From Desulfosudis oleivorans Hxd3 (lineage in GTDB: Bacteria; Desulfobacterota; Desulfobacteria; Desulfobacterales; Desulfosudaceae), in contig NC_009943.1 in assembly GCF_000018405.1 (NCBI RefSeq), positions 3,041,001 through 3,105,000 on the forward strand: 64,000 nucleotides of DNA, in the 5' to 3' direction. Shown piece after piece: positions 1 through 64,000 of this stretch. The notes under the pieces are model-generated. The model saw only the letters and a program-made list of their open reading frames with translations, did not search any database and had not been told where the DNA came from. The translations under genes were made by a program, and so were the position numbers. The number at the start of each line of letters is the position of its first letter. Position 1 is the first letter of the stretch.

Positions 1-1865
1 GCGGCTGCGGCCTGCCCGGCTGCGGTGCCAATGCCGCGGCCATCGTGGAGGGAAAAGCGGCCCCCAACTCCTGCGTGGCCGGCGGCGCTGACCTGGCCGA
101 AACCATTGCGGCCCTGCTGGGCATGTCCATTGAGGCCAAAGAGCCCGACATTGCCGTGCCGGACTGCACCTACAGCGTGGCCGAGGCGAAACAGAAATTC
201 GTGTACAACGGCATTTCCGACTGCCGGGCCGCGGCCCTTTTGTCCGGCGGTATGAAGATATGCACCGTGGGCTGTCTGGGCCTGGGCACCTGCGTGCGGG
301 CCTGCCCTTTTGGCGCCCTGACCATGGGTGAAAACGGCCTGCCCGTGGTGGACAGGGAAAAATGCACCGGCTGCGGCACCTGCGAACGGGTCTGCCCCAA
401 GCACATCATCAAGCTTTCATCGGTCACCCGGCGCATCCTGCGGGAATACACCACGGACGACTGCATCGCCCCGTGCCGGCGGGCCTGTCCGGCAGGCATC
501 AACATTCCCGAATATATCCGCCAGATCACCCTGGGCGACTACACGGCTTCCCTTTCCGTCATAAAAGAACGGCTCCCCTTTCCCGCGGTGATCGGCCGCA
601 TCTGCCCCCGGTTCTGCGAAACCATGTGCCGCCGCACCCTGGTGGATGAAGCGGTGTCCATCAACGGCTTAAAGCGGTTCGTGGCCGACGCGGAAAAAAG
701 CGCCGGCCGGGTCAAGCCCTTTATGGCGCCGTCCACGGGCCGGCAGGTGGCGGTGATCGGCGGCGGCGTGGAAGGGCTTTCCGCCGGCTATTTCGCGGCC
801 CGGCTGGGCCATTCAGCCATGGTGCTGGAGGCCTCGGACAAACCGGGCGGACTTTTGCGCAAGGCCATTGCCGCCGAGCGCCTGCCCCAGGCGGTGATGG
901 ATGACGACATCGCCGGTATCAGGGAAATGGGTGTTACCGTCAAAACCCGGCAGATCGCGGGCAGAGACTTTACCGTTGATTCGCTGCTGGCCGACAATTT
1001 CGAGGCCGTGCTGCTGGCCACCGGCGGGTGGGACAGCCGGCTGGGGTTTGATAATCCCAAAACCCTGGCCCAGGGCCCGGTGGCGGGTATGGCCCTGCTT
1101 ATCGACGTGCTGAAAAAAGAGGTCCCGGTCAAGGGCAACGTGGTGGTGATCGGCGGCGGGGCACTGGCCCGGCAGACTGCGGACGCCTGCACGGCGGCAG
1201 GAGCCGCGTCGGTCACCTTCCTGTTGCAGGAGAAAACCGAAGCCGAGGCCGGACTGCCCGCGGACATGTCCGGTGCCGCCATTGTTTTAAATGCCGCTGT
1301 TGAGCGGCTTTACGGCACAGGTCCGGCTGTTTCCCAGGTGGAATACACCGACCTGGCCACCGGCCAGCCCGTCAGAATAGAGGCCGGCACCATTGTTTTT
1401 GCGGCAGGCCGGTTTCCGGAACTGATTTTTGCCCGCCGGCCCGAAGATACCACCGATGACGACGGCGTGATCAAGCTGCCGGTTCAGTGGCAGGCCGTTC
1501 CGCCCTACAAGACAGCCGACGCCGCCGGTCAGCGGGGCCTGCTGGCCGACGGTGATCCGCTCTCCGACATGGACGCGGCCATCAAGGCCATCAACGCGGG
1601 CCGCAAGGCCGCGGCCTGCATGCACATGCTGATGTACGGCGATCCTTTGGCCCTGCCGGACAACCTGCTCTCCCCCGACGCCGTGGTGCAGACCATTGAC
1701 GCGGTATTCGGCGTGCTGCCCAAACCCCGGATGATCATGCCCCTGCGCGGCGACGCCGAGGTTGCGGCCGGCATGGAACGGGAGGCCGGGTTCTCCGAAA
1801 CGGCGGCCCGGACCGAGGCGGACCGGTGCTTGAAGTGCGGCATCATCTGCTACCAGCACATGTAA
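1..1865 (+). CDS. rnfB: RNF complex subunit B fused to a GltD-like flavoprotein (5' end outside window)
   Basis: RnfB is the cytoplasmic Fe-S subunit of the RNF ferredoxin:NAD+ oxidoreductase, an ion-pumping membrane complex. The reading frame enters from outside the window, first codon at base 3. It opens in the RnfB cluster region (CGLPGCG), followed by the family segment DCRAA..GG.KIC..GCLGLGTC and a ferredoxin motif CTGCGTCERVCP near base 365. After that comes a second cysteine-rich domain (CRRACPAGINIPEY, then IGRICPRFCETMC), as in the small subunit of NADPH-dependent glutamate synthase, and a flavoprotein body with two dinucleotide folds (VAVIGGGVEG, VVVIGGGALA). Plain RnfB ends after its ferredoxin domains, so about 450 residues are an added reductase module. 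The last codons hold one more Cys pair (CLKCGIIC). rseC follows 40 bp downstream. Family assignment is firm; the electron partner of the extra domain is inferred. Confidence 0.88.
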   Translation, partial: GCGLPGCGANAAAIVEGKAAPNSCVAGGADLAETIAALLGMSIEAKEPDIAVPDCTYSVAEAKQKFVYNGISDCRAAALLSGGMKICTVGCLGLGTCVRACPFGALTMGENGLPVVDREKCTGCGTCERVCPKHIIKLSSVTRRILREYTTDDCIAPCRRACPAGINIPEYIRQITLGDYTASLSVIKERLPFPAVIGRICPRFCETMCRRTLVDEAVSINGLKRFVADAEKSAGRVKPFMAPSTGRQVAVIGGGVEGLSAGYFAARLGHSAMVLEASDKPGGLLRKAIAAERLPQAVMDDDIAGIREMGVTVKTRQIAGRDFTVDSLLADNFEAVLLATGGWDSRLGFDNPKTLAQGPVAGMALLIDVLKKEVPVKGNVVVIGGGALARQTADACTAAGAASVTFLLQEKTEAEAGLPADMSGAAIVLNAAVERLYGTGPAVSQVEYTDLATGQPVRIEAGTIVFAAGRFPELIFARRPEDTTDDDGVIKLPVQWQAVPPYKTADAAGQRGLLADGDPLSDMDAAIKAINAGRKAAACMHMLMYGDPLALPDNLLSPDAVVQTIDAVFGVLPKPRMIMPLRGDAEVAAGMEREAGFSETAARTEADRCLKCGIICYQHM

Positions 1866-1905
1866 AACAGCGCAACGCCGCAAACAGCGGCAAAAAGAAG
1901 GCAAC

Positions 1906-2364
1906 ATGGCAACAGAAGAAGGCATTGTGATTCGAACCAGCGGAACCTCGGCCTGGATCCGGACCCAGCGGGCCGCCGCCTGCGAGCACTGCCAATCCAA
2001 GGACTCCTGCAAAACCATGGGCGGCGGAAACGATATGGAGGTGGAAGCCGCCAACCGGGTGGAGGCCAGGACCGGGGACCGGGTGGTGGTCAGCTTTGCA
2101 ACCGCCTCCCTGATAAAAGCCACCTTCCTGATCTACATGTTTCCCATTCTCTGCCTCATGGCCGGGGCCGGCATCGGTGTCAGGCTTTCCCAGACGGTTT
2201 TTCCCTCGGTGGACCAGTCGGTGCTGTCGGCCGTGATCGGGTTCGGCGCCTTTGTGCTGGCCGTGGTCTTTGTCCGGATTCGGGGCAACCGCATGGCCAA
2301 GGAGGACCAATACAAACCGGTCATCATCCGGGTTCTCAAAAACCGCCCCTCGCAATCCCAATAA
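1906..2364 (+). CDS. rseC: RseC/MucC family protein, RNF-associated
   Basis: This 152-residue inner-membrane protein belongs to the SoxR-reducing-system RseC/MucC family, commonly encoded beside rnf/rsx genes. The N-terminal cytoplasmic part holds a cysteine cluster, CEHCQSKDSC, at about residues 25-34. Two transmembrane segments follow (about 66-88 and 100-122), then a basic tail. It starts 40 bp after the rnfB stop and is very probably cotranscribed with it. In enterobacteria RseC helps keep SoxR reduced. In an anaerobe it more likely supports assembly or redox maturation of RNF, which is inference. The start ATG is preceded by an A/G-rich stretch (aaaaagaaggcaac). Confidence 0.82.
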   Translation: MATEEGIVIRTSGTSAWIRTQRAAACEHCQSKDSCKTMGGGNDMEVEAANRVEARTGDRVVVSFATASLIKATFLIYMFPILCLMAGAGIGVRLSQTVFPSVDQSVLSAVIGFGAFVLAVVFVRIRGNRMAKEDQYKPVIIRVLKNRPSQSQ

Positions 2365-2376
2365 CCGCGCAACCCT

Positions 2377-3453
2377 TTATTTCTCCGGATAGACAAACAC
2401 CTTTCCCTGGTAGTTTTTCACCACCAGGTGCCCGGTTTCGCTGGAGACCACATAGTCGGGCAGCAGGGGAACCTTGCCCCCGCCGCCGGGCAGGTCGATC
2501 ACATAGCGCGGCACCGCCATGCCCGGTACCCGTCCCACCAGGGACCGCATCACGGAAAGCCCCCTGTTGATGGGGGGCCGAAAATGGCCGGTGCCCTTTA
2601 CCACGTCTGGATGGTGCAGGTAGTAGGGCCGCACCCGAATGCGCAGCAGTGCACGCATGAGGGCTTCCATGGTGATTGCGTCATCGTTGATGCCGGCCAG
2701 CAGAACGGTCTGGCTGCCCAGGGGAATGCCGGCGTCCGCCAGCCGGGCGCAGGCGGCCTCGGCCGGGGCCGTGATCTCCCGGGGGTGGTTGACATGCACG
2801 TTGACGTAAAGCGGCAAAAACTTTTTCAGCAGAACCACCAGGTCGCCGGTGATCCGCTGGGGCAGGGCAACCGGGGTGCGGGTGTGAATGCGAAGGGTCT
2901 CCACGTGGCCGATGGCGGCAAATTTTTCTAAAGCGGCACAAAGTTTGTCATCTTCCAGCATCAGGGGATCTCCCCCGGAAAAAATCACCTCCCGGACGGC
3001 AGGGGCGGCCCGAACATAGGCCGCGGCGGCGTCCACCTGGTCATCGGTAAGGGAAGCGGCGGCCCTGCCGGCCAGCCGCTTGCGAAAGCAGAACCGGCAC
3101 ACCACCGGGCACCGGCCCGACACCAGCACCACCACTCTGTCCGGATACCGGTGAATCAGGCCCGGCACCGGGGACTGGGCCGTTTCCGTGAGCGGATCAT
3201 CGTCGGTCAGGGTGCCGGAAAGCTCCCGCGCGTCCGGCACCACCTGACGCCACAGCGGGTCGCCGGGCGCCTGAATCAGGGAGAGATAATAGGGATTGAC
3301 GGACATGGGGTAGGCGCGGCAGACCGCCGCCGCGCCAGGGGGTGCCTTCAGCCGGTCCGGCAGGTCCTTCGGGTCGGCAATGGCCCGGCCGGCAATGGTT
3401 TGCCAGGCTAACTGATTCGGATCATGGATAATAACAGGGTCTTTACTTGCCAT
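2377..3453 (-). CDS. KamA-family radical SAM aminomutase-like protein
   Basis: This is a radical SAM enzyme of the lysine 2,3-aminomutase family (KamA/EpmB group). The radical-SAM cluster motif appears as CPVVCRFC (C-x3-C-x2-C) near residue 115, with GGDPL about 50 residues later, as in aminomutases. At about 358 residues it is shorter than true catabolic lysine 2,3-aminomutase (about 415) and closer to the EpmB-like or uncharacterised KamA proteins. EpmB forms beta-lysine for modification of elongation factor P, but no epmA or efp is visible here, so the substrate is open. The chosen ATG is internal to a frame that could also begin at a TTG six codons upstream; neither has a clear ribosome binding site. 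The gene converges with rseC. Confidence 0.78.
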   Translation of the reverse strand: MASKDPVIIHDPNQLAWQTIAGRAIADPKDLPDRLKAPPGAAAVCRAYPMSVNPYYLSLIQAPGDPLWRQVVPDARELSGTLTDDDPLTETAQSPVPGLIHRYPDRVVVLVSGRCPVVCRFCFRKRLAGRAAASLTDDQVDAAAAYVRAAPAVREVIFSGGDPLMLEDDKLCAALEKFAAIGHVETLRIHTRTPVALPQRITGDLVVLLKKFLPLYVNVHVNHPREITAPAEAACARLADAGIPLGSQTVLLAGINDDAITMEALMRALLRIRVRPYYLHHPDVVKGTGHFRPPINRGLSVMRSLVGRVPGMAVPRYVIDLPGGGGKVPLLPDYVVSSETGHLVVKNYQGKVFVYPEK

Positions 3454-3558
3454 TTGTCGGTTTTTATGCAACCATCTGCCACTTGAAAAGCGTGTTGCCC
3501 GAATTCTTCACGAAACATTCGGGTGTGTCCTATGTAACCGTCCCCGGAAAAATTGTAA

Positions 3559-4149
3559 ATGGAAAAACGGTGTGACTGGGCGGGTACCGACCCGGATTAT
3601 ATCCACTACCATGACACGGAATGGGGCGTCCCCCTTCATGATGACGGCAGGCTGTTTGAAATGCTGGTGCTGGAGGGGGCCCAGGCCGGGCTGAACTGGC
3701 TGACCATTCTCAAAAAGAGGCCGGCCTACCGAAAAGCCTTTGACGATTTCGACCCGGTCCGGGTGGCCCGGTATGACGCGCGCAAAATCGACCGACTGAT
3801 GGCAGACCCCGGTATTGTGCGCAACCGGAAAAAGATTGATGCCGCCGTGACCAATGCGAAAGCGTTTTTAAGGGTGCGGAAAGAATTCGGCTCTTTTGAC
3901 ACCTATATCTGGTCCTTTGTGGAGGGCCGGCCCGTTGTCAATGCGTGGGAAACCGTCAAACAGATGCCGGCGTCCACCCCGGCATCCGAGGCCATGAGCG
4001 CGGATTTAAAAAAACGGGGATTTTCCTTTGTAGGGCCGGTAATCTGCTATGCCTTTATGCAGTCCACGGGCATGGTCAACGACCACATCGTGACCTGCTT
4101 CCGTTATAATGAGATCAACAACCGCCAAGCCACGGGGAAAAGACCATGA
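3559..4149 (+). CDS. tag: DNA-3-methyladenine glycosylase I
   Basis: This base-excision repair glycosylase removes 3-methyladenine from alkylated DNA. The 196-residue length matches the Tag family. The N-terminal CDWAG and HYHDTEWG segments supply Cys5 and His18, and the C-terminal MVNDHIVTCF supplies the remaining His/Cys pair of the structural zinc site. The QAGLNWLTIL segment matches the family base-recognition helix. The stop overlaps the start of the following glycosyltransferase (ATGA), so the two are translationally coupled despite unrelated functions. Confidence 0.93.
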   Translation: MEKRCDWAGTDPDYIHYHDTEWGVPLHDDGRLFEMLVLEGAQAGLNWLTILKKRPAYRKAFDDFDPVRVARYDARKIDRLMADPGIVRNRKKIDAAVTNAKAFLRVRKEFGSFDTYIWSFVEGRPVVNAWETVKQMPASTPASEAMSADLKKRGFSFVGPVICYAFMQSTGMVNDHIVTCFRYNEINNRQATGKRP

Positions 4150-5423
4150 TTCCTGATATTCCGCCCCATCAGAACGTGGGATTTATTTCAACGCGCCTGG
4201 CCGGCACCGATGGTGTGACCCTGGAAACCTGGAAATGGGCCGACATTTTCAAGGAAGAGGGGTTTTCCTGCTTTTACTTTGCCGGGGAGCTGGAAACACC
4301 GCCCGAGTGTTCCTATCTTTGCGAAAAGGCCCACTTCAGCCATCCTGTGATCGTGGACATCTTTGAAAACTGCTTCGGGGTCCGGGTCCGGGGCCGGTAC
4401 ATCACCCAGCTGATTCATCGGGTAAAAGAGGAGATCAAGGACCACCTCTACACCTTTATTCAGAAGTTCAACCTGGATGTGCTGGTGGTGGAAAACGCCC
4501 TGGCCATTCCCATGAACCTGCCCCTGGGCATCGGCCTGGCCGAACTGATCGCCGAGATCGGTATTCCCGTCATCGGCCACCACCACGACTTTTTCTGGGA
4601 GCGGGAGCGGTTTCTCACCAACTCGGTGTGGGAGTACCTCAACATGGCCTTTCCGCCCCACCTGTCCCAGATCCGGAACGTGGTGATCAACTCGGCAGCA
4701 GACAACCAGGTGAGCCTGCGCACCGGCATCTCCTCCACAGTGATCCCCAACGTGATGGACTTTGAAAACCCGCCGCCCCCTCCCGACGACTACACCCAAA
4801 ACGTGCGGCAGGACCTGGGCATCGCCGACGACGAGCTGTTTGTTCTGCAGCCCACCCGGGTGGTGCAGCGAAAGGGCATCGAACACGCCATTGAGCTGGT
4901 CAGCCGGCTGGAACGAAAGGCCAAACTGGTGATCTCCCACGCCGCCGGCGACGAGGGCATGGAATACTATGAGCGGGTGAAAGACTTTTCCGAGCGCATG
5001 GGTGTCACCACCGTGTTTGTGTCCGACATCATCAATGACCAGCGGGACACCCTGCCCGACGGCCGGAAAAAATATACCCTGGATGATATCTATCCCTATG
5101 CCGACCTGGTGACCTACCCCTCCAACTTCGAGGGGTTCGGCAATGCCTTTCTTGAGGCCATTTACTACAGACGGCCCATTGCCGTGAACCGCTACTCCAT
5201 ATACGCAACGGATATCAAGCCCAAGGGGTTTTCCGTTATCGAGATCAACGGGTTTGTCACCAAAAAAACCGTGGACCACACCCGGCGGGTGCTGGATGAC
5301 GCGGACTACCGCCACCGGATGGTCACCCACAACTACGAGGTGGCCAAGCGCTACTACTCCTATTCCGTGCTGCGCCAGAAGCTCAAGACCATTATCACCG
5401 ACTGCGTCGGCTACCAGTTCTGA
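4146..5423 (+). CDS. GT4-type glycosyltransferase
   Basis: This 425-residue protein has the GT-B layout of family 4 (group 1) glycosyltransferases. The N-terminal acceptor half contains a HHHDFFWERERF segment. The C-terminal donor half begins near residue 220 (LQPTRVVQRKGIEHAIELV) and ends with the EGFGNAFLE motif, whose two glutamates are spaced E-x7-E as in nucleotide-sugar binding. No transmembrane segment is apparent, so it should be cytosolic. It overlaps tag by 4 bp at its start and is followed 16 bp later by recN. There are no polysaccharide or lipid-A genes nearby, so donor and acceptor sugars cannot be named. Confidence 0.82.
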   Translation: MIPDIPPHQNVGFISTRLAGTDGVTLETWKWADIFKEEGFSCFYFAGELETPPECSYLCEKAHFSHPVIVDIFENCFGVRVRGRYITQLIHRVKEEIKDHLYTFIQKFNLDVLVVENALAIPMNLPLGIGLAELIAEIGIPVIGHHHDFFWERERFLTNSVWEYLNMAFPPHLSQIRNVVINSAADNQVSLRTGISSTVIPNVMDFENPPPPPDDYTQNVRQDLGIADDELFVLQPTRVVQRKGIEHAIELVSRLERKAKLVISHAAGDEGMEYYERVKDFSERMGVTTVFVSDIINDQRDTLPDGRKKYTLDDIYPYADLVTYPSNFEGFGNAFLEAIYYRRPIAVNRYSIYATDIKPKGFSVIEINGFVTKKTVDHTRRVLDDADYRHRMVTHNYEVAKRYYSYSVLRQKLKTIITDCVGYQF

Positions 5424-5439
5424 TTCGGACCCGTGTGCC

Positions 5440-7158
5440 ATGCTCAATGAACTTGCCATCAAAAACTTTGCCATCATCGATGACCTGCGCATCCGTTTTG
5501 ACCGGGGGCTGACCATCTTAAGCGGCGAGACCGGGGCCGGAAAGTCGATCATCATCAATGCCGTCAACCTGCTTTTGGGGTCAAGGGCCACGGCCCGGCT
5601 GATCCGCACCGGGGAAAGCACGGCCGAGGTGGAAGCGGTGTTTGACGTGGCGCCAAAAAGCGAGCTGGCCCGCAAACTTGAGGTGAACGGCCTTACCGGC
5701 GACAATGAGCTGATCATTCGGCGGGTGGTGTCCGACACCAACAAGAACCGGATCTACATCAACGGCCATGCGGCCACCATCCAGGTGCTTTCCGACATCA
5801 CGGCCAGCCTGGCCTCCATATCGGGCCAGCACGCCCACCAGCAGCTGCTCAACGAGGATCTTCACCTTTTGATTTTAGACGCTTTTGCCGGGCTGACCGG
5901 GCAACGGGAAGCGGTGGGTGAAAAATTTGCCACCCTTGTCCCTATGCTGCGCGAGCTGGAAACCTTAAAATCCCGGCAGGCGGACCAGGCCCGGCAGCAG
6001 GAGCTCCTGGCCTTTCAGAAGGACGAGATCGAAAAGGCAAACATCACTCCGGGCGAAGACCAGAACCTGGAACGGGATAAAAGACGGCTGAAAAACGCCC
6101 AGGAGCTCTACACCCTGGTGTACGGCTGCATCGAAGGACTTTACGACGCCCAGGGCGCGGTGATCGAACAGCTGGCCCTGGTCCGCACCAGCCTGGAAAA
6201 CGGGGCCCGCATCGACGACACCCTGGAGCCTCACCGGGCCGCCATCGTGGATATCGAGGCCCGGACCGCCGATGCGGTAGAGGGACTGCGAAGCTATTTA
6301 AACACCATCGACACCGACGGCACGGCCCTGGAACAGGTGGAAGAGCGGCTGGACCTGGTGGTCCGGCTTAAGAAAAAATACGGCCCCACCCTGGAGGATG
6401 TGCTGGCCCGGCTGGACCAGATCGCCGCGGATCTGACCGGCCTGGAAAACCTTTCCGGCCGGATCGGGCAAATGGAGACCGCCATTGCCGCGGCCCACAA
6501 GGACCTGGCCCGGGCCGCAACCACCCTTTCGGCCAAACGCAAAAAAGCGGCCCCCGGCTTCTGCCGGGCCATCGAAGCCGAACTGGCCCAACTCAAAATG
6601 GAGGGCACCCGCTTTGACGTAGTCTTTTCCGCCACCCCGGCGGATGCAAAGACCAGCCCGTTTCTGACGGCGGACGGCAAGATCATCACCGATACCGGCC
6701 TCGACAAAGCCGCCTTTTCCATTGCCCCCAACGTGGGTGAAACCGCCAAGCCCCTGGCCGCCATCGCCTCGGGCGGCGAGCTCTCCCGCGTGGTGCTGGC
6801 CATAAAGGCCATGCTGGCCGGAAAGGAAGCGGTGGAGACATTGATTTTTGATGAGGTGGACGCGGGCATCGGCGGTGAGGCCGCCGAGGTTGTGGGAAAG
6901 AAGCTGGCCGCGCTCTCCCGCTTTCACCAGACCCTCTGCATCACCCACCTGCCCCAGATCGCCCGGTTCGGGGACATTCACTACCGGATTGAAAAACAGG
7001 TGAAGAGCGGCCGTACCGTCACCCACATGGTGCGGCTGTCCGATGAAGACCGCATCCAGGAGATCGCCCGCATGACCGGGGGCAAAAAAATCACGGAAAA
7101 GACCCTGGCCCACGCAAAAGAGATGCTGGAAACCGCCGCGTCCGCCAAAGCCGACTGA
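5440..7158 (+). CDS. recN: DNA repair protein RecN
   Basis: RecN is an SMC-like ATPase that acts at DNA double-strand breaks. The family N terminus MLNELAIKNFAIIDDL fixes the start at 5440, although the frame is open further upstream inside the glycosyltransferase gene. The Walker A motif is GETGAGKS near residue 30. The middle third is coiled-coil-like and rich in Glu, Leu and Lys. The C-terminal half has the ABC signature region (ASGGELSRV) and the Walker B/D-loop segment LIFDEVDAGIGGEAAE. The length of 572 residues is usual. It is the last gene of a run with tag and the glycosyltransferase, which makes a tag-recN repair pairing plausible. Confidence 0.95.
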   Translation: MLNELAIKNFAIIDDLRIRFDRGLTILSGETGAGKSIIINAVNLLLGSRATARLIRTGESTAEVEAVFDVAPKSELARKLEVNGLTGDNELIIRRVVSDTNKNRIYINGHAATIQVLSDITASLASISGQHAHQQLLNEDLHLLILDAFAGLTGQREAVGEKFATLVPMLRELETLKSRQADQARQQELLAFQKDEIEKANITPGEDQNLERDKRRLKNAQELYTLVYGCIEGLYDAQGAVIEQLALVRTSLENGARIDDTLEPHRAAIVDIEARTADAVEGLRSYLNTIDTDGTALEQVEERLDLVVRLKKKYGPTLEDVLARLDQIAADLTGLENLSGRIGQMETAIAAAHKDLARAATTLSAKRKKAAPGFCRAIEAELAQLKMEGTRFDVVFSATPADAKTSPFLTADGKIITDTGLDKAAFSIAPNVGETAKPLAAIASGGELSRVVLAIKAMLAGKEAVETLIFDEVDAGIGGEAAEVVGKKLAALSRFHQTLCITHLPQIARFGDIHYRIEKQVKSGRTVTHMVRLSDEDRIQEIARMTGGKKITEKTLAHAKEMLETAASAKAD

Positions 7159-7243
7159 TTTTTGCCGGTCCGTGCCGGGCGCCCCGGCTCCTTCCCGTTA
7201 TTGCCCGCCCCCCTCTCCCTTCGCCATTGCCCAGACCTCTCAT

Positions 7244-7367
7244 CCCCGTCATTGCCCAACTTGATTGGGCAATCCAGTGTAAAACTGGTCTATTTCCTTG
7301 TTGAATAAGGTATGAGGTCAATTTGATTCTGGATTACCCGGTCAAGCCTGGTAATGACGAAGGCGGG
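7244..7367. repeat. Inverted-repeat intergenic element
   Basis: This roughly 124-bp stretch has imperfect inverted ends: CCCGTCATTGCCCAACTTGA... at the left and ...TCAAGCCTGGTAATGACG at the right, both leading into an ATCCAG/CTGGAT pair. It fills the gap between recN and the convergent thiD. The arrangement resembles small non-autonomous insertion-type repeats seen in many genomes. No open frame is credible in it, and no clear target duplication is seen. Confidence 0.5.
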
Positions 7368-7377
7368 AGCGCGGCAA

Positions 7378-7462
7378 CGTGTGTCGAGTGAGCGAAGCAA
7401 TCTTATCCATGTGCGAAGGAGATTGCGTCGTCGCTTCGCTCCTCGCAATGACGCGGGCCTTG
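7378..7462. repeat. REP-like repeat (GAGCGAAGCAATC ... GATTGC), copy 1
   Basis: An arm GAGCGAAGCAATCT is mirrored by AGATTGCGTCGTCGCTTCGCTC and ends in CTCGCAATGACG. A second, similar copy lies at 45402-45484, upstream of murA. Both copies sit only in intergenic DNA. This is the common dispersed palindromic type whose mechanism here is unknown. Confidence 0.55.
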
Positions 7463-7488
7463 GCTTCGCCGGGCAATGCCCCCGCGCG

Positions 7489-8271
7489 TCAGGGCGCGAC
7501 CATGTGATTCAGCGGCCCGCTTCCTTTGCCGATGCCCGGGGCCCGGGCAATAGCCTGGGTGACATAGGCCTTGGCCCGGGCCGCGGCATCAAAAAAGTCC
7601 ATGCCCAGGGCCATGCCGGCGGCCAGGGCCGACGAAAACGTGCAGCCCGTGCCATGGGTGTTACGGGTTTCGATTTTCGGGGCGCTCAGCATTTTAAAGG
7701 CCCGGCCGTCAAAAAGCACGTCCACGGCCGCCTCCCCCTGAAAGTGCCCTCCCTTGATTACCGCCTGCCGGGCCCCCATATCGATCATACGATGGGCCGC
7801 CTTCTGCATGTCCTCAAGAGAAATAATCTCAAACCCGGCCAAAAGCTGGGCCTCAAACAGATTGGGGGTCACCACCCGGGCCAGGGGAAACAGATGAAAG
7901 GCCAGGGCGCTTTGGGCCTCTTTTTTCAGCAGGGGATAGCCGCTCTTGGAGATCATCACCGGGTCCAGCACCACCGGCGGCAGGTCCCGGTCCGCCAGTG
8001 CCCCGGCAATGGCCTTGATCAAACCGACGCTGGAGACCATGCCGATCTTGACGGCATCCACCGGCGTATCTTCAAAAATGCAGTTAATCTGCCCGGCCAC
8101 GATATCCGGGGCGATCTCCTGAATGTCGTAGACCTTCTGGGTGTTCTGAACGGTCACCGCCGTGATCGCGCTCATGCCGAACACGCCATAGGCCTGAAAG
8201 GTTTTCAGGTCGGCCTGAATGCCGGCCCCGCCCGAGGAATCGGAGCCGGCGATGGTTAATGCGATGCGCAT
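7489..8271 (-). CDS. thiD: Hydroxymethylpyrimidine/phosphomethylpyrimidine kinase
   Basis: This is the thiamine-pathway kinase that phosphorylates HMP and HMP-phosphate to HMP-diphosphate in the cytosol. The 260-residue protein has the ribokinase-fold N terminus AGSDSSGGAGIQADLKT, the PVVLDPVM segment, and the C-terminal anion-hole motif GTGCTFSSALAAG with the catalytic-type Cys. The gene stands alone, with no other thi genes and no TPP-riboswitch-like leader in the roughly 77 bp upstream. The short upstream gap instead contains a hexamer repeat. Confidence 0.94.
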   Translation of the reverse strand: MRIALTIAGSDSSGGAGIQADLKTFQAYGVFGMSAITAVTVQNTQKVYDIQEIAPDIVAGQINCIFEDTPVDAVKIGMVSSVGLIKAIAGALADRDLPPVVLDPVMISKSGYPLLKKEAQSALAFHLFPLARVVTPNLFEAQLLAGFEIISLEDMQKAAHRMIDMGARQAVIKGGHFQGEAAVDVLFDGRAFKMLSAPKIETRNTHGTGCTFSSALAAGMALGMDFFDAAARAKAYVTQAIARAPGIGKGSGPLNHMVAP

Positions 8272-8289
8272 GAAACACTTCCTTCCTTA

Positions 8290-8321
8290 TCGAAATCGGG
8301 GTCGGGATCGGAATCGATTTT
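8290..8321. repeat. Hexamer-type repeat tract (TCGATN-like), copy 1
   Basis: Degenerate six-base units of the GATTTC/GATCCC/GATTCC type are read on the minus strand. Related tracts are at 23717-23753, 25833-25860 and 38716-38752, all intergenic. Confidence 0.45.
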
Positions 8322-8348
8322 TATGCTCTCTTACATAGCCCGAATACT

Positions 8349-8942
8349 TCAATCCACCAGCACCAGCCCGCAAATATCCGCCATTTGCGTTGCACCGGTA
8401 TCGGGCGATGGCTGCGCCATGCGCATGGTCCATCCAGCGGTTTCAAACAGCCGGGCCACGTCAATACCGAAGCCGGACATGGAAGGCCGGGCATACTGGG
8501 GATAGCGGCACTCCCCTTTTTGCAACAGCGGCGGGCAGTCGCCGTGGGCGTGGCAGAAGATCTCCCTGCATGAGCCCCCGGCATAGGCCCGGGCACGGGC
8601 AAAACCGGCCTGAACGGCTTGTCTTTCAATGGCGGCCGCTGTTTTCTGAAGGAGCTCAAACGCCTTTACGCGCTGCCCGGAAAACAGCATTTCCGCCGGC
8701 ACATCGATGATAAAAAAGAGCGCCTGGTGAAATGTTTCCAGCTCTTTTTGAAGCTCCAGCGGGCCGGGAACATGGGGCGGGCAATTAATTGACAGCCCGT
8801 AATTGGGGCAACCGGGGGCCCGGCACCGGTCAGCCAGGCTGCCGTCGATCACGACTTTTGCCGCCGGAAGCATGGCGGCACGGCAGGCGCCGGCGCCAAG
8901 GGCAAAATCAACAAGCGGTTTGAACTCTGGTGACAGGCTCAA
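8349..8942 (-). CDS. DUF2284 family metal-binding protein
   Basis: This predicted cytosolic protein of about 197 residues is rich in cysteine, with the pattern of the DUF2284 family: CRAPGCPNYGLSINCPPHVP near residue 45, then GGSCREIFCHAHGDCPPLLQKGEC near residue 130. These probably bind metal or Fe-S. The start is inferred as TTG because no ATG fits. The TTG is preceded by a good AAAGGGG ribosome binding site and overlaps the stop of the upstream membrane-protein gene (TTGA), which indicates translational coupling. The function of the family is not known to me. Confidence 0.72.
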   Translation of the reverse strand: MSLSPEFKPLVDFALGAGACRAAMLPAAKVVIDGSLADRCRAPGCPNYGLSINCPPHVPGPLELQKELETFHQALFFIIDVPAEMLFSGQRVKAFELLQKTAAAIERQAVQAGFARARAYAGGSCREIFCHAHGDCPPLLQKGECRYPQYARPSMSGFGIDVARLFETAGWTMRMAQPSPDTGATQMADICGLVLVD

Positions 8943-9349
8943 TTTTTCCCCTTTGCAAAAACATAAGAAAAGGGAATGGCGATCAGGTCGCCGACAATGT
9001 AGCTGACCATGATCACGATCACCAGCCCGGCATAATCCGGCAGGTTCCCGGTTACCACCAGGGGCACGATGACACCGGCCACCCACACCGATTTATACAG
9101 CAGCTGCATGCAGAGCACCGGCAAAAACGTCAGCGGCGCCCTCAGCCCGAAAACCGACATGACCCCGAAGGCCAGCCAGATGCTGGCCGCGATACCGAAA
9201 AATATCGGGTCCTGGTCGCCCATGCCGAAGAGCCGTTGCGAAAGCCCGGGGGCGAAAATCATTCCCGCACCGGAACCGCCGGCACCGAAAATGGTGTACC
9301 AGTACATCCCCTTGATCCAGCCCATGCGAACTTTTCTGTTTTGGTCCAT
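8939..9349 (-). CDS. Small integral membrane protein (four TM), unknown
   Basis: This 136-residue hydrophobic protein has about four predicted transmembrane segments (roughly residues 15-32, 47-63, 72-92 and 105-125). The start ATG is preceded by AAGGGTG at a suitable distance, which I preferred over an upstream in-frame ATG at 9403. Its stop overlaps the TTG start of the DUF2284 gene, so the two form a two-gene operon. I do not recognise a specific family. Confidence 0.62.
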   Translation of the reverse strand: MDQNRKVRMGWIKGMYWYTIFGAGGSGAGMIFAPGLSQRLFGMGDQDPIFFGIAASIWLAFGVMSVFGLRAPLTFLPVLCMQLLYKSVWVAGVIVPLVVTGNLPDYAGLVIVIMVSYIVGDLIAIPFSYVFAKGKN

Positions 9350-9503
9350 TTTGCACCCTTCCCCTGTTTCGTGCTGTTTTAACAACAAAAGGCGGCGTGG
9401 CACATCGCCGATTTCTCAAGTCTTTATCTATCATCTTCAGGGCCTCTTGCAAACCGTACGGCGCTTTCTGTCTGGCGGTCTTCACGCCTGCCGGGACCGG
9501 GGT

Positions 9504-10202
9504 TCAAAAAACGATTTCGGCGCGCAACGGCAGATGGTCGGACGCGATTTTCGTCAATGGGTTTTTCAGCGGTGCGATGGTGTGCAGGCAGGTTGCCGGC
9601 CACACCAGTATTCTGTCCAGTGACAGCAGGGGAAACCGGGCCGGAAAGGTCGACGGCGTGTGAATATGGTCAAAAAACCGGCGCGCCTGCCGCAACGAAC
9701 GCGCCCCGGCAATCCACTCATTCAAATCTCCCATCAGCACAAAAATATCCGCCGGTCGCCGCTCAAGCACCTTCAGCAGAAGCTTTACCTGGGCACGGCG
9801 TTCGGCTGCCCGAAGGCCAAGGTGGGTGGCAACAATGCAGATACGCCTGTCATCCACCGACAGCGTCAGGCAGATGGCCCCCCGGGGTTCACGCTGTTTA
9901 AAGCTGAGATTGATATGTTCTACATGTTCCACCGCATCACGGGTTAATACGACATTGCCATAATGTGCCGCGTCCCGGAACATGGTCATACCGGGAATGA
10001 CCCGCATTCCAGTCTCTGCCTGAAAACCACTGACCCATTCCCGCAGGTCGCTGCGGATAGTGGATACCTCCTGCAGGGCAATAATATCGGCATCCAGCTG
10101 ATTTATCACCGCCATGGTCCGGGCCGGATCAAACCGGCCGTCCGTACCCACGGATCCGTGAATGTTGTAAGTGGCCAGTTTCAAAAGGGTTGTCACGTTC
10201 AT
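9504..10202 (-). CDS. Endonuclease/exonuclease/phosphatase (EEP) family protein
   Basis: This 232-residue protein has the EEP (DNase I-like) fold signatures: an N-terminal ATYNIHG strand, the metal-ligand glutamate in IALQEVS, GDLNEW (Asp/Asn pair) and the C-terminal SDHLPL catalytic His. It lacks a signal peptide. It lies 13 bp downstream of the phospholipase D-VTT gene on the same strand. EEP plus phospholipase D pairings are common in bacteria, and the shared substrate is probably a membrane phospholipid or its headgroup; this is inference. Confidence 0.83.
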   Translation of the reverse strand: MNVTTLLKLATYNIHGSVGTDGRFDPARTMAVINQLDADIIALQEVSTIRSDLREWVSGFQAETGMRVIPGMTMFRDAAHYGNVVLTRDAVEHVEHINLSFKQREPRGAICLTLSVDDRRICIVATHLGLRAAERRAQVKLLLKVLERRPADIFVLMGDLNEWIAGARSLRQARRFFDHIHTPSTFPARFPLLSLDRILVWPATCLHTIAPLKNPLTKIASDHLPLRAEIVF

Positions 10203-10215
10203 TGTCAGGCTGAAA

Positions 10216-12360
10216 TCAGGAGCCGGTGGCAGTGAGGCTGTCGTCCCCGTCAGACCTTCGTTTCAGCCAGCGTATCAGTATGCCGGCCGCGAGGATTACC
10301 AGCACGACAGTGGCAACCAGCCACACGGTATTGCCCGGTGCCGGATCCCGAAGTGTCGCGTATGCGCGGTCGGCAATCAGGGTGACGGCTGCCATGCCGG
10401 GAACCATTCCCAGCATGGTACCCAGAAAATAGTCGCGAAAATGGATATGGGAGGCGCCGGCCACCAGGTTGACAAGGGTAAACGGGGCCACCGGCACAAT
10501 ACGGACAAACATAACGTTGATCATGCCGTGCCTTGCGATACGGCGACTGATGGTGTTGAGCCTGGAACCGGCCAGTTTCCGAACGGTTTTCCGGCCCAGC
10601 TGGTCCCCGGCCCAATACACAAGCATGGCGCTCAATGTGCCGCCGACCAGGGAATACGCAAACCCCGCTACCGGGCCGAAGACGATCACCGTGGCGATAA
10701 CCAGCAAGGAGAAAGGAAACGCCACAAACCCTGCCAGGACAAACCCCAGCATCACCCACAGGGGCGCTGCCGGCATCTCCCGGACAGTGGTAACAGCCCC
10801 GGACAGCACATCCATGTGCAGCCACTCGTTTAAGGGCGTCCACCGCCACATGGCGGCCAGCCCGACAATGCCGCCGATCAGTATCATCCAGGTGAAGATA
10901 CGCATCCGGGCCGGGGGCTGATACGCCTCGGGCACCATATGCCGAAGCATCAGGTCCGGACGCAACGGGTGTTCCGGATCCAGCACTTCGGTGTCGGGGA
11001 CCAGGCGGTCGACATCCGGGGACAGATTCAGGGGCAGCCGGTTCAGGTAACGGGTATCCGTGTTATTGAGCTTGCTGATGCAACCGGCCAGGGACTTCTC
11101 ACGCTCCAGGGCATGGCGCACCTGCCGCGGCGTGCAACCCAGGTGTTCGGCCATCAGCCGGTCACGAACGCCTGCGATAGCATCGCTTGTGCCGGAATTG
11201 CCGTCCGCCTCAAAAATGAGATTGCATTCACTGTCAAGGCCCATGGACCGGTTGTTCAGGTTGGCCGACCCCACGGTGATCAGCCGGTCATCCACAATCA
11301 TCAGTTTGGCGTGAACATTGACGGGGCTGGTATCCAGGCCGGGGCCGTCCGGATAGAACACGTGTAACCGCTGGTGGACGTCGTGCTCTTTCAGCCTTTT
11401 TATCAAACGGACCCGCAGCACGTCCATTGTGTGCTGGGAGAGCCAGCCATCCGTGTTCCTGGGAGTTATGACCACGATCTCCGGCCCTGACGGCTGTTCC
11501 AGGCTGGCCTGAATCGCGTCGCCGATGGCCGGCGCGGTAAAGTACTGGTTTTCGATATAGACATGCTTTTGGGCCGACCGGATGGCATCTTCATAGAAAC
11601 GCCTGATCTCCCGTATTTCCGTCTGCTCCCGATAAGCGCACTGGGTTCGGGCCAGTCCGGCCATGACATTCTTCAGATCCGGTGTGACATCGGCGGGCCA
11701 TGGATCCCCCGTCTGCCGGCCGTTGTGTGCGACCGGAGTATCACCGGTGACTTTCCGCCATCTCTCTTTCACCAGTTCTCCAAGGGCCCCGGCAGCCTCA
11801 CCGTCGACCATCACCATCACATCGTGGTAGGGCCTGGAAATCTTTTTGTCCACACGGTCACGCAAAGGGTTGTCCGGCCGGTGATCAGACGTGTCCCACC
11901 GCCCCATTGTTAAATCAAGCCCGCCGGTAAACGCCACCGTGTCATCAATGACAACGATCTTCTGATGCTGTGAGGCACCTTCGGCAAGATACCCGTCCAG
12001 GTGAAAGTGAATCCGGGAATGGGTTTTCCAGTCCAGTTGATAGGTGGGCAACAGCTCCCGGTCCAGCGTGTACAGCATGGCAAAATCCCAATTCAGAATG
12101 TAAATGTGAAGGTTGGGATTTTTTTCGGCCAGGGCATTTAAAAAATCTCCAAGGCGAGGGGGATAGCCGTCATCGGTGCCGTTCCGGACCAGGCGCACGC
12201 GACTGTTGATGTCCCAGCTCAGTATGTACACCGTCTGCTTCGCCTGTTTCAGGGCTTCCCGGAAAAGGCGGAAATAATCGGCGCCGTCAATAACAAACCG
12301 CACCCTGTCCGAGTGCTCGATACGCCAGCAGTTTTTTTCTGTTTCAAGTATGGATGTCAT
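10216..12360 (-). CDS. Phospholipase D / VTT (SNARE-associated) fusion protein
   Basis: This 714-residue protein has two parts. Residues 1-500 form a phospholipase D superfamily enzyme with two HKD motifs: His132-Lys134-Asp139 (HQKIVVIDD) and His350-Lys352-Asp357 (HAKLMIVDD). Both are complete, so hydrolase or transphosphatidylase (cardiolipin-synthase-like) activity is expected. From about residue 500 a membrane-embedded VTT/DedA-like domain follows, with several transmembrane segments. The fusion suggests an enzyme held against the membrane where lipids are moved or remodelled. It is the first gene of a pair with the EEP protein. A stand-alone VTT protein is encoded at 46898-47593. Confidence 0.88.
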   Translation of the reverse strand: MTSILETEKNCWRIEHSDRVRFVIDGADYFRLFREALKQAKQTVYILSWDINSRVRLVRNGTDDGYPPRLGDFLNALAEKNPNLHIYILNWDFAMLYTLDRELLPTYQLDWKTHSRIHFHLDGYLAEGASQHQKIVVIDDTVAFTGGLDLTMGRWDTSDHRPDNPLRDRVDKKISRPYHDVMVMVDGEAAGALGELVKERWRKVTGDTPVAHNGRQTGDPWPADVTPDLKNVMAGLARTQCAYREQTEIREIRRFYEDAIRSAQKHVYIENQYFTAPAIGDAIQASLEQPSGPEIVVITPRNTDGWLSQHTMDVLRVRLIKRLKEHDVHQRLHVFYPDGPGLDTSPVNVHAKLMIVDDRLITVGSANLNNRSMGLDSECNLIFEADGNSGTSDAIAGVRDRLMAEHLGCTPRQVRHALEREKSLAGCISKLNNTDTRYLNRLPLNLSPDVDRLVPDTEVLDPEHPLRPDLMLRHMVPEAYQPPARMRIFTWMILIGGIVGLAAMWRWTPLNEWLHMDVLSGAVTTVREMPAAPLWVMLGFVLAGFVAFPFSLLVIATVIVFGPVAGFAYSLVGGTLSAMLVYWAGDQLGRKTVRKLAGSRLNTISRRIARHGMINVMFVRIVPVAPFTLVNLVAGASHIHFRDYFLGTMLGMVPGMAAVTLIADRAYATLRDPAPGNTVWLVATVVLVILAAGILIRWLKRRSDGDDSLTATGS

Positions 12361-12545
12361 GGTCTGTTTGATAAAACACTAAAATGAATGGTTTGAATGT
12401 CGCCTGTTTCTGAGGCGGTATTAAATGAAACCGAAAGGAACAACAGAAAAAAGTCTTTTTTCCCAATACCGTCCGCGCATTTATATACCCAGCGGCCTTC
12501 TGAAAAATATTACATATTCAACACCGTGTGTCACGCATGAAATTT

Positions 12546-12823
12546 TAACCCGAATATTTCATAAAATTTTCCGACATTGGTTAATTTTCACATAAGATAC
12601 ATTGTCGGAATGGATTTCAGGTGTTTTTTTAACACAAACTGTTATGAACGACTTGAGGCCTTGTGTGCCAATTTTATGTCGAAAAATTTCACCCTTCGGG
12701 CGAGTCGCCTTGGTCCCGCCATCGGCGGGACTGTGTTGCGGGACATTCGCGGTAGATATACTACAGCTTCATGTCCCACGCCTTGCATCTGCGGCCAAAT
12801 CAACTCGTGAAATATCCGGGTTA
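12546..12823. repeat. Composite repeat element with CCCGAATATTT / AAATATCCGGG ends
   Basis: The 569-bp gap between the phospholipase D gene and hsp20 holds this element. Its left end resembles the left half of the 92-bp palindromic element at 20970. Its right end, read on the minus strand, matches the repeat at 60553 over about 50 bases (ACCCGGATATTTCACGAG, then GCCGCAGATGCAAGGCG), and a second shared block, ATCCCGCAACACAG-like, lies further in. Internal hairpins include TTCGGGCGAG and CCCGCCATCGGCGGG. The ORFs in it are short and unlike proteins. The rest of the gap is the hsp20 promoter region. Confidence 0.55.
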
Positions 12824-12852
12824 AGACTTTTTTTGATTCTGCTTTTCGTCTC

Positions 12853-12881
12853 TTGACGGCTTCACATAGCATGCTTATTTT
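12853..12881 (+). promoter_or_regulatory. Sigma70-like promoter candidate for hsp20
   Basis: TTGACG and TATTTT are separated by 17 bp, about 50 bp upstream of the hsp20 ATG. The -35 box is overlapped by CTTGAC, loosely like a heat-shock -35, but no sigma32-type -10 is visible. Confidence 0.4.
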
Positions 12882-12929
12882 TTCTGCCAGACAGACGGAC
12901 AATTACGCCTAAACAAAAGGAGGCCGAAT

Positions 12930-13382
12930 ATGTACAATACATTTTTACCGTCACTGATCAACAGGGAGTGGGCGGCGGACGATAACGCCTATTTCGGGAA
13001 TATCGTGGACAGCCTGTGGAAGTCATTTGACCTGCCTGCGGTGTTTTCCGAAAAAGGGGAGTGGTCCCCTGCCATTGATGTTTCTGAAACCGAGGCCGCT
13101 TATCTTGTAAAAGCCGAACTGCCGGGTCTTGACAAGGAGGCCATCGACATTTCCATCAACGACGGTGTGCTGACCGTAAGCGGCGAAAAAAAGATGGAAA
13201 CCAGAGAGGAAAAAGAGAATTACATTCTCACGGAAAGCCGCTGCGGCAGTTTTTCCAGAAGCTTTACGCTGCCGGCGGACGCCTCCACGGACAACGTGGA
13301 CGCCACCTTTACCAACGGCGTGCTGACGATTTCCGTACCCAAAAGCGAAGCGGCCCGGCCCAGAAAAATCAAGGTGTCGTAA
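12930..13382 (+). CDS. Small heat-shock protein, Hsp20/alpha-crystallin family
   Basis: This ATP-independent holdase chaperone has 150 residues. The alpha-crystallin domain spans about residues 45-140, beginning WSPAIDVSETEAAYLVKAEL and ending FTNGVLTISVPKSE. The C terminus lacks the exact I-x-I motif but has RKIKVS. A strong AAAGGAGG ribosome binding site precedes the ATG, and a rho-independent terminator follows directly. The gene is therefore monocistronic. Confidence 0.93.
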   Translation: MYNTFLPSLINREWAADDNAYFGNIVDSLWKSFDLPAVFSEKGEWSPAIDVSETEAAYLVKAELPGLDKEAIDISINDGVLTVSGEKKMETREEKENYILTESRCGSFSRSFTLPADASTDNVDATFTNGVLTISVPKSEAARPRKIKVS

Positions 13383-13408
13383 GAACGGCATTGATGCCGA
13401 TTGAAAAA

Positions 13409-13440
13409 AGCAGGGAAGCAGAGCCTTCCCTGCTTTTTTT
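13409..13440 (+). terminator. Rho-independent terminator after hsp20
   Basis: A perfect 10-bp stem AGCAGGGAAG/CTTCCCTGCT with a six-base loop is followed by seven T residues. Confidence 0.9.
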
Positions 13441-13553
13441 ATGCTTTTTTTGAAGAAACGGACAAACCCCGCCATTTGCATTGCCCAGCCGCAAACCGTC
13501 ATGGTAAGATACGGCCGTTCTGACGCGCCTTTAACTTCAGCAAAGGAGCTGCC

Positions 13554-14876
13554 ATGCGAATCACACTGCCCTGGGGAAATGAATCGTTCGACCTTGACCT
13601 TCCGCCCACATGGACCGTCATTTTTCCCAAACCACAGGAATCGCTTCCGACTTCATCAACCAGCGAAGCGGCTGTTGTGGCCGACGCCCTGGCCCGGCCC
13701 GTTGAAGCCAAAGCCCTTGCGGATCATGACCTGGCCGGCAAAAACGTGTTGGTGATCGTGGATGACAACACCCGGCCCACGCCTGCCCACCGGTTTTTTC
13801 ACCTGATTTTAGAAGCCCTGGAAACCGCCGGGGCAGACCTGGACCGCGTGACACTGCTGACGGCCCTGGGTATTCACACAGCCATGACCGCCGACGAGGT
13901 CAAACAGAAAGTGGGGGCCGAAAACCTTGAAAAAATAGCGTGGGAGAACCATGACGCCTTTGATCCGGAGGCCAGTGTTCACATGGGCACAACCAGCCGG
14001 GGCACGCCGGTTGCTTTGAACCGCCGGATCAAAGAGGCGGATCTCGTCGTCCTGGTGGGGCTGATCGAACCCCACCTGATGGCCGGATTCGGCGGGGGTA
14101 TGAAAAACATCCTGCCCGGCGTGGCCTCCGCGCAGACCATCGGCACCCACCACGAGCTGCTGACAAAACCGCCTTACCAGGCCAACCGGGTGGGCATGAT
14201 GCCGGAAGCCAACGATTTTCGCTTAGACCTTGAAGAGATTCGGGCCATGATCCCGGCCGGGATCTTCTGTATCAACGTGGTGCTGAACCACCGGGGAGCC
14301 ATCACCGCCTGCTTTGCCGGAGACCCGGTGGCGGCCCACCGCCGGGGGGTGGCCTACACCCGCCGCTTTTTCGGTGTATCCATGGACCGGCCCGTGGACG
14401 GAGTGATCACCAATTCCTTTCCCATGGAGATCAACTTCAAACAGAGCATGAAGTGCGTGGGCAACGCCCTGCCGGCGGTCAGGCCCGGCGGGGCGGTCAT
14501 GGGCTTTCTCCGGGCTGACCGGGGCATGGATGATATTCCCATGCCTGACGGATCACCGCTTCCCCTGCCGGTGGTCAAGGCGATCCTGCGTGCCATCGGG
14601 CCTTCGCGGGTGTATGGGCTCTTAAACCTTGCCAAAAAGGGCCTGGACATAGAAGAAAAGTTTTTATATTATTACACTTTGCAACTTGTCCGGGGCTACG
14701 ACATCTTTCTTTACGTGCCGTCCCTCACCGACGAAATTGTAAAAAAACTTTTCTTTTTCAAGGGGGAGTGCAGCGATCCGGCCAGGGTCATCGCCATGGG
14801 GGTTAAGAAACTGGGCAAACAGGCCACGGTGGCCGTTTTCCCCCATGGTGGATCGACTTTTCCAATACTGAAATAA
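13554..14876 (+). CDS. Nickel-dependent lactate racemase family protein (LarA-like)
   Basis: This 440-residue protein belongs to the LarA (DUF2088) family, which uses a nickel-pincer nucleotide to racemise 2-hydroxy acids. The key residues line up unusually well with the studied LarA: His108 (ALGIH), His174 (IEPH), Lys184 (GGGMKNILPG) and His200 (GTHH). An active holoenzyme is therefore plausible. The cofactor-synthesis genes larB, larC and larE are not in the window, so the cofactor would have to come from elsewhere. The substrate may differ from lactate, because many family members are not lactate racemases. DUF4301 follows 39 bp downstream. Confidence 0.85.
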   Translation: MRITLPWGNESFDLDLPPTWTVIFPKPQESLPTSSTSEAAVVADALARPVEAKALADHDLAGKNVLVIVDDNTRPTPAHRFFHLILEALETAGADLDRVTLLTALGIHTAMTADEVKQKVGAENLEKIAWENHDAFDPEASVHMGTTSRGTPVALNRRIKEADLVVLVGLIEPHLMAGFGGGMKNILPGVASAQTIGTHHELLTKPPYQANRVGMMPEANDFRLDLEEIRAMIPAGIFCINVVLNHRGAITACFAGDPVAAHRRGVAYTRRFFGVSMDRPVDGVITNSFPMEINFKQSMKCVGNALPAVRPGGAVMGFLRADRGMDDIPMPDGSPLPLPVVKAILRAIGPSRVYGLLNLAKKGLDIEEKFLYYYTLQLVRGYDIFLYVPSLTDEIVKKLFFFKGECSDPARVIAMGVKKLGKQATVAVFPHGGSTFPILK

Positions 14877-14915
14877 AACCACTGGCACACCGACAGGGAG
14901 ATAGCAGGGAGACCC

Positions 14916-16514
14916 ATGGTCAAGTACGTATTCAGCCGGGAGGACATTCGACAGATCAAGGAAAGAGGCCTTTCCGAGCAGACGGTCAATCACCAGTTAA
15001 GCCTGTTTGACAGGGGCGTCGCCTCCCCCGAGCTGGTGGCCCCGTGCACGCCGGAAAGGGGGGTGCTGGTACTCTCCGATAAGGAACGGCGCCGCCTGGC
15101 AGCCCTTTCGGAACCGGTGGTTCAGCAGGGACGAATCACCAAGTTCGTGCCCGCCTCGGGTGCGGCCACCCGCATGTTCCGGTCCCTGCTGTCTCTTTAC
15201 AACAGCCCCGACGCCCTGGACCGGACCTCCATTGACCGCCAGAGCGGGCAGCACAACAAGGAGTATGCCGCCCTTGTCAGCTTCATGGATAATATTGAAA
15301 AGTTTGCCTTTCATGAAGCCCTGTCCGCTGTCATGGCCACGGCGGGAAAAGAGTGCCGGGCACTGGTGGCCGCGGGCCGCTACCGGCCGGTGCTTCGTCA
15401 TCTGCTGACCACCGCCGGACTGGGATATGCCGGCCTTCCCAAGGGCATGATCCTGTTTCACCGTTATACAGACGATACCGGCACTCCCCGCGCGTACACG
15501 GCTTTTGAAGAACATCTGGCCGAGGCCGTGGAGCTGGCCACCGACGGAAACAGCGTCTGCCGCCTCCATTTCACCGTGCCCGAGACCCACCGGGACAGTG
15601 TTGCGGCTCTCCTGAAACAGACATGCGATGCCTGGCGGCAGGCGGACGGCATCCGGCCTGACATCACTTTTTCCACCCAGCACCCGTTTACCGACACCAT
15701 TGCCGCGGACCATGCCAACATGCCGTTTCGGGACGAAAACGGCCGGCTTGTGTTCCGGCCCGGCGGTCACGGCGCCCTGCTGGACAACCTGAACGACCTG
15801 AACAGCGATATCGTGTTTATCAAAAACATCGACAACATCTCCGTGACCGGCATGCGGCACAAAACCGCAACGGAAACCCGTGCCCTGTTCGGCCTGCTGG
15901 TGGAGCTGCAGCAACAGGTATTTGCCTGGATGGAGCAGCTTGCCGCCGATCCCTGCCCGGACGAGACGGTTGACCAGGCCATTGATTTTGCCTGCAACCG
16001 GCTCAACCTCTGCCTGCCCGAAACACTTTCGTCCGCCGACAGAAAACAGCAGAAAAAGTTCCTGCTGACCCTGCTGGACCGGCCCCTTCGCGTATGCGGC
16101 GTGGTGAAAAACGTGGGCGAACCCGGGGGTGGCCCCTTTTTCGTGCGAACAAAAGACGGGGTCCTGTCAGCCCAGATCATTGAGGCGGCCCAGGTCAACG
16201 GCGCCACTCCGGACCAGCAGGCTATCTGGCAGAGCGCCACCCACTTCAACCCGGTGTTTATCGTCTGCGGCCTGCGCGACGCAAAGGGCCGGCCCTACGA
16301 CCTGAAACGGTTTGTGGACCTGAACATGGGCATCATCACTGAAAAATCCACCAACGGCCGGCCCTTGCGTGCCCTGGAGCATCCCGGCCTGTGGAACGGG
16401 TCCATGGCCTTCTGGAACACCGTGTTCGTGGAAATATCACCCCTGGCCTTTAACCCCGTCAAAACCGTGTTCGACCTGCTGCGAAAGGGACACCAGCCCG
16501 AAGGAGGGCTGTGA
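14916..16514 (+). CDS. DUF4301 family protein (nucleotidyltransferase-like)
   Basis: This 532-residue cytosolic protein belongs to the DUF4301 family. The segment KFVPASGAATRMFRSL at about residue 75 resembles the nucleotide-binding loop of sugar-phosphate nucleotidyltransferases. The later segments GHGALLDNLNDL and VFIKNIDNI recall the UDP-sugar pyrophosphorylase fold. The stop codon overlaps the start of rfbD (TGATG), so a role in nucleotide-sugar supply together with RfbD is a reasonable inference. No biochemical role of the family is known to me. Confidence 0.8.
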   Translation: MVKYVFSREDIRQIKERGLSEQTVNHQLSLFDRGVASPELVAPCTPERGVLVLSDKERRRLAALSEPVVQQGRITKFVPASGAATRMFRSLLSLYNSPDALDRTSIDRQSGQHNKEYAALVSFMDNIEKFAFHEALSAVMATAGKECRALVAAGRYRPVLRHLLTTAGLGYAGLPKGMILFHRYTDDTGTPRAYTAFEEHLAEAVELATDGNSVCRLHFTVPETHRDSVAALLKQTCDAWRQADGIRPDITFSTQHPFTDTIAADHANMPFRDENGRLVFRPGGHGALLDNLNDLNSDIVFIKNIDNISVTGMRHKTATETRALFGLLVELQQQVFAWMEQLAADPCPDETVDQAIDFACNRLNLCLPETLSSADRKQQKKFLLTLLDRPLRVCGVVKNVGEPGGGPFFVRTKDGVLSAQIIEAAQVNGATPDQQAIWQSATHFNPVFIVCGLRDAKGRPYDLKRFVDLNMGIITEKSTNGRPLRALEHPGLWNGSMAFWNTVFVEISPLAFNPVKTVFDLLRKGHQPEGGL

Positions 16515-17410
16515 TGAAACTGCTGCTGTGCGGCGCCAACGGCCAGCTGGGAAAAGACTGCATGCGGCACTTTGCCCACGGCTGGGACATTGTTCCCGTT
16601 GATGTAGACGAATTGGATATCACCGACCCGGCCGCCGTACAGGACATGGTCGGGGACCACCGGCCGGATCTTATTCTCAACTGCGCGGCCTTTACCGCCG
16701 TGGATGCCTGTGAAACCGAGCAGGATACCGCCTTTGCCGCGAATGCCGGGGGCCCGGAAAACCTGGCCCAGGCAGCCCAAAAAAGGGGCTGCCGGCTGGT
16801 CCACATCTCCACTGACTACGTGTTTGACGGCGAAAGGCCGGTGCCTGAAGCCTACATCGAAACCGACCCGCCTGATCCGGTATCGGTCTACGGCCGGTCC
16901 AAGCTGGCCGGAGAACAGGCGGTGCTGGAGACCGGCAGCGCCAACACCGTGGTGCGCACGGCCTGGCTCTACGGCATGGGCGGTAAAAACTTTTTAAAAA
17001 CCATGCTGGGCCTGGCCCTGAAAAATCCCTGTACGCCCATTACCGTGGTGGCCGACCAGTTCGGCTGCCCCACCTGGTCCGATACCCTTGCGTTGCAGCT
17101 CAAGGTCATCGCCGAGAAAGGGGGCGGCGGCATCTATCATGCCACCGGCCAGGGATACTGCTCCTGGCACGATCTGGCCGCCTACTTTCTAAAAAGAATG
17201 GATGTGCTTCATGCCATCTCCCCCTGCACCACCGCCGACTACCCCACGCCGGCCCGGCGACCGAAAAACGCCATCCTGAAAAACCGGCGCCTGGAGACCG
17301 AAAACCTGCTGGTCATGCGCAACTGGCAGGACGATGTGGACGATTTTGTGGACATGCATCGCCAGCAGCTTCTTGAGGCGTGCCTGCCGCCTGCCCGCCA
17401 TATCGACTGA
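16514..17410 (+). CDS. rfbD: dTDP-4-dehydrorhamnose reductase
   Basis: RfbD catalyses the last step of dTDP-L-rhamnose synthesis, NADPH-dependent reduction of the 4-keto sugar. The 298-residue protein has the Rossmann loop GANGQLGKD, STDYVFDG, the catalytic YGRSKLAGE (Tyr-x3-Lys) and RTAWLYG. The ATG at 16514 is preceded by AAGGAGG; an in-frame GTG lies one codon earlier. rfbA, rfbB and rfbC are not adjacent. It is translationally coupled to DUF4301. Confidence 0.93.
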   Translation: MKLLLCGANGQLGKDCMRHFAHGWDIVPVDVDELDITDPAAVQDMVGDHRPDLILNCAAFTAVDACETEQDTAFAANAGGPENLAQAAQKRGCRLVHISTDYVFDGERPVPEAYIETDPPDPVSVYGRSKLAGEQAVLETGSANTVVRTAWLYGMGGKNFLKTMLGLALKNPCTPITVVADQFGCPTWSDTLALQLKVIAEKGGGGIYHATGQGYCSWHDLAAYFLKRMDVLHAISPCTTADYPTPARRPKNAILKNRRLETENLLVMRNWQDDVDDFVDMHRQQLLEACLPPARHID

Positions 17411-17568
17411 CCCGGCAACATCACGCCGGACAAAGCATAAGAAACGCCCTGAATATTAAACTTCACCGCAGAGACGCAGAGGGCGCAAAGAAAGGGATGG
17501 GTGCTACGCGCAGCAAACCATTTTTTTATAAGAAGAACCTCCAATTTTCAGTGAGCCCCATAAAATTA

Positions 17569-17718
17569 ATTAACTCGTAAAAAGTCTATTTGGGATGGCA
17601 AAGTAAAAAGTTCAAGATCAAGGCGTCGCAAATCTCGAGGAATGAGGCGTACTTGTCGTACGCCGCAGTGACGAGGGGTGCAGCGCAACGCAGGTATTGG
17701 GCTTTTTACGAAGCCATC
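17569..17718 (+). mobile_element. 150-bp MITE-like element with 7-bp target duplication, copy 1
   Basis: The ends are inverted: CTCGTAAAAAGTCTATT near the left and, read inward from the right, GATGGCTTCGTAAAAAGCCC. The middle carries a hairpin GGCGTAC-TTGTC-GTACGCC. The flanks are exact direct repeats, AAAATTA, at 17562-17568 and 17719-17725. It sits just upstream of the enoyl-CoA hydratase gene. Close copies lie at 32775 and 36347. Confidence 0.85.
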
Positions 17719-17736
17719 AAAATTAATGGAGAAGAC

Positions 17737-18549
17737 ATGACCACCGAAGGCATCCGACTTGAAAAACGTGGTTCCATCGCCCTGGTGCTGCTGGACCGGC
17801 CGTCACGGCGAAACGCCTTTAACACCATGATGTTTGACGCACTCAAACGGGTGACCGCCGAACTGGAACAGGCCCTGCCCCGGGCCGTTATTGTCACCGG
17901 CACCGGCGAGAAGGCCTTCTGCGCCGGGTTTGACGTCAACCCGGACAACCCCCTGGTGGTAGAGCTGTACGAGGCCATGGAAAAACAGGACCGGCAGGGG
18001 ATGATGGACGGCATGAAGGTGGTGCGGGAGGCGGTGGACGCGTTTGTCTCTCTGCCGGTGCCCATTATTGCCGCCATCAACGGCCTGGCGTACGGTGGCG
18101 GCGCTGAACTGGCCAGCCGGTGCGACATGCGGGTGATGGACAAAAACGCGGTGATCTGCCTGTCGGAAGTCCGGCTGGGGCTGATGCCCGACTGGGGCGG
18201 GGGCGCGGCCCTGGCCCACCTGCTGGGGCCGGCCAAAGCCGCGGACCTGATTCTTTCGGCCCGAAAAGTCGGCGCCGATGAAGCCCTGCAATTGGGGCTG
18301 GCCAACCGGGTCAGCGCGCCGGGCCGCTGCCTGGACGAGGCCCTGGTCCTGGCCGGCGCCATCTGCGAAAACGGCCCGCAGGCCGTTCGCCACGCCCTGG
18401 CCGTGATCCGTGGAAGCCGGAACATGACCCTGGACCAGTCCCTTGACATGGAAATGGAAAAAGCGGTGGACCTGGTGGCCTCCGGCGAATGCGTCCACGG
18501 CATCACCGCGTTTCTTGAAAAACGCAAGGCCGAATTCCCTGATATATAG
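17737..18549 (+). CDS. Enoyl-CoA hydratase/isomerase family protein
   Basis: This crotonase-superfamily enzyme of 270 residues probably acts in beta-oxidation or acyl-CoA conversion. It shows the oxyanion-hole segments KAFCAGFDV (residues about 58-66) and NGLAYGGGAELASRCDMR, then LSEVRLGLMPDWGGG with the catalytic-type glutamate. The true start is the ATG at 17737 with a GGAG site; the frame is open upstream only because it reads through the repeat element. The exact acyl-CoA substrate is unknown. Confidence 0.87.
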   Translation: MTTEGIRLEKRGSIALVLLDRPSRRNAFNTMMFDALKRVTAELEQALPRAVIVTGTGEKAFCAGFDVNPDNPLVVELYEAMEKQDRQGMMDGMKVVREAVDAFVSLPVPIIAAINGLAYGGGAELASRCDMRVMDKNAVICLSEVRLGLMPDWGGGAALAHLLGPAKAADLILSARKVGADEALQLGLANRVSAPGRCLDEALVLAGAICENGPQAVRHALAVIRGSRNMTLDQSLDMEMEKAVDLVASGECVHGITAFLEKRKAEFPDI

Positions 18550-18724
18550 ACAGCCAAACCGATCAAACACAGCCGGTTGCAAGAAAATCCAGACAGTTTT
18601 TAAGGTACCGTCCGGGCGTTACAGATGCCGCACTGGGGTGCGGCGCTCCCGGGTTTGTGCGGCAGGCTCCGCTTCATACGCTGTAGAGCGTAAAAGTTCA
18701 GAGCCGCCCTGCGTTGTATCCCTT

Positions 18725-20179
18725 TCACCGCACGCCGTACACATGCTCCATGGCCAGGATGACCGCGTGCATCTGGTGCTGGGTCACGTCGATCCGAAGC
18801 TCGTGCTGGGTGTCGCCGGGATGGCGGGGCCGGCCCGGCCAGGCCCGGGCCGCGTTCATGATGCCGCCGATGGCCGCCGGATCGTCGGTGGGGTGGGCCG
18901 AAAGAAAGGGGTTGGCATGGACCAGGGGCCCGCCGATCTGCCACGCGGTCAGCTTGTAAAGAGAGCGGTCAATGACATACAGCAGGTCTGTCATGGCCAG
19001 AATGTCACCCCGCTCTTTTGCGATGGCATAGGCGCTGACAAGTCCTTCAACGGCGTAGGCGTGGTTTCTTCCCCGATCAAGTGTCTCGTGGACATGCATC
19101 ATCCACCAGCCAAGGGTCAGGGTCACGTCCGCGTAGAGATCGGCCTCTTTCCACCCGGCCAGAAAGTATTCAAGAAAAGACATGCTGCCCCACTGGTAAA
19201 ACCCCTTGGTCAGGGTCATGTCCTTGCGGGCTTTCCATGCCTGGACCAGGTAGGTGTTAGCGGTGGCCCGGGCCGCTTTTTCAATTACCGGCACCAGGAA
19301 GTCATAGCCCAGCTGCCGGGCCGCCTTGCACAGGCAGAGCAGGGTTTCGCCGTCATAATAGGGGCTGGAGCCGCTGCTTCTGGTTTTTGTCGCCGGCGTG
19401 TAGCTGTCGGCAAAAAGGCCGTTGTCCCGCTGGGTCCACACAAGATATTTCAAAAAGCCTTCCAGCTTTTCGGTAAGCATTTGCCGGCGGGCCGCCGGGA
19501 TGGGGGTATCGGTTTTCAGGTACTCCACGATGGCCAGGGCCACCAGGGCCACCGTGCCGGTGCTGACCTTGGGATCATTTCCGTACCGGACCAGAAGGGT
19601 ACCCGGCACCGGGCCCTCAATGGTCTGGTCCAGCCAGAATGAAAACCCCTTTTGCAATGCCGCTTCGGTTTGATCGTTGGGCCGGTGGCGGTGACAGAGC
19701 GCCAGCCCCCAGAGCGAGCCGGCCTGGCGTACCTGGCTGTCGCCCGGCACCCACTCTTTTTTCAGCCAGTCATACATATAGCCAAAGTTGCCGGCGGCTC
19801 GCTGGCTTTTCAGCATGAAACCACGGCCCAGCGCAAACGTTTCTTCCAAAACGGCATCGTTCATCTTCAGCGTCATATAAGGCAGCATGTCCGTGGCATC
19901 GCCAGGGGCCGGGCGGGCGAGAGCATCCTTTCTGTCCGCCCACTGCTGGGCCTCACGGATCATCTTCACCGCCGCCGGCAGATCATCAGCCGGCAGGGCG
20001 TCCAGATCGACTTTCATCCGCAGCTCACGGGCGCTCTTTGCCACTGTTGGTGATGGGACCGGCGCGATCTTTTCCGGGGTCACTTCTTTCCGTGAATCAC
20101 TCTCCTTGCCGCAGCCGGCCGCAACAAGGCCAACGGCAACACAACAAAATAAAACAAGAAAGAAAAAGGAGGTCCGCAT
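18725..20179 (-). CDS. Lipoprotein with alpha/alpha-toroid-like body, unknown
   Basis: This 484-residue protein is predicted to be exported as a lipoprotein: residues 1-25 are a signal peptide ending in the lipobox VAAGC. The body is rich in Trp, Tyr and helices, with repeated hairpin-like blocks (for example YYDGETLLCLCKAARQLGYD), and resembles six-hairpin glycosidase-type toroids. No catalytic motif can be named. The chosen start is the ATG just before the signal peptide; an upstream in-frame start would bury the signal. It is encoded just downstream of a transglutaminase-like gene on the same strand. Confidence 0.6.
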   Translation of the reverse strand: MRTSFFFLVLFCCVAVGLVAAGCGKESDSRKEVTPEKIAPVPSPTVAKSARELRMKVDLDALPADDLPAAVKMIREAQQWADRKDALARPAPGDATDMLPYMTLKMNDAVLEETFALGRGFMLKSQRAAGNFGYMYDWLKKEWVPGDSQVRQAGSLWGLALCHRHRPNDQTEAALQKGFSFWLDQTIEGPVPGTLLVRYGNDPKVSTGTVALVALAIVEYLKTDTPIPAARRQMLTEKLEGFLKYLVWTQRDNGLFADSYTPATKTRSSGSSPYYDGETLLCLCKAARQLGYDFLVPVIEKAARATANTYLVQAWKARKDMTLTKGFYQWGSMSFLEYFLAGWKEADLYADVTLTLGWWMMHVHETLDRGRNHAYAVEGLVSAYAIAKERGDILAMTDLLYVIDRSLYKLTAWQIGGPLVHANPFLSAHPTDDPAAIGGIMNAARAWPGRPRHPGDTQHELRIDVTQHQMHAVILAMEHVYGVR

Positions 20180-20250
20180 TTTTTTTGTCCTTTGATGATG
20201 CATCGGTCCCCGTATCACCGACCCTGTCGCAGCAACGAATCGGGCCTGTC

Positions 20251-20865
20251 TCACACCGCCTCGCCGAACCACTGGGGATAGTACTTACGCATCTCGGCAA
20301 TCATCAGGTCAAAGGGCATGTCGTCAAAGGCCCCGTATTCATGCACATACTCCATGTGCTGGTTGCCGCTGTTGTCGTAGGGATGAAACACGGAATCGTT
20401 TGCCCCGTCAAACTCCAGGGGGCGGGTATTGAATTTATCGCACATGGCCCGGTTAAAAGCAGGGGTGGCCTTGACCCACCGGCCGTCGATCCAGAGCACG
20501 GTGTAGCCGTGAAAGACAAAAAGGTCCCCGCCCATGAGCTTTTTCAGCCGCTCCGTGGCCAGGTGGTTGACCACGTTGCCAAAGCCCAGTTGCGCCGGAA
20601 TGCCCATGGCACGGGCTGCGGCGGCCAGAAGGATCGACTTCTGAATGCAGAACCCCTCGCCGGCGGCCAGGGTAAAGCTGGCCTTATAATTTTCCCGCTC
20701 AAAGTTGAAAGCATACGGATTGTAGGGAAACCCGTCCCGCACGGCATAATAGAGGTTTACCGCCTTGTCTTTGGCAGTGGCGCCTTTGCCGGCGGTTTTT
20801 GCAAAATCCATCACCTCGGGAACGTCGAAGTCCATGTACGGGGTGGGAGAAAGGTGCTGATCCAT
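20251..20865 (-). CDS. Transglutaminase-like domain protein
   Basis: This 204-residue protein has the papain-like transglutaminase core: the catalytic Cys in EGFCIQKS, the His in FHGYTVLW and the residues after it (IDGRWVKATPAF). Such bacterial proteins usually act as proteases or amidases rather than cross-linkers. No signal peptide is seen. The ATG at 20865 follows AGGAAA at a good distance; another in-frame ATG lies 13 codons upstream. It is the first of two genes, with the lipoprotein second, 71 bp downstream. Confidence 0.8.
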   Translation of the reverse strand: MDQHLSPTPYMDFDVPEVMDFAKTAGKGATAKDKAVNLYYAVRDGFPYNPYAFNFERENYKASFTLAAGEGFCIQKSILLAAAARAMGIPAQLGFGNVVNHLATERLKKLMGGDLFVFHGYTVLWIDGRWVKATPAFNRAMCDKFNTRPLEFDGANDSVFHPYDNSGNQHMEYVHEYGAFDDMPFDLMIAEMRKYYPQWFGEAV

Positions 20866-20969
20866 GATATTTTCCTGTGATTGTAAACGGTTCATGGGAA
20901 TCACACATACCAGAAAGCAAAAAACCGTACAACCCTTTCCTTGACACGGGCAGGCACTCTGTTGTCTAT

Positions 20970-21061
20970 TAGCCCGAATATTTCATGAAATCTTTCGACA
21001 TTTGTGAATTTTTATATAAGATACCGTATGTTGTAATTGATTTCATGAAATATCCGGGTTA
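20970..21061. repeat. 92-bp palindromic element with 23-bp inverted ends
   Basis: The ends are TAGCCCGAATATTTCATG... and its near-perfect inverse ending ...ATATCCGGGTTA, differing at two of 23 positions. The inner part is AT-rich. The same CCCGAATATTTCATGAAAT half also occurs alone at 12546, 22568, 23588 and 47628, each after a gene end. Confidence 0.75.
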
Positions 21062-21098
21062 GAGACCATCAACGCGCAACGTATTCGGGACGGCAGGC

Positions 21099-21692
21099 AT
21101 GCATCTGTTTACCAGGCTCATGGGTCTTTTCTGGCTGTTTGCCGAAGGCCTGATCATGGTATGGGTTCGCGGCGGACTGGCGTATCTTGAAACCGGCCGT
21201 TCCCGCCAGCGGATCTACATCCTGTGCTGCCTGGCCCTGTTTGTCACGATTGTGTCGCTGTACGCCGGCAAAAGTTTTTTTCTGGACCGGCTGCGGATCG
21301 GTCCAGATACCGTGACCGCCGTCCTCTACAACCGGTACCTGTGGAATTTTATCTGTACGCTCTGGGTGCTTATCGAAGGCGCCATTGCGGTTTACGTGTT
21401 TCGCATTTACCGGCTGCTCAAAAACCCGACATCCCCCGGGCCACGGTTTCCCGGCTGGGGTATGGCCCTGTTGTGCGTGCTTTTTCTGGCAGGATTCGGT
21501 CTCTACCACGGCTACCTTCATTTCCTGGTAGACCGGTCGGCCCTTTCCGGCCAGGCCATTGTCAACATCCTCCGGTTTTACATAAAGACGTGCGGCGTTT
21601 TCTGGATTCTCATCGAATGGATCGTGGCCCTGATCGGCGTAAAAACCTACCTGGTTCTGAAAGGCGGCCCCCATGCCCCCGTCACTGGCTGA
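21099..21692 (+). CDS. Four-TM membrane protein, unknown
   Basis: This 197-residue protein has four hydrophobic segments (about 5-24, 40-58, 84-106 and 120-138, with a further one near 165-188) and short basic loops. Aromatic residues are frequent, and a LYHGYLHFL segment is present between helices. The 3' end overlaps the next membrane-protein gene by 20 bp, so the pair is coexpressed. I do not recognise a family. Confidence 0.55.
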   Translation: MHLFTRLMGLFWLFAEGLIMVWVRGGLAYLETGRSRQRIYILCCLALFVTIVSLYAGKSFFLDRLRIGPDTVTAVLYNRYLWNFICTLWVLIEGAIAVYVFRIYRLLKNPTSPGPRFPGWGMALLCVLFLAGFGLYHGYLHFLVDRSALSGQAIVNILRFYIKTCGVFWILIEWIVALIGVKTYLVLKGGPHAPVTG

Positions 21693-22050
21693 AAGCCTGT
21701 TTATCACCATTGGCAACGGCTTTTCACCGGAAGTCCATCTTATCGTCACCAAGATCCAGGGCCTGCTCTGGAGCACCGCCGATATTGTGCTCATCTGGTT
21801 TCTGTTAAAAATCGTCGGCCTGGCCAGGGCAGACCAGGCCAGGGCCGGGGCGGTATGGCGGTACCGGCTGCTGGTGCTGTCCGCCGTCCTGGTCCCTTTT
21901 CTCATTGTGATGCCCACGTCAAGGGCCTTTTTTGTCCTGGAAAGCGGAATCTTCGGCCTTCAGTTCGGCGTCCTGATTTACACCCTGGCTACGGACACGC
22001 GGTCCCTGCTTGACTTTCTGCGAGCCATTATTACCAGGGCCAGAACGTGA
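21673..22050 (+). CDS. Three-TM membrane protein, unknown
   Basis: This 125-residue hydrophobic protein has about three membrane segments (residues 30-48, 65-82 and 88-107). It overlaps the preceding membrane-protein gene in another frame and is probably its partner. No family is recognised. Confidence 0.5.
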   Translation: MPPSLAESLFITIGNGFSPEVHLIVTKIQGLLWSTADIVLIWFLLKIVGLARADQARAGAVWRYRLLVLSAVLVPFLIVMPTSRAFFVLESGIFGLQFGVLIYTLATDTRSLLDFLRAIITRART

Positions 22051-22131
22051 TGCCGATCCACCGTTCTTGTCAAACGGGCCGGCCTGTGGAAGAATGGCCT
22101 ACGGACAGGAACCCTTAAACAAGGAGAAATA

Positions 22132-22569
22132 ATGCGAGCTGAATTATGGGCACTGTTAACCGCCGCCTGCTGGGCAACCGGCTCCCTGTTGGAAAAACGG
22201 GGGGTGATCTCCGGCGGGCTGGCCCCGGTCATGGGCACTACCGTCCGCACCCTTGTCTCCCTGGCCTTTCTGACAATCATATCCTTTCCCTACTGGGGCC
22301 AGGTACGCGCGGCCGGACCAAAGCCCATCGCCCTGATCGCCCTGGGCGGCGGCATTCTGGCCGGGGGCCTGGGCATCATGTTTCTTTACACGGGCCTGAA
22401 ACACGGTCATCTCTCCACGGTGATGACCATTGCCTTCTGCATGGCCCCGGTGCTGGGCACTGTCTTGGGCTACCTTTTTTTAAACGAGCGGCTCTCCCTG
22501 GTGCAGACCGTGGGCATCGTGCTGTGTGTGGCCGGTGCGGCCATGGTCACCTTTTTCAAACAGGGATGA
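22132..22569 (+). CDS. Single-domain EamA-family transporter
   Basis: This 145-residue drug/metabolite transporter superfamily protein has one EamA domain of five hydrophobic segments, instead of the usual two in tandem. The last segment carries the family ending FLNERLSLVQTVGIVLCVAG. Half-size members work as dimers. The ATG has a good AAGGAG site. Substrate unknown. Confidence 0.75.
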   Translation: MRAELWALLTAACWATGSLLEKRGVISGGLAPVMGTTVRTLVSLAFLTIISFPYWGQVRAAGPKPIALIALGGGILAGGLGIMFLYTGLKHGHLSTVMTIAFCMAPVLGTVLGYLFLNERLSLVQTVGIVLCVAGAAMVTFFKQG

Positions 22570-22634
22570 CCCGAATATTTATGAAACTTTTTCAAAACAA
22601 ATAATGATCCGTACTGACAAAAAAGGGGACCATC

Positions 22635-23585
22635 ATGATGGAAAAACCGCTGGTTGGCATCAGCACCTGCCTGATGGGAGAAAGCGTCCGCTATGACGGC
22701 GGCCACAAGCTGGACCGGTACCTCAGGGACACCCTGGGCCAGTACGTGGATTTCGTGCCGGTATGCCCGGAAGTCGAATGCGGCCTGAGCGTCCCCAGGG
22801 AGGCCATCCGCCTGGTGGAGACCGATGGCGCCATTCGGCTGATGACCCAGAAAACCGGCATCGACCTGACCGACCAGATGGTGGCGTGGAGCGCCCGGCG
22901 GCTGAACGAACTGGAAGGGCTCCCCCTGTGCGGCTATGTGTTCAAATCCAGGTCCCCCAGCTCCGGGCTTTACCGGATCAAGGTATACCAGGACGGCGGC
23001 GGCGTGAAAAACAACGGCACCGGCATATTTGCCGGCCTGTTTGTCAAACGGTTTCCCCTGGTGCCGGTGGAGGAAGAGGGCCGGCTCAATGACCCGCAAC
23101 TGCGGGAAAATTTCATTGAGCGGCTCTTTGTGATGCAGCGGTGGCATCTTTTAAACCAGGAACGAAAAACCGTGGGGCGGCTGGTTGCGTTTCATGCGGC
23201 CCACAAATACCTGCTCATGGCCCACTGCCCCCAGACCCTGAAAAAACTGGGAGCCCTGGTGGCCGATGGCAAAAAGCACCCTGCCGGCAAACTCTACGAT
23301 CTTTATATGGAGGCCCTGATGCCGGCCCTGGCCAAAATCGCCACGCCCCGGAAAAATACCAATGTACTGCTCCACATCATGGGGTATTTCAAGCAGACCC
23401 TGGAGAGCGATGAAAAAGCGGAGTTAAAGGAGATCATTGACCGTTATCACCAAGGGCTGGTGCCGCTGGTGGTGCCCCTGACCCTGATCAACCACTACGT
23501 TCGCAAACACGGAACCGAATACTTAAAAGACCAGATATACCTCAACCCGCACCCCATGGAGCTGATGCTGCGCAACCGCGTGTAA
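22635..23585 (+). CDS. DUF523 and DUF1722 two-domain protein (YbgA-like)
   Basis: This 316-residue cytosolic protein has two parts. Residues 1-150 are DUF523 (ISTCLMGESVRYDGGHK, VCPEVECGL and SRSPSSGLY, with conserved Cys). Residues 175-310 are DUF1722/YbgA (FHAAHKYLLMAH, HIMGYFK and the HPMELMLRN ending). The full-length fusion is the commonest architecture. The function of the family is not settled. Two adjacent ATG codons (22635, 22638) could start it. Confidence 0.88.
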   Translation: MMEKPLVGISTCLMGESVRYDGGHKLDRYLRDTLGQYVDFVPVCPEVECGLSVPREAIRLVETDGAIRLMTQKTGIDLTDQMVAWSARRLNELEGLPLCGYVFKSRSPSSGLYRIKVYQDGGGVKNNGTGIFAGLFVKRFPLVPVEEEGRLNDPQLRENFIERLFVMQRWHLLNQERKTVGRLVAFHAAHKYLLMAHCPQTLKKLGALVADGKKHPAGKLYDLYMEALMPALAKIATPRKNTNVLLHIMGYFKQTLESDEKAELKEIIDRYHQGLVPLVVPLTLINHYVRKHGTEYLKDQIYLNPHPMELMLRNRV

Positions 23586-23716
23586 CGGCTAACCCGAATA
23601 TTTCATGAAATTGTTCCGACACGGGCCGGTTCTTTTGGTACTTTCCTGCCGCCAGAAAAAGTACACGGATAAGCAGGATAAGGGAGATAATCTTTGAGAG
23701 CACGGGCGTAAATACA

Positions 23717-23753
23717 ATTCGATTTCGATACCGATAGCGATTTCGATTTGGAT
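23717..23753. repeat. Hexamer-type repeat tract, copy 2
   Basis: Units GATTTC, GATACC, GATAGC, GATTTC are followed by GATTTGGATAAACA. Copy 3 at 25833 shares this right flank and, further on, TTAAAACCGTT, so the repeat is larger than the tract itself. Confidence 0.55.
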
Positions 23754-23857
23754 AAACAACCGGGAGTCTGCCCTGCCGTGATTAAAACCGTTTTTGGAAC
23801 TGTTTACCTGGTGTCCATCCATCGGTTGTGGGGGTAGGAAAAAAGTTTCCAATTCAG

Positions 23858-23973
23858 AAATGAGAATTTTTTCGCAAGATCAAGGAAAACAAGGAATTCC
23901 GCGGAGGCGTACTGTTGTACGCCGCACAAGGAAGCCCGCAGTTTGACGCAGAGATTGCGGAAAAAGGCCATTT
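23858..23973. repeat. Diverged relative of the 150-bp MITE-like family
   Basis: About 116 bp with inverted ends AAATGAGAATTTTTTCGCAA and, inverted, AAATGGCCTTTTTCCGCAA. The central hairpin GGCGTAC-TGTT-GTACGCC matches the centre of the 150-bp elements. No clean target duplication is visible. Confidence 0.55.
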
Positions 23974-24106
23974 ATGGATGGAAACTACCGGTGTTTCCGG
24001 CTTGCAGGATCCCCTCAAATACCTTATGATCCACGCAAAACAGGGTCGGCAGGCACCGGCTCGAACCACAAAGATTTGATTTTAATGATATTACAGGGAT
24101 AAACGA

Positions 24107-25510
24107 ATGAAACAAATTATCACACGGTTTCCGCCCAGCCCCACCGGCCACCTGCACATCGGCGGGGCACGAACGGCTCTGTTTAACTGGCTCTATGCCC
24201 GGCACACGGGCGGCAGGTTCATCCTTCGCATCGAGGACACCGACGTGGAGCGCTCCACCACACAGTCCGCCGAGGGCATTATCAAGTCGCTGGAATGGCT
24301 CGGTATCGACTGGGACGAGGGCCCCTATTTCCAGTCCCGGCGCATGGAGGTGTACGCGGAATATATTCAGCGGCTGCTCGCATCAGGTCATGCCTACTAC
24401 TGCACCTGCTCGCCGGAACGGTTAAAAGAGCGCCGCGAAAGGGCCCTGGCCGAAGGCCGCAACCCCACCTATGACGGCACCTGCCGGGAAAAGGCCCTGC
24501 CGCCGTCGGACGATGCCGTGGTGCGGTTTCGCACGCCGGATACGGGAAAGACCGTTCTGGATGACCGGGTCAAGGGCGGCATCGCCTTTGACAACGCGGA
24601 GATAGGGGACTTTATCATTCAGCGAAGCGACCAAACCCCCACCTACAACTTTGCCGTGGTGGTGGATGATATTACCATGGGGATCAACACCATCATTCGA
24701 GGGGACGACCATGTCACCAACACCCCCCGCCAGATCCTGATGTACAGGGCACTGGACAGTGAGCTGCCCCTGTTCGCCCATGTGCCCATGGTCCTGGGCA
24801 GGGACCGCTCCCGCCTGAGCAAACGCCACGGCGCCATGTCGGTGCTGGAATACCGGGACACCGGCTACCTGCCCGACGGCCTGATCAACGCCCTGGTGCG
24901 GCTGGGCTGGTCCCACGGAGACCAGGAGTTTTTCACCCGCAAGGAGCTGATCGAGCTTTTTTCCCTGGAACATATCGGCACGTCGGCCGGCGTGTTTGAC
25001 CCGGACAAGCTGCTGGCCATCAATGCCGAGCACATCAAAAAAAGCGACCCCGCGGCCTTGGCGCCCCACCTGCTGCCGCTTTTAAAAGAAAAGGGCTACG
25101 CGGCTGAAAACAACGACTACCTGCACAACGCCATCCATACCCTGCTTCTGCGCAGCAAGACCTTAAAGGAGATGGCCGACAAGGCGGCCTTCTATTACGA
25201 AGACCCGCTCTCCTATGACCCGGCGGCCACGGCCAAGTTCCTGGTTCCCGAGAACATGGAAATCCTTGAAATGCTGGCGGAAAAACTGGCGACCCTCGAT
25301 TCTTTGACGGAGAAAGACCAGGAACCGGCCTTTACGGCAGTGATGGAAAAAACCGGGAAAAAATTTGGTAAAATCGCCCAGCCGGTGCGCGTGGCCCTGA
25401 CCGGCAGAACCGAAAGCCCCGGCATCTTTGAGACCATCGAAGCCCTGGGCAGGCGGAAAACGCTTGAACGGCTGGCCGATGCCGTGGAAATGATCAAAAA
25501 ATCCACTTGA
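24107..25510 (+). CDS. gltX: Glutamyl-tRNA synthetase
   Basis: This class I aminoacyl-tRNA synthetase of 467 residues charges tRNA-Glu, and possibly tRNA-Gln in the transamidation route. The HIGH-type signature is PPSPTGHLHIGGARTALF and the KMSKS-type loop is LSKRHGA. A zinc-site-like cysteine group occurs near residue 100 (YYCTCSPERL). A tRNA-Gln gene follows 37 bp downstream; whether this enzyme is discriminating cannot be read by eye. Confidence 0.95.
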   Translation: MKQIITRFPPSPTGHLHIGGARTALFNWLYARHTGGRFILRIEDTDVERSTTQSAEGIIKSLEWLGIDWDEGPYFQSRRMEVYAEYIQRLLASGHAYYCTCSPERLKERRERALAEGRNPTYDGTCREKALPPSDDAVVRFRTPDTGKTVLDDRVKGGIAFDNAEIGDFIIQRSDQTPTYNFAVVVDDITMGINTIIRGDDHVTNTPRQILMYRALDSELPLFAHVPMVLGRDRSRLSKRHGAMSVLEYRDTGYLPDGLINALVRLGWSHGDQEFFTRKELIELFSLEHIGTSAGVFDPDKLLAINAEHIKKSDPAALAPHLLPLLKEKGYAAENNDYLHNAIHTLLLRSKTLKEMADKAAFYYEDPLSYDPAATAKFLVPENMEILEMLAEKLATLDSLTEKDQEPAFTAVMEKTGKKFGKIAQPVRVALTGRTESPGIFETIEALGRRKTLERLADAVEMIKKST

Positions 25511-25547
25511 CCTTAAGGCCGCCTTTTTGTATCTTTGCAAAACGCAC

Positions 25548-25621
25548 TGAGGGATCGTCTAATGGCAGGACGACGGGTTCTGGCCCCGTTAATCAAGGTT
25601 CGAATCCTTGTCCCTCAGCCA
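25548..25621 (+). tRNA. tRNA-Gln (anticodon CTG)
   Basis: The cloverleaf folds cleanly. The acceptor is TGAGGGA/TCCCTCA, including the U1-A72 pair typical of tRNA-Gln. The D arm is GTC...GAC, and the anticodon stem ACGGG/CCCGT has loop TTCTGGC with CTG at positions 34-36. The T loop is TTCGAATC. CCA is encoded after the discriminator G. Confidence 0.95.
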
Positions 25622-25633
25622 AAACAACGCAAA

Positions 25634-25672
25634 ACGGAGCCGCCTCCATGAGGGCGGCTCCGTTTTTGTTTT
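25634..25672 (+). terminator. Rho-independent terminator after tRNA-Gln
   Basis: An 11-bp GC-rich stem ACGGAGCCGCC/GGCGGCTCCGT is followed by TTTTTGTTTT. It ends the gltX/tRNA unit. Confidence 0.92.
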
Positions 25673-25832
25673 CAGGCCTGCGCCCGGCCCGGTAAATCAC
25701 TTCCGCCCGTTACCCCGCCTTCGTTTGGCCTTCGTGGTGAAACGTTCTGAAGGCCTGGTACAACTGGTCGGTTATAAACACGAAGGACACGAAGCTCTCG
25801 AAGCAGAATTACAAGCGGAGCCGGTTCTCTTT

Positions 25833-25860
25833 ATTTCGATACCGATACCGATTTGGATAA
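25833..25860. repeat. Hexamer-type repeat tract, copy 3
   Basis: ATTTCGATACCGATACCGAT is followed by TTGGATAAACAG. The right flank is shared with copy 2 at 23717. It lies in the 290-bp gap between the tRNA terminator and the convergent PBP1A gene, which otherwise holds nothing recognisable. Confidence 0.5.
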
Positions 25861-25912
25861 ACAGACGAGACGCTTTCCTGCCGAGTTAAAACCGTTCTGG
25901 AAAACAGGCGGA

Positions 25913-28312
25913 TTACATGCCCTTGAAAAAACCCTCCTCATCCACCGTATCGGCGGGTTCGGCATACTCGGTGGGTTCGGTGCCCTTCTTGAAACACTCA
26001 AAAAAGGTTTCCCGGGAGTCATCGGTTGCCAGCAGCCCGGTTTCGGCGTCAATGCGGGAAAACACCACGCCCTCGGGCACCTCGAACTCCTTCACCGGTT
26101 TGCCGGCCAGTATGGTCTGCATGAACCCCAGCCAGATGGGGCTGGCCGCGCTGGCCCCGGTCTCTCCCTTGCCCAGGGACTGCTCCTCGTCAAAACCCAC
26201 CCACACCACGGTCACGAAATCAGGGGTGTACCCCACAAACCAGGCGTCGTTCAGGTTGTCGGTGGTGCCGGTTTTGCCCGCGGCCGGCCGGTTCAGCTCC
26301 CTGGCCCGGCGTCCGGTGCCGTGTTCCACCACCCCCTCGAGCAGGTGGGTCATGATATAAGCGGTGTCGCTGCCGATAACATGGACCGGCTCGGCTCGAT
26401 TTTCCTCCAGCACCCGGCCCTCCCTGTCCTCTATCCGGGTAATAAACACCGGTTCAACCCGGTCGCCCATATTGGCAAACACGGCATAAGCCTTTGCCAG
26501 TTCAACCGGCGCAAGGCCCGATGACCCCAGGGCGATGGAAAGATCCCGGCTCAAAGGGGAAGTAATGCCCAGTTTTTTCGCGTAGTCATGAATATAATCC
26601 ACCCCGATATCCATCAGAATTTTGATGGTGGGAATATTGTGGGACTTTTCCAGTGCCCGGCGGAACAGGGTGGGGCCGAAAAACCGTTCTTCATAGTTCT
26701 GGGGTTTCCATGTGAAATTGCGGGCCGTGTCTTCAAACACGATGGCCGAGTCGATGATCACGCTGGCCGGTGTATACCCCTTGTCCAGGGCCGCCGCGTA
26801 AATAATGGGCTTGAAGGCCGATCCCGGCTGCCGTATGGCCTGGACGGCCCGGTTGAACTGGCTTTTTGCCGCGTCCCGGCCCCCGATCATGGCCCGCACA
26901 AGGCCGGGCCTGGCCTCCATACAGATCAGGGCCGCTTCCACCGCCGGCTCCTGTTCCAGGGAGAGCCGTAAAACAGCGGTACCCAGCGCCCGGTCCTCAG
27001 CCGCCGGGGCCATATTCTCAGGCGATTCCGCAAGGCTGACAATTCTCACCCATATCACATCCCCTGTTTTCAAAGCCTGGGAAGGTTTTTTGATCGTAGC
27101 GGCCGACTGGTACCATGCCACCCCTGGGTCGGGCCGGCGGGCCCACTTCATCTCCTCAAGGGGGATCTCTCCGGCGCCGTGGGCCAGGCGCACCCACGCG
27201 CTCTCTTTTTCATCGTCCACATCCACCACCACGCCCTGGACAATGTCTCCCACGACGGCCAGCTCCATCTTCCCGAGGGCCTCCTCCCGCAGGGAGGACA
27301 GAAAAGGCTCGATCTCTTCTTCGGAAATACGACGAATAGGGCCGCGGTACCCCTGCCGTTTGTCCAGGTCCCGCAATCCCCTGTCCACCTCGCGCCGGGC
27401 CGCCTCCTGCATGGAAAGATCCACGGCTGTGTACACCGAGAGCCCCTGGTTGTAAAGCGTGTCCCGCCCGTATTTGGCTTCCACGTACCGGCGGACATGC
27501 TCGGCATACCACGGGGCATTCTCCTGGAACAGGCTCCGCACCGGCTGGATTTCCAGTTCCGCCTCCCGGGCTGCCTGGGCCTCTGCCTCGGAGATATACC
27601 CCCCGGTGACCATCTGGTTTAACACATAGAGTTGCCGGTTCTTGGCCCGGGCCGGGTACCGGTACGGCGAGTAGCGGCTGGGGGCCTGGGGAAGCCCGGC
27701 AATCAGCGTGCATTCGGCCAGGGAGAGTTCTTCCACGGGCTTGCCGAAATAGTTTTCCGCGGCCGCGGCCACGCCATAAGCGCCATGGCCAAGGTATATC
27801 TGGTTTAAGTAAAGATAGAGAATATCTGCCTTGGAGAACCGCTTCTCAATTCGATAAGAAAGGATCGCCTCCCTGATCTTTCGCGTGTAGGTCCGCTCGG
27901 ACGACAGAAAAAAGGACTTGGCCACCTGCTGGGTGATGGTGCTGCCGCCCTGAACAATGGCACCGGCCTCCAGGTTTTTCATGAATGCCCGGGCCACACC
28001 GGTCAGGTCCACGCCGGTATGCTGAAAAAACCGGGCATCCTCCGCCGCCACAAAGGCGTTGATCAGCATGGGCGGCATGCGGTCTAAGGGCACCACGATA
28101 CGCCGCTCTGTGTAAAATTCGGCGATCTTTTGCTTTTCAGCGGAATAGAGGGTGGTGACCGTCGGCGGGCGGTAGTCATCAATAGTAAATATCCGGGGCA
28201 GATCCCGGCTGATCTGGTAATAGAACACGCCCCCCGCTACCACGGCGATGACCATGCCGATCACCATCAGCAGGGCGAGGGCTTTTATTGCCTTTTTGAG
28301 GATATTTGCCAT
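25913..28312 (-). CDS. Penicillin-binding protein 1A
   Basis: This is a bifunctional class A peptidoglycan synthase of 799 residues, anchored by one N-terminal transmembrane helix (about residues 8-30) with the rest periplasmic. The GT51 glycosyltransferase domain carries EDARFFQHTGVD and GGSTITQQVAK. A roughly 150-residue OB-like insertion follows. The transpeptidase domain has the active-site serine in PGSAFKP (SxxK), SHN (SxN) and KTGTT. The start at 28312 has a GGTGG site; ATGs at 28327 and 28369 are alternatives. It is monocistronic. Confidence 0.93.
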   Translation of the reverse strand: MANILKKAIKALALLMVIGMVIAVVAGGVFYYQISRDLPRIFTIDDYRPPTVTTLYSAEKQKIAEFYTERRIVVPLDRMPPMLINAFVAAEDARFFQHTGVDLTGVARAFMKNLEAGAIVQGGSTITQQVAKSFFLSSERTYTRKIREAILSYRIEKRFSKADILYLYLNQIYLGHGAYGVAAAAENYFGKPVEELSLAECTLIAGLPQAPSRYSPYRYPARAKNRQLYVLNQMVTGGYISEAEAQAAREAELEIQPVRSLFQENAPWYAEHVRRYVEAKYGRDTLYNQGLSVYTAVDLSMQEAARREVDRGLRDLDKRQGYRGPIRRISEEEIEPFLSSLREEALGKMELAVVGDIVQGVVVDVDDEKESAWVRLAHGAGEIPLEEMKWARRPDPGVAWYQSAATIKKPSQALKTGDVIWVRIVSLAESPENMAPAAEDRALGTAVLRLSLEQEPAVEAALICMEARPGLVRAMIGGRDAAKSQFNRAVQAIRQPGSAFKPIIYAAALDKGYTPASVIIDSAIVFEDTARNFTWKPQNYEERFFGPTLFRRALEKSHNIPTIKILMDIGVDYIHDYAKKLGITSPLSRDLSIALGSSGLAPVELAKAYAVFANMGDRVEPVFITRIEDREGRVLEENRAEPVHVIGSDTAYIMTHLLEGVVEHGTGRRARELNRPAAGKTGTTDNLNDAWFVGYTPDFVTVVWVGFDEEQSLGKGETGASAASPIWLGFMQTILAGKPVKEFEVPEGVVFSRIDAETGLLATDDSRETFFECFKKGTEPTEYAEPADTVDEEGFFKGM

Positions 28313-28485
28313 TTTTCCACCGGTCATGCCGACCGGCCCTGGTTGCTGATTAAAAAAAAGGCCCCGCACATCGCCTGAAGAAAACGGGTTTTCGGCGCCG
28401 GGCCATACAGGTGTTGCATATTAACGAAATATGACCGGTTTGTCACCCCCCGAAGCGCCCGCTTGCGCCGACCGGCCGAAATCCT

Positions 28486-29991
28486 TTACATCCGGGTGGC
28501 ATGCACCAGCGGTATCCTGTCGCGCCAGGGCGCGGCCTGCTCAAGCTGTCCGGCCAGCCGGAACAACATGTCCTCGCGGCCAAAGGGCGCCACGAACTGG
28601 CACCCGCAGGGCAGCCCGTCGGCACTCCAGTGCAGGGGCACCGACATGGCGGGCAGGCCGCACAGGTTGGCCAGCTGGGTAAAAGGCGTCAGCGCCAGGC
28701 TGCGATACCCGGTTTTTTCCACCATGCCCGAGGCGATCAGCAGCTTTTCCAGACCCAGGGCGTGAATCACCGCTGACCCGGCCTTTTCGAAAACCGAAAG
28801 GCGGTTGGCGCCAATGACCGGCGGCAGCTGCGCGTTGGTGGGAATCAGGTAAAGATCGCAGCCGGTAAAAAAATCGGCCATGGCCCGGGCCGCCTTGTTC
28901 CACTGGCGCTTGGCATTCACAAAGTCGCAGGCGGAAAAGGTCTTTCCCAACCGGCCAAGGGTCCATGTCATGGCCTCCACGTCTCTGCGGGTGGCCCGGC
29001 GGTTCAGGTCTTTTCCCATCTGCTCGATATCGGCGGCCACCTCGCCGTAATACATCACAAAATAGCTTCGGGCCAGGGCCGATCCGTCAATGGCAGGGGC
29101 CTTTTCTTCCACGACATGGCCCAGGTCCGCCAGCAGCCGGGCCGCCGTGTGAACGGCCTTGATACACTCGTCATGTACCGGCAGGCCGATGGGAGAGACT
29201 GTGTTAAAACCGATTTTCAGCTTTTCCGGCGCGATTGCCGTCTCTTCCAGGTAGGGCCGTTGGGGCCGCAGAATTTCGTAAGGGGCCCCGGGTTCCGGTC
29301 CGCAAATGGCGTCCAGCATGGCGGCGCTGTCCCGCACCGATCGGGTCAGCACATGCTCCTGGGCCGCGCCCTGCCACAGTTCGCCACTGTCCGGCCCCGC
29401 GGGCACCCGACCCCGGCTCGGCTTGAGGCCGAACAGGCCGCACCAAGCCGAGGGAATCCGAATGGAGCCGCCGCCGTCGCCGCCCGAAGCCATGGGCACC
29501 ATGCCCGAGGCCACGGCAGCGCCCGATCCGCCGGAAGACCCGCCCGGCGACCGTTCAGGGTTCCAGGGGTTGCGGGTGGGGCCGTGCAGTTCCGGCTCGG
29601 TGACCCCCAGCAGGCCGAACTCCGGGGTGTTGGTCTTTCCCAGCACCACCAGGCCCGCCTTTTTGTAACGCCGCGCCAGTTCGCTGTCGTGATCGGGTAT
29701 AAAATTCCGGTACCCCCGGCACCCCTGGGTAAAGGGCTCTCCGGCATAGGCGGCCAGCAGGTCCTTTAACAGAAAAGGGACCCCTGTAAAAGGGCCATCA
29801 GGCAAGGACCCGGCAGCGGCCTGCCGGGCCTTGTCAAACATGGCGTGAATCACGGCGTTGATCTTCGGGTTGATGGCCTCGATCCGGGCAATGGCCGCCT
29901 CGCACAGCTCCAGAGCCGTGGTCTCCTTATCGCGGACCAGTTGCGCCAGTCCCATGGCATCGTACATGTCATAATCGGAAAATCCCTGCAT
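28486..29991 (-). CDS. Amidase (amidase-signature family)
   Basis: This 501-residue cytosolic amide hydrolase has the Ser-cisSer-Lys triad: Lys in FLLKDL (about residue 76), cis-Ser in SPGGSSGGSGAAVASG and the nucleophilic Ser in GGDGGGSIRIPSAWCG. Overall it resembles the 6-aminohexanoate cyclic-dimer hydrolase-type amidases more than GatA, and no gatB or gatC is near. The natural substrate is unknown. It stands alone and points away from the nqr operon. Confidence 0.88.
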   Translation of the reverse strand: MQGFSDYDMYDAMGLAQLVRDKETTALELCEAAIARIEAINPKINAVIHAMFDKARQAAAGSLPDGPFTGVPFLLKDLLAAYAGEPFTQGCRGYRNFIPDHDSELARRYKKAGLVVLGKTNTPEFGLLGVTEPELHGPTRNPWNPERSPGGSSGGSGAAVASGMVPMASGGDGGGSIRIPSAWCGLFGLKPSRGRVPAGPDSGELWQGAAQEHVLTRSVRDSAAMLDAICGPEPGAPYEILRPQRPYLEETAIAPEKLKIGFNTVSPIGLPVHDECIKAVHTAARLLADLGHVVEEKAPAIDGSALARSYFVMYYGEVAADIEQMGKDLNRRATRRDVEAMTWTLGRLGKTFSACDFVNAKRQWNKAARAMADFFTGCDLYLIPTNAQLPPVIGANRLSVFEKAGSAVIHALGLEKLLIASGMVEKTGYRSLALTPFTQLANLCGLPAMSVPLHWSADGLPCGCQFVAPFGREDMLFRLAGQLEQAAPWRDRIPLVHATRM

Positions 29992-30257
29992 GGATACTCC
30001 CTTTTTAAAAGGCCCTGCGTCTTCGTGTTCCCCCTCGGACCCGGGATCAAACCGGCAAGAAAGATTGACCCGGTAAGAAAGCGGGGACGGAACTCCCGTA
30101 TATGCCGGAACACCCCAAAAAGCCCTCCTATCATGGGGGGGTCACGCCCAAAAGTCAAGACCGGTCTGTCCGCAAGGACTTCCGGCGCTTGAACGTCAAC
30201 CCGATCCATGATACGGTAATTCGCAATTTCCGACCTTATATTACAGGTGCCAGATCC

Positions 30258-31598
30258 ATGCCAACCGTTGCCATGAAAAAGGGGCTCGGCCTCAACATCA
30301 CCGGCCAACCGGACCCGAACCTTGAAACCATAACCGGCTTTGACCGGATCGGCGTGGTGCCGGAACGCATTCCCTTTGTAAAGCCGAAACTCCAGGTGGC
30401 CGAAGGAGACACGGTTCGGCGCGGATCGGTGCTGTTTGTCGACAAGCGCAACCCGGACATTTGTTTTGTGTCCCCGGCCGGCGGCACGGTGAAGGCCATT
30501 GACTTCGGCCCCAGGCGGGTGATTCGCGCCATTGTGATCGCCGTGGACAGAGATGAAGCGTGCGAATCCGTTGATCCACTTTCCGAAAAAAAGATCAGCG
30601 CCATGCAAAAGGCGGGCCTGACCGCCCTGATGATGAAGGCCGGGCTCTGGCCGTTTTTGCGCGCCCTTCCCTTTCGGGATATGGCCGATCCGTTAAGCGA
30701 TCCTCCGGCGATCATCGTCAATCTTGAGGCCTTGGACCCCTTTCATCCCGGCCCCCTGGTCTATATGAAGGACGCGGCCGACCATTTCAGGCTGGGCATG
30801 TCCGCCCTTTCGCGCCTGGCCCCCCGGGTTCTGGTAGCGGCATCGCCGGAGACAGCCAGCCGGCTGACCGCCATTTCACCCCTGATCTCTCACACCGTTA
30901 CCGGCCCCTATCCGGCCGACGACCCCGGCGTGCTGCTCTATTACACCCGCTCCTCACCGGCAGACAACAGAAACTGGTACATTCACGGCGCCGACGTGGT
31001 GTTGATGGGCGAATTTCTTAAAACCGGATGCTTTCCGGTTCACCGGGTGGTGGCGGTCTCAACGCCGATGGTACGGTATTACTGCCGCACCCGCATGGGG
31101 GCGCCCCTGGTCCGGCTGGCGCCGGGGCTGGACAAGGCGGATACCATCCAGATCATGGCCGGAGGCCTCTGGCGGGGTCAGAGGGTCAGTGCAGACTCCT
31201 TTCTGGGCATGTATGAAACCGCCGTCACCGCCCTGCCCGACGGAAAAACATCCGAGTTTCTGGGCTTTCTGCGACCCGGGACAAACAAGCCCACGCGCTC
31301 CAGGGCATTTTTATCCAGGTTGCGAAAAGGCCCCCTGCCCATGGATGCCGGAATGCACGGAGAAGAAAGGGCCTGCGTCAACTGCGGCACCTGCGCCACG
31401 GTCTGCCCGGTGGACATTCTGCCCCAGTTCACGGTCAAGGCGGTGCTGGCCGGTGAAGTGGAGGAGTCCCTGGCACACGGCCTGCTGGACTGCGTGGAGT
31501 GCGGGCTGTGCGCCTATGTGTGCCCGTCCAAGATCGAACTGACCGAACACCTCAAAACGGCCCGGCAGGCCTACTATATGGAAACAACGGCCCCATGA
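30258..31598 (+). CDS. nqrA: Na+-translocating NADH:quinone reductase subunit A with two intact Fe-S motifs
   Basis: This cytoplasmic-face subunit of Na+-NQR has 446 residues, the same length as well-studied NqrA. The family N terminus KKGLGLNITGQPDP fixes the start at 30258 with an AGGTG site; an upstream ATG in the same frame would add 52 unrelated residues. The unusual feature is the C terminus, with two complete 4Fe-4S motifs, CVNCGTCATVCP and CVECGLCAYVCP, at about residues 375-420. Ordinary NqrA keeps only a decayed trace of these; RnfC has both. The stop overlaps the nqrB start (ATGA). It is the first gene of nqrABCDEF. Confidence 0.9.
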   Translation: MPTVAMKKGLGLNITGQPDPNLETITGFDRIGVVPERIPFVKPKLQVAEGDTVRRGSVLFVDKRNPDICFVSPAGGTVKAIDFGPRRVIRAIVIAVDRDEACESVDPLSEKKISAMQKAGLTALMMKAGLWPFLRALPFRDMADPLSDPPAIIVNLEALDPFHPGPLVYMKDAADHFRLGMSALSRLAPRVLVAASPETASRLTAISPLISHTVTGPYPADDPGVLLYYTRSSPADNRNWYIHGADVVLMGEFLKTGCFPVHRVVAVSTPMVRYYCRTRMGAPLVRLAPGLDKADTIQIMAGGLWRGQRVSADSFLGMYETAVTALPDGKTSEFLGFLRPGTNKPTRSRAFLSRLRKGPLPMDAGMHGEERACVNCGTCATVCPVDILPQFTVKAVLAGEVEESLAHGLLDCVECGLCAYVCPSKIELTEHLKTARQAYYMETTAP

Positions 31599-32776
31599 AA
31601 GCGATCCGCGTCCTTTTTGATTCCCAGCGCCGACACTTTGAAAAAGGGGGCCGGTTCGCCCGGCTGGCGCCCCTGTTCGACGCCACCGAAACCTTCTTTT
31701 TTCTTCCCGGCATAGCCACGGTCCAGGCCCCTTACGTGCGCGACAGCATCGACCTGAAGCGGTTCATGAGCATGGTGATCCTGGCCCTGATGCCGCCGCT
31801 TTTTTTCGGCATTTACAACACCGGCTACCAGGCGTCAATGGCCGCCGGCCTCTCGCTCTCTTTGTTCGACGTGACCCTGAGGGGCCTGCGGATTGTGCTG
31901 CCCCTGATTATCGTCTCTTACGGCGTGGGCTTTTTCTGGGAACTGCTGTTTGCCTCGATACGAAAACATCCCATCAGCGAAGGGTTTCTGGTCACCGGCC
32001 TGCTGTTTCCGCTGACCCTGCCCCCGTCCATTCCGCTGTGGCAGGCGGCAGTGGGCATCTCCTTCGGCGTGGTGATCGGAAAAGAGATCTTCGGCGGCAC
32101 GGGCCGCAATATTTTTAATCCGGCCCTGACCGGCCGGGCCTTTCTCTTTTTCGCCTACCCGGCCCGCATGTCCGGCGACGCGGTGTGGGTGGCCGACCTG
32201 GCCACCGGCTCCGGGGTGGACGCCGTCACCGGGGCAACGCCCCTGGCCGTGGCAGCCCTGGCCCAGGCCGGAGAGAGCATAGTGGAAACTCTGGCAAATA
32301 CCGGGTTGCCGTGGCTGACCATGTTCCTGGGTAACTATCCCGGCAGCATCGGCGGCACATCGGCCCTCTGCTGCCTGGCCGGCGCGGCCCTGCTGATTGT
32401 CACCGGCATTGCCAGCTGGCGTATCATAATCGGCGGCGTTGCCGGCCTGCTGGCCACGGGCTGGCTGCTCACCCTGTTTGCCGGGCCCGGGGCCCATCCC
32501 TGGTTCGGGCTGAATCCGCTTTACCACCTTATCATGGGCGGGTTTGCCTTTGGCATCGTCTATATGGCCACCGACCCGGTCTCCGGGCCGGGCATGGAAA
32601 ACGCCCGGTGGGTTTACGGGTTTCTCATCGGCATGCTCACCGTGCTGATCCGGGTCTTCAACCCGGCCTACCCGGAGGGCATCATGCTGGCCATTCTGTT
32701 TATGAACCTGTTTGCCCCGCTGCTGGACCACGTGGCCGTTTCCTTTCGGTTGAAAAAGCGAGTGCCCAATGTCTGA
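31595..32776 (+). CDS. nqrB: Na+-NQR subunit B
   Basis: This integral membrane subunit has 393 residues and about ten transmembrane segments, and is part of the Na+ path and quinone side of NQR. The covalent-FMN motif is TGAT with Thr215. The start is the ATG overlapping the nqrA stop; the long open stretch upstream belongs to nqrA in another frame. Its 3' end was originally overlapped by nqrC. The last codons AAT GTC TGA form the left target duplication of a 151-bp inserted element, which still supplies the stop codon. Confidence 0.93.
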   Translation: MKAIRVLFDSQRRHFEKGGRFARLAPLFDATETFFFLPGIATVQAPYVRDSIDLKRFMSMVILALMPPLFFGIYNTGYQASMAAGLSLSLFDVTLRGLRIVLPLIIVSYGVGFFWELLFASIRKHPISEGFLVTGLLFPLTLPPSIPLWQAAVGISFGVVIGKEIFGGTGRNIFNPALTGRAFLFFAYPARMSGDAVWVADLATGSGVDAVTGATPLAVAALAQAGESIVETLANTGLPWLTMFLGNYPGSIGGTSALCCLAGAALLIVTGIASWRIIIGGVAGLLATGWLLTLFAGPGAHPWFGLNPLYHLIMGGFAFGIVYMATDPVSGPGMENARWVYGFLIGMLTVLIRVFNPAYPEGIMLAILFMNLFAPLLDHVAVSFRLKKRVPNV

Positions 32777-32925
32777 TGGCTTCGTAAAAAGCCCAATGTC
32801 TGCGTTGCGCTGCATCCCTCGTCACTGCGGCGTACGACAAGTACGCCTCATTCCTCGAGATTTGCGGCGCCTTGATCTTGAACTTTTTACTTTGCCATCC
32901 CAAATAGACTTTTTACGAGAGCATC
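32775..32925 (-). mobile_element. 151-bp MITE-like element between nqrB and nqrC, copy 2
   Basis: The ends GATGGCTTCGTAAAAAGCCC and, inverted, GATGCTCTCGTAAAAAGTC flank the same hairpin core as copies 1 and 3 (GGCGTAC-TTGTC-GTACGCC, here on the minus strand). Exact direct repeats AATGTCT lie at 32768-32774 and 32926-32932. The left repeat completes the nqrB stop codon and the right repeat holds the nqrC start codon. Confidence 0.9.
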
Positions 32926-32926
32926 A

Positions 32927-33670
32927 ATGTCTGACGCGTTAAAATCGATCGTGTTTGCCCTGGTATTGTGCGTGGTGTGCAGCGCCCTGCTCACCGGCGC
33001 GGCCGTTGGGCTCAAACCCTACCAGCTGGCCAACGTGCGCATCGACCGGCAGAAAAACATTCTAAAATCCGCCGGCCTGCTGCGGGAGGACGAAAAGCAG
33101 ACCCCGGCAGAAATCGAGAAGCTTTTCAACGACCGCATTCGGTGCCTGCGCCTGACCCCCGACGGCCGGCCCCTGGAACCGGGGGAAAGCCATGCAAAAG
33201 CCCTTCAGGTCTACCTGAATATCGGCGCCGGCCAGATGATTGAAAACTACATCATTCCCATTGACACAAAGGGGGTGTGGGGAGAAATCAAAGGATACCT
33301 GGCCCTTGCCGATGACGGCAAAACCGTGTCCGGCTTTACCGTGTACCAGCATTCAGAGACCCCGGGCCTGGGCGGTGAAATCGAAAAGGCCTGGTTTCAG
33401 AAAAACTTCGTGGGCAAAAAAATCGTCAATGCCGCCGGCGACTTTGTCTCCGTTGCCGTTGCCAAGGGCACGGTTAAAGATCAGGTGGCGCCGGACCGGC
33501 AGGCCAACTACGTGGACGGCATCAGCGGCGCCACCCTTACCGGACGCTACCTGAGCAAAGGTCTGGAGACGATTCTGCGCGAATATGAACCGGTATCGGT
33601 AAAGTTTCGCAAGGATCATTTTAAAATGGTGCCCCCGGACCAGGGGACATGTGACAAGAAGTCAGGATAA
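32927..33670 (+). CDS. nqrC: Na+-NQR subunit C
   Basis: NqrC is anchored by one N-terminal helix (about residues 8-28), with the rest periplasmic. It carries a covalently bound FMN; the attachment motif is SGAT at residues 200-203 (DGISGATLT). The 247-residue length is normal, with a short extra hydrophilic tail. Before the element at 32775 inserted, its ATG lay inside the nqrB stop region. Now its only upstream signal is a weak GAGAG from the element end. No apbE flavin transferase gene is visible in this window. Confidence 0.93.
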   Translation: MSDALKSIVFALVLCVVCSALLTGAAVGLKPYQLANVRIDRQKNILKSAGLLREDEKQTPAEIEKLFNDRIRCLRLTPDGRPLEPGESHAKALQVYLNIGAGQMIENYIIPIDTKGVWGEIKGYLALADDGKTVSGFTVYQHSETPGLGGEIEKAWFQKNFVGKKIVNAAGDFVSVAVAKGTVKDQVAPDRQANYVDGISGATLTGRYLSKGLETILREYEPVSVKFRKDHFKMVPPDQGTCDKKSG

Positions 33671-33699
33671 ACCTTTTAAATCAAGCGTGTGGACAACAG

Positions 33700-34317
33700 A
33701 TGAAACTCACCAAGACACAGGCATTTAAAACCCTGGCCCAACCGGTGTGGGAGAACAATCCCATAAACATCCAGATGCTGGGCATCTGCTCGGCCCTGGC
33801 CGTGACCGTTCAACTGAAAACCGCCCTTGTCATGGGCCTGGCCATGACCTTCGTGGTCTCGTTTTCCAGCCTGATCATTTCGGCCTTGCGAAACCTGATT
33901 CCGCGAAACATCCGCATCATCGTAGAGCTGGCCGTGATCTCCTCCCTGGTGATCCTGTGCGACGAGTTTCTCAAGGCCTTTATGTACGACACCAGCAAGC
34001 AGCTGTCGGTGTTCGTGGGCCTGATCATCACCAACTGCATCGTGCTGGGCCGGGCCGAATCCTTTGCCCTGGCCAACCCGCCCCACCTCGCCTTTCTGGA
34101 CGGGCTGGGCAACGGCGCGGGGTACGCCTCGGTGCTGATCATCGTTGCCGCCATTCGGGAGCTGCTGGGCGCGGGCAAGCTGCTGGGCGTCCAGGTCATA
34201 CCCGGCGCCGCATACAGCGCCGGTTACGAAGACGCCGGTTTCATGCTGCTGGCGCCGGCCGCCTTTATTATCATCGGCCTGCTGGTGTGGCTGCAGAAGA
34301 GCCTGAAAAAGGAGTAG
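33700..34317 (+). CDS. nqrD: Na+-NQR subunit D
   Basis: This 205-residue integral membrane subunit of NQR has about six transmembrane helices. It contains the family Cys segment near the middle of one helix ([15 protein letters not shown]), which helps bind the intramembrane Fe-S centre together with NqrE. It follows nqrC by 29 bp and is 1 bp from nqrE. Confidence 0.93.
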
Positions 34318-34318
34318 C

Positions 34319-34927
34319 ATGCAGGACCTGATCACCATATTTTTAAACTCGGTCTTTGTGGGCAACATCCTGCTGGCCTATTTTCTGGGCATGTGCTCCT
34401 TTGTGGCGGTCTCGAAAAACATTCACACCGCCACGGGCCTGGGATTTGCCGTGGTGTTCGTACTGACCATCACCACGCCCCTCAACTGGCTGGTCTACAC
34501 GTTCCTTCTGGCCCCCGGCGCCCTGGCCTGGGCCGGCCTGCCCAACGTGGATTTGAGTTTTTTAAAATTCATCACCTTTATCGCCACCATTGCAGCCATG
34601 GTCCAGGCCATTGAGATGGTCATCGACCGGTTTTCCCAGGGACTCTACACGGCCCTGGGCGTGTTCCTGCCCCTGATCGCGGTGAACTGCGCCATCCTGG
34701 GAACATCCCTCTTCATGGTGGAGCGCCAGTATACTTTTCTCGAATCCCTGGTGTTCGGCTTCGGCTCGGGCCTGGGATGGCTGATGGCCATTGTCTCCAT
34801 GGCCGCCATTCGCAAAAAGCTGCACTACGCCGACATGCCCCACGGCCTGGAAGGATACGGCATCACCATGGTGGTGACCGGGCTGATGGCCATGGCCTTT
34901 ATGCTGTTTTCAGGAATCACACTATGA
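34319..34927 (+). CDS. nqrE: Na+-NQR subunit E
   Basis: This 202-residue membrane subunit, homologous to NqrD but inverted in the membrane, has about six helices. It holds [20 protein letters not shown] near the start and the [11 protein letters not shown] segment, whose cysteines pair with those of NqrD. The gene ends directly at a truncated 150-bp-family element that separates it from nqrF. Confidence 0.93.
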
Positions 34928-34994
34928 GACGGCTTCGTAAAACGCCCAATTACTGTGTTGCGCGAATTCCTCGTCACTGCGGCGTGACAACATG
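34928..34994 (-). mobile_element. Truncated MITE-like element between nqrE and nqrF
   Basis: The left end GACGGCTTCGTAAAACGCCC and the block CCTCGTCACTGCGGCGT match the first 60 or so bases of the 150-bp family; the rest is missing. The flanks ACTATGA (34921-34927) and ACTATTGA (from 34995) are similar but not identical. Confidence 0.65.
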
Positions 34995-35020
34995 ACTATT
35001 GAAGAAAAAGGTAACCTGTC

Positions 35021-36241
35021 TTGATTTACGTTGTCAGTTTCAGCGTGTTTTCGTCGGTGATCATGGTGCTGGTGGCCATGCTGCTGGTGCTGGAGGCCAC
35101 GCTTGTGCGCAAGGGCACCGTGCACATCGTGATCAACGACGATGCCGACAAGGCACTTGAAACACCGGTGGGCGGTACCCTGCTGTCGGCCCTGGCCGGG
35201 GCCGATATCTTTCTGCCGTCTGCCTGCGGCGGCGGAGGGTCCTGCGGCCAGTGCCGCTGCACGGTGGAGGAGGGCGGCGGCGACATTCTGCCCACCGAGC
35301 TCTCCCACCTGAGCCGCCAGGAGCAAAACGACAATGTGCGCCTGGCCTGCCAGCTCAAGGTGCGCGAAGACATGCGCATTCGCATTCCGGAAGCGATCTT
35401 TTCCATCAGGAAATACACCGCCACCGTGGTGTCCAACAAAAACGTGGCCACCTTTATAAAAGAGCTGGTGCTCAGAATAGACAATGACGAAACAATCGAA
35501 TTTGAGGCCGGCCAGTACATGCAGATCGACATTCCCGAATATGACAGTGTCTGTTTTGCCGGCTTTGACGTGGCTGACCGGTTTACCTCCGCCTGGGAAC
35601 AGTTCGACCTGACAGGGCTCTGCGTCACCGCCGACGAGCCGGTGTTCCGTGCCTACTCTCTTGCCAACCCGCCCTACGAGGAGCTGCTGCGCTTTACCAT
35701 CCGCATTGCCACGCCCCCGCCCGGAACCGATGACATTCCGCCGGGGATCGGTTCATCTTACGTGTTCAACCTGAAACCCGGCGACCGGGTGACCTTAAGC
35801 GGCCCCTACGGCGATTTTCTGGTCAAACCCACCGGCCGGGAGATGTGTTTTGTGGGCGGCGGAGCCGGCATGGCGCCCATGCGGTCCCACATTCTTCACC
35901 AGCTCAACACCGAGCAGACCAAACGGCCCATCACCTTCTGGTATGGAGCCCGGTCGGTCCAGGAGATGTTCTACCACGAAGAGTTCACGAAGCTGGCTGA
36001 ACAATATGATAACTTTTCCTACCACGTGGCCCTGTCCGACCCCCGGCCCGAAGACAACTGGCAGGGAATGACCGGCTTTATTCACCAGTGCCTTTACGAC
36101 CACTACCTTAAAGACCATGCCGACCCGGCGGAGATTGAATACTACCTGTGCGGCCCGCCGCTCATGATCGACGCGGTGATGACTATGCTGGACGAGCTGG
36201 GGGTGGAGCCGGACATGATCGCCTATGACAGTTTCTCGTAG
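35021..36241 (+). CDS. nqrF: Na+-NQR subunit F (NADH-oxidising)
   Basis: This electron-input subunit takes electrons from NADH to FAD and a 2Fe-2S centre. The 406-residue protein has one N-terminal helix (about residues 3-25). A ferredoxin-type domain follows, with Cys ligands in ACGGGGSCGQC and a fourth Cys in RLACQL. The FAD domain has RAYSLANPP and the NADH domain has FVGGGAGMAPMRS and YLCGPPLM. The start is a TTG at 35021 overlapping a short upstream frame. It is the last nqr gene. Confidence 0.93.
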   Translation: MIYVVSFSVFSSVIMVLVAMLLVLEATLVRKGTVHIVINDDADKALETPVGGTLLSALAGADIFLPSACGGGGSCGQCRCTVEEGGGDILPTELSHLSRQEQNDNVRLACQLKVREDMRIRIPEAIFSIRKYTATVVSNKNVATFIKELVLRIDNDETIEFEAGQYMQIDIPEYDSVCFAGFDVADRFTSAWEQFDLTGLCVTADEPVFRAYSLANPPYEELLRFTIRIATPPPGTDDIPPGIGSSYVFNLKPGDRVTLSGPYGDFLVKPTGREMCFVGGGAGMAPMRSHILHQLNTEQTKRPITFWYGARSVQEMFYHEEFTKLAEQYDNFSYHVALSDPRPEDNWQGMTGFIHQCLYDHYLKDHADPAEIEYYLCGPPLMIDAVMTMLDELGVEPDMIAYDSFS

Positions 36242-36346
36242 GAAAGGATTCAAGGGGTCGAGGGGGCAGGTGAAAAATATGGCATATGATTTTCTTGTTT
36301 TTCTGAAAGCATAGAGGATATAAGCGTGTATGAAAAACCACCATTT

Positions 36347-36498
36347 GACGGCCTTATAAAAGTAAGGAACAAGACGGCAAAGTAAAAAGTTCAAGTTCAA
36401 GGCGCCGCAAATTCCGAGGAATGAGGCGTACTTGTCGTACGCCGCAGTGACGAGTGAATGCCGCGCAACGCAGAAATTGGGCTTTTTACGAAGCCGTC
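36347..36498 (+). mobile_element. 152-bp MITE-like element after nqrF, copy 3
   Basis: The ends GACGGCCTTATAAAAG and, inverted, GACGGCTTCGTAAAAAGCCC enclose the shared core hairpin. Exact direct repeats ACCATTT lie at 36340-36346 and 36499-36505. It lies between nqrF and the DUF1499 gene. Confidence 0.88.
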
Positions 36499-36520
36499 AC
36501 CATTTAAGAGAGGAAACCCC

Positions 36521-36961
36521 ATGAACCACAACCTGCTCGCATGTCTTCTGACTGTGGCCATGGCCGGCTGCGCCGGTACGCTGCCCGGCCTGGGCGTCCA
36601 TGACGGCCGGCTGACCCCCTGCCCGGACACGCCCAACTGCGTGAACAGCCAGGCAACCGGCGGCCATTTTATCGAGCCCATTTCCTACATCGGCACGGCC
36701 CGGGAAGCCATGGACCGGCTGGTGCAGCTCCTGAAAACCGAAAAACGGGTGGTCCTGGTCACTGTTGAACCGGCTTATATTCACGCCACCTTTACCTCGC
36801 TTGTCTTCCGGTTTGTTGATGATGTTGAGTTCTACTTTCCCGACGAACCGGTCATTCATGTGCGGTCCGCCTCGCGGGTAGGCCACTCGGATCTGGGCGC
36901 CAACCGCCGCCGCATCGAGCATATCCGTAACCGCTTTGCCGCGTCAGAAAAGAGAACATGA
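36521..36961 (+). CDS. DUF1499 lipoprotein
   Basis: This 146-residue predicted lipoprotein has a short signal peptide ending in the lipobox AMAGC. It belongs to the DUF1499 family, recognised by PDTPNCVNSQA, the EPAYIHATFTSLVFRFVDDVEF block and the ending SDLGANRRRIEHIR. The function of the family is not known. The start follows a GAGAGG site; the frame upstream only reads through the repeat element. The stop overlaps the start of the YitT gene (ATGA), so the two are coupled. Confidence 0.85.
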   Translation: MNHNLLACLLTVAMAGCAGTLPGLGVHDGRLTPCPDTPNCVNSQATGGHFIEPISYIGTAREAMDRLVQLLKTEKRVVLVTVEPAYIHATFTSLVFRFVDDVEFYFPDEPVIHVRSASRVGHSDLGANRRRIEHIRNRFAASEKRT

Positions 36962-37830
36962 GCAGCAAAAAAAACACCCGCGAATTTGTTTATAGACCGC
37001 CTTACAACCTGTTTCTGATCACCGTCGGGGCGGCCCTCTTCTCCTTTGGCGTCCAGACCGTGGTCTCTCCCCAGATGTTTATCACCGGCGGCGTTTACGG
37101 CACCGGCCTGCTGATCTACTACACCGCCGGAACCCTCAGCCCGGGCCTGTGGTTTTTCCTGCTTAACATTCCGCTGTTCGTGGTGAGCTGGTTTTTTGTC
37201 AGCCGGCGGTTCTTTTTCTACAGCCTCTACGCCATGATCCTGGTTTCACTTTTTTCCATCTGCATCGAAGGAGACCTGAAAATTCAGAACCAGGTCTATG
37301 CCGCCATTGCCGGTGGCGTGCTGTGCGGCGCCGGCGGCGGCATGGTGCTGCGGTCCCTGGGCTCGGGCGGGGGGCTGGACGTGGTGGCCATTATTTTAAA
37401 CCAGCGGTTCAACATCGGCATCGGCCGGTTTTACATGGCCTTCAACAGCCTGCTGCTGTTTGCCTTTTTCCTGATCCAGCGGAACATCGACCTGTTTATC
37501 GCCTCCCTGATCGTGGTCTTTGTTTCAGCCACCATGGTGGACTACATGCTGGCCCTTTTTAACGCCCGTAAGCTGGTGCTGGTCATCAGCGACAAAAACC
37601 CCGCCATTGCCAGGCGTCTGCAGGAAGACCTTCGCCAGGGCGCCACCATTATAAAGGCAAGGGGTGGTTTTTCCGGCAAAGACAAGGAGGTGCTGATGGT
37701 GATCACCAACAACATCGTTCTCAAACGCCTGGAGGAGCTGGTTTTTACGGTTGACCCGCACGCCCTGTTTGTGGTGGAAAATACCTTCAATGTCATCGGG
37801 TCAACCTTTGGGAAGCGAAAAATATACTGA
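36958..37830 (+). CDS. YitT family membrane protein
   Basis: This 290-residue protein has a five- or six-helix YitT (DUF161) membrane domain. It includes the glycine-rich GSGGGLDVVAIIL segment and is followed by a cytosolic DUF2179 domain from about residue 210 (IIKARGGFSGKDKEVLMVI). The transported substrate, if any, is unknown. It overlaps the DUF1499 gene by 4 bp. Confidence 0.9.
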   Translation: MSSKKNTREFVYRPPYNLFLITVGAALFSFGVQTVVSPQMFITGGVYGTGLLIYYTAGTLSPGLWFFLLNIPLFVVSWFFVSRRFFFYSLYAMILVSLFSICIEGDLKIQNQVYAAIAGGVLCGAGGGMVLRSLGSGGGLDVVAIILNQRFNIGIGRFYMAFNSLLLFAFFLIQRNIDLFIASLIVVFVSATMVDYMLALFNARKLVLVISDKNPAIARRLQEDLRQGATIIKARGGFSGKDKEVLMVITNNIVLKRLEELVFTVDPHALFVVENTFNVIGSTFGKRKIY

Positions 37831-37861
37831 CATATAATTATTATAAAACAGATACTTATTT

Positions 37862-37886
37862 AATATTACATTATATGTGCAATATT
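37862..37886. promoter_or_regulatory. Operator-like palindrome 1
   Basis: This AT-rich imperfect palindrome has outer arms AATATT...AATATT and inner CA/TG. Read in reverse it matches the site at 38015 in 20 of 25 positions by my count (ATATTGCAC...ATGTAATATT). Probably bound by the TetR regulator encoded next. Confidence 0.5.
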
Positions 37887-37921
37887 TTTTGAACGTCGGG
37901 TAAAAAAACTTGGATTAACAA

Positions 37922-37946
37922 TTTTTGCATTATACGTGCAAATATA
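37922..37946. promoter_or_regulatory. Operator-like palindrome 2 (weaker)
   Basis: The core GCATTATACGTGCAAATAT resembles the core of site 1 (ACATTATATGTGCAATAT) with a few changes. Confidence 0.35.
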
Positions 37947-38014
37947 ACAATCCAACAACCAGCCGCCCGCATCGTTTCATACAAAATTCGCTGAACCGCC
38001 ATTTTTAACCTTGA

Positions 38015-38039
38015 TATATTGCACTTTAAATGTAATATT
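38015..38039. promoter_or_regulatory. Operator-like palindrome 3
   Basis: ATATTGCAC, a six-base spacer and TGTAATATT form a palindrome ending 35 bp before the tetR ATG, the usual position for autoregulation. Confidence 0.55.
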
Positions 38040-38074
38040 ATCCCGTCACAATCAAAACGGGACATAAACAATCC

Positions 38075-38695
38075 ATGCCTTCTGAATTGACCATGTCAGG
38101 CACACTCCCTTCCGCTGACGGCCGAAAAGACCGGTCCCGGCGCTCTAAAACCGCCATTGCCATGGCCCTGATGGAGCTGATCGCCGCCGGCCGCACCGCA
38201 CCCACGGCAAAGCAGATCGCCGAACAGGCAGGGGTCTCCCCCCGGCTGGTCTTCCACCACTTTCCGGACATGGCGTCCATATATAATATGATGCTGGCCC
38301 TTCAGTTTGAGCGGTTGGCCCCCCTGCTGGAGATCGACATTCCGCGGGAAGCGCCTTTTGACAAACGGCTGGCCGGGTTTGTAGACCACCGCACCACCCT
38401 GCTGGAGTTTATCTCCCCCACCCGCCGGGCCGTTCTCTCAAGCGGGCTGTGGAATGCCGTGACCGACGGCCTTGGTCTGTGCCGCCGGATCAAAGAGGAG
38501 CAGGCGGGACGGATATTCGGCCCTGAACTGGCAAACCATGAGGCCGACGAATCGGCCCGGCGGCTGGCGGGCCTGAAAACAGCCGGTTCATGGCTCACAT
38601 GGCATACCCTGCGCGATATTCAGGGGCTTTCCGCTGATGCGGCCGGCCGTGTCATGGCCCACATGATCCGGTCGATACTGCTGTTTGCGCCTTAA
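38075..38695 (+). CDS. TetR family transcriptional regulator
   Basis: This 206-residue repressor-type protein has an N-terminal helix-turn-helix at about residues 45-75 (PTAKQIAEQAGVSPRLVFHHF) and a helical ligand domain for which no effector can be named. An in-frame ATG at 38093 is an alternative start. The AT-rich 244-bp leader holds three similar palindromes, so it probably represses itself and perhaps the following QueG-like gene or the YitT gene upstream. Confidence 0.85.
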   Translation: MPSELTMSGTLPSADGRKDRSRRSKTAIAMALMELIAAGRTAPTAKQIAEQAGVSPRLVFHHFPDMASIYNMMLALQFERLAPLLEIDIPREAPFDKRLAGFVDHRTTLLEFISPTRRAVLSSGLWNAVTDGLGLCRRIKEEQAGRIFGPELANHEADESARRLAGLKTAGSWLTWHTLRDIQGLSADAAGRVMAHMIRSILLFAP

Positions 38696-38715
38696 CGATA
38701 AAAGGACGGTCTGTT

Positions 38716-38752
38716 TTTCGATTTCGATTTCGATTTCGATACCGATACCGAT
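38716..38752. repeat. Hexamer-type repeat tract, copy 4
   Basis: Four TTTCGA-type units are followed by two GATACC units, ending GATTA. This is the most regular of the four tracts. It lies between tetR and the QueG-like gene. Confidence 0.6.
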
Positions 38753-38771
38753 TATTTTTTGAAAGGAACGA

Positions 38772-39899
38772 ATGATGTTACAACAGGAAGAGATCATCAA
38801 AAAAGCGCGGGAACTGGGGTTTGCCGACATCGGTTTTACCACGGCCGACCCTTTTGAGGAGCACCGACGAATGCTGCTGGAACGGCAGGAGGAGTACGGA
38901 TGGGCCGAGCAGGTAGGCCTTGACCTGCTGAAAGGCACTGATCCCGACGCCATCCTGCCGGGGGCAAAAAGCATCATCGTTCTGATCGAAAACTATTTTT
39001 CCCACGCCTATCCCCGTTCCATGGAGGGCATTTTCGGCCGGTGCTACCTGGATGACGACCGGGTCACAAAAGACGGCCTGGTGCCGCGGATAAAGGCCTT
39101 CCGCGCCTTTCTGCGGGAGGACGGCATCAACACCAAGGTGCCCTTTAACCTGCCCCACCGGGTGGCCGCGGCCCGGGCCGGACTGGGCGATTTCGGCAGG
39201 AACTGCCTCTTTTACGCTCACAATGCCGTGCGCGGCGGCTCCTGGACCCTGCCCATCGCCGTGGTGGTGGATCGAGAATTTACGCCGGGCACGCCCACCC
39301 TGGGCATCGGATGCCCGGACTGGTGCAAGAACGTCTGTATTGCCGCCTGCCCCACCGGCGCGCTCAAGGGCAGTGGCAGAATCGATCCCCGCAAATGCAT
39401 CTCATTTCTCTCCTATTTCGGCGACGGCATCACGCCCCTCAAAATGAGGGAACCCATGGGTATGTTTGTCTACGGGTGCGACCGGTGCCAGAATGTCTGC
39501 CCCCGCAACCAGCCCTGGCTGGCCCAGGCGCTGCCGGTAAACGAACGGGCCGCGGCCAAGGCGGAAAACTTCGACCTGCGGGCCCTGCTGCACATGGACA
39601 CCGCTTATTTTGAAAGCAGTGTATGGCCCCACATGTTCTACATGTCATCCGCCGACATCTGGCGATGGAAGATGAACGTGGCCCGGGCCATGGGCAACAG
39701 CCGGGACCAGGGCTTTGTTCCGGACCTGGCACGGGCGTTTGAAGAAAACGAGGACCCCCGCGTCAAGGGAATGGCGGCCTGGGCACTGGGCCACATCGGC
39801 GGCGATCAGGCCAAAACGGCCCTGGAAAAGTTTTCCGAAACAACACTTGCCGGTCCCGTGGCCGAAGAGGTTCGTCTGGCAATGGATGCCTGCGCCTGA
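38772..39899 (+). CDS. QueG-like iron-sulfur protein with HEAT repeats
   Basis: This 375-residue protein of the epoxyqueuosine reductase-related family has a DUF1730-like N-terminal half, two 4Fe-4S motifs (CPDWCKNVCIAACP and CDRCQNVCP) and a C-terminal HEAT-like helical part (DPRVKGMAAWALGHIGG). The first motif has spacing C-x3-C-x3-C-x3-C instead of the usual C-x2-C-x2-C-x3-C of QueG. It is therefore likely a paralogue with another substrate rather than the tRNA-modifying enzyme. Two start codons (38772, 38775) follow an AAAGGA site. Confidence 0.72.
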   Translation: MMLQQEEIIKKARELGFADIGFTTADPFEEHRRMLLERQEEYGWAEQVGLDLLKGTDPDAILPGAKSIIVLIENYFSHAYPRSMEGIFGRCYLDDDRVTKDGLVPRIKAFRAFLREDGINTKVPFNLPHRVAAARAGLGDFGRNCLFYAHNAVRGGSWTLPIAVVVDREFTPGTPTLGIGCPDWCKNVCIAACPTGALKGSGRIDPRKCISFLSYFGDGITPLKMREPMGMFVYGCDRCQNVCPRNQPWLAQALPVNERAAAKAENFDLRALLHMDTAYFESSVWPHMFYMSSADIWRWKMNVARAMGNSRDQGFVPDLARAFEENEDPRVKGMAAWALGHIGGDQAKTALEKFSETTLAGPVAEEVRLAMDACA

Positions 39900-40017
39900 C
39901 GATATTATTTGTTTTCCGTTGACCGACGGGTGCCACGGGCGGCCCGCATACCGGAATGGTATGGATTTGCCTTGACAAAGCCCTGCCGCTGTGGCAAAAA
40001 AATTTTTTCTTTTCAGG

Positions 40018-40046
40018 TTGCAATACCGTTGCGGGTGGACTATAAA
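40018..40046 (+). promoter_or_regulatory. Sigma70-like promoter candidate for the qrc operon
   Basis: TTGCAA and TATAAA are separated by 17 bp, about 60 bp upstream of qrcA. Confidence 0.5.
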
Positions 40047-40107
40047 AATTTGATTTACATGACCAAAACCGGTTAATCCTATAAATCGTAATGATGACGG
40101 AGTGTTC

Positions 40108-40770
40108 ATGAGCGCACAAGACAAATCGACGCATCCTTCTGTTGACGGCGGCAATCAGGAAAGCCCCAAAGACAAGGGCGGCCTTGCCATGCTGATCGCC
40201 TTTATCATCGGCCTTGTCGGCTCCCTGGTTGTGGGCTGGGTGGTCTTTCCGGCGCTGCTCTACTCTGAAAAAGAGCAGCCCTTTCAGTTCAATCACGCCC
40301 TTCACCTGGATGAACTGGGGGACTGCGAAGCCTGCCACTTCTTCCGTGAAGACGGCACCTTTGCCGGCATCCCCACCCTCAACGCGTGTCTCGACTGCCA
40401 CAGCTACGCCATCGGCGATACCGAGGCGGAGCTGACCTTTGTCGAACAGTACGTGGACCAGAACAAAGAGGTCCCCTGGCTGATCTATTCCCGGCAGCCC
40501 GATTGTGTTTTCTTCTCCCACGCGGCCCATGTTCGAAAGGCCGGTATGGATTGTATTACCTGCCATGGTTATCTCGGTGTATCGGAAAGCCTGCCCGTCT
40601 ACCAGGAAAACCGGATCACCGGCTACAGCCGGGACATCTGGGGATACGACATCACCGGCTCAAGCCTGTTCAAAAAGAACGTATGGGAAAGCATGAAGAT
40701 GGACGACTGCGCCCGGTGCCACGAGGAGGAAACCGGCAGCAAGGGCGCCTGTTTCCAGTGCCACAAATAA
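40108..40770 (+). CDS. qrcA: Menaquinone reductase, multihaem cytochrome c subunit QrcA
   Basis: QrcA is the membrane-anchored periplasmic cytochrome of the Qrc complex, which receives electrons from type I cytochrome c3. The 220-residue protein has an N-terminal helix (about residues 30-52) and five CxxCH haem sites: CEACH, CLDCH, CITCH, CARCH and CFQCH. The studied QrcA is reported to hold six haems, so a sixth site, if present, is not a plain CxxCH here. The ATG at 40108 with a GGAG site is preferred over the GTG two codons earlier. Confidence 0.9.
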   Translation: MSAQDKSTHPSVDGGNQESPKDKGGLAMLIAFIIGLVGSLVVGWVVFPALLYSEKEQPFQFNHALHLDELGDCEACHFFREDGTFAGIPTLNACLDCHSYAIGDTEAELTFVEQYVDQNKEVPWLIYSRQPDCVFFSHAAHVRKAGMDCITCHGYLGVSESLPVYQENRITGYSRDIWGYDITGSSLFKKNVWESMKMDDCARCHEEETGSKGACFQCHK

Positions 40771-40834
40771 CGACCGTCTGAAAAGACGCAATCATTCGCA
40801 TTTGATGGTCTTGTAAAAAAGTCGAGGAGAACCG

Positions 40835-42970
40835 ATGAAAATAGACAGAAGAAGCTTTTTGACATTGCTGGCCGGCGGCGCCGTGGGCACGGCCCTGTCG
40901 CCCATGACGATCAAGCTTACGGACGACATCTCCATCTGGAGCCAGAATTTCCGGGGCACCCCCATTGAGGTGCCGGTTCCGGAAAGGGGCCCGGCCTCAT
41001 ATGTGGATTCGGTATGCACCCTGTGCCCCGGCGGCTGCGGCATCTCGGTGCGCAAGATCGGGGACCGGGCGGTAAAAATTGAGGGGAAAGCCGGCCATCC
41101 GGTCAATAACGACGGTGTCTGCGCCCTGGGCCTCTCCGGTCTTCAGCTCCTCTACGGCCCCTGGCGGGTGACCGGACCGAAGAAAAAAGAAAACGGCAGA
41201 TGGAAAAAGATATCCTGGGACCGGGCACTTTCGGAAATCGCCGAAAAGCTCAACGAACTGCGCGAAGCGGGCAAGGCCGACGCCATTGCCGGCATCTCCC
41301 GCACCGGCCGCGGCACCGTGGCCCGGCTGATGCAGCGGCTGCTGGCCGCCGCGGGTTCTCCCCATTTTCTACCGGTTCCCACCAATGAAAACGCTTACAG
41401 CGATGCGGTTGCCCGCATGTTCGGCAAACCCGGAACCGTGGGGTTTGATTTTGAAAACAGCGGCTACGTGCTGAGCTTTGCCGCCGGTCTGCTGGACGGC
41501 TGGGGCTCGCCGGTCCACATGTTTTCGGCCCACAGCCAGTGGAAAACCAACGGTGTCAAAATGGTCCAGGTGGAATCCCGGCTCTCTTCCACGGCGGCCA
41601 AGGCTGATCAGTGGGTGGCCGTCAAACCGGGTACCGAGGCCGATCTGGCCCTGGGCCTGGCCCACGTGATTCTTCGCGACAACCTGAACGCCGGGGCCGC
41701 CGCCAACAGCCGCGCCTTTGACAGCTTCGCGGCCCTTGTGAAAAAAGACTATACCCCGGCCCGGGTGGCGGCTGCCACCGGCATCAAAGAATCGGTTATC
41801 GTGGCCCTGGCAAAAGAATTTGCCGCCGCCTCCCACCCCGTGGCGGTCTGCGGCCGGGGCGACGGACAGACCCCCTGCGACAGCCGGGAAGTCATGGCCG
41901 TTACCGCGCTCAACGCCCTTGTGGGCAGCGTCAACCGCCAGGGCGGCATGATCATCGGACCGGAGCCGGACTATATTCAGTGGGCCAGGCCCGTGCTGGA
42001 CGATACGGCCCAAAAAGGCCTGGCAAAGGGCCCCAAAACACTCGCCGACCTGCTGGCAGGCAAAACCCCCGACGTCCAGGCCCTGTTTGTGCTGGAGGCC
42101 AACCCGGCCTATACCCTGCATGACACCACAAAAGTAAAAGCGGCCCTGGAGGCCGTGCCCCTGGTGGTGAGCCTCTCTTCCTTCATGGACGAAACATCAG
42201 CCCTGGCCGACTACATTCTGCCCCTGCCCACCTGCCTGGAACGCACCGAGGACGTGGTGGTCACGGCCGGGCTCAAAACCCCGATGATCGGCCTGACCCA
42301 GCCGGTGGTGGAGCCCCGGCTCGACACCCGCCATCCCGGCGACGTGATCCTCGACCTGGCAAAGGCCATGGGCGGAACGGTTGCCGAGTCCTTTGCCTGG
42401 AGCGACTATCAGGACTGTCTGGAAAAGACCTTCGGCCTGGTTTACGGCAAGCTTGCCACGGAAGGGTATCTTCAGAAATCGGTACTGGAAACATTAATCG
42501 ACACCGCCGTGGCCGTGGGCAGGGCCGACTTTGCCCCGGTGGTGGAGGCGGACAAAAAAGTGCGGCAGAACACCCCGGCCCTGGTGCTGGCGGCTTACGA
42601 CGCCATGCGCGTTGCCGGCGGAGCCATTGCCACACCGCCCTATGCCATGAAAATTGTTCCCGACACCATTTTAAAGAAAAACGATCTTTACGTTGAGATA
42701 AATCCGGAAACCGCCCAAAAGGCCGGTCTTGCCGACGGCAAGGCCGCCGTGGTGGAAACACCGGCGGGCACGGCTCAGGTCCGGGTCCGGGTCACCCACG
42801 AGGTGGCGCCGGGCATGGTGGCCATGCCCAGGGGCTTCGGCCACACCGCCTATGACGACTACGTCAGCGGCAAAGGCGTCAACGTCAATGACCTGATCGG
42901 CCCGGTACCGGACCCGGTTTCCGGCCTTGACACGGCATGGGGCGCTCCGGCGAAACTTATAAAAGCATAA
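40835..42970 (+). CDS. qrcB: Menaquinone reductase, molybdopterin-oxidoreductase-like subunit QrcB
   Basis: This 711-residue periplasmic subunit is related to molybdopterin oxidoreductases. It has a twin-arginine signal at the N terminus (DRRSFLTLLAGGA) and a cysteine motif CTLCPGGCGISV with a later Cys in DGVCALG, suited to one Fe-S cluster. In the known Qrc complex this subunit carries no molybdenum and acts structurally or in electron relay. No obvious metal-ligand Cys or Sec is visible in the catalytic region here, consistent with that. qrcC follows 19 bp downstream. Confidence 0.9.
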   Translation: MKIDRRSFLTLLAGGAVGTALSPMTIKLTDDISIWSQNFRGTPIEVPVPERGPASYVDSVCTLCPGGCGISVRKIGDRAVKIEGKAGHPVNNDGVCALGLSGLQLLYGPWRVTGPKKKENGRWKKISWDRALSEIAEKLNELREAGKADAIAGISRTGRGTVARLMQRLLAAAGSPHFLPVPTNENAYSDAVARMFGKPGTVGFDFENSGYVLSFAAGLLDGWGSPVHMFSAHSQWKTNGVKMVQVESRLSSTAAKADQWVAVKPGTEADLALGLAHVILRDNLNAGAAANSRAFDSFAALVKKDYTPARVAAATGIKESVIVALAKEFAAASHPVAVCGRGDGQTPCDSREVMAVTALNALVGSVNRQGGMIIGPEPDYIQWARPVLDDTAQKGLAKGPKTLADLLAGKTPDVQALFVLEANPAYTLHDTTKVKAALEAVPLVVSLSSFMDETSALADYILPLPTCLERTEDVVVTAGLKTPMIGLTQPVVEPRLDTRHPGDVILDLAKAMGGTVAESFAWSDYQDCLEKTFGLVYGKLATEGYLQKSVLETLIDTAVAVGRADFAPVVEADKKVRQNTPALVLAAYDAMRVAGGAIATPPYAMKIVPDTILKKNDLYVEINPETAQKAGLADGKAAVVETPAGTAQVRVRVTHEVAPGMVAMPRGFGHTAYDDYVSGKGVNVNDLIGPVPDPVSGLDTAWGAPAKLIKA

Positions 42971-42989
42971 ACCCATATAAGAGGAACGG

Positions 42990-43808
42990 ATGAAACACAA
43001 TCAGCAGGGAACACCCAGAAAGTACGGCATGGTCATTGACCTGGACAAGTGCACGGGCTGCGGCTCGTGCATGGTGGCGTGCATGTCCGAAAACAACGTG
43101 CCGTTCAAGAAGGACGAAACCGACAAGCTCAAAAGCATCACCTGGATGCGGGTCTACAAGCTGACCAACGGCAAGCCGTTTCCCGACACGGAAGTGTGCT
43201 ACCTTCCCCGGCCCTGTATGCACTGTGAAGGGGACCACGGCCATTCGCCCTGCGTCTCCGTGTGCCCGGCCACGGCCACCGATTACGATCATACATCGGG
43301 TATTGTCAGCCAGATCTACACCCGGTGCTTCGGCTGCCGGTACTGCATGGCCGCGTGTCCCTACCATGCGCGGTACTTCAACTGGTTTGACCCGATCTGG
43401 CCCGATGGCATGAAGGAGGCTTTGAGCCCCAACGTGTCGGTGCGCATGCGGGGCGTGGTGGAAAAGTGCAGCTTCTGCTACCACCGCTACCAGCTGGCCA
43501 TGGAAAAGGCCTATGTGGAAGAGCGGGACACTCTGGAAGAAGAGGAGTACCAGACCGCCTGCACCCAGGCCTGCCCGTCCGGCGCCATCATCTTCGGCGA
43601 CCTGAACAATCCGGACCATGCCGTGCACCAGATCGTGCAGCCGGACCCGGCCCACCACGGGCGGCCGAAAAACCCCAACGCCTTCCGGCTGCTGGAACGC
43701 CTGGGCACCAATCCCAAGGTGTACTACATGTCCAGCCGGGAATGGGTCCGCAAGAGCGGCGACAACTACCTGGCAACAGAAAAGCCCGGGGCACCGGAAA
43801 GCCATTAG
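42990..43808 (+). CDS. qrcC: Menaquinone reductase, iron-sulfur subunit QrcC
   Basis: This four-cluster ferredoxin-type subunit of 272 residues resembles the Fe-S proteins of complex iron-sulfur molybdoenzymes. Motifs include CTGCGSCMVAC near residue 20, CMHCEGDHGHSPCVSVCP, CFGCRYCMAACPYHARYFNW and CSFCYHRY...CTQACPSGAI. It links QrcB and QrcA to the membrane subunit QrcD. It has no signal peptide of its own and probably travels with QrcB by the Tat route, as in related enzymes. Confidence 0.92.
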   Translation: MKHNQQGTPRKYGMVIDLDKCTGCGSCMVACMSENNVPFKKDETDKLKSITWMRVYKLTNGKPFPDTEVCYLPRPCMHCEGDHGHSPCVSVCPATATDYDHTSGIVSQIYTRCFGCRYCMAACPYHARYFNWFDPIWPDGMKEALSPNVSVRMRGVVEKCSFCYHRYQLAMEKAYVEERDTLEEEEYQTACTQACPSGAIIFGDLNNPDHAVHQIVQPDPAHHGRPKNPNAFRLLERLGTNPKVYYMSSREWVRKSGDNYLATEKPGAPESH

Positions 43809-43874
43809 AACAAAAAACCCGCGCTGGCGGGTGTGGATATAAACCAGTCATCACAAACAGGGAGTATATAGTTT

Positions 43875-45107
43875 ATGGATTCTGCACTCATTCCTCAAGG
43901 GGTCAGGCGTTGTCCGCTGCCGGTATTCCTTATCGGCGTCGCGGTGGTGGGCGCGGTGCTGCTGTGGGGCGTTTACGCCATGCTGCTGTGCTGGCTCAAA
44001 GGCCTCAACCAGACCAACATGAACGATTACTACGGATTCGCCCTGTGGATATGGGCCGACCTGGCGGTGATCGCCCTGGGCGGCGGCGCCTTTTTCACGG
44101 GTTTTCTGCGTTACATCGTGGGAAAGGATGAGCTGAAAAACATCATCAACTTCGCCGTTGTCATCGGGTTTATCTGCTACAGCTCGGCGCTGCTGATTCT
44201 GGCCATCGATATCGGCCAGCCCCTGCGGGGATGGTTCATCTTCTGGCACGCCAACGTTCACTCCATGCTCACCGAGGTGGCCTTCTGTCTGTCGTGCTAC
44301 TTTGCCGTGCTGACCATCGAGTTTATTCCCCTGATCCTGGAGAACCGGCAGCTGGCCAAGGTGCGCTTCTTCCATCACCTGGGCCACAACATGCACGAAA
44401 TCATGGCCGTGTTTGCCGCCACCGGCGCTTTTCTGTCCTTCTTTCACCAGGGATCCCTGGGCGGCGTGGCCGGTGTTCTGTTCGGCCGGCCCTTCGGCTT
44501 CCGGGAGCATGTACTGGTATGGCCCACCACCTTCTTTCTGTTCACCTGGTCGGCAGCGGCCTGCGGCCCCTGCTTCACCATCCTGGTCACCAAGATCACC
44601 GAGGCCGTCACCAGGAAAAAACTGGTGGGCGACGCGGCCATTCACACCCTGGCCAAGATATCCGGATGGATGATCACCACCTACGTGATCGCCAAGATCA
44701 TCGACACCGTCTACTGGGCCGCGGTCACCGCACCCGAGCACGCCGGCCAGGCCCTGGGCGCCTTCTACGCCAACTGGTTTTACGGCTACTGGATGCTGAT
44801 CGCCGAGGTGATCGTGGGCGGCCTGATTCCCGGGCTGATGCTGCTGTCCCCCAGGGTGCGAAGCAACGGCAAGCTGCTGGTTGCCGCCGCGGTGCTGGCC
44901 TGCGTGGGTGTTTCCATCAACCGGTGGGTCATGGTGCTTCAGGTCATGGCGGTTCCGGTAATGCCCTTTGACCAGTGGGTGCTCTACTTTCCCAGCTGGC
45001 AGGAGATCGCCACCACCATTCTGCCGGTGGCCTACGGCATTCTGCTGATCTCTCTTGCCTATCGTTACCTGCCGGTGTTCCCGCAGGAAAAGGAGTTAAA
45101 CAGCTAA
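43875..45107 (+). CDS. qrcD: Menaquinone reductase, NrfD-like membrane subunit QrcD
   Basis: This 410-residue integral membrane protein of the NrfD/PsrC family has about ten transmembrane helices and provides the menaquinone site of Qrc. Conserved polar residues in helices, such as ARQ-less WHANVHSMLTEVAF and HHLGHNMHE, fit a quinone/proton pathway. It starts 66 bp after qrcC. Confidence 0.92.
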   Translation: MDSALIPQGVRRCPLPVFLIGVAVVGAVLLWGVYAMLLCWLKGLNQTNMNDYYGFALWIWADLAVIALGGGAFFTGFLRYIVGKDELKNIINFAVVIGFICYSSALLILAIDIGQPLRGWFIFWHANVHSMLTEVAFCLSCYFAVLTIEFIPLILENRQLAKVRFFHHLGHNMHEIMAVFAATGAFLSFFHQGSLGGVAGVLFGRPFGFREHVLVWPTTFFLFTWSAAACGPCFTILVTKITEAVTRKKLVGDAAIHTLAKISGWMITTYVIAKIIDTVYWAAVTAPEHAGQALGAFYANWFYGYWMLIAEVIVGGLIPGLMLLSPRVRSNGKLLVAAAVLACVGVSINRWVMVLQVMAVPVMPFDQWVLYFPSWQEIATTILPVAYGILLISLAYRYLPVFPQEKELNS

Positions 45108-45141
45108 TTTTCGCCGTGCATGCGGCGTCAGGGAGGTACAT

Positions 45142-45309
45142 ATGTTTCCGTTTGTTTTTGAATGGCATTGGGACACGGCGCACCTGGTGTTTCACGGCGG
45201 CCTGTGGTATGCGCTCTCCATCCTGGGCGCGGGCATGACCTATTGCATTTTAAAGGCCGCCTACGACACGCTGCGCGGTGATGATAACGGCCACGACAGC
45301 CACCACTAA
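45142..45309 (+). CDS. 55-residue membrane protein downstream of qrcD
   Basis: This short gene is easily missed. An excellent GGGAGGTA ribosome binding site lies five bases before the ATG. It has a single hydrophobic helix at about residues 15-38 (FHGGLWYALSILGAGMTYCI), a Trp/His-rich start (MFPFVFEWHWDTAH) and a His/Asp-rich charged tail. It begins 34 bp after qrcD and before the operon terminator, so it is cotranscribed with qrc. A role as an accessory or assembly subunit of Qrc is inferred. Confidence 0.72.
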   Translation: MFPFVFEWHWDTAHLVFHGGLWYALSILGAGMTYCILKAAYDTLRGDDNGHDSHH

Positions 45310-45327
45310 CATTGACCGGCACATCAA

Positions 45328-45376
45328 AAAGCGCCTGTCCCGGCATACCGGGAAGCAGGCGCTTTTTGTTTTTTTT
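45328..45376 (+). terminator. Rho-independent terminator of the qrc operon
   Basis: The outer stem AGCGCCTG/CAGGCGCT and an inner CCCGG...CCGGG stem are followed by T-rich sequence (TTTTTGTTTTTTTT). Confidence 0.88.
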
Positions 45377-45401
45377 CAGTAATTGCGAGTTTTTTCCGTC
45401 T

Positions 45402-45484
45402 TTGCGAGCGAAGCGAAGCAATCTTTAACGCTGTGATAACGGCTTTAGGCAGAAGATTGCTTCGTCGCCCTGCTCCGCAATGAC
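45402..45484. repeat. REP-like repeat (GAAGCAATC ... GATTGCTTCG), copy 2
   Basis: The arm GCGAGCGAAGCGAAGCAATC is mirrored by GATTGCTTCGTCGC and ends in CGCAATGAC. It is similar to the copy at 7378. Confidence 0.55.
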
Positions 45485-45564
45485 CTGTGTGCCAAGAACA
45501 CAAAACCCGCCGCTTGCTTTGTTCCGCAAGTGAGCCCGGCAGCCGCCGGGGAAAGAGACCTTCC

Positions 45565-46818
45565 ATGGACCGAATCATCGTCGAAGGGGGCCGGCGCCTT
45601 ACCGGTACCGTTGAAATCAGCGGCGCCAAGAACGCGGCCCTGCCCATCCTGGCATCTTCCCTTCTTACCAACGGAACGTGCACCTATACCAATGTGCCGG
45701 ACCTGCGGGACATTCAAAGCATCAAGGAGCTGCTGACCCACCTGGGCGCCAAAATAGAGTGCCAGGGAACCACGGTCCAGGTCGATGCCAGTGGCGTCAA
45801 CAACCACGAGGCCCCTTACGAACTGGTGCGAAAGATGCGGGCCTCCATCCTGGTGCTCTGCCCCCTGGTGGCCCGGCTGGGCCGGGCACGGGTGTCACTT
45901 CCAGGCGGGTGCGCCATTGGCGAACGACCCATTGACTTTCACTTAAAGGGCCTTGAGGCCATGGGTGCCGACATTGCGCTTGAACACGGCTATGTCAATG
46001 CCTCGGCCCCGAAACTGACCGGCGGATCGATCTATTTTGACGTGCCATCGGTCACGGGAACGGAAAACCTGCTCATGGCCGCGGCTCTGGCCGATGGCAC
46101 CACCCGCATCGGCAACGCGGCCTGCGAGCCGGAAGTAACGGCCCTGGTCGATGTCTTAAATCAAATGGGCGCGAACATCACCGGCGCCGGCACACCGGAA
46201 ATCACCATTCAAGGGGTCCCTTCCCTGAACCCGGTGTCGGTTTCCATTATTCCCGACCGCATTGAAACCGGCACCTTCATGGTGGCCGCGGCCCTGACAA
46301 AGGGTGACATTACCATCACCAACGCCGAGCCCTCCCACCTGAAGGGCCAGCTTGACAAGCTGGCCCAGACCGGCGCCCGCATCGAGGTCAACGGCAAGGT
46401 CATTCGGGTGGTCGGCGGTGACACCATCAAAAGCGTGGATGTGAAAACCCTGCCCTACCCCGGCTTTCCCACGGACATGCAGGCCCAGTTCATGGTGCTG
46501 ATGTCCGTGGCCAGCGGGCTTTCCATAATTACGGAGACTATTTTTGAAAACCGGTTTATCCATGTCAGCGAACTCAAGCGCATGGGCGCGGACATCACCA
46601 TATCCGGAAATACCGCCATGGTTGCCGGCGCGCCCAAACTCTCCGGTGCCCCGGTGATGGCCTCGGACCTGCGGGCCAGTGCCTCCCTGGTGCTGGCCGG
46701 CCTGGTGGCTGACGGCACCACCGAAATCAGCCGTGTCTATCACCTGGACCGGGGATATGAAAACCTGGAGGAAAAGTTTGAACGCCTGGGCGCCTCCATC
46801 CGGCGCGTGACGCCGTGA
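45565..46818 (+). CDS. murA: UDP-N-acetylglucosamine 1-carboxyvinyltransferase
   Basis: MurA catalyses the first committed step of peptidoglycan synthesis, transferring enolpyruvate from PEP to UDP-GlcNAc in the cytosol. The 417-residue protein begins [20 protein letters not shown] (start 45565), has KNAALPIL and the catalytic Cys116 in [10 protein letters not shown], so it should be fosfomycin-sensitive in the usual way. The frame is open upstream of the start only by chance. Confidence 0.96.
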
Positions 46819-46897
46819 TAAACGGATACGCCTGCTGATTATTGTACTTCCGCATCCACCGATGGTATGCCCCGAGCCTGAATACCGCTCCACTGAA

Positions 46898-47593
46898 TCA
46901 TTTGACCAGTGCTTTTCTTGCCTGAATCAGGGTGGCTGTTTTTTTCGCAATAAACGGGAAAATGCCCAGCAGCACAAAAGAAAAAATAAGGCCGGGTGAC
47001 AGGATTCCGGACAACGAATCGATCTGCCCCAGTTGTGTGCCGGCGTTTACATAAACCGCGGTACCGGCCAGCATGCCCACCTGGCTGACGGCATAAAACA
47101 CTCCGGTCCGGATGGGCGTAAGTCCCATCACCAGATTAATCACAAAAAACGGAAAAACCGGAACCAGGCGCAGTGTGAACAGATAGAAGGCACCGTCTTT
47201 TTCAATGCCGTGGTTCACGGTTTTCAGCCGGCTGCCGAACCTGTTTTGCACATAATCCTTCAGCAAAAACCGGGCCGCCAGAAACGCCAGGGTCGCGCCG
47301 ATGGAACTGGCAAAAGAGACCAGGACAAGACCGATCCAGAACCCGAAAATCGCTCCGCCGGCCAGGGTCATGACCGCCGCGCCGGGAAGCGACAACGCCG
47401 CCACAAGAATATAAACGGCCATATAGATCGCCATGGTCATCAGCCGGTGCTCCGCGTAAAAGGTCGCCAGGGCGGATTGACGGGATTTGAGAAAATCAAA
47501 ACTCAGGTACTGTCCGAGGTCAAATCCGAAAAAAACAGCCACCAGTCCGGCGATCACCAGCCCGATCATGACTTTGGAAATCCTGGATTTCAT
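46898..47593 (-). CDS. TVP38/TMEM64 (VTT) family membrane protein
   Basis: This 231-residue DedA-superfamily membrane protein has about five or six helices. The family core LPGAAVMTLAGGAIFG lies at about residue 75 and RLVPVFPFFVINLVMG at about residue 145. Members are thought to act in lipid scrambling or transport. Its domain is the same as the C-terminal part of the phospholipase D fusion at 10216-12360. Confidence 0.88.
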   Translation of the reverse strand: MKSRISKVMIGLVIAGLVAVFFGFDLGQYLSFDFLKSRQSALATFYAEHRLMTMAIYMAVYILVAALSLPGAAVMTLAGGAIFGFWIGLVLVSFASSIGATLAFLAARFLLKDYVQNRFGSRLKTVNHGIEKDGAFYLFTLRLVPVFPFFVINLVMGLTPIRTGVFYAVSQVGMLAGTAVYVNAGTQLGQIDSLSGILSPGLIFSFVLLGIFPFIAKKTATLIQARKALVK

Positions 47594-47805
47594 CTGTTCT
47601 CCCTTCGGTATATCGCCTTCAGGATTTAACCCGATTATTCATGAAATTTTTCGATGCGCACTTGAATTTCTGGCCCCGATTTCCTCAAACCGGGAAAGGC
47701 CGGCTTTTCAGAGGCAATATCGTTTGTAGTGACGCCATCAGGCGTCTTGAAAGTGCCCTTACGGGCACACTACAAACGGGTCAACCCGGCATGACGGGGC
47801 CGCAG
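47594..47805. other. Intergenic region with repeats
   Basis: No gene is seen. It holds a solo repeat end (ACCCGATTATTCATGAAAT, from 47629) and the three-hairpin element at 47721-47778. Confidence 0.6.
47721..47778. repeat. Three-way-junction hairpin element
   Basis: The outer stem CGTTTGTAGT/ACTACAAACG (10 bp, perfect) encloses two perfect six-pair hairpins, GACGCC-ATCA-GGCGTC and GTGCCC-TTAC-GGGCAC, separated by TTGAAA. Confidence 0.8.
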
Positions 47806-47977
47806 TCAAAGTCCCAATAACTGCGCCGCGTTATCATAAAAGACCCGCCGGGCCAGGCCGGCATCGGACCGGCAGGCGGCCTTGACGATTTTAATCATGG
47901 GTTCCGGGTTGCCGAAAAGCCAGTCCGACCCGAACAGCACGCGCTCCGGCCCGAACAAGAATATGGGCAAAAGCGCG
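47806..47977 (-). pseudogene. 3' remnant of an amidohydrolase (metal-dependent hydrolase) gene
   Basis: Only the C-terminal fifty or so residues of an amidohydrolase-2 type protein remain: GPERVLFGSDWLFGNPEPM carries the last metal-ligand Asp, and the usual ending NAAQLLGL follows. The frame upstream runs into the 3' end of the DUF169 gene and has no start of its own, so the gene is truncated at its 5' side, probably by the event that brought the DUF169 gene next to it. Confidence 0.7.
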
Positions 47978-47986
47978 GGGACGCCC

Positions 47987-48796
47987 CTATTTTTTCTCAA
48001 TGGTGCCGCCGGCCCGCTGCACGGCGGCCTTTTCAAACGACGCCTGGAACCCCGGCGCGTAGTTCATGTACTGCGGGATGGGATAGCGCAGGCCCGCCGC
48101 ATGGGTTGTTTCCAGCCCTTCCATCAGGACATCCAGTTTTTCCGCCGGGCAGGCAAACATCACCTCGTGGTCGTGGGCACCGCCCCAGACGCGGTCGCCG
48201 TTACCCAGCGTGACATACTGGGGCCTGCCGGTTTTCAGGACCTTGGTCACCCCCTCATGGCAGGAGCCCACCCTTCCGGCGGCGGCAAACTCCAGAACAC
48301 CCCCCTCCATGAAAAGGTAGCCCTGGACAAACCGCATGGCCTGGGCCGGCAGGCAGTATACCAGCACGGTATCCGGAACGATCTTTGTCCGTGTCAAAGG
48401 CGAGATAATCAAACCCGCGAAGGGTTCGTCCAGCGCGTAAAGATGACGGCCGAACTTTCCGGCCGTTTCCCGGTCCTTTGAATAAAGCCCCACGCTGAAA
48501 TCCTCGGCCCACTCCCGCTCCTGGTCCGTAAGCGTGTCCCACCCGTACAGCGCCCGGGCCAGCTTGCAGTTGATGTCCGCCCCGGTAACGGCAATGGTCC
48601 ACCCATAGGTACGCGCCATCTTAAAATTCTGGCATACAAAATTCTGCACACCCAGGTCCCTGAAGGGACGTTTGTATTCGGGCGCGATTTCATCTTCCGG
48701 CCGGACAATTTTTACCGCCAGGGGAAAGGTCGCCGGCCGGATCAGATCTTCGATCCGCCGGCCATACTCCCTGTACTTTTCCAGTGATGTTTTCAT
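47987..48796 (-). CDS. DUF169 family protein
   Basis: This 269-residue protein of the DUF169 family is common in anaerobes. Characteristic parts are a PLAVKIV segment near residue 25, CQNFKMARTYGW and the glycine-rich GGVLEFAAAGRVGSCHEG block. Cysteines at QNFVCQNF, INCKL and GSCHE may bind metal. The start at 48796 follows an AGGAGG site. The function is unknown; no pathway is suggested by the neighbours. Confidence 0.83.
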   Translation of the reverse strand: MKTSLEKYREYGRRIEDLIRPATFPLAVKIVRPEDEIAPEYKRPFRDLGVQNFVCQNFKMARTYGWTIAVTGADINCKLARALYGWDTLTDQEREWAEDFSVGLYSKDRETAGKFGRHLYALDEPFAGLIISPLTRTKIVPDTVLVYCLPAQAMRFVQGYLFMEGGVLEFAAAGRVGSCHEGVTKVLKTGRPQYVTLGNGDRVWGGAHDHEVMFACPAEKLDVLMEGLETTHAAGLRYPIPQYMNYAPGFQASFEKAAVQRAGGTIEKK

Positions 48797-49022
48797 GCGG
48801 CCTCCTGCTGTTTTGAGAAAAGGGGCGGCCGGCAAAGACATGGCCCTGGCCTGAATATTTCAAAATAGTCAATTGCAGGGATACCGTCAAGAAGAATGGC
48901 GACCGGCACACCAGCGGCGATCTTCTCCAGGTTCAAATTGACACGCCCGGCAGGCCTTGCTATAGCTGAAGCTTCCTGGCAAGGCGTATTTTGCCTCACC
49001 CCTCTTGCAAGGGAGAAAGGAT

Positions 49023-49880
49023 ATGGCTTCCGTTCTGATTACCGGCGCTTCAACGGGCATCGGCCGCCAGTGCGCCCTTGACCTGGCCCGCGCCGGCTGG
49101 CAGGTATTTGCCGGCGTACGAAACCCGGAAGACGGCGAGGCCCTGGTGTCTGCCGGCAGCGGCCATATCATCCCGGTGATCCTCGACGTCACCGATGCCG
49201 ACACCATTGGGCAGGCGGCAAAAAAGCTTGAAACCGACCTGGCCGGAAAGGGCCTGGACGCCCTGGTGAACAACGCGGGCATCACCGTTCAGGGTCCCCT
49301 TGAGTTTATTCCCCTGGCCATGTTTGAAACACAGATGCAGGTCAATGTGACCGGCCAGCTTGCCGTGACCCAGGCCTTTCTTCCCCTGATTCGAAAGGCA
49401 AAGGGACGTATCGTTTTCATGAGTTCCGAAAGCGGCCGCAACACGCTGCCCCTGCTGGGACCCTATTCGGCGTCCAAGTTTGCCCTGGAAGCTGTTGCCA
49501 ACGCCCTGCGCATGGAGCTGCTGCCCGCCGGCATACGGGTCTGCCTGATTGAGCCGGGCAGTGCCAAAACCGAAATCTGGAATAAAGCCGCGAAAAACAG
49601 TAACCAAATCATTGATGCCATGCCGGAGCAGGCAAAGCGCCTTTATGAAAAAGAGCTGGGGCTGCTGGCCAAACTGCCAGAAAGAATAAATAAGGTGGCC
49701 TTTCCGCCGGAAAACGTATCAAAGGCCGTGCGGCACGCCCTGACCGCCCAAAGGCCGAAAATCCGACAGCTGGTGGGAATACAGGCAAAAATCATGGTGT
49801 TGTTCCACCACCTTTTCCCCACGCGTCTGACCGACTGGGTCACCGTGAAAATCATGGGGCTGCTGGCCCGCTGGCTGTAA
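49023..49880 (+). CDS. Short-chain dehydrogenase/reductase
   Basis: This 285-residue classical SDR oxidoreductase uses NAD(P)H. The cofactor loop is TGASTGIGR; NNAG and the catalytic Ser (SSESG) and YSASK (Tyr-x3-Lys) are in place. The C terminus has a hydrophobic stretch (about residues 245-280) that may touch the membrane, as in 17-beta-HSD-like enzymes. It heads a five-gene same-strand run of acyl-CoA and lipid-type genes. Substrate unknown. Confidence 0.88.
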   Translation: MASVLITGASTGIGRQCALDLARAGWQVFAGVRNPEDGEALVSAGSGHIIPVILDVTDADTIGQAAKKLETDLAGKGLDALVNNAGITVQGPLEFIPLAMFETQMQVNVTGQLAVTQAFLPLIRKAKGRIVFMSSESGRNTLPLLGPYSASKFALEAVANALRMELLPAGIRVCLIEPGSAKTEIWNKAAKNSNQIIDAMPEQAKRLYEKELGLLAKLPERINKVAFPPENVSKAVRHALTAQRPKIRQLVGIQAKIMVLFHHLFPTRLTDWVTVKIMGLLARWL

Positions 49881-49931
49881 GGGCCGGCTGTATGTTAAAT
49901 TCGAATCCATGTTTAACCACAGGAGGATCTT

Positions 49932-50678
49932 ATGCCGATCGAAATGGATACCAGAGACGGGGTCATGATTCTGGCCATGGACAATGCGCCGGAAAACGCC
50001 TTTAACAGCGAGATGATCGCCCAGTTCAACGCGGCTTTAGACGACATCAAGGCCGACGACGCCATTTCCGGCGTGGTGGTGACCGGGGCCGGGGGCCAGT
50101 TCTTTTCCTCCGGCATGGACCTTTCCTATGTGATGGGGCTGGAGGCGGGCGCCATCAAGGAATTTTTCAAAGAGCTGTTTACCTTCTTCCACCGTGCCTT
50201 TGTGTTTCCCAAGCCGATGGTGGCGGCGGTCAACGGCCATGCCGTGGCCAGCGCCCTTGCCTTTTCCATGTGCCTGGACTACCGGGTGATGCAAAACCAG
50301 AAAGCAGTATGCACCTTTCCGGAGATTGATGTCTCCATTATGCCGCCCTCCGGGTGCCTGGCCATGGTGAAATACGTGATCGGCGAGCGCATGACCGACC
50401 TGGCCTTTCTCTCCGGCCGCAAGTTTGACGGGCCGGCGGCCCTGGCCGTGGGCATGGTGGATGAACTGGCCGAAGGCAGAGCCGTCATCGACCGGGCCGT
50501 GGCCGTGGCGGGCGAGCTGGGCGAAAAAAAGCCCCGCCTGTTTGCCGCCTACAAAAAGCGGTTCCGCGGTGAAACCGCGGACTGCATGCTGGCCGAAGAC
50601 CTGCGGTATATCGACGAAGAGATGGACGTGACCATGTTCCAGAACTGCGACCTCTCCTGCCTGCGGTCGTTGAGTTGA
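49932..50678 (+). CDS. Enoyl-CoA hydratase/isomerase family protein
   Basis: This 248-residue crotonase-fold protein is closer to delta3,delta2-enoyl-CoA isomerases than to hydratases. The oxyanion segments are FFSSGMDLSYV and NGHAVASALAFSMCLDYRVM, and FPEIDVSIMPPSG follows. The usual GGG of the second oxyanion loop is VAS here. It lies between the SDR and the MBL-fold hydrolase, with an AGGAGG site. Confidence 0.83.
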   Translation: MPIEMDTRDGVMILAMDNAPENAFNSEMIAQFNAALDDIKADDAISGVVVTGAGGQFFSSGMDLSYVMGLEAGAIKEFFKELFTFFHRAFVFPKPMVAAVNGHAVASALAFSMCLDYRVMQNQKAVCTFPEIDVSIMPPSGCLAMVKYVIGERMTDLAFLSGRKFDGPAALAVGMVDELAEGRAVIDRAVAVAGELGEKKPRLFAAYKKRFRGETADCMLAEDLRYIDEEMDVTMFQNCDLSCLRSLS

Positions 50679-50693
50679 TACGGAGAAAGACCC

Positions 50694-51665
50694 ATGATTG
50701 AAGAAATCGTTCCCGACCTGTTCCGGGTTAAGATTCCCCTGCCCGACACCCCGCTCAAGTACTTGAACTCCTATGTCATCCGGGCCGAGCCCCGCAGCCT
50801 GATCGTGGACACCGGCTTAAACCATGACGTCTGTTTTGAGGCCATGCAGGCCGGGCTGGCTGAAATCGGCCTGGATATGAGCAAGGCCGACCTGTTTATC
50901 ACCCACATGCACGCTGACCATTTCGGCCTGGTCACCCGCATGGCAACCGACAGCACGCAGGTGTTTTTCAATCGCCTGGACGCGGAGATCATTGAAAACT
51001 GGCAGGGCTTTGAGCCCATGATCCAATACGCCGTAAAAAGCGGGCTTCCTGAAGGCGCCCTGCGAAAGGCGTTAGACAGGCACCCGGCCCGCAAGTTCGG
51101 CACCGACTGGCGGCCCCCGCTTCAGATTTTAAGCGACGGCCACCAGGTCAATGCCGGCCGGTACCGGTTCACCTGCGTGCACACACCGGGCCACACCCAG
51201 GGCCATATGTGCCTGTATGAGCCGGCCCACAAAATCCTGATCGCCGGGGACCATCTTTTAATCGACATCACCCCCAACATTCAGTGCTGGTCCGAGGATG
51301 ACGACCCCCTGAACAGCTACATGGCCAGCCTGGACAAGGTCCGGGCCATGGACATAGCCCGTGTGCTGCCCGGCCACCGCCGGCTGTTTGACGACTGCCA
51401 CCGGCGCGTTGATGAGCTCAAAACTCACCACGAACACCGGCTGGAAGAGGTGATGGAAATTCTTGTTGCGCAACCGGGCCTGTCCGCCTTTGAAACCGCC
51501 TCTTTCATGACCTGGGATATTGCCGCTGAAAACTGGGACGCCTTTCCCCCGGCCCAGAAATGGTTTGCCACGGGCGAGGCTATCTCCCACCTGCGCTACC
51601 TTGAAAACAAGAACCGGATTTTCCGCAAGACCGAAGATCCGGTGATCACCTATGCGGTAAAATGA
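50694..51665 (+). CDS. Metallo-beta-lactamase-fold hydrolase
   Basis: This 323-residue binuclear metal hydrolase has the full ligand set THMHADH, HTPGHTQGH, AGDH and LPGH, in the glyoxalase II/thioesterase-like class. It starts 15 bp after the enoyl-CoA gene and so is cotranscribed. A thioester or ester of the lipid pathway is a plausible substrate, by context only. Confidence 0.85.
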   Translation: MIEEIVPDLFRVKIPLPDTPLKYLNSYVIRAEPRSLIVDTGLNHDVCFEAMQAGLAEIGLDMSKADLFITHMHADHFGLVTRMATDSTQVFFNRLDAEIIENWQGFEPMIQYAVKSGLPEGALRKALDRHPARKFGTDWRPPLQILSDGHQVNAGRYRFTCVHTPGHTQGHMCLYEPAHKILIAGDHLLIDITPNIQCWSEDDDPLNSYMASLDKVRAMDIARVLPGHRRLFDDCHRRVDELKTHHEHRLEEVMEILVAQPGLSAFETASFMTWDIAAENWDAFPPAQKWFATGEAISHLRYLENKNRIFRKTEDPVITYAVK

Positions 51666-51956
51666 CAATCTCCAACACCCCTGCCCGACGGGGTCCTACA
51701 TCTGTTCAGGTGGCACCGGGGCATGCCGAACCGCATGCCCCGGACAGAGAAGACTTGCCAAATTCCGGCAAACGGGCTACCATTTTGAGGTAGATAAAAA
51801 CTGCTCCCGCCCGTGATGTATATCCGGGCCGGTTTGGTAAGATGACCTTTCCAGGATGCCTTCAACCGCCTGTCCCGCCCCCGGCACGGGCTGGCGTTTC
51901 AACTCACGAACGGCTGTCCGTTCAAACCCTGAATTTTCAGCAGAAAGGACGTTTTT

Positions 51957-53624
51957 ATGGACATCATCAAAGGTTTTCCCGCCACCAGCCAGGACAACTA
52001 CCAGCTCAACGTGACCACCATCATCCAGCATGCCGCCAGAAGTTTCGGCCAACAGGAGATCGTCAGCCGCCGGCTGGACGGCAGCATGTTCAAGTACACC
52101 TATTCCCAGGCCCACGAACGCATGAAGCGGCTGGCCAACGGCCTGCGGTCCATCGGCGTCCAGGTGGGCGACCGGGTGGGCGTGCTGGCCTGGAACAGCC
52201 ATGAAAACTATGAAATTTATTTCGGCCTGCCCGGCACCGGCGCGGTCATGCTGCTGCTGAACCTGCGCCTGACGCCCCAGGACCTGGCCTATGTAATCGA
52301 CCACAGCGGTGCGACCTGCATCATCGTGGACGAAACCCTGCTGCCCATCGCCCATGCCGTGGCCCCGCTGTGCAAAAACCTCAAGGCGTTCGTGATCATT
52401 ACCCTGCCCGGCAAGAAGCTGGCGGACGTGGAAACCAGCCTGGAAAACATCTATTCCTACGAAGACCTGATCGCCGAATCCGCCCCGGATTTTGAATGGC
52501 CCCACATGGATGAGACCTCGGCTTACGCGGCCTGCTACACCACCGGCACCACGGGCAAGCCCAAGGGGGTCTATTATTCCCACCGGGACGTGTACCTGCA
52601 CTCCTGTTCCATCGGCATCAACGCGGAAATCTCCACCACCGACACCTACTGCCAGATCGTGCCCATGTTCCACGCCCTGGGGTGGGGCCTCAGCCAGGCC
52701 GCCACCATGGTGGGCGCGCGCCTGGTGTTTCCGGGCATGTATACCCTGGACAAGCTGGAAGGGCTGTGCAAGATAATCGTGGATGAAAAAGTAAACGTCA
52801 GCGCCGGGGCCCCGGCCATATTCATGCCCCTGCTGGAGTACATCCGCGGCCTGGACAAAAAACCGGACCTTGCCGGCGCCCGCCTGCTGTCCGGCGCCAG
52901 CGAGCCCCCGGTGGCCATGATGAAAGGGTTCTGGGACCTGACCGGCGCGGAAATCATTCACGCCTACGGCGCCACGGAAACCACCCCGCTGGTGACCACC
53001 AACCGCATCATGCCCTGGCTGGCGGACAAACTGACCGAAGACCAGAAGTGGGAACTGAAAAAGAAGCAGGGCTTCACCGTGGTAGGGCTGGACATCAAGG
53101 TGGTAAACGCCCTTGACGAAGAGGTTCCCTGCGACGGCAAAACCCCGGGAGAAATCCTCATTCGGGGGCCCTGGATTACCGCCCGGTATCACAATGCCCC
53201 GGAGACGGAGGCCCAGTTCACAAAAGACGGCTACTGGCGCAGCGGCGACGTGGGCACCATTGATGAATACGGCTATCTTAAAATCACCGACCGCGTCAAG
53301 GACGTGATCAAGAGTGGCGGAGAATGGATCAGCTCGGTTGACATGGAAAACGAAATCGTCTCCTTTCCGGCCGTGCTGGAGGCGGCCGTGGTGGGCATCA
53401 CCCATCCCAAGTGGGAGGAGCGGCCCCTGGCCCTGGTGGTGCTGCGCGAGGGCGAAAAGGAACGGATCACGGCCGACGACATCCGCAACCACCTGGCCAA
53501 AACCTTTGCCAGGTGGCAGTTGCCGGACGAGGTGCTGTTCGTGGACCAGATCCCCAAGACCAGCGTGGGCAAACTCAACAAAAAAGAGATCCGCGAGCAA
53601 TACAAGGAAATGTATCTCAAGTAA
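51957..53624 (+). CDS. Fatty-acid/acyl-CoA ligase (AMP-forming)
   Basis: This acyl-adenylate-forming enzyme of 555 residues activates a carboxylic acid to its CoA thioester. The P-loop is YTTGTTGKPKG, the adenylation motif is YGATETTP, the hinge/GD motif is YWRSGDVG, and KSGGEWISS and the catalytic Lys in KTSVGKLNKK are present. The overall form suits medium- or long-chain fatty acids. xth follows 11 bp later. Confidence 0.9.
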   Translation: MDIIKGFPATSQDNYQLNVTTIIQHAARSFGQQEIVSRRLDGSMFKYTYSQAHERMKRLANGLRSIGVQVGDRVGVLAWNSHENYEIYFGLPGTGAVMLLLNLRLTPQDLAYVIDHSGATCIIVDETLLPIAHAVAPLCKNLKAFVIITLPGKKLADVETSLENIYSYEDLIAESAPDFEWPHMDETSAYAACYTTGTTGKPKGVYYSHRDVYLHSCSIGINAEISTTDTYCQIVPMFHALGWGLSQAATMVGARLVFPGMYTLDKLEGLCKIIVDEKVNVSAGAPAIFMPLLEYIRGLDKKPDLAGARLLSGASEPPVAMMKGFWDLTGAEIIHAYGATETTPLVTTNRIMPWLADKLTEDQKWELKKKQGFTVVGLDIKVVNALDEEVPCDGKTPGEILIRGPWITARYHNAPETEAQFTKDGYWRSGDVGTIDEYGYLKITDRVKDVIKSGGEWISSVDMENEIVSFPAVLEAAVVGITHPKWEERPLALVVLREGEKERITADDIRNHLAKTFARWQLPDEVLFVDQIPKTSVGKLNKKEIREQYKEMYLK

Positions 53625-53635
53625 AAGAGGACACA

Positions 53636-54424
53636 TTGGCCAAACGAAAAATCAAACTGGTCTCCTGGAACGTCAACGGCCTGCGGGCCGTGATGGGCAA
53701 GGGCTTTCTGGAAACGTTTAAAAACCTGGATGCCGACGTGGTCGGCATCCAGGAGACCAAACTCCAGGCCCCCCAGGTGACCGGCGACATGGCAAACATC
53801 GAGGGCTACACCTCGTACTGGGCCCATGCCACGACAAAAAAAGGCTACAGCGGGGTGGCCGCCTTTTCCCGGATGCCGGTCAAAAACGCGAAGACCGGCA
53901 TGGGCCGGGAGGAATACGACAACGAAGGCCGGATTGTCGAACTGGATCTTGGGGATTTTATTTTTTTCAACATCTACTTTCCCAACGGCCAGATGGGTGA
54001 AGACCGGTTGACCTACAAGCTGGACTTTTACCGCGACTTTTTCGCCTATGCCGACGCGTATCGCAAGCAGGGCCGAAGCCTGGTGATCTGCGGGGACTAC
54101 AACACGGCCCACAACGAGATTGACCTGAAAAACCCCAAAGCCAATGAAAACACATCGGGGTTTATGCGCATCGAGCGGGACTGGCTGGACAAAATCTCAG
54201 CCGATGGATATGTGGACACCTTTCGCCACCTTTACCCGGACACGGTCAAATATTCGTGGTGGACCTACCGGTTCAAGGCGCGGGAGCGGAACGTGGGGTG
54301 GCGCATCGACTACTTTTTCGTGACCGAAGACATTATATCCAAAGGCTGGCTCAAAGACGCCTTTATCGACAACACGGTTTATGGATCAGACCACTGCCCG
54401 GTGGGCCTGGTGCTGGAGATATAA
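53636..54424 (+). CDS. xth: Exodeoxyribonuclease III
   Basis: This AP endonuclease/3'-5' exonuclease of base-excision repair has 262 residues. Motifs are KLVSWNVNGLRA, QETKLQ (metal Glu), YFPNG, GDYNTAH, WRIDYFF and the C-terminal catalytic GSDHCPVGL. The start is a TTG with a GAGG site at 53636; longer frames upstream belong to the acyl-CoA ligase gene. Its last 41 bp recur 1.5 kb downstream (55949-55989), on the far side of an accessory cassette. The 3' end is overlapped in antisense by the Fic-type pseudogene. Confidence 0.94.
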   Translation: MAKRKIKLVSWNVNGLRAVMGKGFLETFKNLDADVVGIQETKLQAPQVTGDMANIEGYTSYWAHATTKKGYSGVAAFSRMPVKNAKTGMGREEYDNEGRIVELDLGDFIFFNIYFPNGQMGEDRLTYKLDFYRDFFAYADAYRKQGRSLVICGDYNTAHNEIDLKNPKANENTSGFMRIERDWLDKISADGYVDTFRHLYPDTVKYSWWTYRFKARERNVGWRIDYFFVTEDIISKGWLKDAFIDNTVYGSDHCPVGLVLEI

Positions 54425-55269
54425 AACTATTTTCCCTCTCCCGGCCAGCATATTCATAATCAGGCGGATCATCACATCCTTGTTGGCCGGATCAGACTCG
54501 GCCACCAGCAACGTGAGCGCGGCCAGGCCGATGTCGTTGATCACCGGCTCCCCCTGCCGGTTCAGCAGCCGGCCATTTTGGTTGAGAAAGTCGATAAAAA
54601 GGAAAGCCGCGCTGCGCTTGTTACCGTCCGCAAATGGATGGTTCTTGACGACAAAGTAAAGCAGGTGGGCCGCCTTGGACTCCAAGGTTGAATAGGCCGG
54701 TTCCCCGAATACCGTCTGGTCCAAGTTGCCCAGCAGCGCGGCCAGACTGTCTTTCCGCTCCAGGGCAAACAGGCCGGTTGCCTCCCCCCGCGCCCGCTGT
54801 CCGTGCTTAATTCAGGACTTTGGGCCGCCTTGCGCACCAGGGCCATGGCTGCTTCCAGTTCCCGGGCGTTTTGTTCAAACCGCTGCTGGTTCAGGGTCCA
54901 GCCACGGGTGAGGTGCTCGCGCAAAATGCGGGTGGCCCACTGGCGAAACTGCACCGCCCGCCGGGAGTTGACCCTATAACCAACCGAAAGAATGGCGTCC
55001 AGGTTGTAAAATTCAACCCGCCGCCGAACCTGCCGTTCACCCTCTATTTGAACTGTTGCATTTTTTGCAACAGTTGCCTGCCTGTCCAGTTCTCCTTCTT
55101 TATAAATATTATGAATATGCCTTGAAATCAAGTACTTATCGCGTACAAACAATTCGGCAAGCTGCTGCAAGCTCAGCCACACTGTATCGCGCCCGGTATC
55201 CAGCCGAACCTCCACCGGCTTATCCGCCTCCTGGTAAATAACAACCATTCCCTGGTTCTTGTTGTTCAT
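54386..55269 (-). pseudogene. RhuM-Fic/Doc family protein, broken by deletion and frameshift
   Basis: The 5' part (residues 1-175) is a RhuM-like domain (VWLSLQQLAELF, RRAVQFRQWATRILREHLTRGW). The 3' part is a Fic domain with its core HPFADGNKRSAAF, read in another frame. The two meet near 54791, where GRG leads directly to EATGLFALER; intact relatives have about 60-70 residues between them, so an internal deletion has also shifted the frame. The Fic core is intact. The gene starts in a 4-bp overlap with the ORF6N gene, and its 3' end runs into xth in antisense. Confidence 0.8.
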
Positions 55270-55820
55270 GTGGCCCTCGCCTTTTTCCCTCCGTTTTTCC
55301 GATAGGCGCGCTGTTTTTCTTTTACGGTAAAACCGATCTTCTTTTGGGGTTTGTGTTCAACCGCCAGAAGCTGATCCAGTGTTTCAAAAACAACGCGAAA
55401 GCGGTCCTCGGTCAGTTGTTTTAATTCCGACAGCTCTTTTCTCAGGTCTTCATTACTTAGAATCGCCTGGCGCAGTTTTGTAAATGTCCGCATAATCTGG
55501 ATATTAACGGCAATCGCCCGGTCGCTGTTTAAAACTCCGGACAACATAGCCACGCCCTGCTCGGTAAAGGCCATTGGCACATAGCGGCTGCCGCCCCAAC
55601 TTGAGGTCACAATTTGTGACCTCAAGACTTGAAATTCTTCCCTGGTAAGCTCAAACATGAAATCAGATGGGAAACGTTTCTTGTTGCGTTTCACAGCCTG
55701 CTTTAAAACCTTTGTTTCAACGCCGTAGAGCTCAGCAAGGTCCTTGTCCAACATTACCTTTGCCTGCCGGATCAGATATATTTTACCGGCAATCCTTTCT
55801 ACCGGCACAATGTCGTTCAT
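55266..55820 (-). CDS. ORF6N domain protein (KilA-N type)
   Basis: This 184-residue protein has an ORF6N DNA-binding domain (residues 1-100; IYLIRQAKVMLDKDLAELYGV, then MAFTEQGVAMLSGVL) of phage-antirepressor type, with a helical C terminus ending in a basic tail. It heads a two-gene operon with the broken RhuM-Fic gene (ATGA overlap). A decayed second copy lies at 57385-57699. Role: probably regulator of the cassette. Confidence 0.85.
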   Translation of the reverse strand: MNDIVPVERIAGKIYLIRQAKVMLDKDLAELYGVETKVLKQAVKRNKKRFPSDFMFELTREEFQVLRSQIVTSSWGGSRYVPMAFTEQGVAMLSGVLNSDRAIAVNIQIMRTFTKLRQAILSNEDLRKELSELKQLTEDRFRVVFETLDQLLAVEHKPQKKIGFTVKEKQRAYRKNGGKKARAT

Positions 55821-55900
55821 TATTTATCCTTTCCCTGGATTTCGATCAGACCAGATTTGCAGTTTTATATAATATACGCAAATTCACACCGGTTCATTGT

Positions 55901-55950
55901 CTAACCCGGATGTTTCAGGAGTTGATTCAGTCGCATATACAAGGCGCGGG
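55901..55950 (+). repeat. ACCCGGATATTTCACGAG-type repeat, copy
   Basis: TAACCCGGATGTTTCAGGAG and a following GCAAGGCGCGGGA-like block resemble the longer copies at 60553 and 12776-12823 (inverted). It directly precedes the duplicated xth end. Confidence 0.5.
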
Positions 55951-55989
55951 ATCAGACCACTGCTCAGTGGGACTGGTATTGGAAATATA
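55949..55989 (+). repeat. Duplicated 3' end of xth
   Basis: This 41-bp copy of xth 54383-54423 encodes GSDHCSVGLVLEI. It differs at six positions; apart from one Pro-to-Ser codon, the changes are synonymous. Confidence 0.8.
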
Positions 55990-56035
55990 GCTACGTAAAG
56001 CACCCGCCGGAAACTTTATTTTAGGGCCGTTAATT

Positions 56036-56764
56036 TTATTGTTTGTCAGTTGTTGCGATTCCTTTAATTTCGACTACACGTTTATCTTTATCAGACATCC
56101 TAATATCTATTTCCTGGCCTGTGTTCTCACCAAAATACTCTTGTGATGCTGCTACAAGTACAGGAAAAATACGTCGCAAATCTCCGCCCGAGCCCGAACT
56201 AGTTACTGTAGTCTTCCATAACTGAACCTCTTTTTCTGACTTTCTATACTCATCGAGATCCACAGCATCTAAAACGAAAAATCTAATATATTTTGTATAG
56301 GTTTTCGTGCGTGTTGTGCTGCCTTTAATGCCATAAGTGGGTGTATATGTGGTTGTACCAGAGTAAGTCCCATGGTTACCATATGTATTTAGAGTGCCCG
56401 TTGTTCGAGAGGAAGAGACTCCTGTTTGTCCCCAGATAGGAACCGAATATGTATGTTGATACTCTTGTGGGTCGCTAATACCATAAAAAAGAATAATTGC
56501 AACATTAGCCTCTTGTGGAGAATCCGAAGGCACAAACCCTTTTTTCGTAAGAGCACAATTTATATAAGTTGCAAACTCTTTAAACTGCAAGTCATCAACA
56601 GTTGTGTCCTTATTCCCAGGCAAAAGAACATACCTGTTCTTATCGGCTTTCATCCCACTAATTGAATCAATCTTTACTGCATAAAAATGTGATTGAGTGG
56701 TAACGCACCCCAACACCATGAAAAGGCTCAAGACGAACGTCATTATCGTTATTCTTGCTCTCAT
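56036..56764 (-). CDS. Hypothetical lipoprotein in AT-richer DNA
   Basis: This 242-residue protein has a signal peptide ending in the lipobox MVLGC. The mature part has a Ser/Thr/Gly/Tyr-rich block at about residues 125-160 and a C-terminal domain rich in charged residues. It loosely resembles DUF4136-like surface lipoproteins; I am not sure. The base composition is clearly more AT-rich than in the core genes, which suggests recent acquisition. It is not clearly linked to a neighbour. Confidence 0.6.
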   Translation of the reverse strand: MRARITIMTFVLSLFMVLGCVTTQSHFYAVKIDSISGMKADKNRYVLLPGNKDTTVDDLQFKEFATYINCALTKKGFVPSDSPQEANVAIILFYGISDPQEYQHTYSVPIWGQTGVSSSRTTGTLNTYGNHGTYSGTTTYTPTYGIKGSTTRTKTYTKYIRFFVLDAVDLDEYRKSEKEVQLWKTTVTSSGSGGDLRRIFPVLVAASQEYFGENTGQEIDIRMSDKDKRVVEIKGIATTDKQ

Positions 56765-57025
56765 TGATGACCTCCTGTTGTTGCCTCCTCATTGCCTGAT
56801 TCCACATATCCTGACATAACGACTCTTCCCTCAAAAGTAACCCCGGTACATAGGTAAAAATTGGTTGTGGCTTAAGACTATAAAAAATGACTTTTCTAAT
56901 AATATACTTGCGAATAATGCCGGTATTGAACTGGTACTAATAATCCAAGCCAATATTCTGTATGGAGTTTTTAACTTGTAGCTCCTTGGGAATTGATCCC
57001 CAAATAGACCTTCTTTGCCTGCCAC

Positions 57026-57277
57026 CTATGCTTCATTCTCTCCTGAATTTAGGCATCTCGCTCTGATAGTACTGCTGTCAGTGGCATTGGTTATACTAAA
57101 ATTAAACATAGAACTTTTATTTTCTACTACTCTAAGCTCTGTTGCGGGAAGCCAAGTGACAACAGTAGATAAGTCGCCTGGGTTAATAAGCCATTTCGAT
57201 CCATCCAGCAGAGCCATCTGGAATTTTTCATTGTCAATATCAACTTCCAGTAAAAGAATTTTACGTGGTTTTGGCAT
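57026..57277 (-). CDS. Small hypothetical protein, 83 residues
   Basis: It starts with MPKPRKILLLEVDIDNEKFQ after a GGGGTGG site and ends SGENEA. It is mixed alpha/beta, soluble and without a recognisable motif. It lies between the lipoprotein gene and the broken ORF6N copy, in AT-rich DNA. Confidence 0.4.
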   Translation of the reverse strand: MPKPRKILLLEVDIDNEKFQMALLDGSKWLINPGDLSTVVTWLPATELRVVENKSSMFNFSITNATDSSTIRARCLNSGENEA

Positions 57278-57384
57278 TTTGCCACCCCTGCCAATAATGG
57301 TTGTGTGTAACATGAAATGGTTAAGCCCATCCTCCTGACAAAAATTACCTTTCGTCGTCCTGAAATGTCAACAGGAAAGTCTGG

Positions 57385-57699
57385 TATGGCCCGTTTGCTG
57401 ATCAACACGCTGGAAAGCATGGCCACGCCCTGCTCCGTAAAAGCCATCGGCGGATATCTTAACCCCATTTTTTCGGAATTGGAGGTGCCAAATTAGCATC
57501 TCCAATCTTTCAATTCTTCTTTTGCCAGTTCAAACATAAAGTCATCAGGGAAACGGTCTATGTTGCGTCTGACCGCCCGCTTTAAATGGGAAGTCTCCAC
57601 CTCATACAGTCCGGCAAGGTCTCTGTCCAGCATCACTTTTACCCGTCGGATCACATATATTTTGCTGGTAATCCTTTCTACCACCACAATATCGTTCAT
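57385..57699 (-). pseudogene. Second ORF6N gene, broken by a stop codon and truncated
   Basis: The N terminus matches the ORF6N protein at 55266 ([20 protein letters not shown]). After DWRC a TAA stands where relatives have a Gln codon (CAA), and the same frame goes on with FGTSNSEKMGL and MAFTEQGVAMLSSVL. Homology is lost after KRAI, so the C terminus is missing as well. Confidence 0.75.
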
Positions 57700-57794
57700 T
57701 CCTCGTCCTTTCCCTGAATCTCGATCAGGCCGGGTTCACGCTTTTGTAAGCCATACGTGAGTTTAAGCCGGTCACTGTCTAAAGAATTCCGAAA

Positions 57795-57860
57795 CTATTG
57801 CCGGGCCGCATATTCATCCAGCAGCTGGCGAATCATTTTCTGGTACTGAGTGTTGTAACG
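57795..57860 (-). pseudogene. C-terminal remnant of a CopG/BrnA-like antitoxin
   Basis: Twenty-one residues (RYNTQYQKMIRQLLDEYAARQ region, stop at 57795) look like the last helix of a ribbon-helix-helix antitoxin. A stop codon lies just upstream in the same frame. No toxin partner remains. The rest of the 57700-57990 gap shows nothing. Confidence 0.4.
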
Positions 57861-57990
57861 TGCGTCTCACAGACTACAAAAAGAATGCGGGCTGTGGGCA
57901 ATTAAACTTTTAATGACGAAGTCGCAACAGCCAAAGCCATCCACCTTTTGTGGCTCTGTGCAGGCTCTCATTAAACCGTATAGCGAAAGA

Positions 57991-58905
57991 TCACCATGTC
58001 CTGTATGGGACATTCGAGACTATGATCTCAGGATCATGCAACGGCGGACTGTACTTTGCTAGAAGGAAGCGCACATTCCGTTGAGCACGCTCTGGTTCTG
58101 GGCATGGACCAACATGAACCGACTCAAGCCGAATAGTCGGATTGCCTTGCCCACTGCCATCTCGAAGCGAAAAACGGAAATGGGACGCAATTGTTGAGAT
58201 TCCTGGACGAAAATCCATCCTTGAGACGTCTATCGGTTTAGAGACTAAGCGCCATTCATCCTCACCCGCAAACCCGGGATGCTTGAAGAGAGAAGCGTAC
58301 CGATTGATATGGTAGGCGAAGCTCCTGCCATTCTGTTCAAGCTTAAACCTCTCGAGTTCGTTTGTTTGCGGATGTGCTGTCTCCCACTCAATGTTTTGGG
58401 CTAGGTCTGCGTTGATCAGTGAAAGAAGAACACGTTCCTGCTCGCTCTTATCGTATATACAGGCGGCGAGGATAAAGTCTTGGGCTTTTGCAAACTCTTT
58501 CAGCGCTGAGCCTTTTACATCAATCGAATAGCCGGTTCCGGCTCCGCTATATGCTCGCCACTGTGAGAGATCGTCAATACGCGACGACCATGAAGAAACG
58601 CAGATATTAATTCCAGCCTTGAGCACTGCATTGCGTAGGTAACCAAGATGTCTTTTCTTTCGCTCGTCCGACTCATCCTCGATGCGTGATGCAATTAGCG
58701 ATTCGGCTAGTTCTTGTGCGTATTCAAATTCACTCCGATCATTTAAGTCGGTTACACTCGTAGCCCAAATTTCGCCAGTGGAAATAATGCCCAGCAATCC
58801 ATGTTGATTCGTATAGTGACATAGCAGCACCGGTGGTTCACGTTCGATGTGTTGCTGTAGCTCGTCTGTTACGTAGAGATGACACGATTTAGAGTTGTGA
58901 ACCAT
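57991..58905 (-). CDS. DUF2971 domain protein
   Basis: This 304-residue protein of the DUF2971 family has the pattern LCHYTNQHGLLGI, IWATSVTDLNDRSEFEY and SSRIDDLSQWRAYSGAGTGYSI, followed by a C-terminal EDEWRLV segment. Members occur in accessory and defence-type regions. No enzymatic role is established to my knowledge. It is AT-richer than the core genes and stands alone. Confidence 0.82.
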   Translation of the reverse strand: MVHNSKSCHLYVTDELQQHIEREPPVLLCHYTNQHGLLGIISTGEIWATSVTDLNDRSEFEYAQELAESLIASRIEDESDERKKRHLGYLRNAVLKAGINICVSSWSSRIDDLSQWRAYSGAGTGYSIDVKGSALKEFAKAQDFILAACIYDKSEQERVLLSLINADLAQNIEWETAHPQTNELERFKLEQNGRSFAYHINRYASLFKHPGFAGEDEWRLVSKPIDVSRMDFRPGISTIASHFRFSLRDGSGQGNPTIRLESVHVGPCPEPERAQRNVRFLLAKYSPPLHDPEIIVSNVPYRTW

Positions 58906-59241
58906 TGAACCTGCAGGCCTCTTGTAATTGTAAGTTGCGGTTTAACGTAGCGAGGTCAGCGGTGGGTGGAAGCCATCCACTGAAATGCCTTCGTTAGAGC
59001 GTTCTTTTCCCCCGATTTCCAATCGAGCCTATTTTTATTTAATTGAAATGTCAACGGAAAATCGTTTTTTTGACTATACATCATGCCGCCCAATTTGTGA
59101 CGGGAAAGACAATAACAATAAAACCTGTGCCCTTACTTTTACGAAAACCAGTTGGGGTGTTTTGTAAGCCAGGGGGCAACGATGGCGCGGATGGTGTCTT
59201 TTACGGCGGGGGCCAGGTAGAAGCGGGGAAAGAGCAGGTTG
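58906..59241. other. Gap between the DUF2971 gene and higA
   Basis: It contains a 148-bp duplicated gene end (59129-59276, running into higA). The first 220 bp hold nothing recognisable. Confidence 0.5.
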
Positions 59242-59276
59242 TCATCCTGGGCGATGACTACTTGGGCTGCGGCCTG
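59129..59276. repeat. Duplicated 3' end of the radical SAM gene at 60714
   Basis: About 148 bp match 60703-60851, including the stop codon of the radical SAM gene and 11 bp beyond it, with roughly a dozen differences. The matching protein tail is DTIRAIVAPWLTKHPNWFS. Confidence 0.9.
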
Positions 59277-59592
59277 TCGAATTCGTAGCGGGCCTTTTGG
59301 CCGGAATAATGCGCTGCTTGATATCCGGCCCTATTTTACGTTTCATTACGCGAAGGTCATACTCGGACTGAAGGTTCAGCCAGAACTGGGCCTCCACCCC
59401 GAAATAGCGCTCCAGCCAAAGGGCCGTGTCGACGGAGATGCTTCTTTTGCCGTTTACAATCTCGCTGATTCTGTTCGGAGGAACGGCCAGGTCCCGGGAG
59501 AGCTGATTGATACTGATCTGCATCGGCTCCATAAAGTCTTCACGCAGGATTTCACCCGGTACAATGGGATCAAGGAAATCTTTATTGCTCAT
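59242..59592 (-). CDS. higA: HigA-family antitoxin (3' end altered)
   Basis: This 116-residue XRE-type antitoxin has PGEILREDFMEPM, the helix-turn-helix SINQLSRDLAVPPNRISEIV and the family ending DTALWLERYFGVEAQFWL. The last 14 or so residues are read from the duplicated radical SAM fragment in another frame, so the natural end is lost. It is preceded by a fragment of higB, so it would be an orphan antitoxin. Confidence 0.87.
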   Translation of the reverse strand: MSNKDFLDPIVPGEILREDFMEPMQISINQLSRDLAVPPNRISEIVNGKRSISVDTALWLERYFGVEAQFWLNLQSEYDLRVMKRKIGPDIKQRIIPAKRPATNSTGRSPSSHRPG

Positions 59593-59601
59593 TTTTTCAC
59601 C

Positions 59602-59688
59602 TCAATGATAATCGACGATAGCCACATTAAAGGCATTGCCGTCCTGCCATTCAAAGCATACCCGCCACTGTTTATTGATGCTGCGGGT
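59602..59688 (-). pseudogene. HigB toxin remnant (C terminus only)
   Basis: SINKQWRVCFEWQDGNAF and VAIVDYH, followed by a stop 9 bp before higA, are the last 25 or so residues of a RelE-type HigB toxin (about 92 residues when complete). The 5' part is replaced by the 3' end of the gene at 59688. Confidence 0.75.
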
Positions 59689-60359
59689 TAGTAGTCCATC
59701 AGTTTCTGCGCCAGCCGGTGAAGATCCGGGTTTGCCAGGGCGGAAACTTTTTTCTTTACGGAACGCGAATAATATTCCTTTTCGGTTTTGGTCAGCGGTT
59801 CGCCCTGCAGTTTCTTTTGAAACAGTTCCTTTTGTTTTGGAGAGAACAGTTGGGACAACGCATATTCAAGAGACAGGTTCCCATATTGTTCCTTCATCTG
59901 TTTTGTTTTCTCGGCATCCTGCACAAAATAATTGTTAAATGTTTCTTTTAAGCGTGAAGGGTCAAACTGTTTGTTTCCGAACGAAACAGCCTTATTCCGG
60001 ACCAGGGCGTTTTTCAGCTCCTGCAGACGGTCCAGATCCGGGCGTGAAAGACTTTTTTTAAATTGCCGCGCCCACACAAAAGACAAATGATGATGCTGAC
60101 ACAACGCCAACGACAATAACGACAGAAAGTGCAACGTTTTTCGTTCTTCACTTTTTGTTAAATTCTTCAGGATCTGATCGTAATCAAAAGACGGTTCTTT
60201 AGCAGCATTAACCAGCAAAACGGGGAAGCCTTCCCACAATCGCGTATCTTTGCTTTTTACAACTTCGGCAAGTGTTTTATTAACATCAAAATCCGCCCTT
60301 GTTTCCATAAGAGCGAAACCCAGGCGGTTTAATTTTTCTAATAATTCTTTTTCAGCCAT
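59688..60359 (-). CDS. Hypothetical helical protein, unknown
   Basis: This 223-residue, mostly helical, Lys/Leu-rich protein has HFLSLLSLALCQHHHLSF near residue 85 and a coiled-coil-like C-terminal half (about 130-215). It is AT-richer than the core genes. A strong AGGAGGAG site precedes the ATG at 60359, which I prefer to upstream in-frame starts. Its 3' end abuts the truncated higB. No family is recognised. The gap 60360-60713 holds no gene but the repeat at 60553. Confidence 0.6.
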   Translation of the reverse strand: MAEKELLEKLNRLGFALMETRADFDVNKTLAEVVKSKDTRLWEGFPVLLVNAAKEPSFDYDQILKNLTKSEERKTLHFLSLLSLALCQHHHLSFVWARQFKKSLSRPDLDRLQELKNALVRNKAVSFGNKQFDPSRLKETFNNYFVQDAEKTKQMKEQYGNLSLEYALSQLFSPKQKELFQKKLQGEPLTKTEKEYYSRSVKKKVSALANPDLHRLAQKLMDY

Positions 60360-60552
60360 GCCGTTTCTCCTCCTGGAGGATATCTGGTTTCCATCCATAA
60401 ATGGTCTTTCCCTCATTTCTGGATTGGAAACACTTTTTCGTGCCCTCATAACAGGTGGATGGGCACTAGCTACATAAAATTGTATCTATAGATACATATT
60501 TTTGTATAAAAACGTACAATATTAATTTAGTCCTGTCAAGAAATTTGATTTT

Positions 60553-60602
60553 TAACCCGGATATTTCACGAGTTGCTTTGGCCGCAGATGCAAGGCGCGG
60601 GA
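60553..60602 (+). repeat. ACCCGGATATTTCACGAG-type repeat
   Basis: TAACCCGGATATTTCACGAG, then GGCCGCAGATGCAAGGCG, matches 12776-12823 (inverted) almost exactly. A second shared block, ATATCCCGCAACACAG, lies at about 60680. It sits just downstream of the radical SAM gene end. Confidence 0.7.
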
Positions 60603-60713
60603 CAAAATATTGATGGGCAACTTCTTGTGGTTGTCCATCAAGGGCGAACACAAGGTTCGCCCCTACCGTATATCCGCAAATATCCCGCAACACAGCAGAT
60701 GCGCCCCTTACTT

Positions 60714-61994
60714 TTACGAAAACCAGTTGGGGTGTTTTGTAAGCCAGGGGGCAACGATGGCGCGGATGGTGTCTTTTACGGCGGGGGCCATGTAGAAGCG
60801 GGGAAACAGCAGGGTGTCATCCGGGGCGATGATCCCTTGGGCCACGGCCTGGCGGGCCAGTTGGGTTTCCGGGTAGATGCGAATGCCGGAGGTAATTTTT
60901 GTAGCATCCAGGTTCAGGGATTCGACAAAGGCCAGGCTTTCCTGGATGGTCTGTTCGGTTTCGCCGGGGCCGCCCAGCAGCAGGAACCCGGTCTGCTTGA
61001 TATTGAACTGCTTTAACGCGGCGGAAACCGCCCGCACATCGTCAGGGGTAAATTTTTTGTTAAAGGCCCGCAGCATTTGAGCAGACCCGCTTTCAAACCC
61101 CAGGCTCACCTCCTTGCATCCGGCACTCGCCATTTTTTCGGCCAGGTCATTGTCAATCTTCCATGGATAGACAATGCAGCGCCAGGAGAGGTTCAGGTTT
61201 TTTTCAATGATGCCGTCGCACAGGGCCTTTGCATAGGAAGGGGGAATGTTGAAGGTGTTGTCCACAAAAAAGAGATGGGAAAAGCCGGCCTGTCTGTAGG
61301 CCGCCAGGGTATCAATTACCCGGGAAAGGTCCCGCTTGCGGGTGGTCCTGCCCTCTATGGATGCGGTGGAGCAGTAGCTGCAATCCATGGGGCAGCCCCG
61401 CCGGGTTTGAAACGGAACCCACACAGGCGCGTCACCGGTTTCAGAGGGCGCGAACACCTGGTCTTCGGGCAGGGGCATGGGATAATCGTTGATGTGACAG
61501 TCCGGGTCCAGGGGAGCCGCGGGTTTGCGGCCCGGCAGGTAAAGGCCGGGGATGGCAGCCGGGCTTTTATTGTTTTCAAGATGGGCCAGCAGGGAGACAA
61601 AGGGCTTTTCTCCGGGGCCGCGAATGCCCCTGTCCGCGCCAAGATAGGAAAGGGCCGCCTCGGGAAAGATGCTGTACCCTGCCCCGCCAAGCACGATGGG
61701 GGCGGATGTCTGCTTTTTGCAGGCGGCGATCAGGTCCCTGACCGGCTCCAGCAAAAACCGGGCAGGCTCCATGGTCTGGTCGTCGATGTTGCGCACCGAG
61801 ATGCCGATCACCCTGGGATGAAACGTTTCAATGGCCTGAAGGGCTTCCGGTATCAGCCGGTCTTTGTCCAGGGTGTTGACCACCATGGCCTGGTGGCCGG
61901 CGGCCCGCACGGCCCGGGCAATGCAGGAGAGGCCCAGGGGCAGGACCGGCATGTTGATGGTTTCGGTGTTGGCCGAGATAAGCAGGACGTTCAT
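60714..61994 (-). CDS. Cobalamin-binding-domain radical SAM protein
   Basis: This 426-residue protein has an N-terminal B12-binding-like domain (residues 1-150, with GGAGYSIFPEAAL) and a radical SAM core with RGCPMDCSYC (C-x3-C-x2-C) at about residue 205. The C-terminal third has GFESGSAQMLRAFNKKF and LLLGGPGET, as in the methyltransferase/oxidase group. No canonical B12 His motif (DxHxxG) is visible, so cobalamin may not bind. Substrate unknown. Its 3' end is duplicated at 59129. Confidence 0.85.
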   Translation of the reverse strand: MNVLLISANTETINMPVLPLGLSCIARAVRAAGHQAMVVNTLDKDRLIPEALQAIETFHPRVIGISVRNIDDQTMEPARFLLEPVRDLIAACKKQTSAPIVLGGAGYSIFPEAALSYLGADRGIRGPGEKPFVSLLAHLENNKSPAAIPGLYLPGRKPAAPLDPDCHINDYPMPLPEDQVFAPSETGDAPVWVPFQTRRGCPMDCSYCSTASIEGRTTRKRDLSRVIDTLAAYRQAGFSHLFFVDNTFNIPPSYAKALCDGIIEKNLNLSWRCIVYPWKIDNDLAEKMASAGCKEVSLGFESGSAQMLRAFNKKFTPDDVRAVSAALKQFNIKQTGFLLLGGPGETEQTIQESLAFVESLNLDATKITSGIRIYPETQLARQAVAQGIIAPDDTLLFPRFYMAPAVKDTIRAIVAPWLTKHPNWFS

Positions 61995-62073
61995 GGTGGT
62001 ACGGGTCCATTTATGGGTCTTGCCGGATCAAATCCGGGGGGACGGGAAAAGGCCGGACATCCTGGGAAACGGG

Positions 62074-62104
62074 CACGGGCAAACCGCTTGCGGCTTTGCC
62101 CGTG
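62074..62104. repeat. Strong hairpin, CACGGGCAAA/TTTGCCCGTG
   Basis: A ten-pair stem with an inner CCGC/GCGG pairing. It lacks a T-run, so it is not a typical terminator. A weaker related hairpin lies at 62705-62731. Confidence 0.6.
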
Positions 62105-62194
62105 ACACCCGTCCTGTTTTGATGTGGATAAAGAATATGAAAAAAGGCCGATACGGTTCACGTTCGGTTGCGTCATTCCTGCCGGGTGAAGGCG

Positions 62195-62644
62195 TTACCC
62201 TTCTGATATGACAAGATTCTCAATGCCGTTTTCGGCAAACTCGTCCTCGTATTTTTCCATCAGGTCTTCTGCTTCAGTGATTCTGTCCCAGGGCGACATT
62301 TCCTGGACCACTTCGGCCCCTCTTTCCCTGATCAGATCTCTTTCGGCCAGACGGCTGCACAACTGTTCCCAGAAACAGAAGTCTTCAAACTCGTCGATAA
62401 ACCGCGCGTCGGTTTCAGCCGCCTCATACTCGGCCGTGGGAAAATACTCTTTTTCTTCCGCGTCATACTGCACAAGGTTGTCGAACCCGAAGTCTTTGGC
62501 ATGGGACAGCAGCTTCTGCTCAAGCGCGACATAGGGCTCGGTTTCAGAATCATCCTCCAGTTTATAGGAGTTCATGACCCAGTCCGAAATGGACAGGATG
62601 TCCAGCAGCAGCCGATACTCTTCTTTTGTGATATCAATTTTCAT
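62195..62644 (-). CDS. Acidic hypothetical protein, 149 residues
   Basis: A very acidic, helical, cytosolic protein (MKIDITKEEYRLLLDIL start, then several Glu/Asp-rich stretches). No cysteine motif or membrane segment is present, and no family is recognised. It lies between a radical SAM gene and pyrF and has a hairpin on each side. Confidence 0.68.
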   Translation of the reverse strand: MKIDITKEEYRLLLDILSISDWVMNSYKLEDDSETEPYVALEQKLLSHAKDFGFDNLVQYDAEEKEYFPTAEYEAAETDARFIDEFEDFCFWEQLCSRLAERDLIRERGAEVVQEMSPWDRITEAEDLMEKYEDEFAENGIENLVISEG

Positions 62645-62704
62645 GGTGTCTCCTTGTGATGGTTAACTCTCATGTGGTGATGGAACGTATTGCCGGGGGT
62701 CGGA

Positions 62705-62731
62705 CACGGGCAAGCTGTCGCCTGGCCCGTG
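62705..62731. repeat. Hairpin, CACGGGC/GCCCGTG
   Basis: A seven-pair stem with a 13-base loop, similar to the hairpin at 62074. It could also slow transcription leaving pyrF, but it has no T-run. Confidence 0.45.
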
Positions 62732-62754
62732 GCACTCGATACAACAGAAAAGCC

Positions 62755-63504
62755 CTATTTCAGGGCCTCTTCAATCTCTTTGCAGATGGCGGCGGCGGCA
62801 GCGGCCGAGTCGTCGGGTTCGCGGATGGGACGGCCCACCACCAGGTAGTCGGCGCCGTTGCGAATGGCCTGGCCCGGGGTGGAGATGCGGCTCTGGTCAT
62901 CGCGGGAGACCAGCCCTTTTGCCGGCCGAATGCCCGGCGTGACCGCGACAAAACCCTTGCCGAACCGCTCCTTCATGGCCGACACCTCCAGCGGGGAGCA
63001 GACGATGCCGGCAAATCCCCATTCAGCGGCGGCAGCAGCCCGCTTCATCACCAAGCGGGAGATGTTTTCAATATACTCCGGCCCATAGCCGGCGTCGCGC
63101 ACATCATCGGCGGACATACTGGTCAGCACAGTGACGCCCAGGACTCCCACCTGGCCGTCCGCCCCCTCCTGAGCCGCGGCCAGCATGTCTTTCTGGCCCG
63201 AGCAGTGGACCGTGGCAAAATCCACGCCCATGGCGGCAATGGCGTTCATGGTGCGGTAGACCGTCTCCGGAATATCGTAAAGCTTGAGGTCCAGAAATAT
63301 CTTTGCGCCGCCCCCGGCATCGTGAATGGTGTCGATGATACGGCGGCCGCCCCGGACAAACAGCTCCAGGCCCACCTTGAACATGCCCACGTGATTTTTT
63401 AAAAGGTGAACGTATTCCGCGGCTTCGGAAACCGTTGGCACATCCAGGGCAAAGACCAGGTAGTCTTTGGGGGCTCTGGATTTTATGGTTTTAATGCTGG
63501 TCAT
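62755..63504 (-). CDS. pyrF: Orotidine 5'-phosphate decarboxylase
   Basis: PyrF is the final enzyme of de novo UMP synthesis and decarboxylates OMP. The 249-residue protein has the catalytic motif DLKLYDIPETV at about residue 75, VHCSGQKDML and VTPGIRP near the phosphate site, then GRPI. The ATG at 63504 has an AGGAA site; upstream in-frame starts are less likely. It is 14 bp downstream of nrdG, on the same strand. Confidence 0.94.
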   Translation of the reverse strand: MTSIKTIKSRAPKDYLVFALDVPTVSEAAEYVHLLKNHVGMFKVGLELFVRGGRRIIDTIHDAGGGAKIFLDLKLYDIPETVYRTMNAIAAMGVDFATVHCSGQKDMLAAAQEGADGQVGVLGVTVLTSMSADDVRDAGYGPEYIENISRLVMKRAAAAAEWGFAGIVCSPLEVSAMKERFGKGFVAVTPGIRPAKGLVSRDDQSRISTPGQAIRNGADYLVVGRPIREPDDSAAAAAAICKEIEEALK

Positions 63505-63518
63505 GAATATTTCCTTTT

Positions 63519-64000
63519 TTACCGTATAATACACCGTTCCACACGGTTTTGGGCAATATTTTTAAACCGCTCCATCTCTTCGGCGCCGATCACCGGGTCC
63601 TGATCAAAAAATTCGGGGTCGAGCATACGCTCTTTTCCGCAATGCTGCAACACATACAGCGGGGCGCCGGCCACCAGGTCCGCGATGCGGTGGACCGCTG
63701 CCTCATCCACAAAGGGCCGGACACAGGTGGTGCGAAACTCGCACGGCAGGCCGGAATTTTTGATCAGGTCGATGCTTTGAACAAGGGTATCGGGCGAAAG
63801 CCCGGGCCCGGCCAGGGGCTCGTACCGCTCCGGCGCGGTTTTGACGTCCATGGCGATATAGTCCACCAGGTGCTTTTTAATCAGGCCGGCGGTGACGCCA
63901 GGCAGGCTGCCGTTGGTGTCCAGCTTTACCAGAAAGCCCATTTCCTTTATTTTCGCGCAGAAATCGGCCAGGTCGGGCTGGAGGCAAGGCTCGCCGCCGG
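63519..64000 (-). CDS. Anaerobic ribonucleotide-reductase activase, partial (5' end outside window)
   Basis: The C-terminal 159 residues or so of a radical SAM activase are present. The first visible motif is GGEPCLQPDL, followed by KLDTNGS and IAMDVKT, as in the NrdG2-type activating enzymes of anaerobic ribonucleoside-triphosphate reductase. The radical SAM cysteine motif lies beyond the window edge. A close relative with another glycyl-radical partner cannot be excluded. It is upstream of pyrF. Confidence 0.8.
   Translation of the reverse strand, partial: GGEPCLQPDLADFCAKIKEMGFLVKLDTNGSLPGVTAGLIKKHLVDYIAMDVKTAPERYEPLAGPGLSPDTLVQSIDLIKNSGLPCEFRTTCVRPFVDEAAVHRIADLVAGAPLYVLQHCGKERMLDPEFFDQDPVIGAEEMERFKNIAQNRVERCIIR

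Follow-up and report, generated by a model that had tools for sequence, protein, structure and literature searches.

Integrating elements that replace the ends of genes are well known, prophage e14 at icd being an example. A different route of gene gain has been described for restriction-modification systems which, according to the pertinent passages of PMC3874152, insert together with a long duplication of the target, variable in size and on the order of 100 bp, a finding that these passages and the corresponding ones in PMC1643837 and PMC3031569 trace to the work of Nobusato et al. 2000 on Helicobacter pylori. According to PMC3240628, homology-facilitated illegitimate recombination has been documented both for competent bacteria and for conjugation in E. 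coli; there, homology on one side is combined with an illegitimate joint on the other, so that partial gene duplications are possible. Finally, the portion of PMC3784515 dealing with merodiploidy by transformation describes duplications that are edged by repeats and arise by repeat-guided alternative pairing.

When examining the window (the whole stretch of 64,000 nucleotides of Desulfosudis oleivorans Hxd3 DNA that was analysed) and other parts of the genome, we observed accessory genes enclosed by duplicated gene ends. Like restriction-modification insertions, these loci combine a self-maintaining type of accessory module with long, variable direct copies of the target, with no need for a transposase in the inserted unit. 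The copies around the inserts are of the order of 100 bp, namely, 150, 42, 329 and 97 bp, with a 37-bp core in the case of an ABC permease gene. By contrast with restriction-modification insertion, the modules are of the toxin-antitoxin or defence type along with other genes, with no restriction-modification genes in the window brackets, the copied targets are the 3' ends of convergently oriented genes, and the two window junctions include truncated MITEs. The likeness to merodiploidy lies in the repeat-edged structure and the pairing guided by repeats; the duplications described in that portion of PMC3784515 span approximately 100-900 kb and require repeats on both sides. A search of the open-access literature, which cannot prove absence, turned up no earlier account of toxin-antitoxin modules inserted between convergent genes with duplication of a gene 3' end.

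Two duplicated gene ends in the window

The intact gene for a B12-binding radical SAM protein (60714..61994, minus strand, 426 codons) matches the Pfam families Radical_SAM (5e-20) and B12-binding (6e-14), and its top NCBIfam model is TIGR04072, with a score under the cut-off of that model. The end of this gene, that is, 141 bp of coding sequence including the stop codon and 9 bp beyond (60705..60854, minus strand), recurs as a stray copy at 59130..59279, also on the minus strand. The two copies form a gapless direct repeat of 150 bp with 10 mismatches (E 2e-59), a value on which a chance repeat was rejected. The duplication of the gene end reported in the preliminary description is thus real, and its extent, given there as about 148 bp with 11 bp past the stop, was close to the measured one although not exact. 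No difference occurs in the 86 bp nearest the stop, and all 10 mismatches fall in the 64 bp that lie deepest inside the gene; were mismatches evenly spread, the chance of such one-sidedness would be, by our own arithmetic, about (64/150)^10 = 2e-4. The amino acid is altered in six of the eight changed codons.

Between the copies, we found the three components named in the preliminary description, namely, higA, a higB remnant and an unknown gene. The higA antitoxin gene (59242..59592, minus strand) matches TIGR02607 over nearly the whole model (E 3e-30), and its last 38 bp, with the stop codon, overlap the stray gene-end copy. The higB remnant (59602..59688, minus strand) comprises the final 28 codons and the stop of a HigB-like toxin gene and aligns only with positions 68-91 of the 91 in the Pfam model HigB-like_toxin, with an E value of 2e-4 and 22.2 bits against a curated cut-off of 27. 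The orphan gene, ORF253 (59688..60359, minus strand; the open reading frame as listed starts at 60449, and the homologues start near 60359), has no family match in Pfam, PADLOC or NCBIfam at the thresholds used; elsewhere, its homologues are the second gene of nucleotidyltransferase operons, and the nucleotidyltransferase partner is absent here. Upstream of ORF253 lies a dispersed repeat (60384..60462) with five further sites in the genome and one in the relative G001. The cassette is accordingly not an intact toxin-antitoxin unit but a patchwork of damaged modules, with HigA near-complete, HigB reduced to a C-terminal stump and ORF253 deprived of its partner.

The xth (exonuclease III) gene shows a similar arrangement. 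The 3' end of the intact gene (54383..54424, plus strand) and its stray copy (55949..55990, plus strand) differ at 7 positions over 42 bp; the differences are mostly silent, and 15 bp at the interior boundary are identical. The enclosed cassette consists of a RhuM/Fic-type gene (54386..55269, minus strand; Pfam RhuM and Fic), which is split into two frames (54562-55269 and 54386-54724) that match positions 4-159 and 233-324 of the 327 in PADLOC model PDC-S23, and an ORF6N-domain gene (55266..55820, minus strand) with an 85% paralogue in a cassette at 939.9 kb. A middle segment (55991..59129), with a DUF4136-like lipoprotein gene, a broken ORF6N gene and a DUF2971 gene, separates the two stray ends, so that the nested order is xth end, first cassette, stray xth end, middle segment, stray radical SAM end, second cassette, radical SAM end.

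Both window junctions contain a truncated copy of a MITE, a dispersed inverted-repeat element that the preliminary description did not mention, and both copies stop where the gene-end copy starts. One, of the long form, retains its left end but lacks about 45 bp at the right one (60553..60702, plus strand); the other consists of the first 49-50 bp (55902..55950, plus strand). At xth, the gene-end copy that the MITE stump adjoins is the stray one, whereas at the radical SAM locus it is that of the intact gene. The proposed repetition of the xth layout at the radical SAM gene is accordingly borne out in the order of the parts and in the truncated MITE at each junction, but the xth repeat is only 42 bp long, compared to 150 bp.

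Recurrence in the genome and comparison with relatives

A search for further gene-3'-end duplications, as the preliminary description had proposed genome-wide, covered 1,954,930 bases (49.6% of the genome), a non-random sample that included the window and stretches centred on MITE copies and in which gene prediction relied on a simple ORF caller with hexamer scoring rather than on a standard gene finder. The resulting list of 11 rows represented 10 distinct pairs, of which five were dropped on curation: two at 702 kb in a low-score ORF within a repeat-rich protein region, a 41-bp match at 947779 (E 9e-4), and two composed of ATGAATGATGA-type repeats at 2.23 Mb. The five retained duplications, at three loci, involve the radical SAM, xth, TetR, ABC permease and transglutaminase genes; the search thus added three curated cases at two further loci, with copies of 329 bp with 4 mismatches (TetR), a 37-bp exact core (ABC permease) and 97 bp at 86% identity (transglutaminase). 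The control search of 5' ends gave four raw pairs (a MITE, a short low-score ORF, a repeat protein and a gene-internal fragment) which, judged by eye, are not comparable to the 3'-end cases.

The clearest case of the scan is the AbiEi/AbiEii toxin-antitoxin pair, matched by the PADLOC models over almost full length, which is enclosed by the TetR gene-end copies at 940-943 kb; the TetR/ABC bracket also contains the ORF6N paralogue. This bracket is not simple, with the interleaved order ABC end, TetR copy, ABC copy, TetR end; nor is that of the transglutaminase locus, where the amidohydrolase gene is separated from the stray transglutaminase end by a lipase-like gene. Convergent genes flank all three loci, compared to 142 convergent pairs among the 1208 pairs of adjacent genes predicted in the sample. 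In each of the four brackets examined, the frame of the last cassette gene crosses the junction into the target-gene sequence, by 38 bp for higA, 21 bp for AbiEii and 16 bp for a PEMT-like gene, with the second RhuM/Fic frame (54386-54724) continuing into the xth end; for three of these four genes, family models are matched nearly to the end.

An insert-free relative with one copy of the target is available at the transglutaminase locus only. In G001, which has no insert and no second copy here, the ends of the amidohydrolase and transglutaminase genes fall on neighbouring bases, whereas in this genome the two genes are 4128 bp apart; in G002, they are on different contigs. The ABC and TetR genes are not together in either relative. 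No relative examined gave an empty site for the radical SAM, xth or ABC/TetR loci: G002 has xth without the cassette and with other neighbour genes, and no radical SAM orthologue (the best match is 30%); in L074, the xth and radical SAM genes converge, with several other genes in between. The nearest radical SAM orthologues in relatives show 57% identity, and at 43 relative loci of this gene, 19 of them with flanks of 1.5 kb or less, comparison with 16 window proteins gave no adjacent tblastn match to higA, ORF253, RhuM, ORF6N, DUF4136 or DUF2971. A single recurring mechanism of cassette acquisition, as suggested in the preliminary description, is partly borne out, by the layout at three loci and the insert-free relative, and is weakened by the broken radical SAM cassette and the differences between the two window cases.

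Origin of the gene-end copies

The explanation that we favour, at roughly an even chance, is insertion of accessory DNA between convergent gene 3' ends with a long target duplication. Accessory DNA (toxin-antitoxin and defence-type modules and other genes) would enter where core genes converge, between their 3' ends, and a long stretch of the target, 37-329 bp, would be copied in the process; since what is copied is the end of the gene itself, the gene would remain whole with one copy, and the other would be left as a stray tail beyond the insert. The radical SAM locus would then represent an old insertion from which the toxin and the partner of ORF253 have since been lost and in which the stray tail has partly decayed, although plain decay does not account for the clustering of mismatches on one side of the copy. 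Duplication and insertion would have been one event, the molecular step being, perhaps, staggered breakage or repair synthesis; Ku-dependent end joining was set aside since no Ku was found, which makes classical end joining unlikely. The window case appears to be the older, and the bias toward 3' ends could reflect survivorship because a long target copy at this position leaves the gene unbroken. In an alternative form, which we consider quite unlikely, the insertion route would be independent of the module type: units that terminate at a gene's stop, or no more than a few codons from it, would repeatedly be joined to the 3' ends of convergent genes in one genome, each time with a long copy of the target. 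The frames that cross the junctions, with family models matched almost to the end, would then look as if the joined end were that of a transcript or a gene, and MITE ends would often be the partners on the opposite side.

The direct fusion of a truncated MITE to a gene-end copy at both window junctions, in a region rich in broken genes, is what template switching or tandem duplication might produce, whereby a replication fork or break repair would have recopied the nearby gene end, with the accessory DNA already there or acquired separately, and deletions would have left the tail. Of the 14 MITE ends tested, only the window pair lie directly next to a local copy of 39 bp or more; the same test cuts the other way, with the remaining 12 lacking such copies, apart from weak matches of 18 and 22 bp in two of them. 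Moreover, the TetR copy and insert at 940-943 kb would require insertion precisely between the duplicates, and at the transglutaminase locus both the insert and the second copy are absent from G001, so this scenario is possible but doubtful. The MITE as a general agent was dropped, given those 12 ends and the lack of an overall excess of dispersed repeats near junctions (3 of 14 junction windows versus 178 of 1300 gene ends). The nested order from xth to radical SAM rather evokes allelic import, in which a donor fragment running from the xth end of another lineage through the middle segment to the radical SAM end would have entered the resident intergenic region via homology-facilitated illegitimate recombination, generating both stray ends at once. 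The mainly silent xth differences fit this scenario, as does the match of the stray and the intact xth ends to the G002 outgroup at three of the seven differing sites each. The silent bias is weak, however, after allowing for GC-to-AT bias (p ~0.09, an estimate) and was dropped as proof of a foreign allele; furthermore, the radical SAM differences are one-sided and mostly change amino acids, one of them losing a glycine retained in most aligned relatives. Import also requires a donor with a homologous gene end, of which none is known, and does not explain the almost identical TetR copies, with 4 mismatches in 329 bp; we regard it as unlikely.

A decayed site-specific integrative element, with a tyrosine recombinase using the gene end as attachment site and carrying a replacement end, would resemble the e14-type integration in that the end is duplicated and the gene intact, and the genome does encode nine Phage_integrase matches, at least one of which looks XerD-like on visual inspection. 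Nevertheless, there is no integrase among the ORFs of either window bracket, the target differs at each locus, and in the radical SAM copy the interior boundary, the expected site of strand exchange, has no exact core and shows the poorest match, all of which renders this origin very improbable. Chance or an assembly artefact, in favour of which there is nothing but the repeat content of the genome, is barely credible for a repeat with an E value of 2e-59 and copies 10 bases apart in a genome assembled as a single contig. Insertion with long target duplication fits the observations better than either chance or an integrase. An integron cassette or group II intron found no support either, an Rfam scan of 54000-62200 for RNA structures having yielded only one sub-threshold chance match.

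The worn toxin-antitoxin segment at the radical SAM gene most likely arose by insertion with long target duplication, a route of gene gain that is known but little studied and would have acted at two other loci of this genome. The signature, a partial gene 3' end followed by accessory genes and the whole gene, can be searched for in any set of genomes, and the AbiE case at 940-943 kb, which appears nearly fresh, is suited to empty-site comparison among sister strains. For annotation, stray gene ends beside such loci should not be taken for genes. This genome would have received several insertions of differing age, each marked by a gene-end copy, which bears on how small toxin-antitoxin and defence modules enter chromosomes without a transposase or integrase.

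The radical SAM and xth gene ends

As the preliminary description had claimed, the 3' end of a gene for a B12-binding radical SAM protein (60714-61994, minus strand) is duplicated. The two copies are 150-bp direct repeats with 10 mismatches (59130-59279 and 60705-60854), the copy at 60705-60854 comprising the 3' end of the gene itself and 9 bp past its stop. The stop-proximal 86 bp are identical in the two copies and all 10 mismatches fall within the inner 64 bp, altering the amino acid in six of the eight changed codons; as a guess, this one-sided distribution could reflect partial gene conversion on the stop side. With 59100-60900 as the query, no further copy of this gene end was found in the genome among the 40 scored candidates of 156.

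Read in the direction of the gene, the accessory DNA bracketed by the intact end and its stray copy contains a truncated MITE, i.e., a dispersed inverted-repeat element (60553-60702, plus orientation), another dispersed repeat (60384-60462), the orphan gene ORF253 (59688-60359, ~223 aa), a HigB-like end, and higA. The HigB-like toxin is reduced to its last 28 codons (positions 68-91 of the 91 in the Pfam model), and higA, a TIGR02607 match, has its last 38 bp inside the stray copy. ORF253 matches no Pfam, PADLOC or NCBIfam family at the thresholds used, and its relatives are present in 53 of the 291 genomes of the order searched. In eight of the nine neighbourhoods read, the ORF253 relative is preceded by all or part of a nucleotidyltransferase gene, which is nearly full-size in five (loci L146, L148, L150, L151 and L152) and shortened in three (L147, L149 and L153); the single partner tested matches DUF6036. 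This partner is lacking in the ninth neighbourhood, from G002, a genome of the same family, and in the window. ORF253 together with a DUF6036-type nucleotidyltransferase (for example, L146 6502-7774) may be a toxin-antitoxin or defence pair that has yet to be described. Since the putative toxin is missing from both modules of the radical SAM bracket, what is left is a remnant: higA, the higB remnant and the further gene are present as initially described, but they do not make up a working cassette.

At xth, which ends at 54424, 42 bp of the gene end recur at 55949-55990 with seven differences, and the bracket holds a broken RhuM/Fic-type gene in two frames (54386-55269; PADLOC PDC-S23), with an ORF6N gene beside it; a truncated MITE (55902-55950, plus orientation) abuts the stray copy. 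The layout proposed to be shared by the two cassettes is indeed common in its plus-strand order, namely, gene-end copy, minus-strand genes, truncated plus-orientation MITE and gene-end copy, but the side of the MITE differs, the stump adjoining the stray copy at xth versus the intact gene at the radical SAM locus. The xth (plus) and radical SAM (minus) genes are convergent, and the entire 6.3 kb between them, including a second, more broken ORF6N gene (57386-57699), is accessory.

Gene-end brackets elsewhere in the genome

Gene 3' ends, predicted with a home-made ORF caller in a half-genome sample (1,954,930 of 3,944,167 bases in 100 stretches, partly centred on MITE copies), were scanned for direct repeats whose copies are separated by 150 bp or more and lie under 10 kb from each other, the counterpart not being a full paralogue. 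Ten distinct pairs were obtained, of which five were dropped and five kept: the ends of the radical SAM and xth genes, of a TetR-family gene (329 bp with 4 mismatches, 313 bp coding), of an ABC-2 permease gene (37-bp exact core) and of a transglutaminase gene (97 bp, 86%). The corresponding search at gene 5' ends gave four raw pairs, none comparable in our judgement. The genes are convergent at all three loci; among the sampled pairs of neighbouring predicted genes, 142 of 1208 are convergent.

Of the sampled cases, that at the AbiE locus (938.5-944.0 kb of the genome; L172 3545-8978) is the freshest; here, an ABC permease gene (plus) converges with a TetR gene (minus) and the DNA between them carries, in order, an ORF6N gene, a TetR-end copy, AbiEii, AbiEi and an ABC-end copy. 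AbiEi and AbiEii match PADLOC models over nearly their full length and are bracketed by the TetR-end copy (329 bp, 98.8%) and the 37-bp exact ABC-end copy; the ORF6N gene is 85% identical at the DNA level to that of the xth cassette. At the third locus (157.1-161.3 kb; L164), 4128 bp, with the stray transglutaminase end inside, separate an amidohydrolase gene (plus) from a convergent transglutaminase gene (minus). In the related genome G001, these two genes end at neighbouring bases, so the 4128 bp were either gained here or lost in G001; in G002, they are on different contigs. A MITE end lies near 157.33 kb.

Junctions and the MITE family

In each of four brackets, the frame of the last cassette gene crosses the junction into target sequence: besides higA, AbiEii overruns by 21 bp and a phospholipid-methyltransferase-like gene by 16 bp, and the Fic frame continues into the xth end. 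The family models of HigA, AbiEii and Fic are matched almost to the end, so little was lost. With four instances, the overrun could result either from selection for function or from a mechanism that uses gene ends.

The ends of the MITE family conform to CCCGGATATTTCA(C/T)GA, and alongside copies of 266-276 bp there is a shorter family (~196 bp) with a different middle part; matches occur at 47 places in 1.154 Mb. Both window copies at the cassettes lack their right ends. Of 14 MITE ends that are truncated or unclear, only these two directly adjoin a local copy of 39 bp or more; among the other 12, two show weak matches (18 and 22 bp) and ten show none. It is noteworthy that the abutment is exact at both window cassettes. 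A repeat with at least 10 other places is found in 3 of 14 junction windows of 100 bp versus 178 of 1300 gene ends, so a general role of repeats at junctions is not shown. A further MITE place is seen at 12772-12824, with many others in the genome, as are solo 26-bp palindromes built from the two MITE ends; the family is also present in G001 and G002. Separately, a 66-bp repeat directly follows the stops of two different genes ~2.1 kb apart (32775-32840 and 34928-34990).

Origin of the brackets

The explanation proposed here is insertion with a long target duplication at the 3' ends of convergent genes. At the AbiE locus, a target of ~490 bp (the ABC end, a 122-bp gap and the TetR end) would have been duplicated around the AbiE pair, and an ORF6N part added or exchanged in one of the copies, a reading that, we infer, fits the interleaved order. 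The review PMC3874152 describes some restriction-modification systems as producing long, variable target duplications, on the order of 100 bp, upon insertion, and as being mobile without a known element; an example from Helicobacter pylori (Nobusato et al. 2000) is described in PMC1643837 and PMC3031569. A preference for 3' ends would be expected even of untargeted insertion, since a gene remains intact when an insertion within its end also duplicates that end.

Template switching followed by deletion is a less likely origin of such duplicated ends; the nested import of an allelic segment appears more doubtful still, and integration by an integrase highly improbable. Ku was not found. Among the 58 genomes searched, the genus is represented by the window's genome only and the family by two, and relatives from the named collection show 57% identity or less.

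The single recurring mechanism suggested in the preliminary description thus finds partial support, in the five kept pairs at three convergent loci, even though the radical SAM bracket is a remnant. With the observation confirmed and its interpretation partly supported, the brackets appear to represent a variant of the known insertion with long target duplication.
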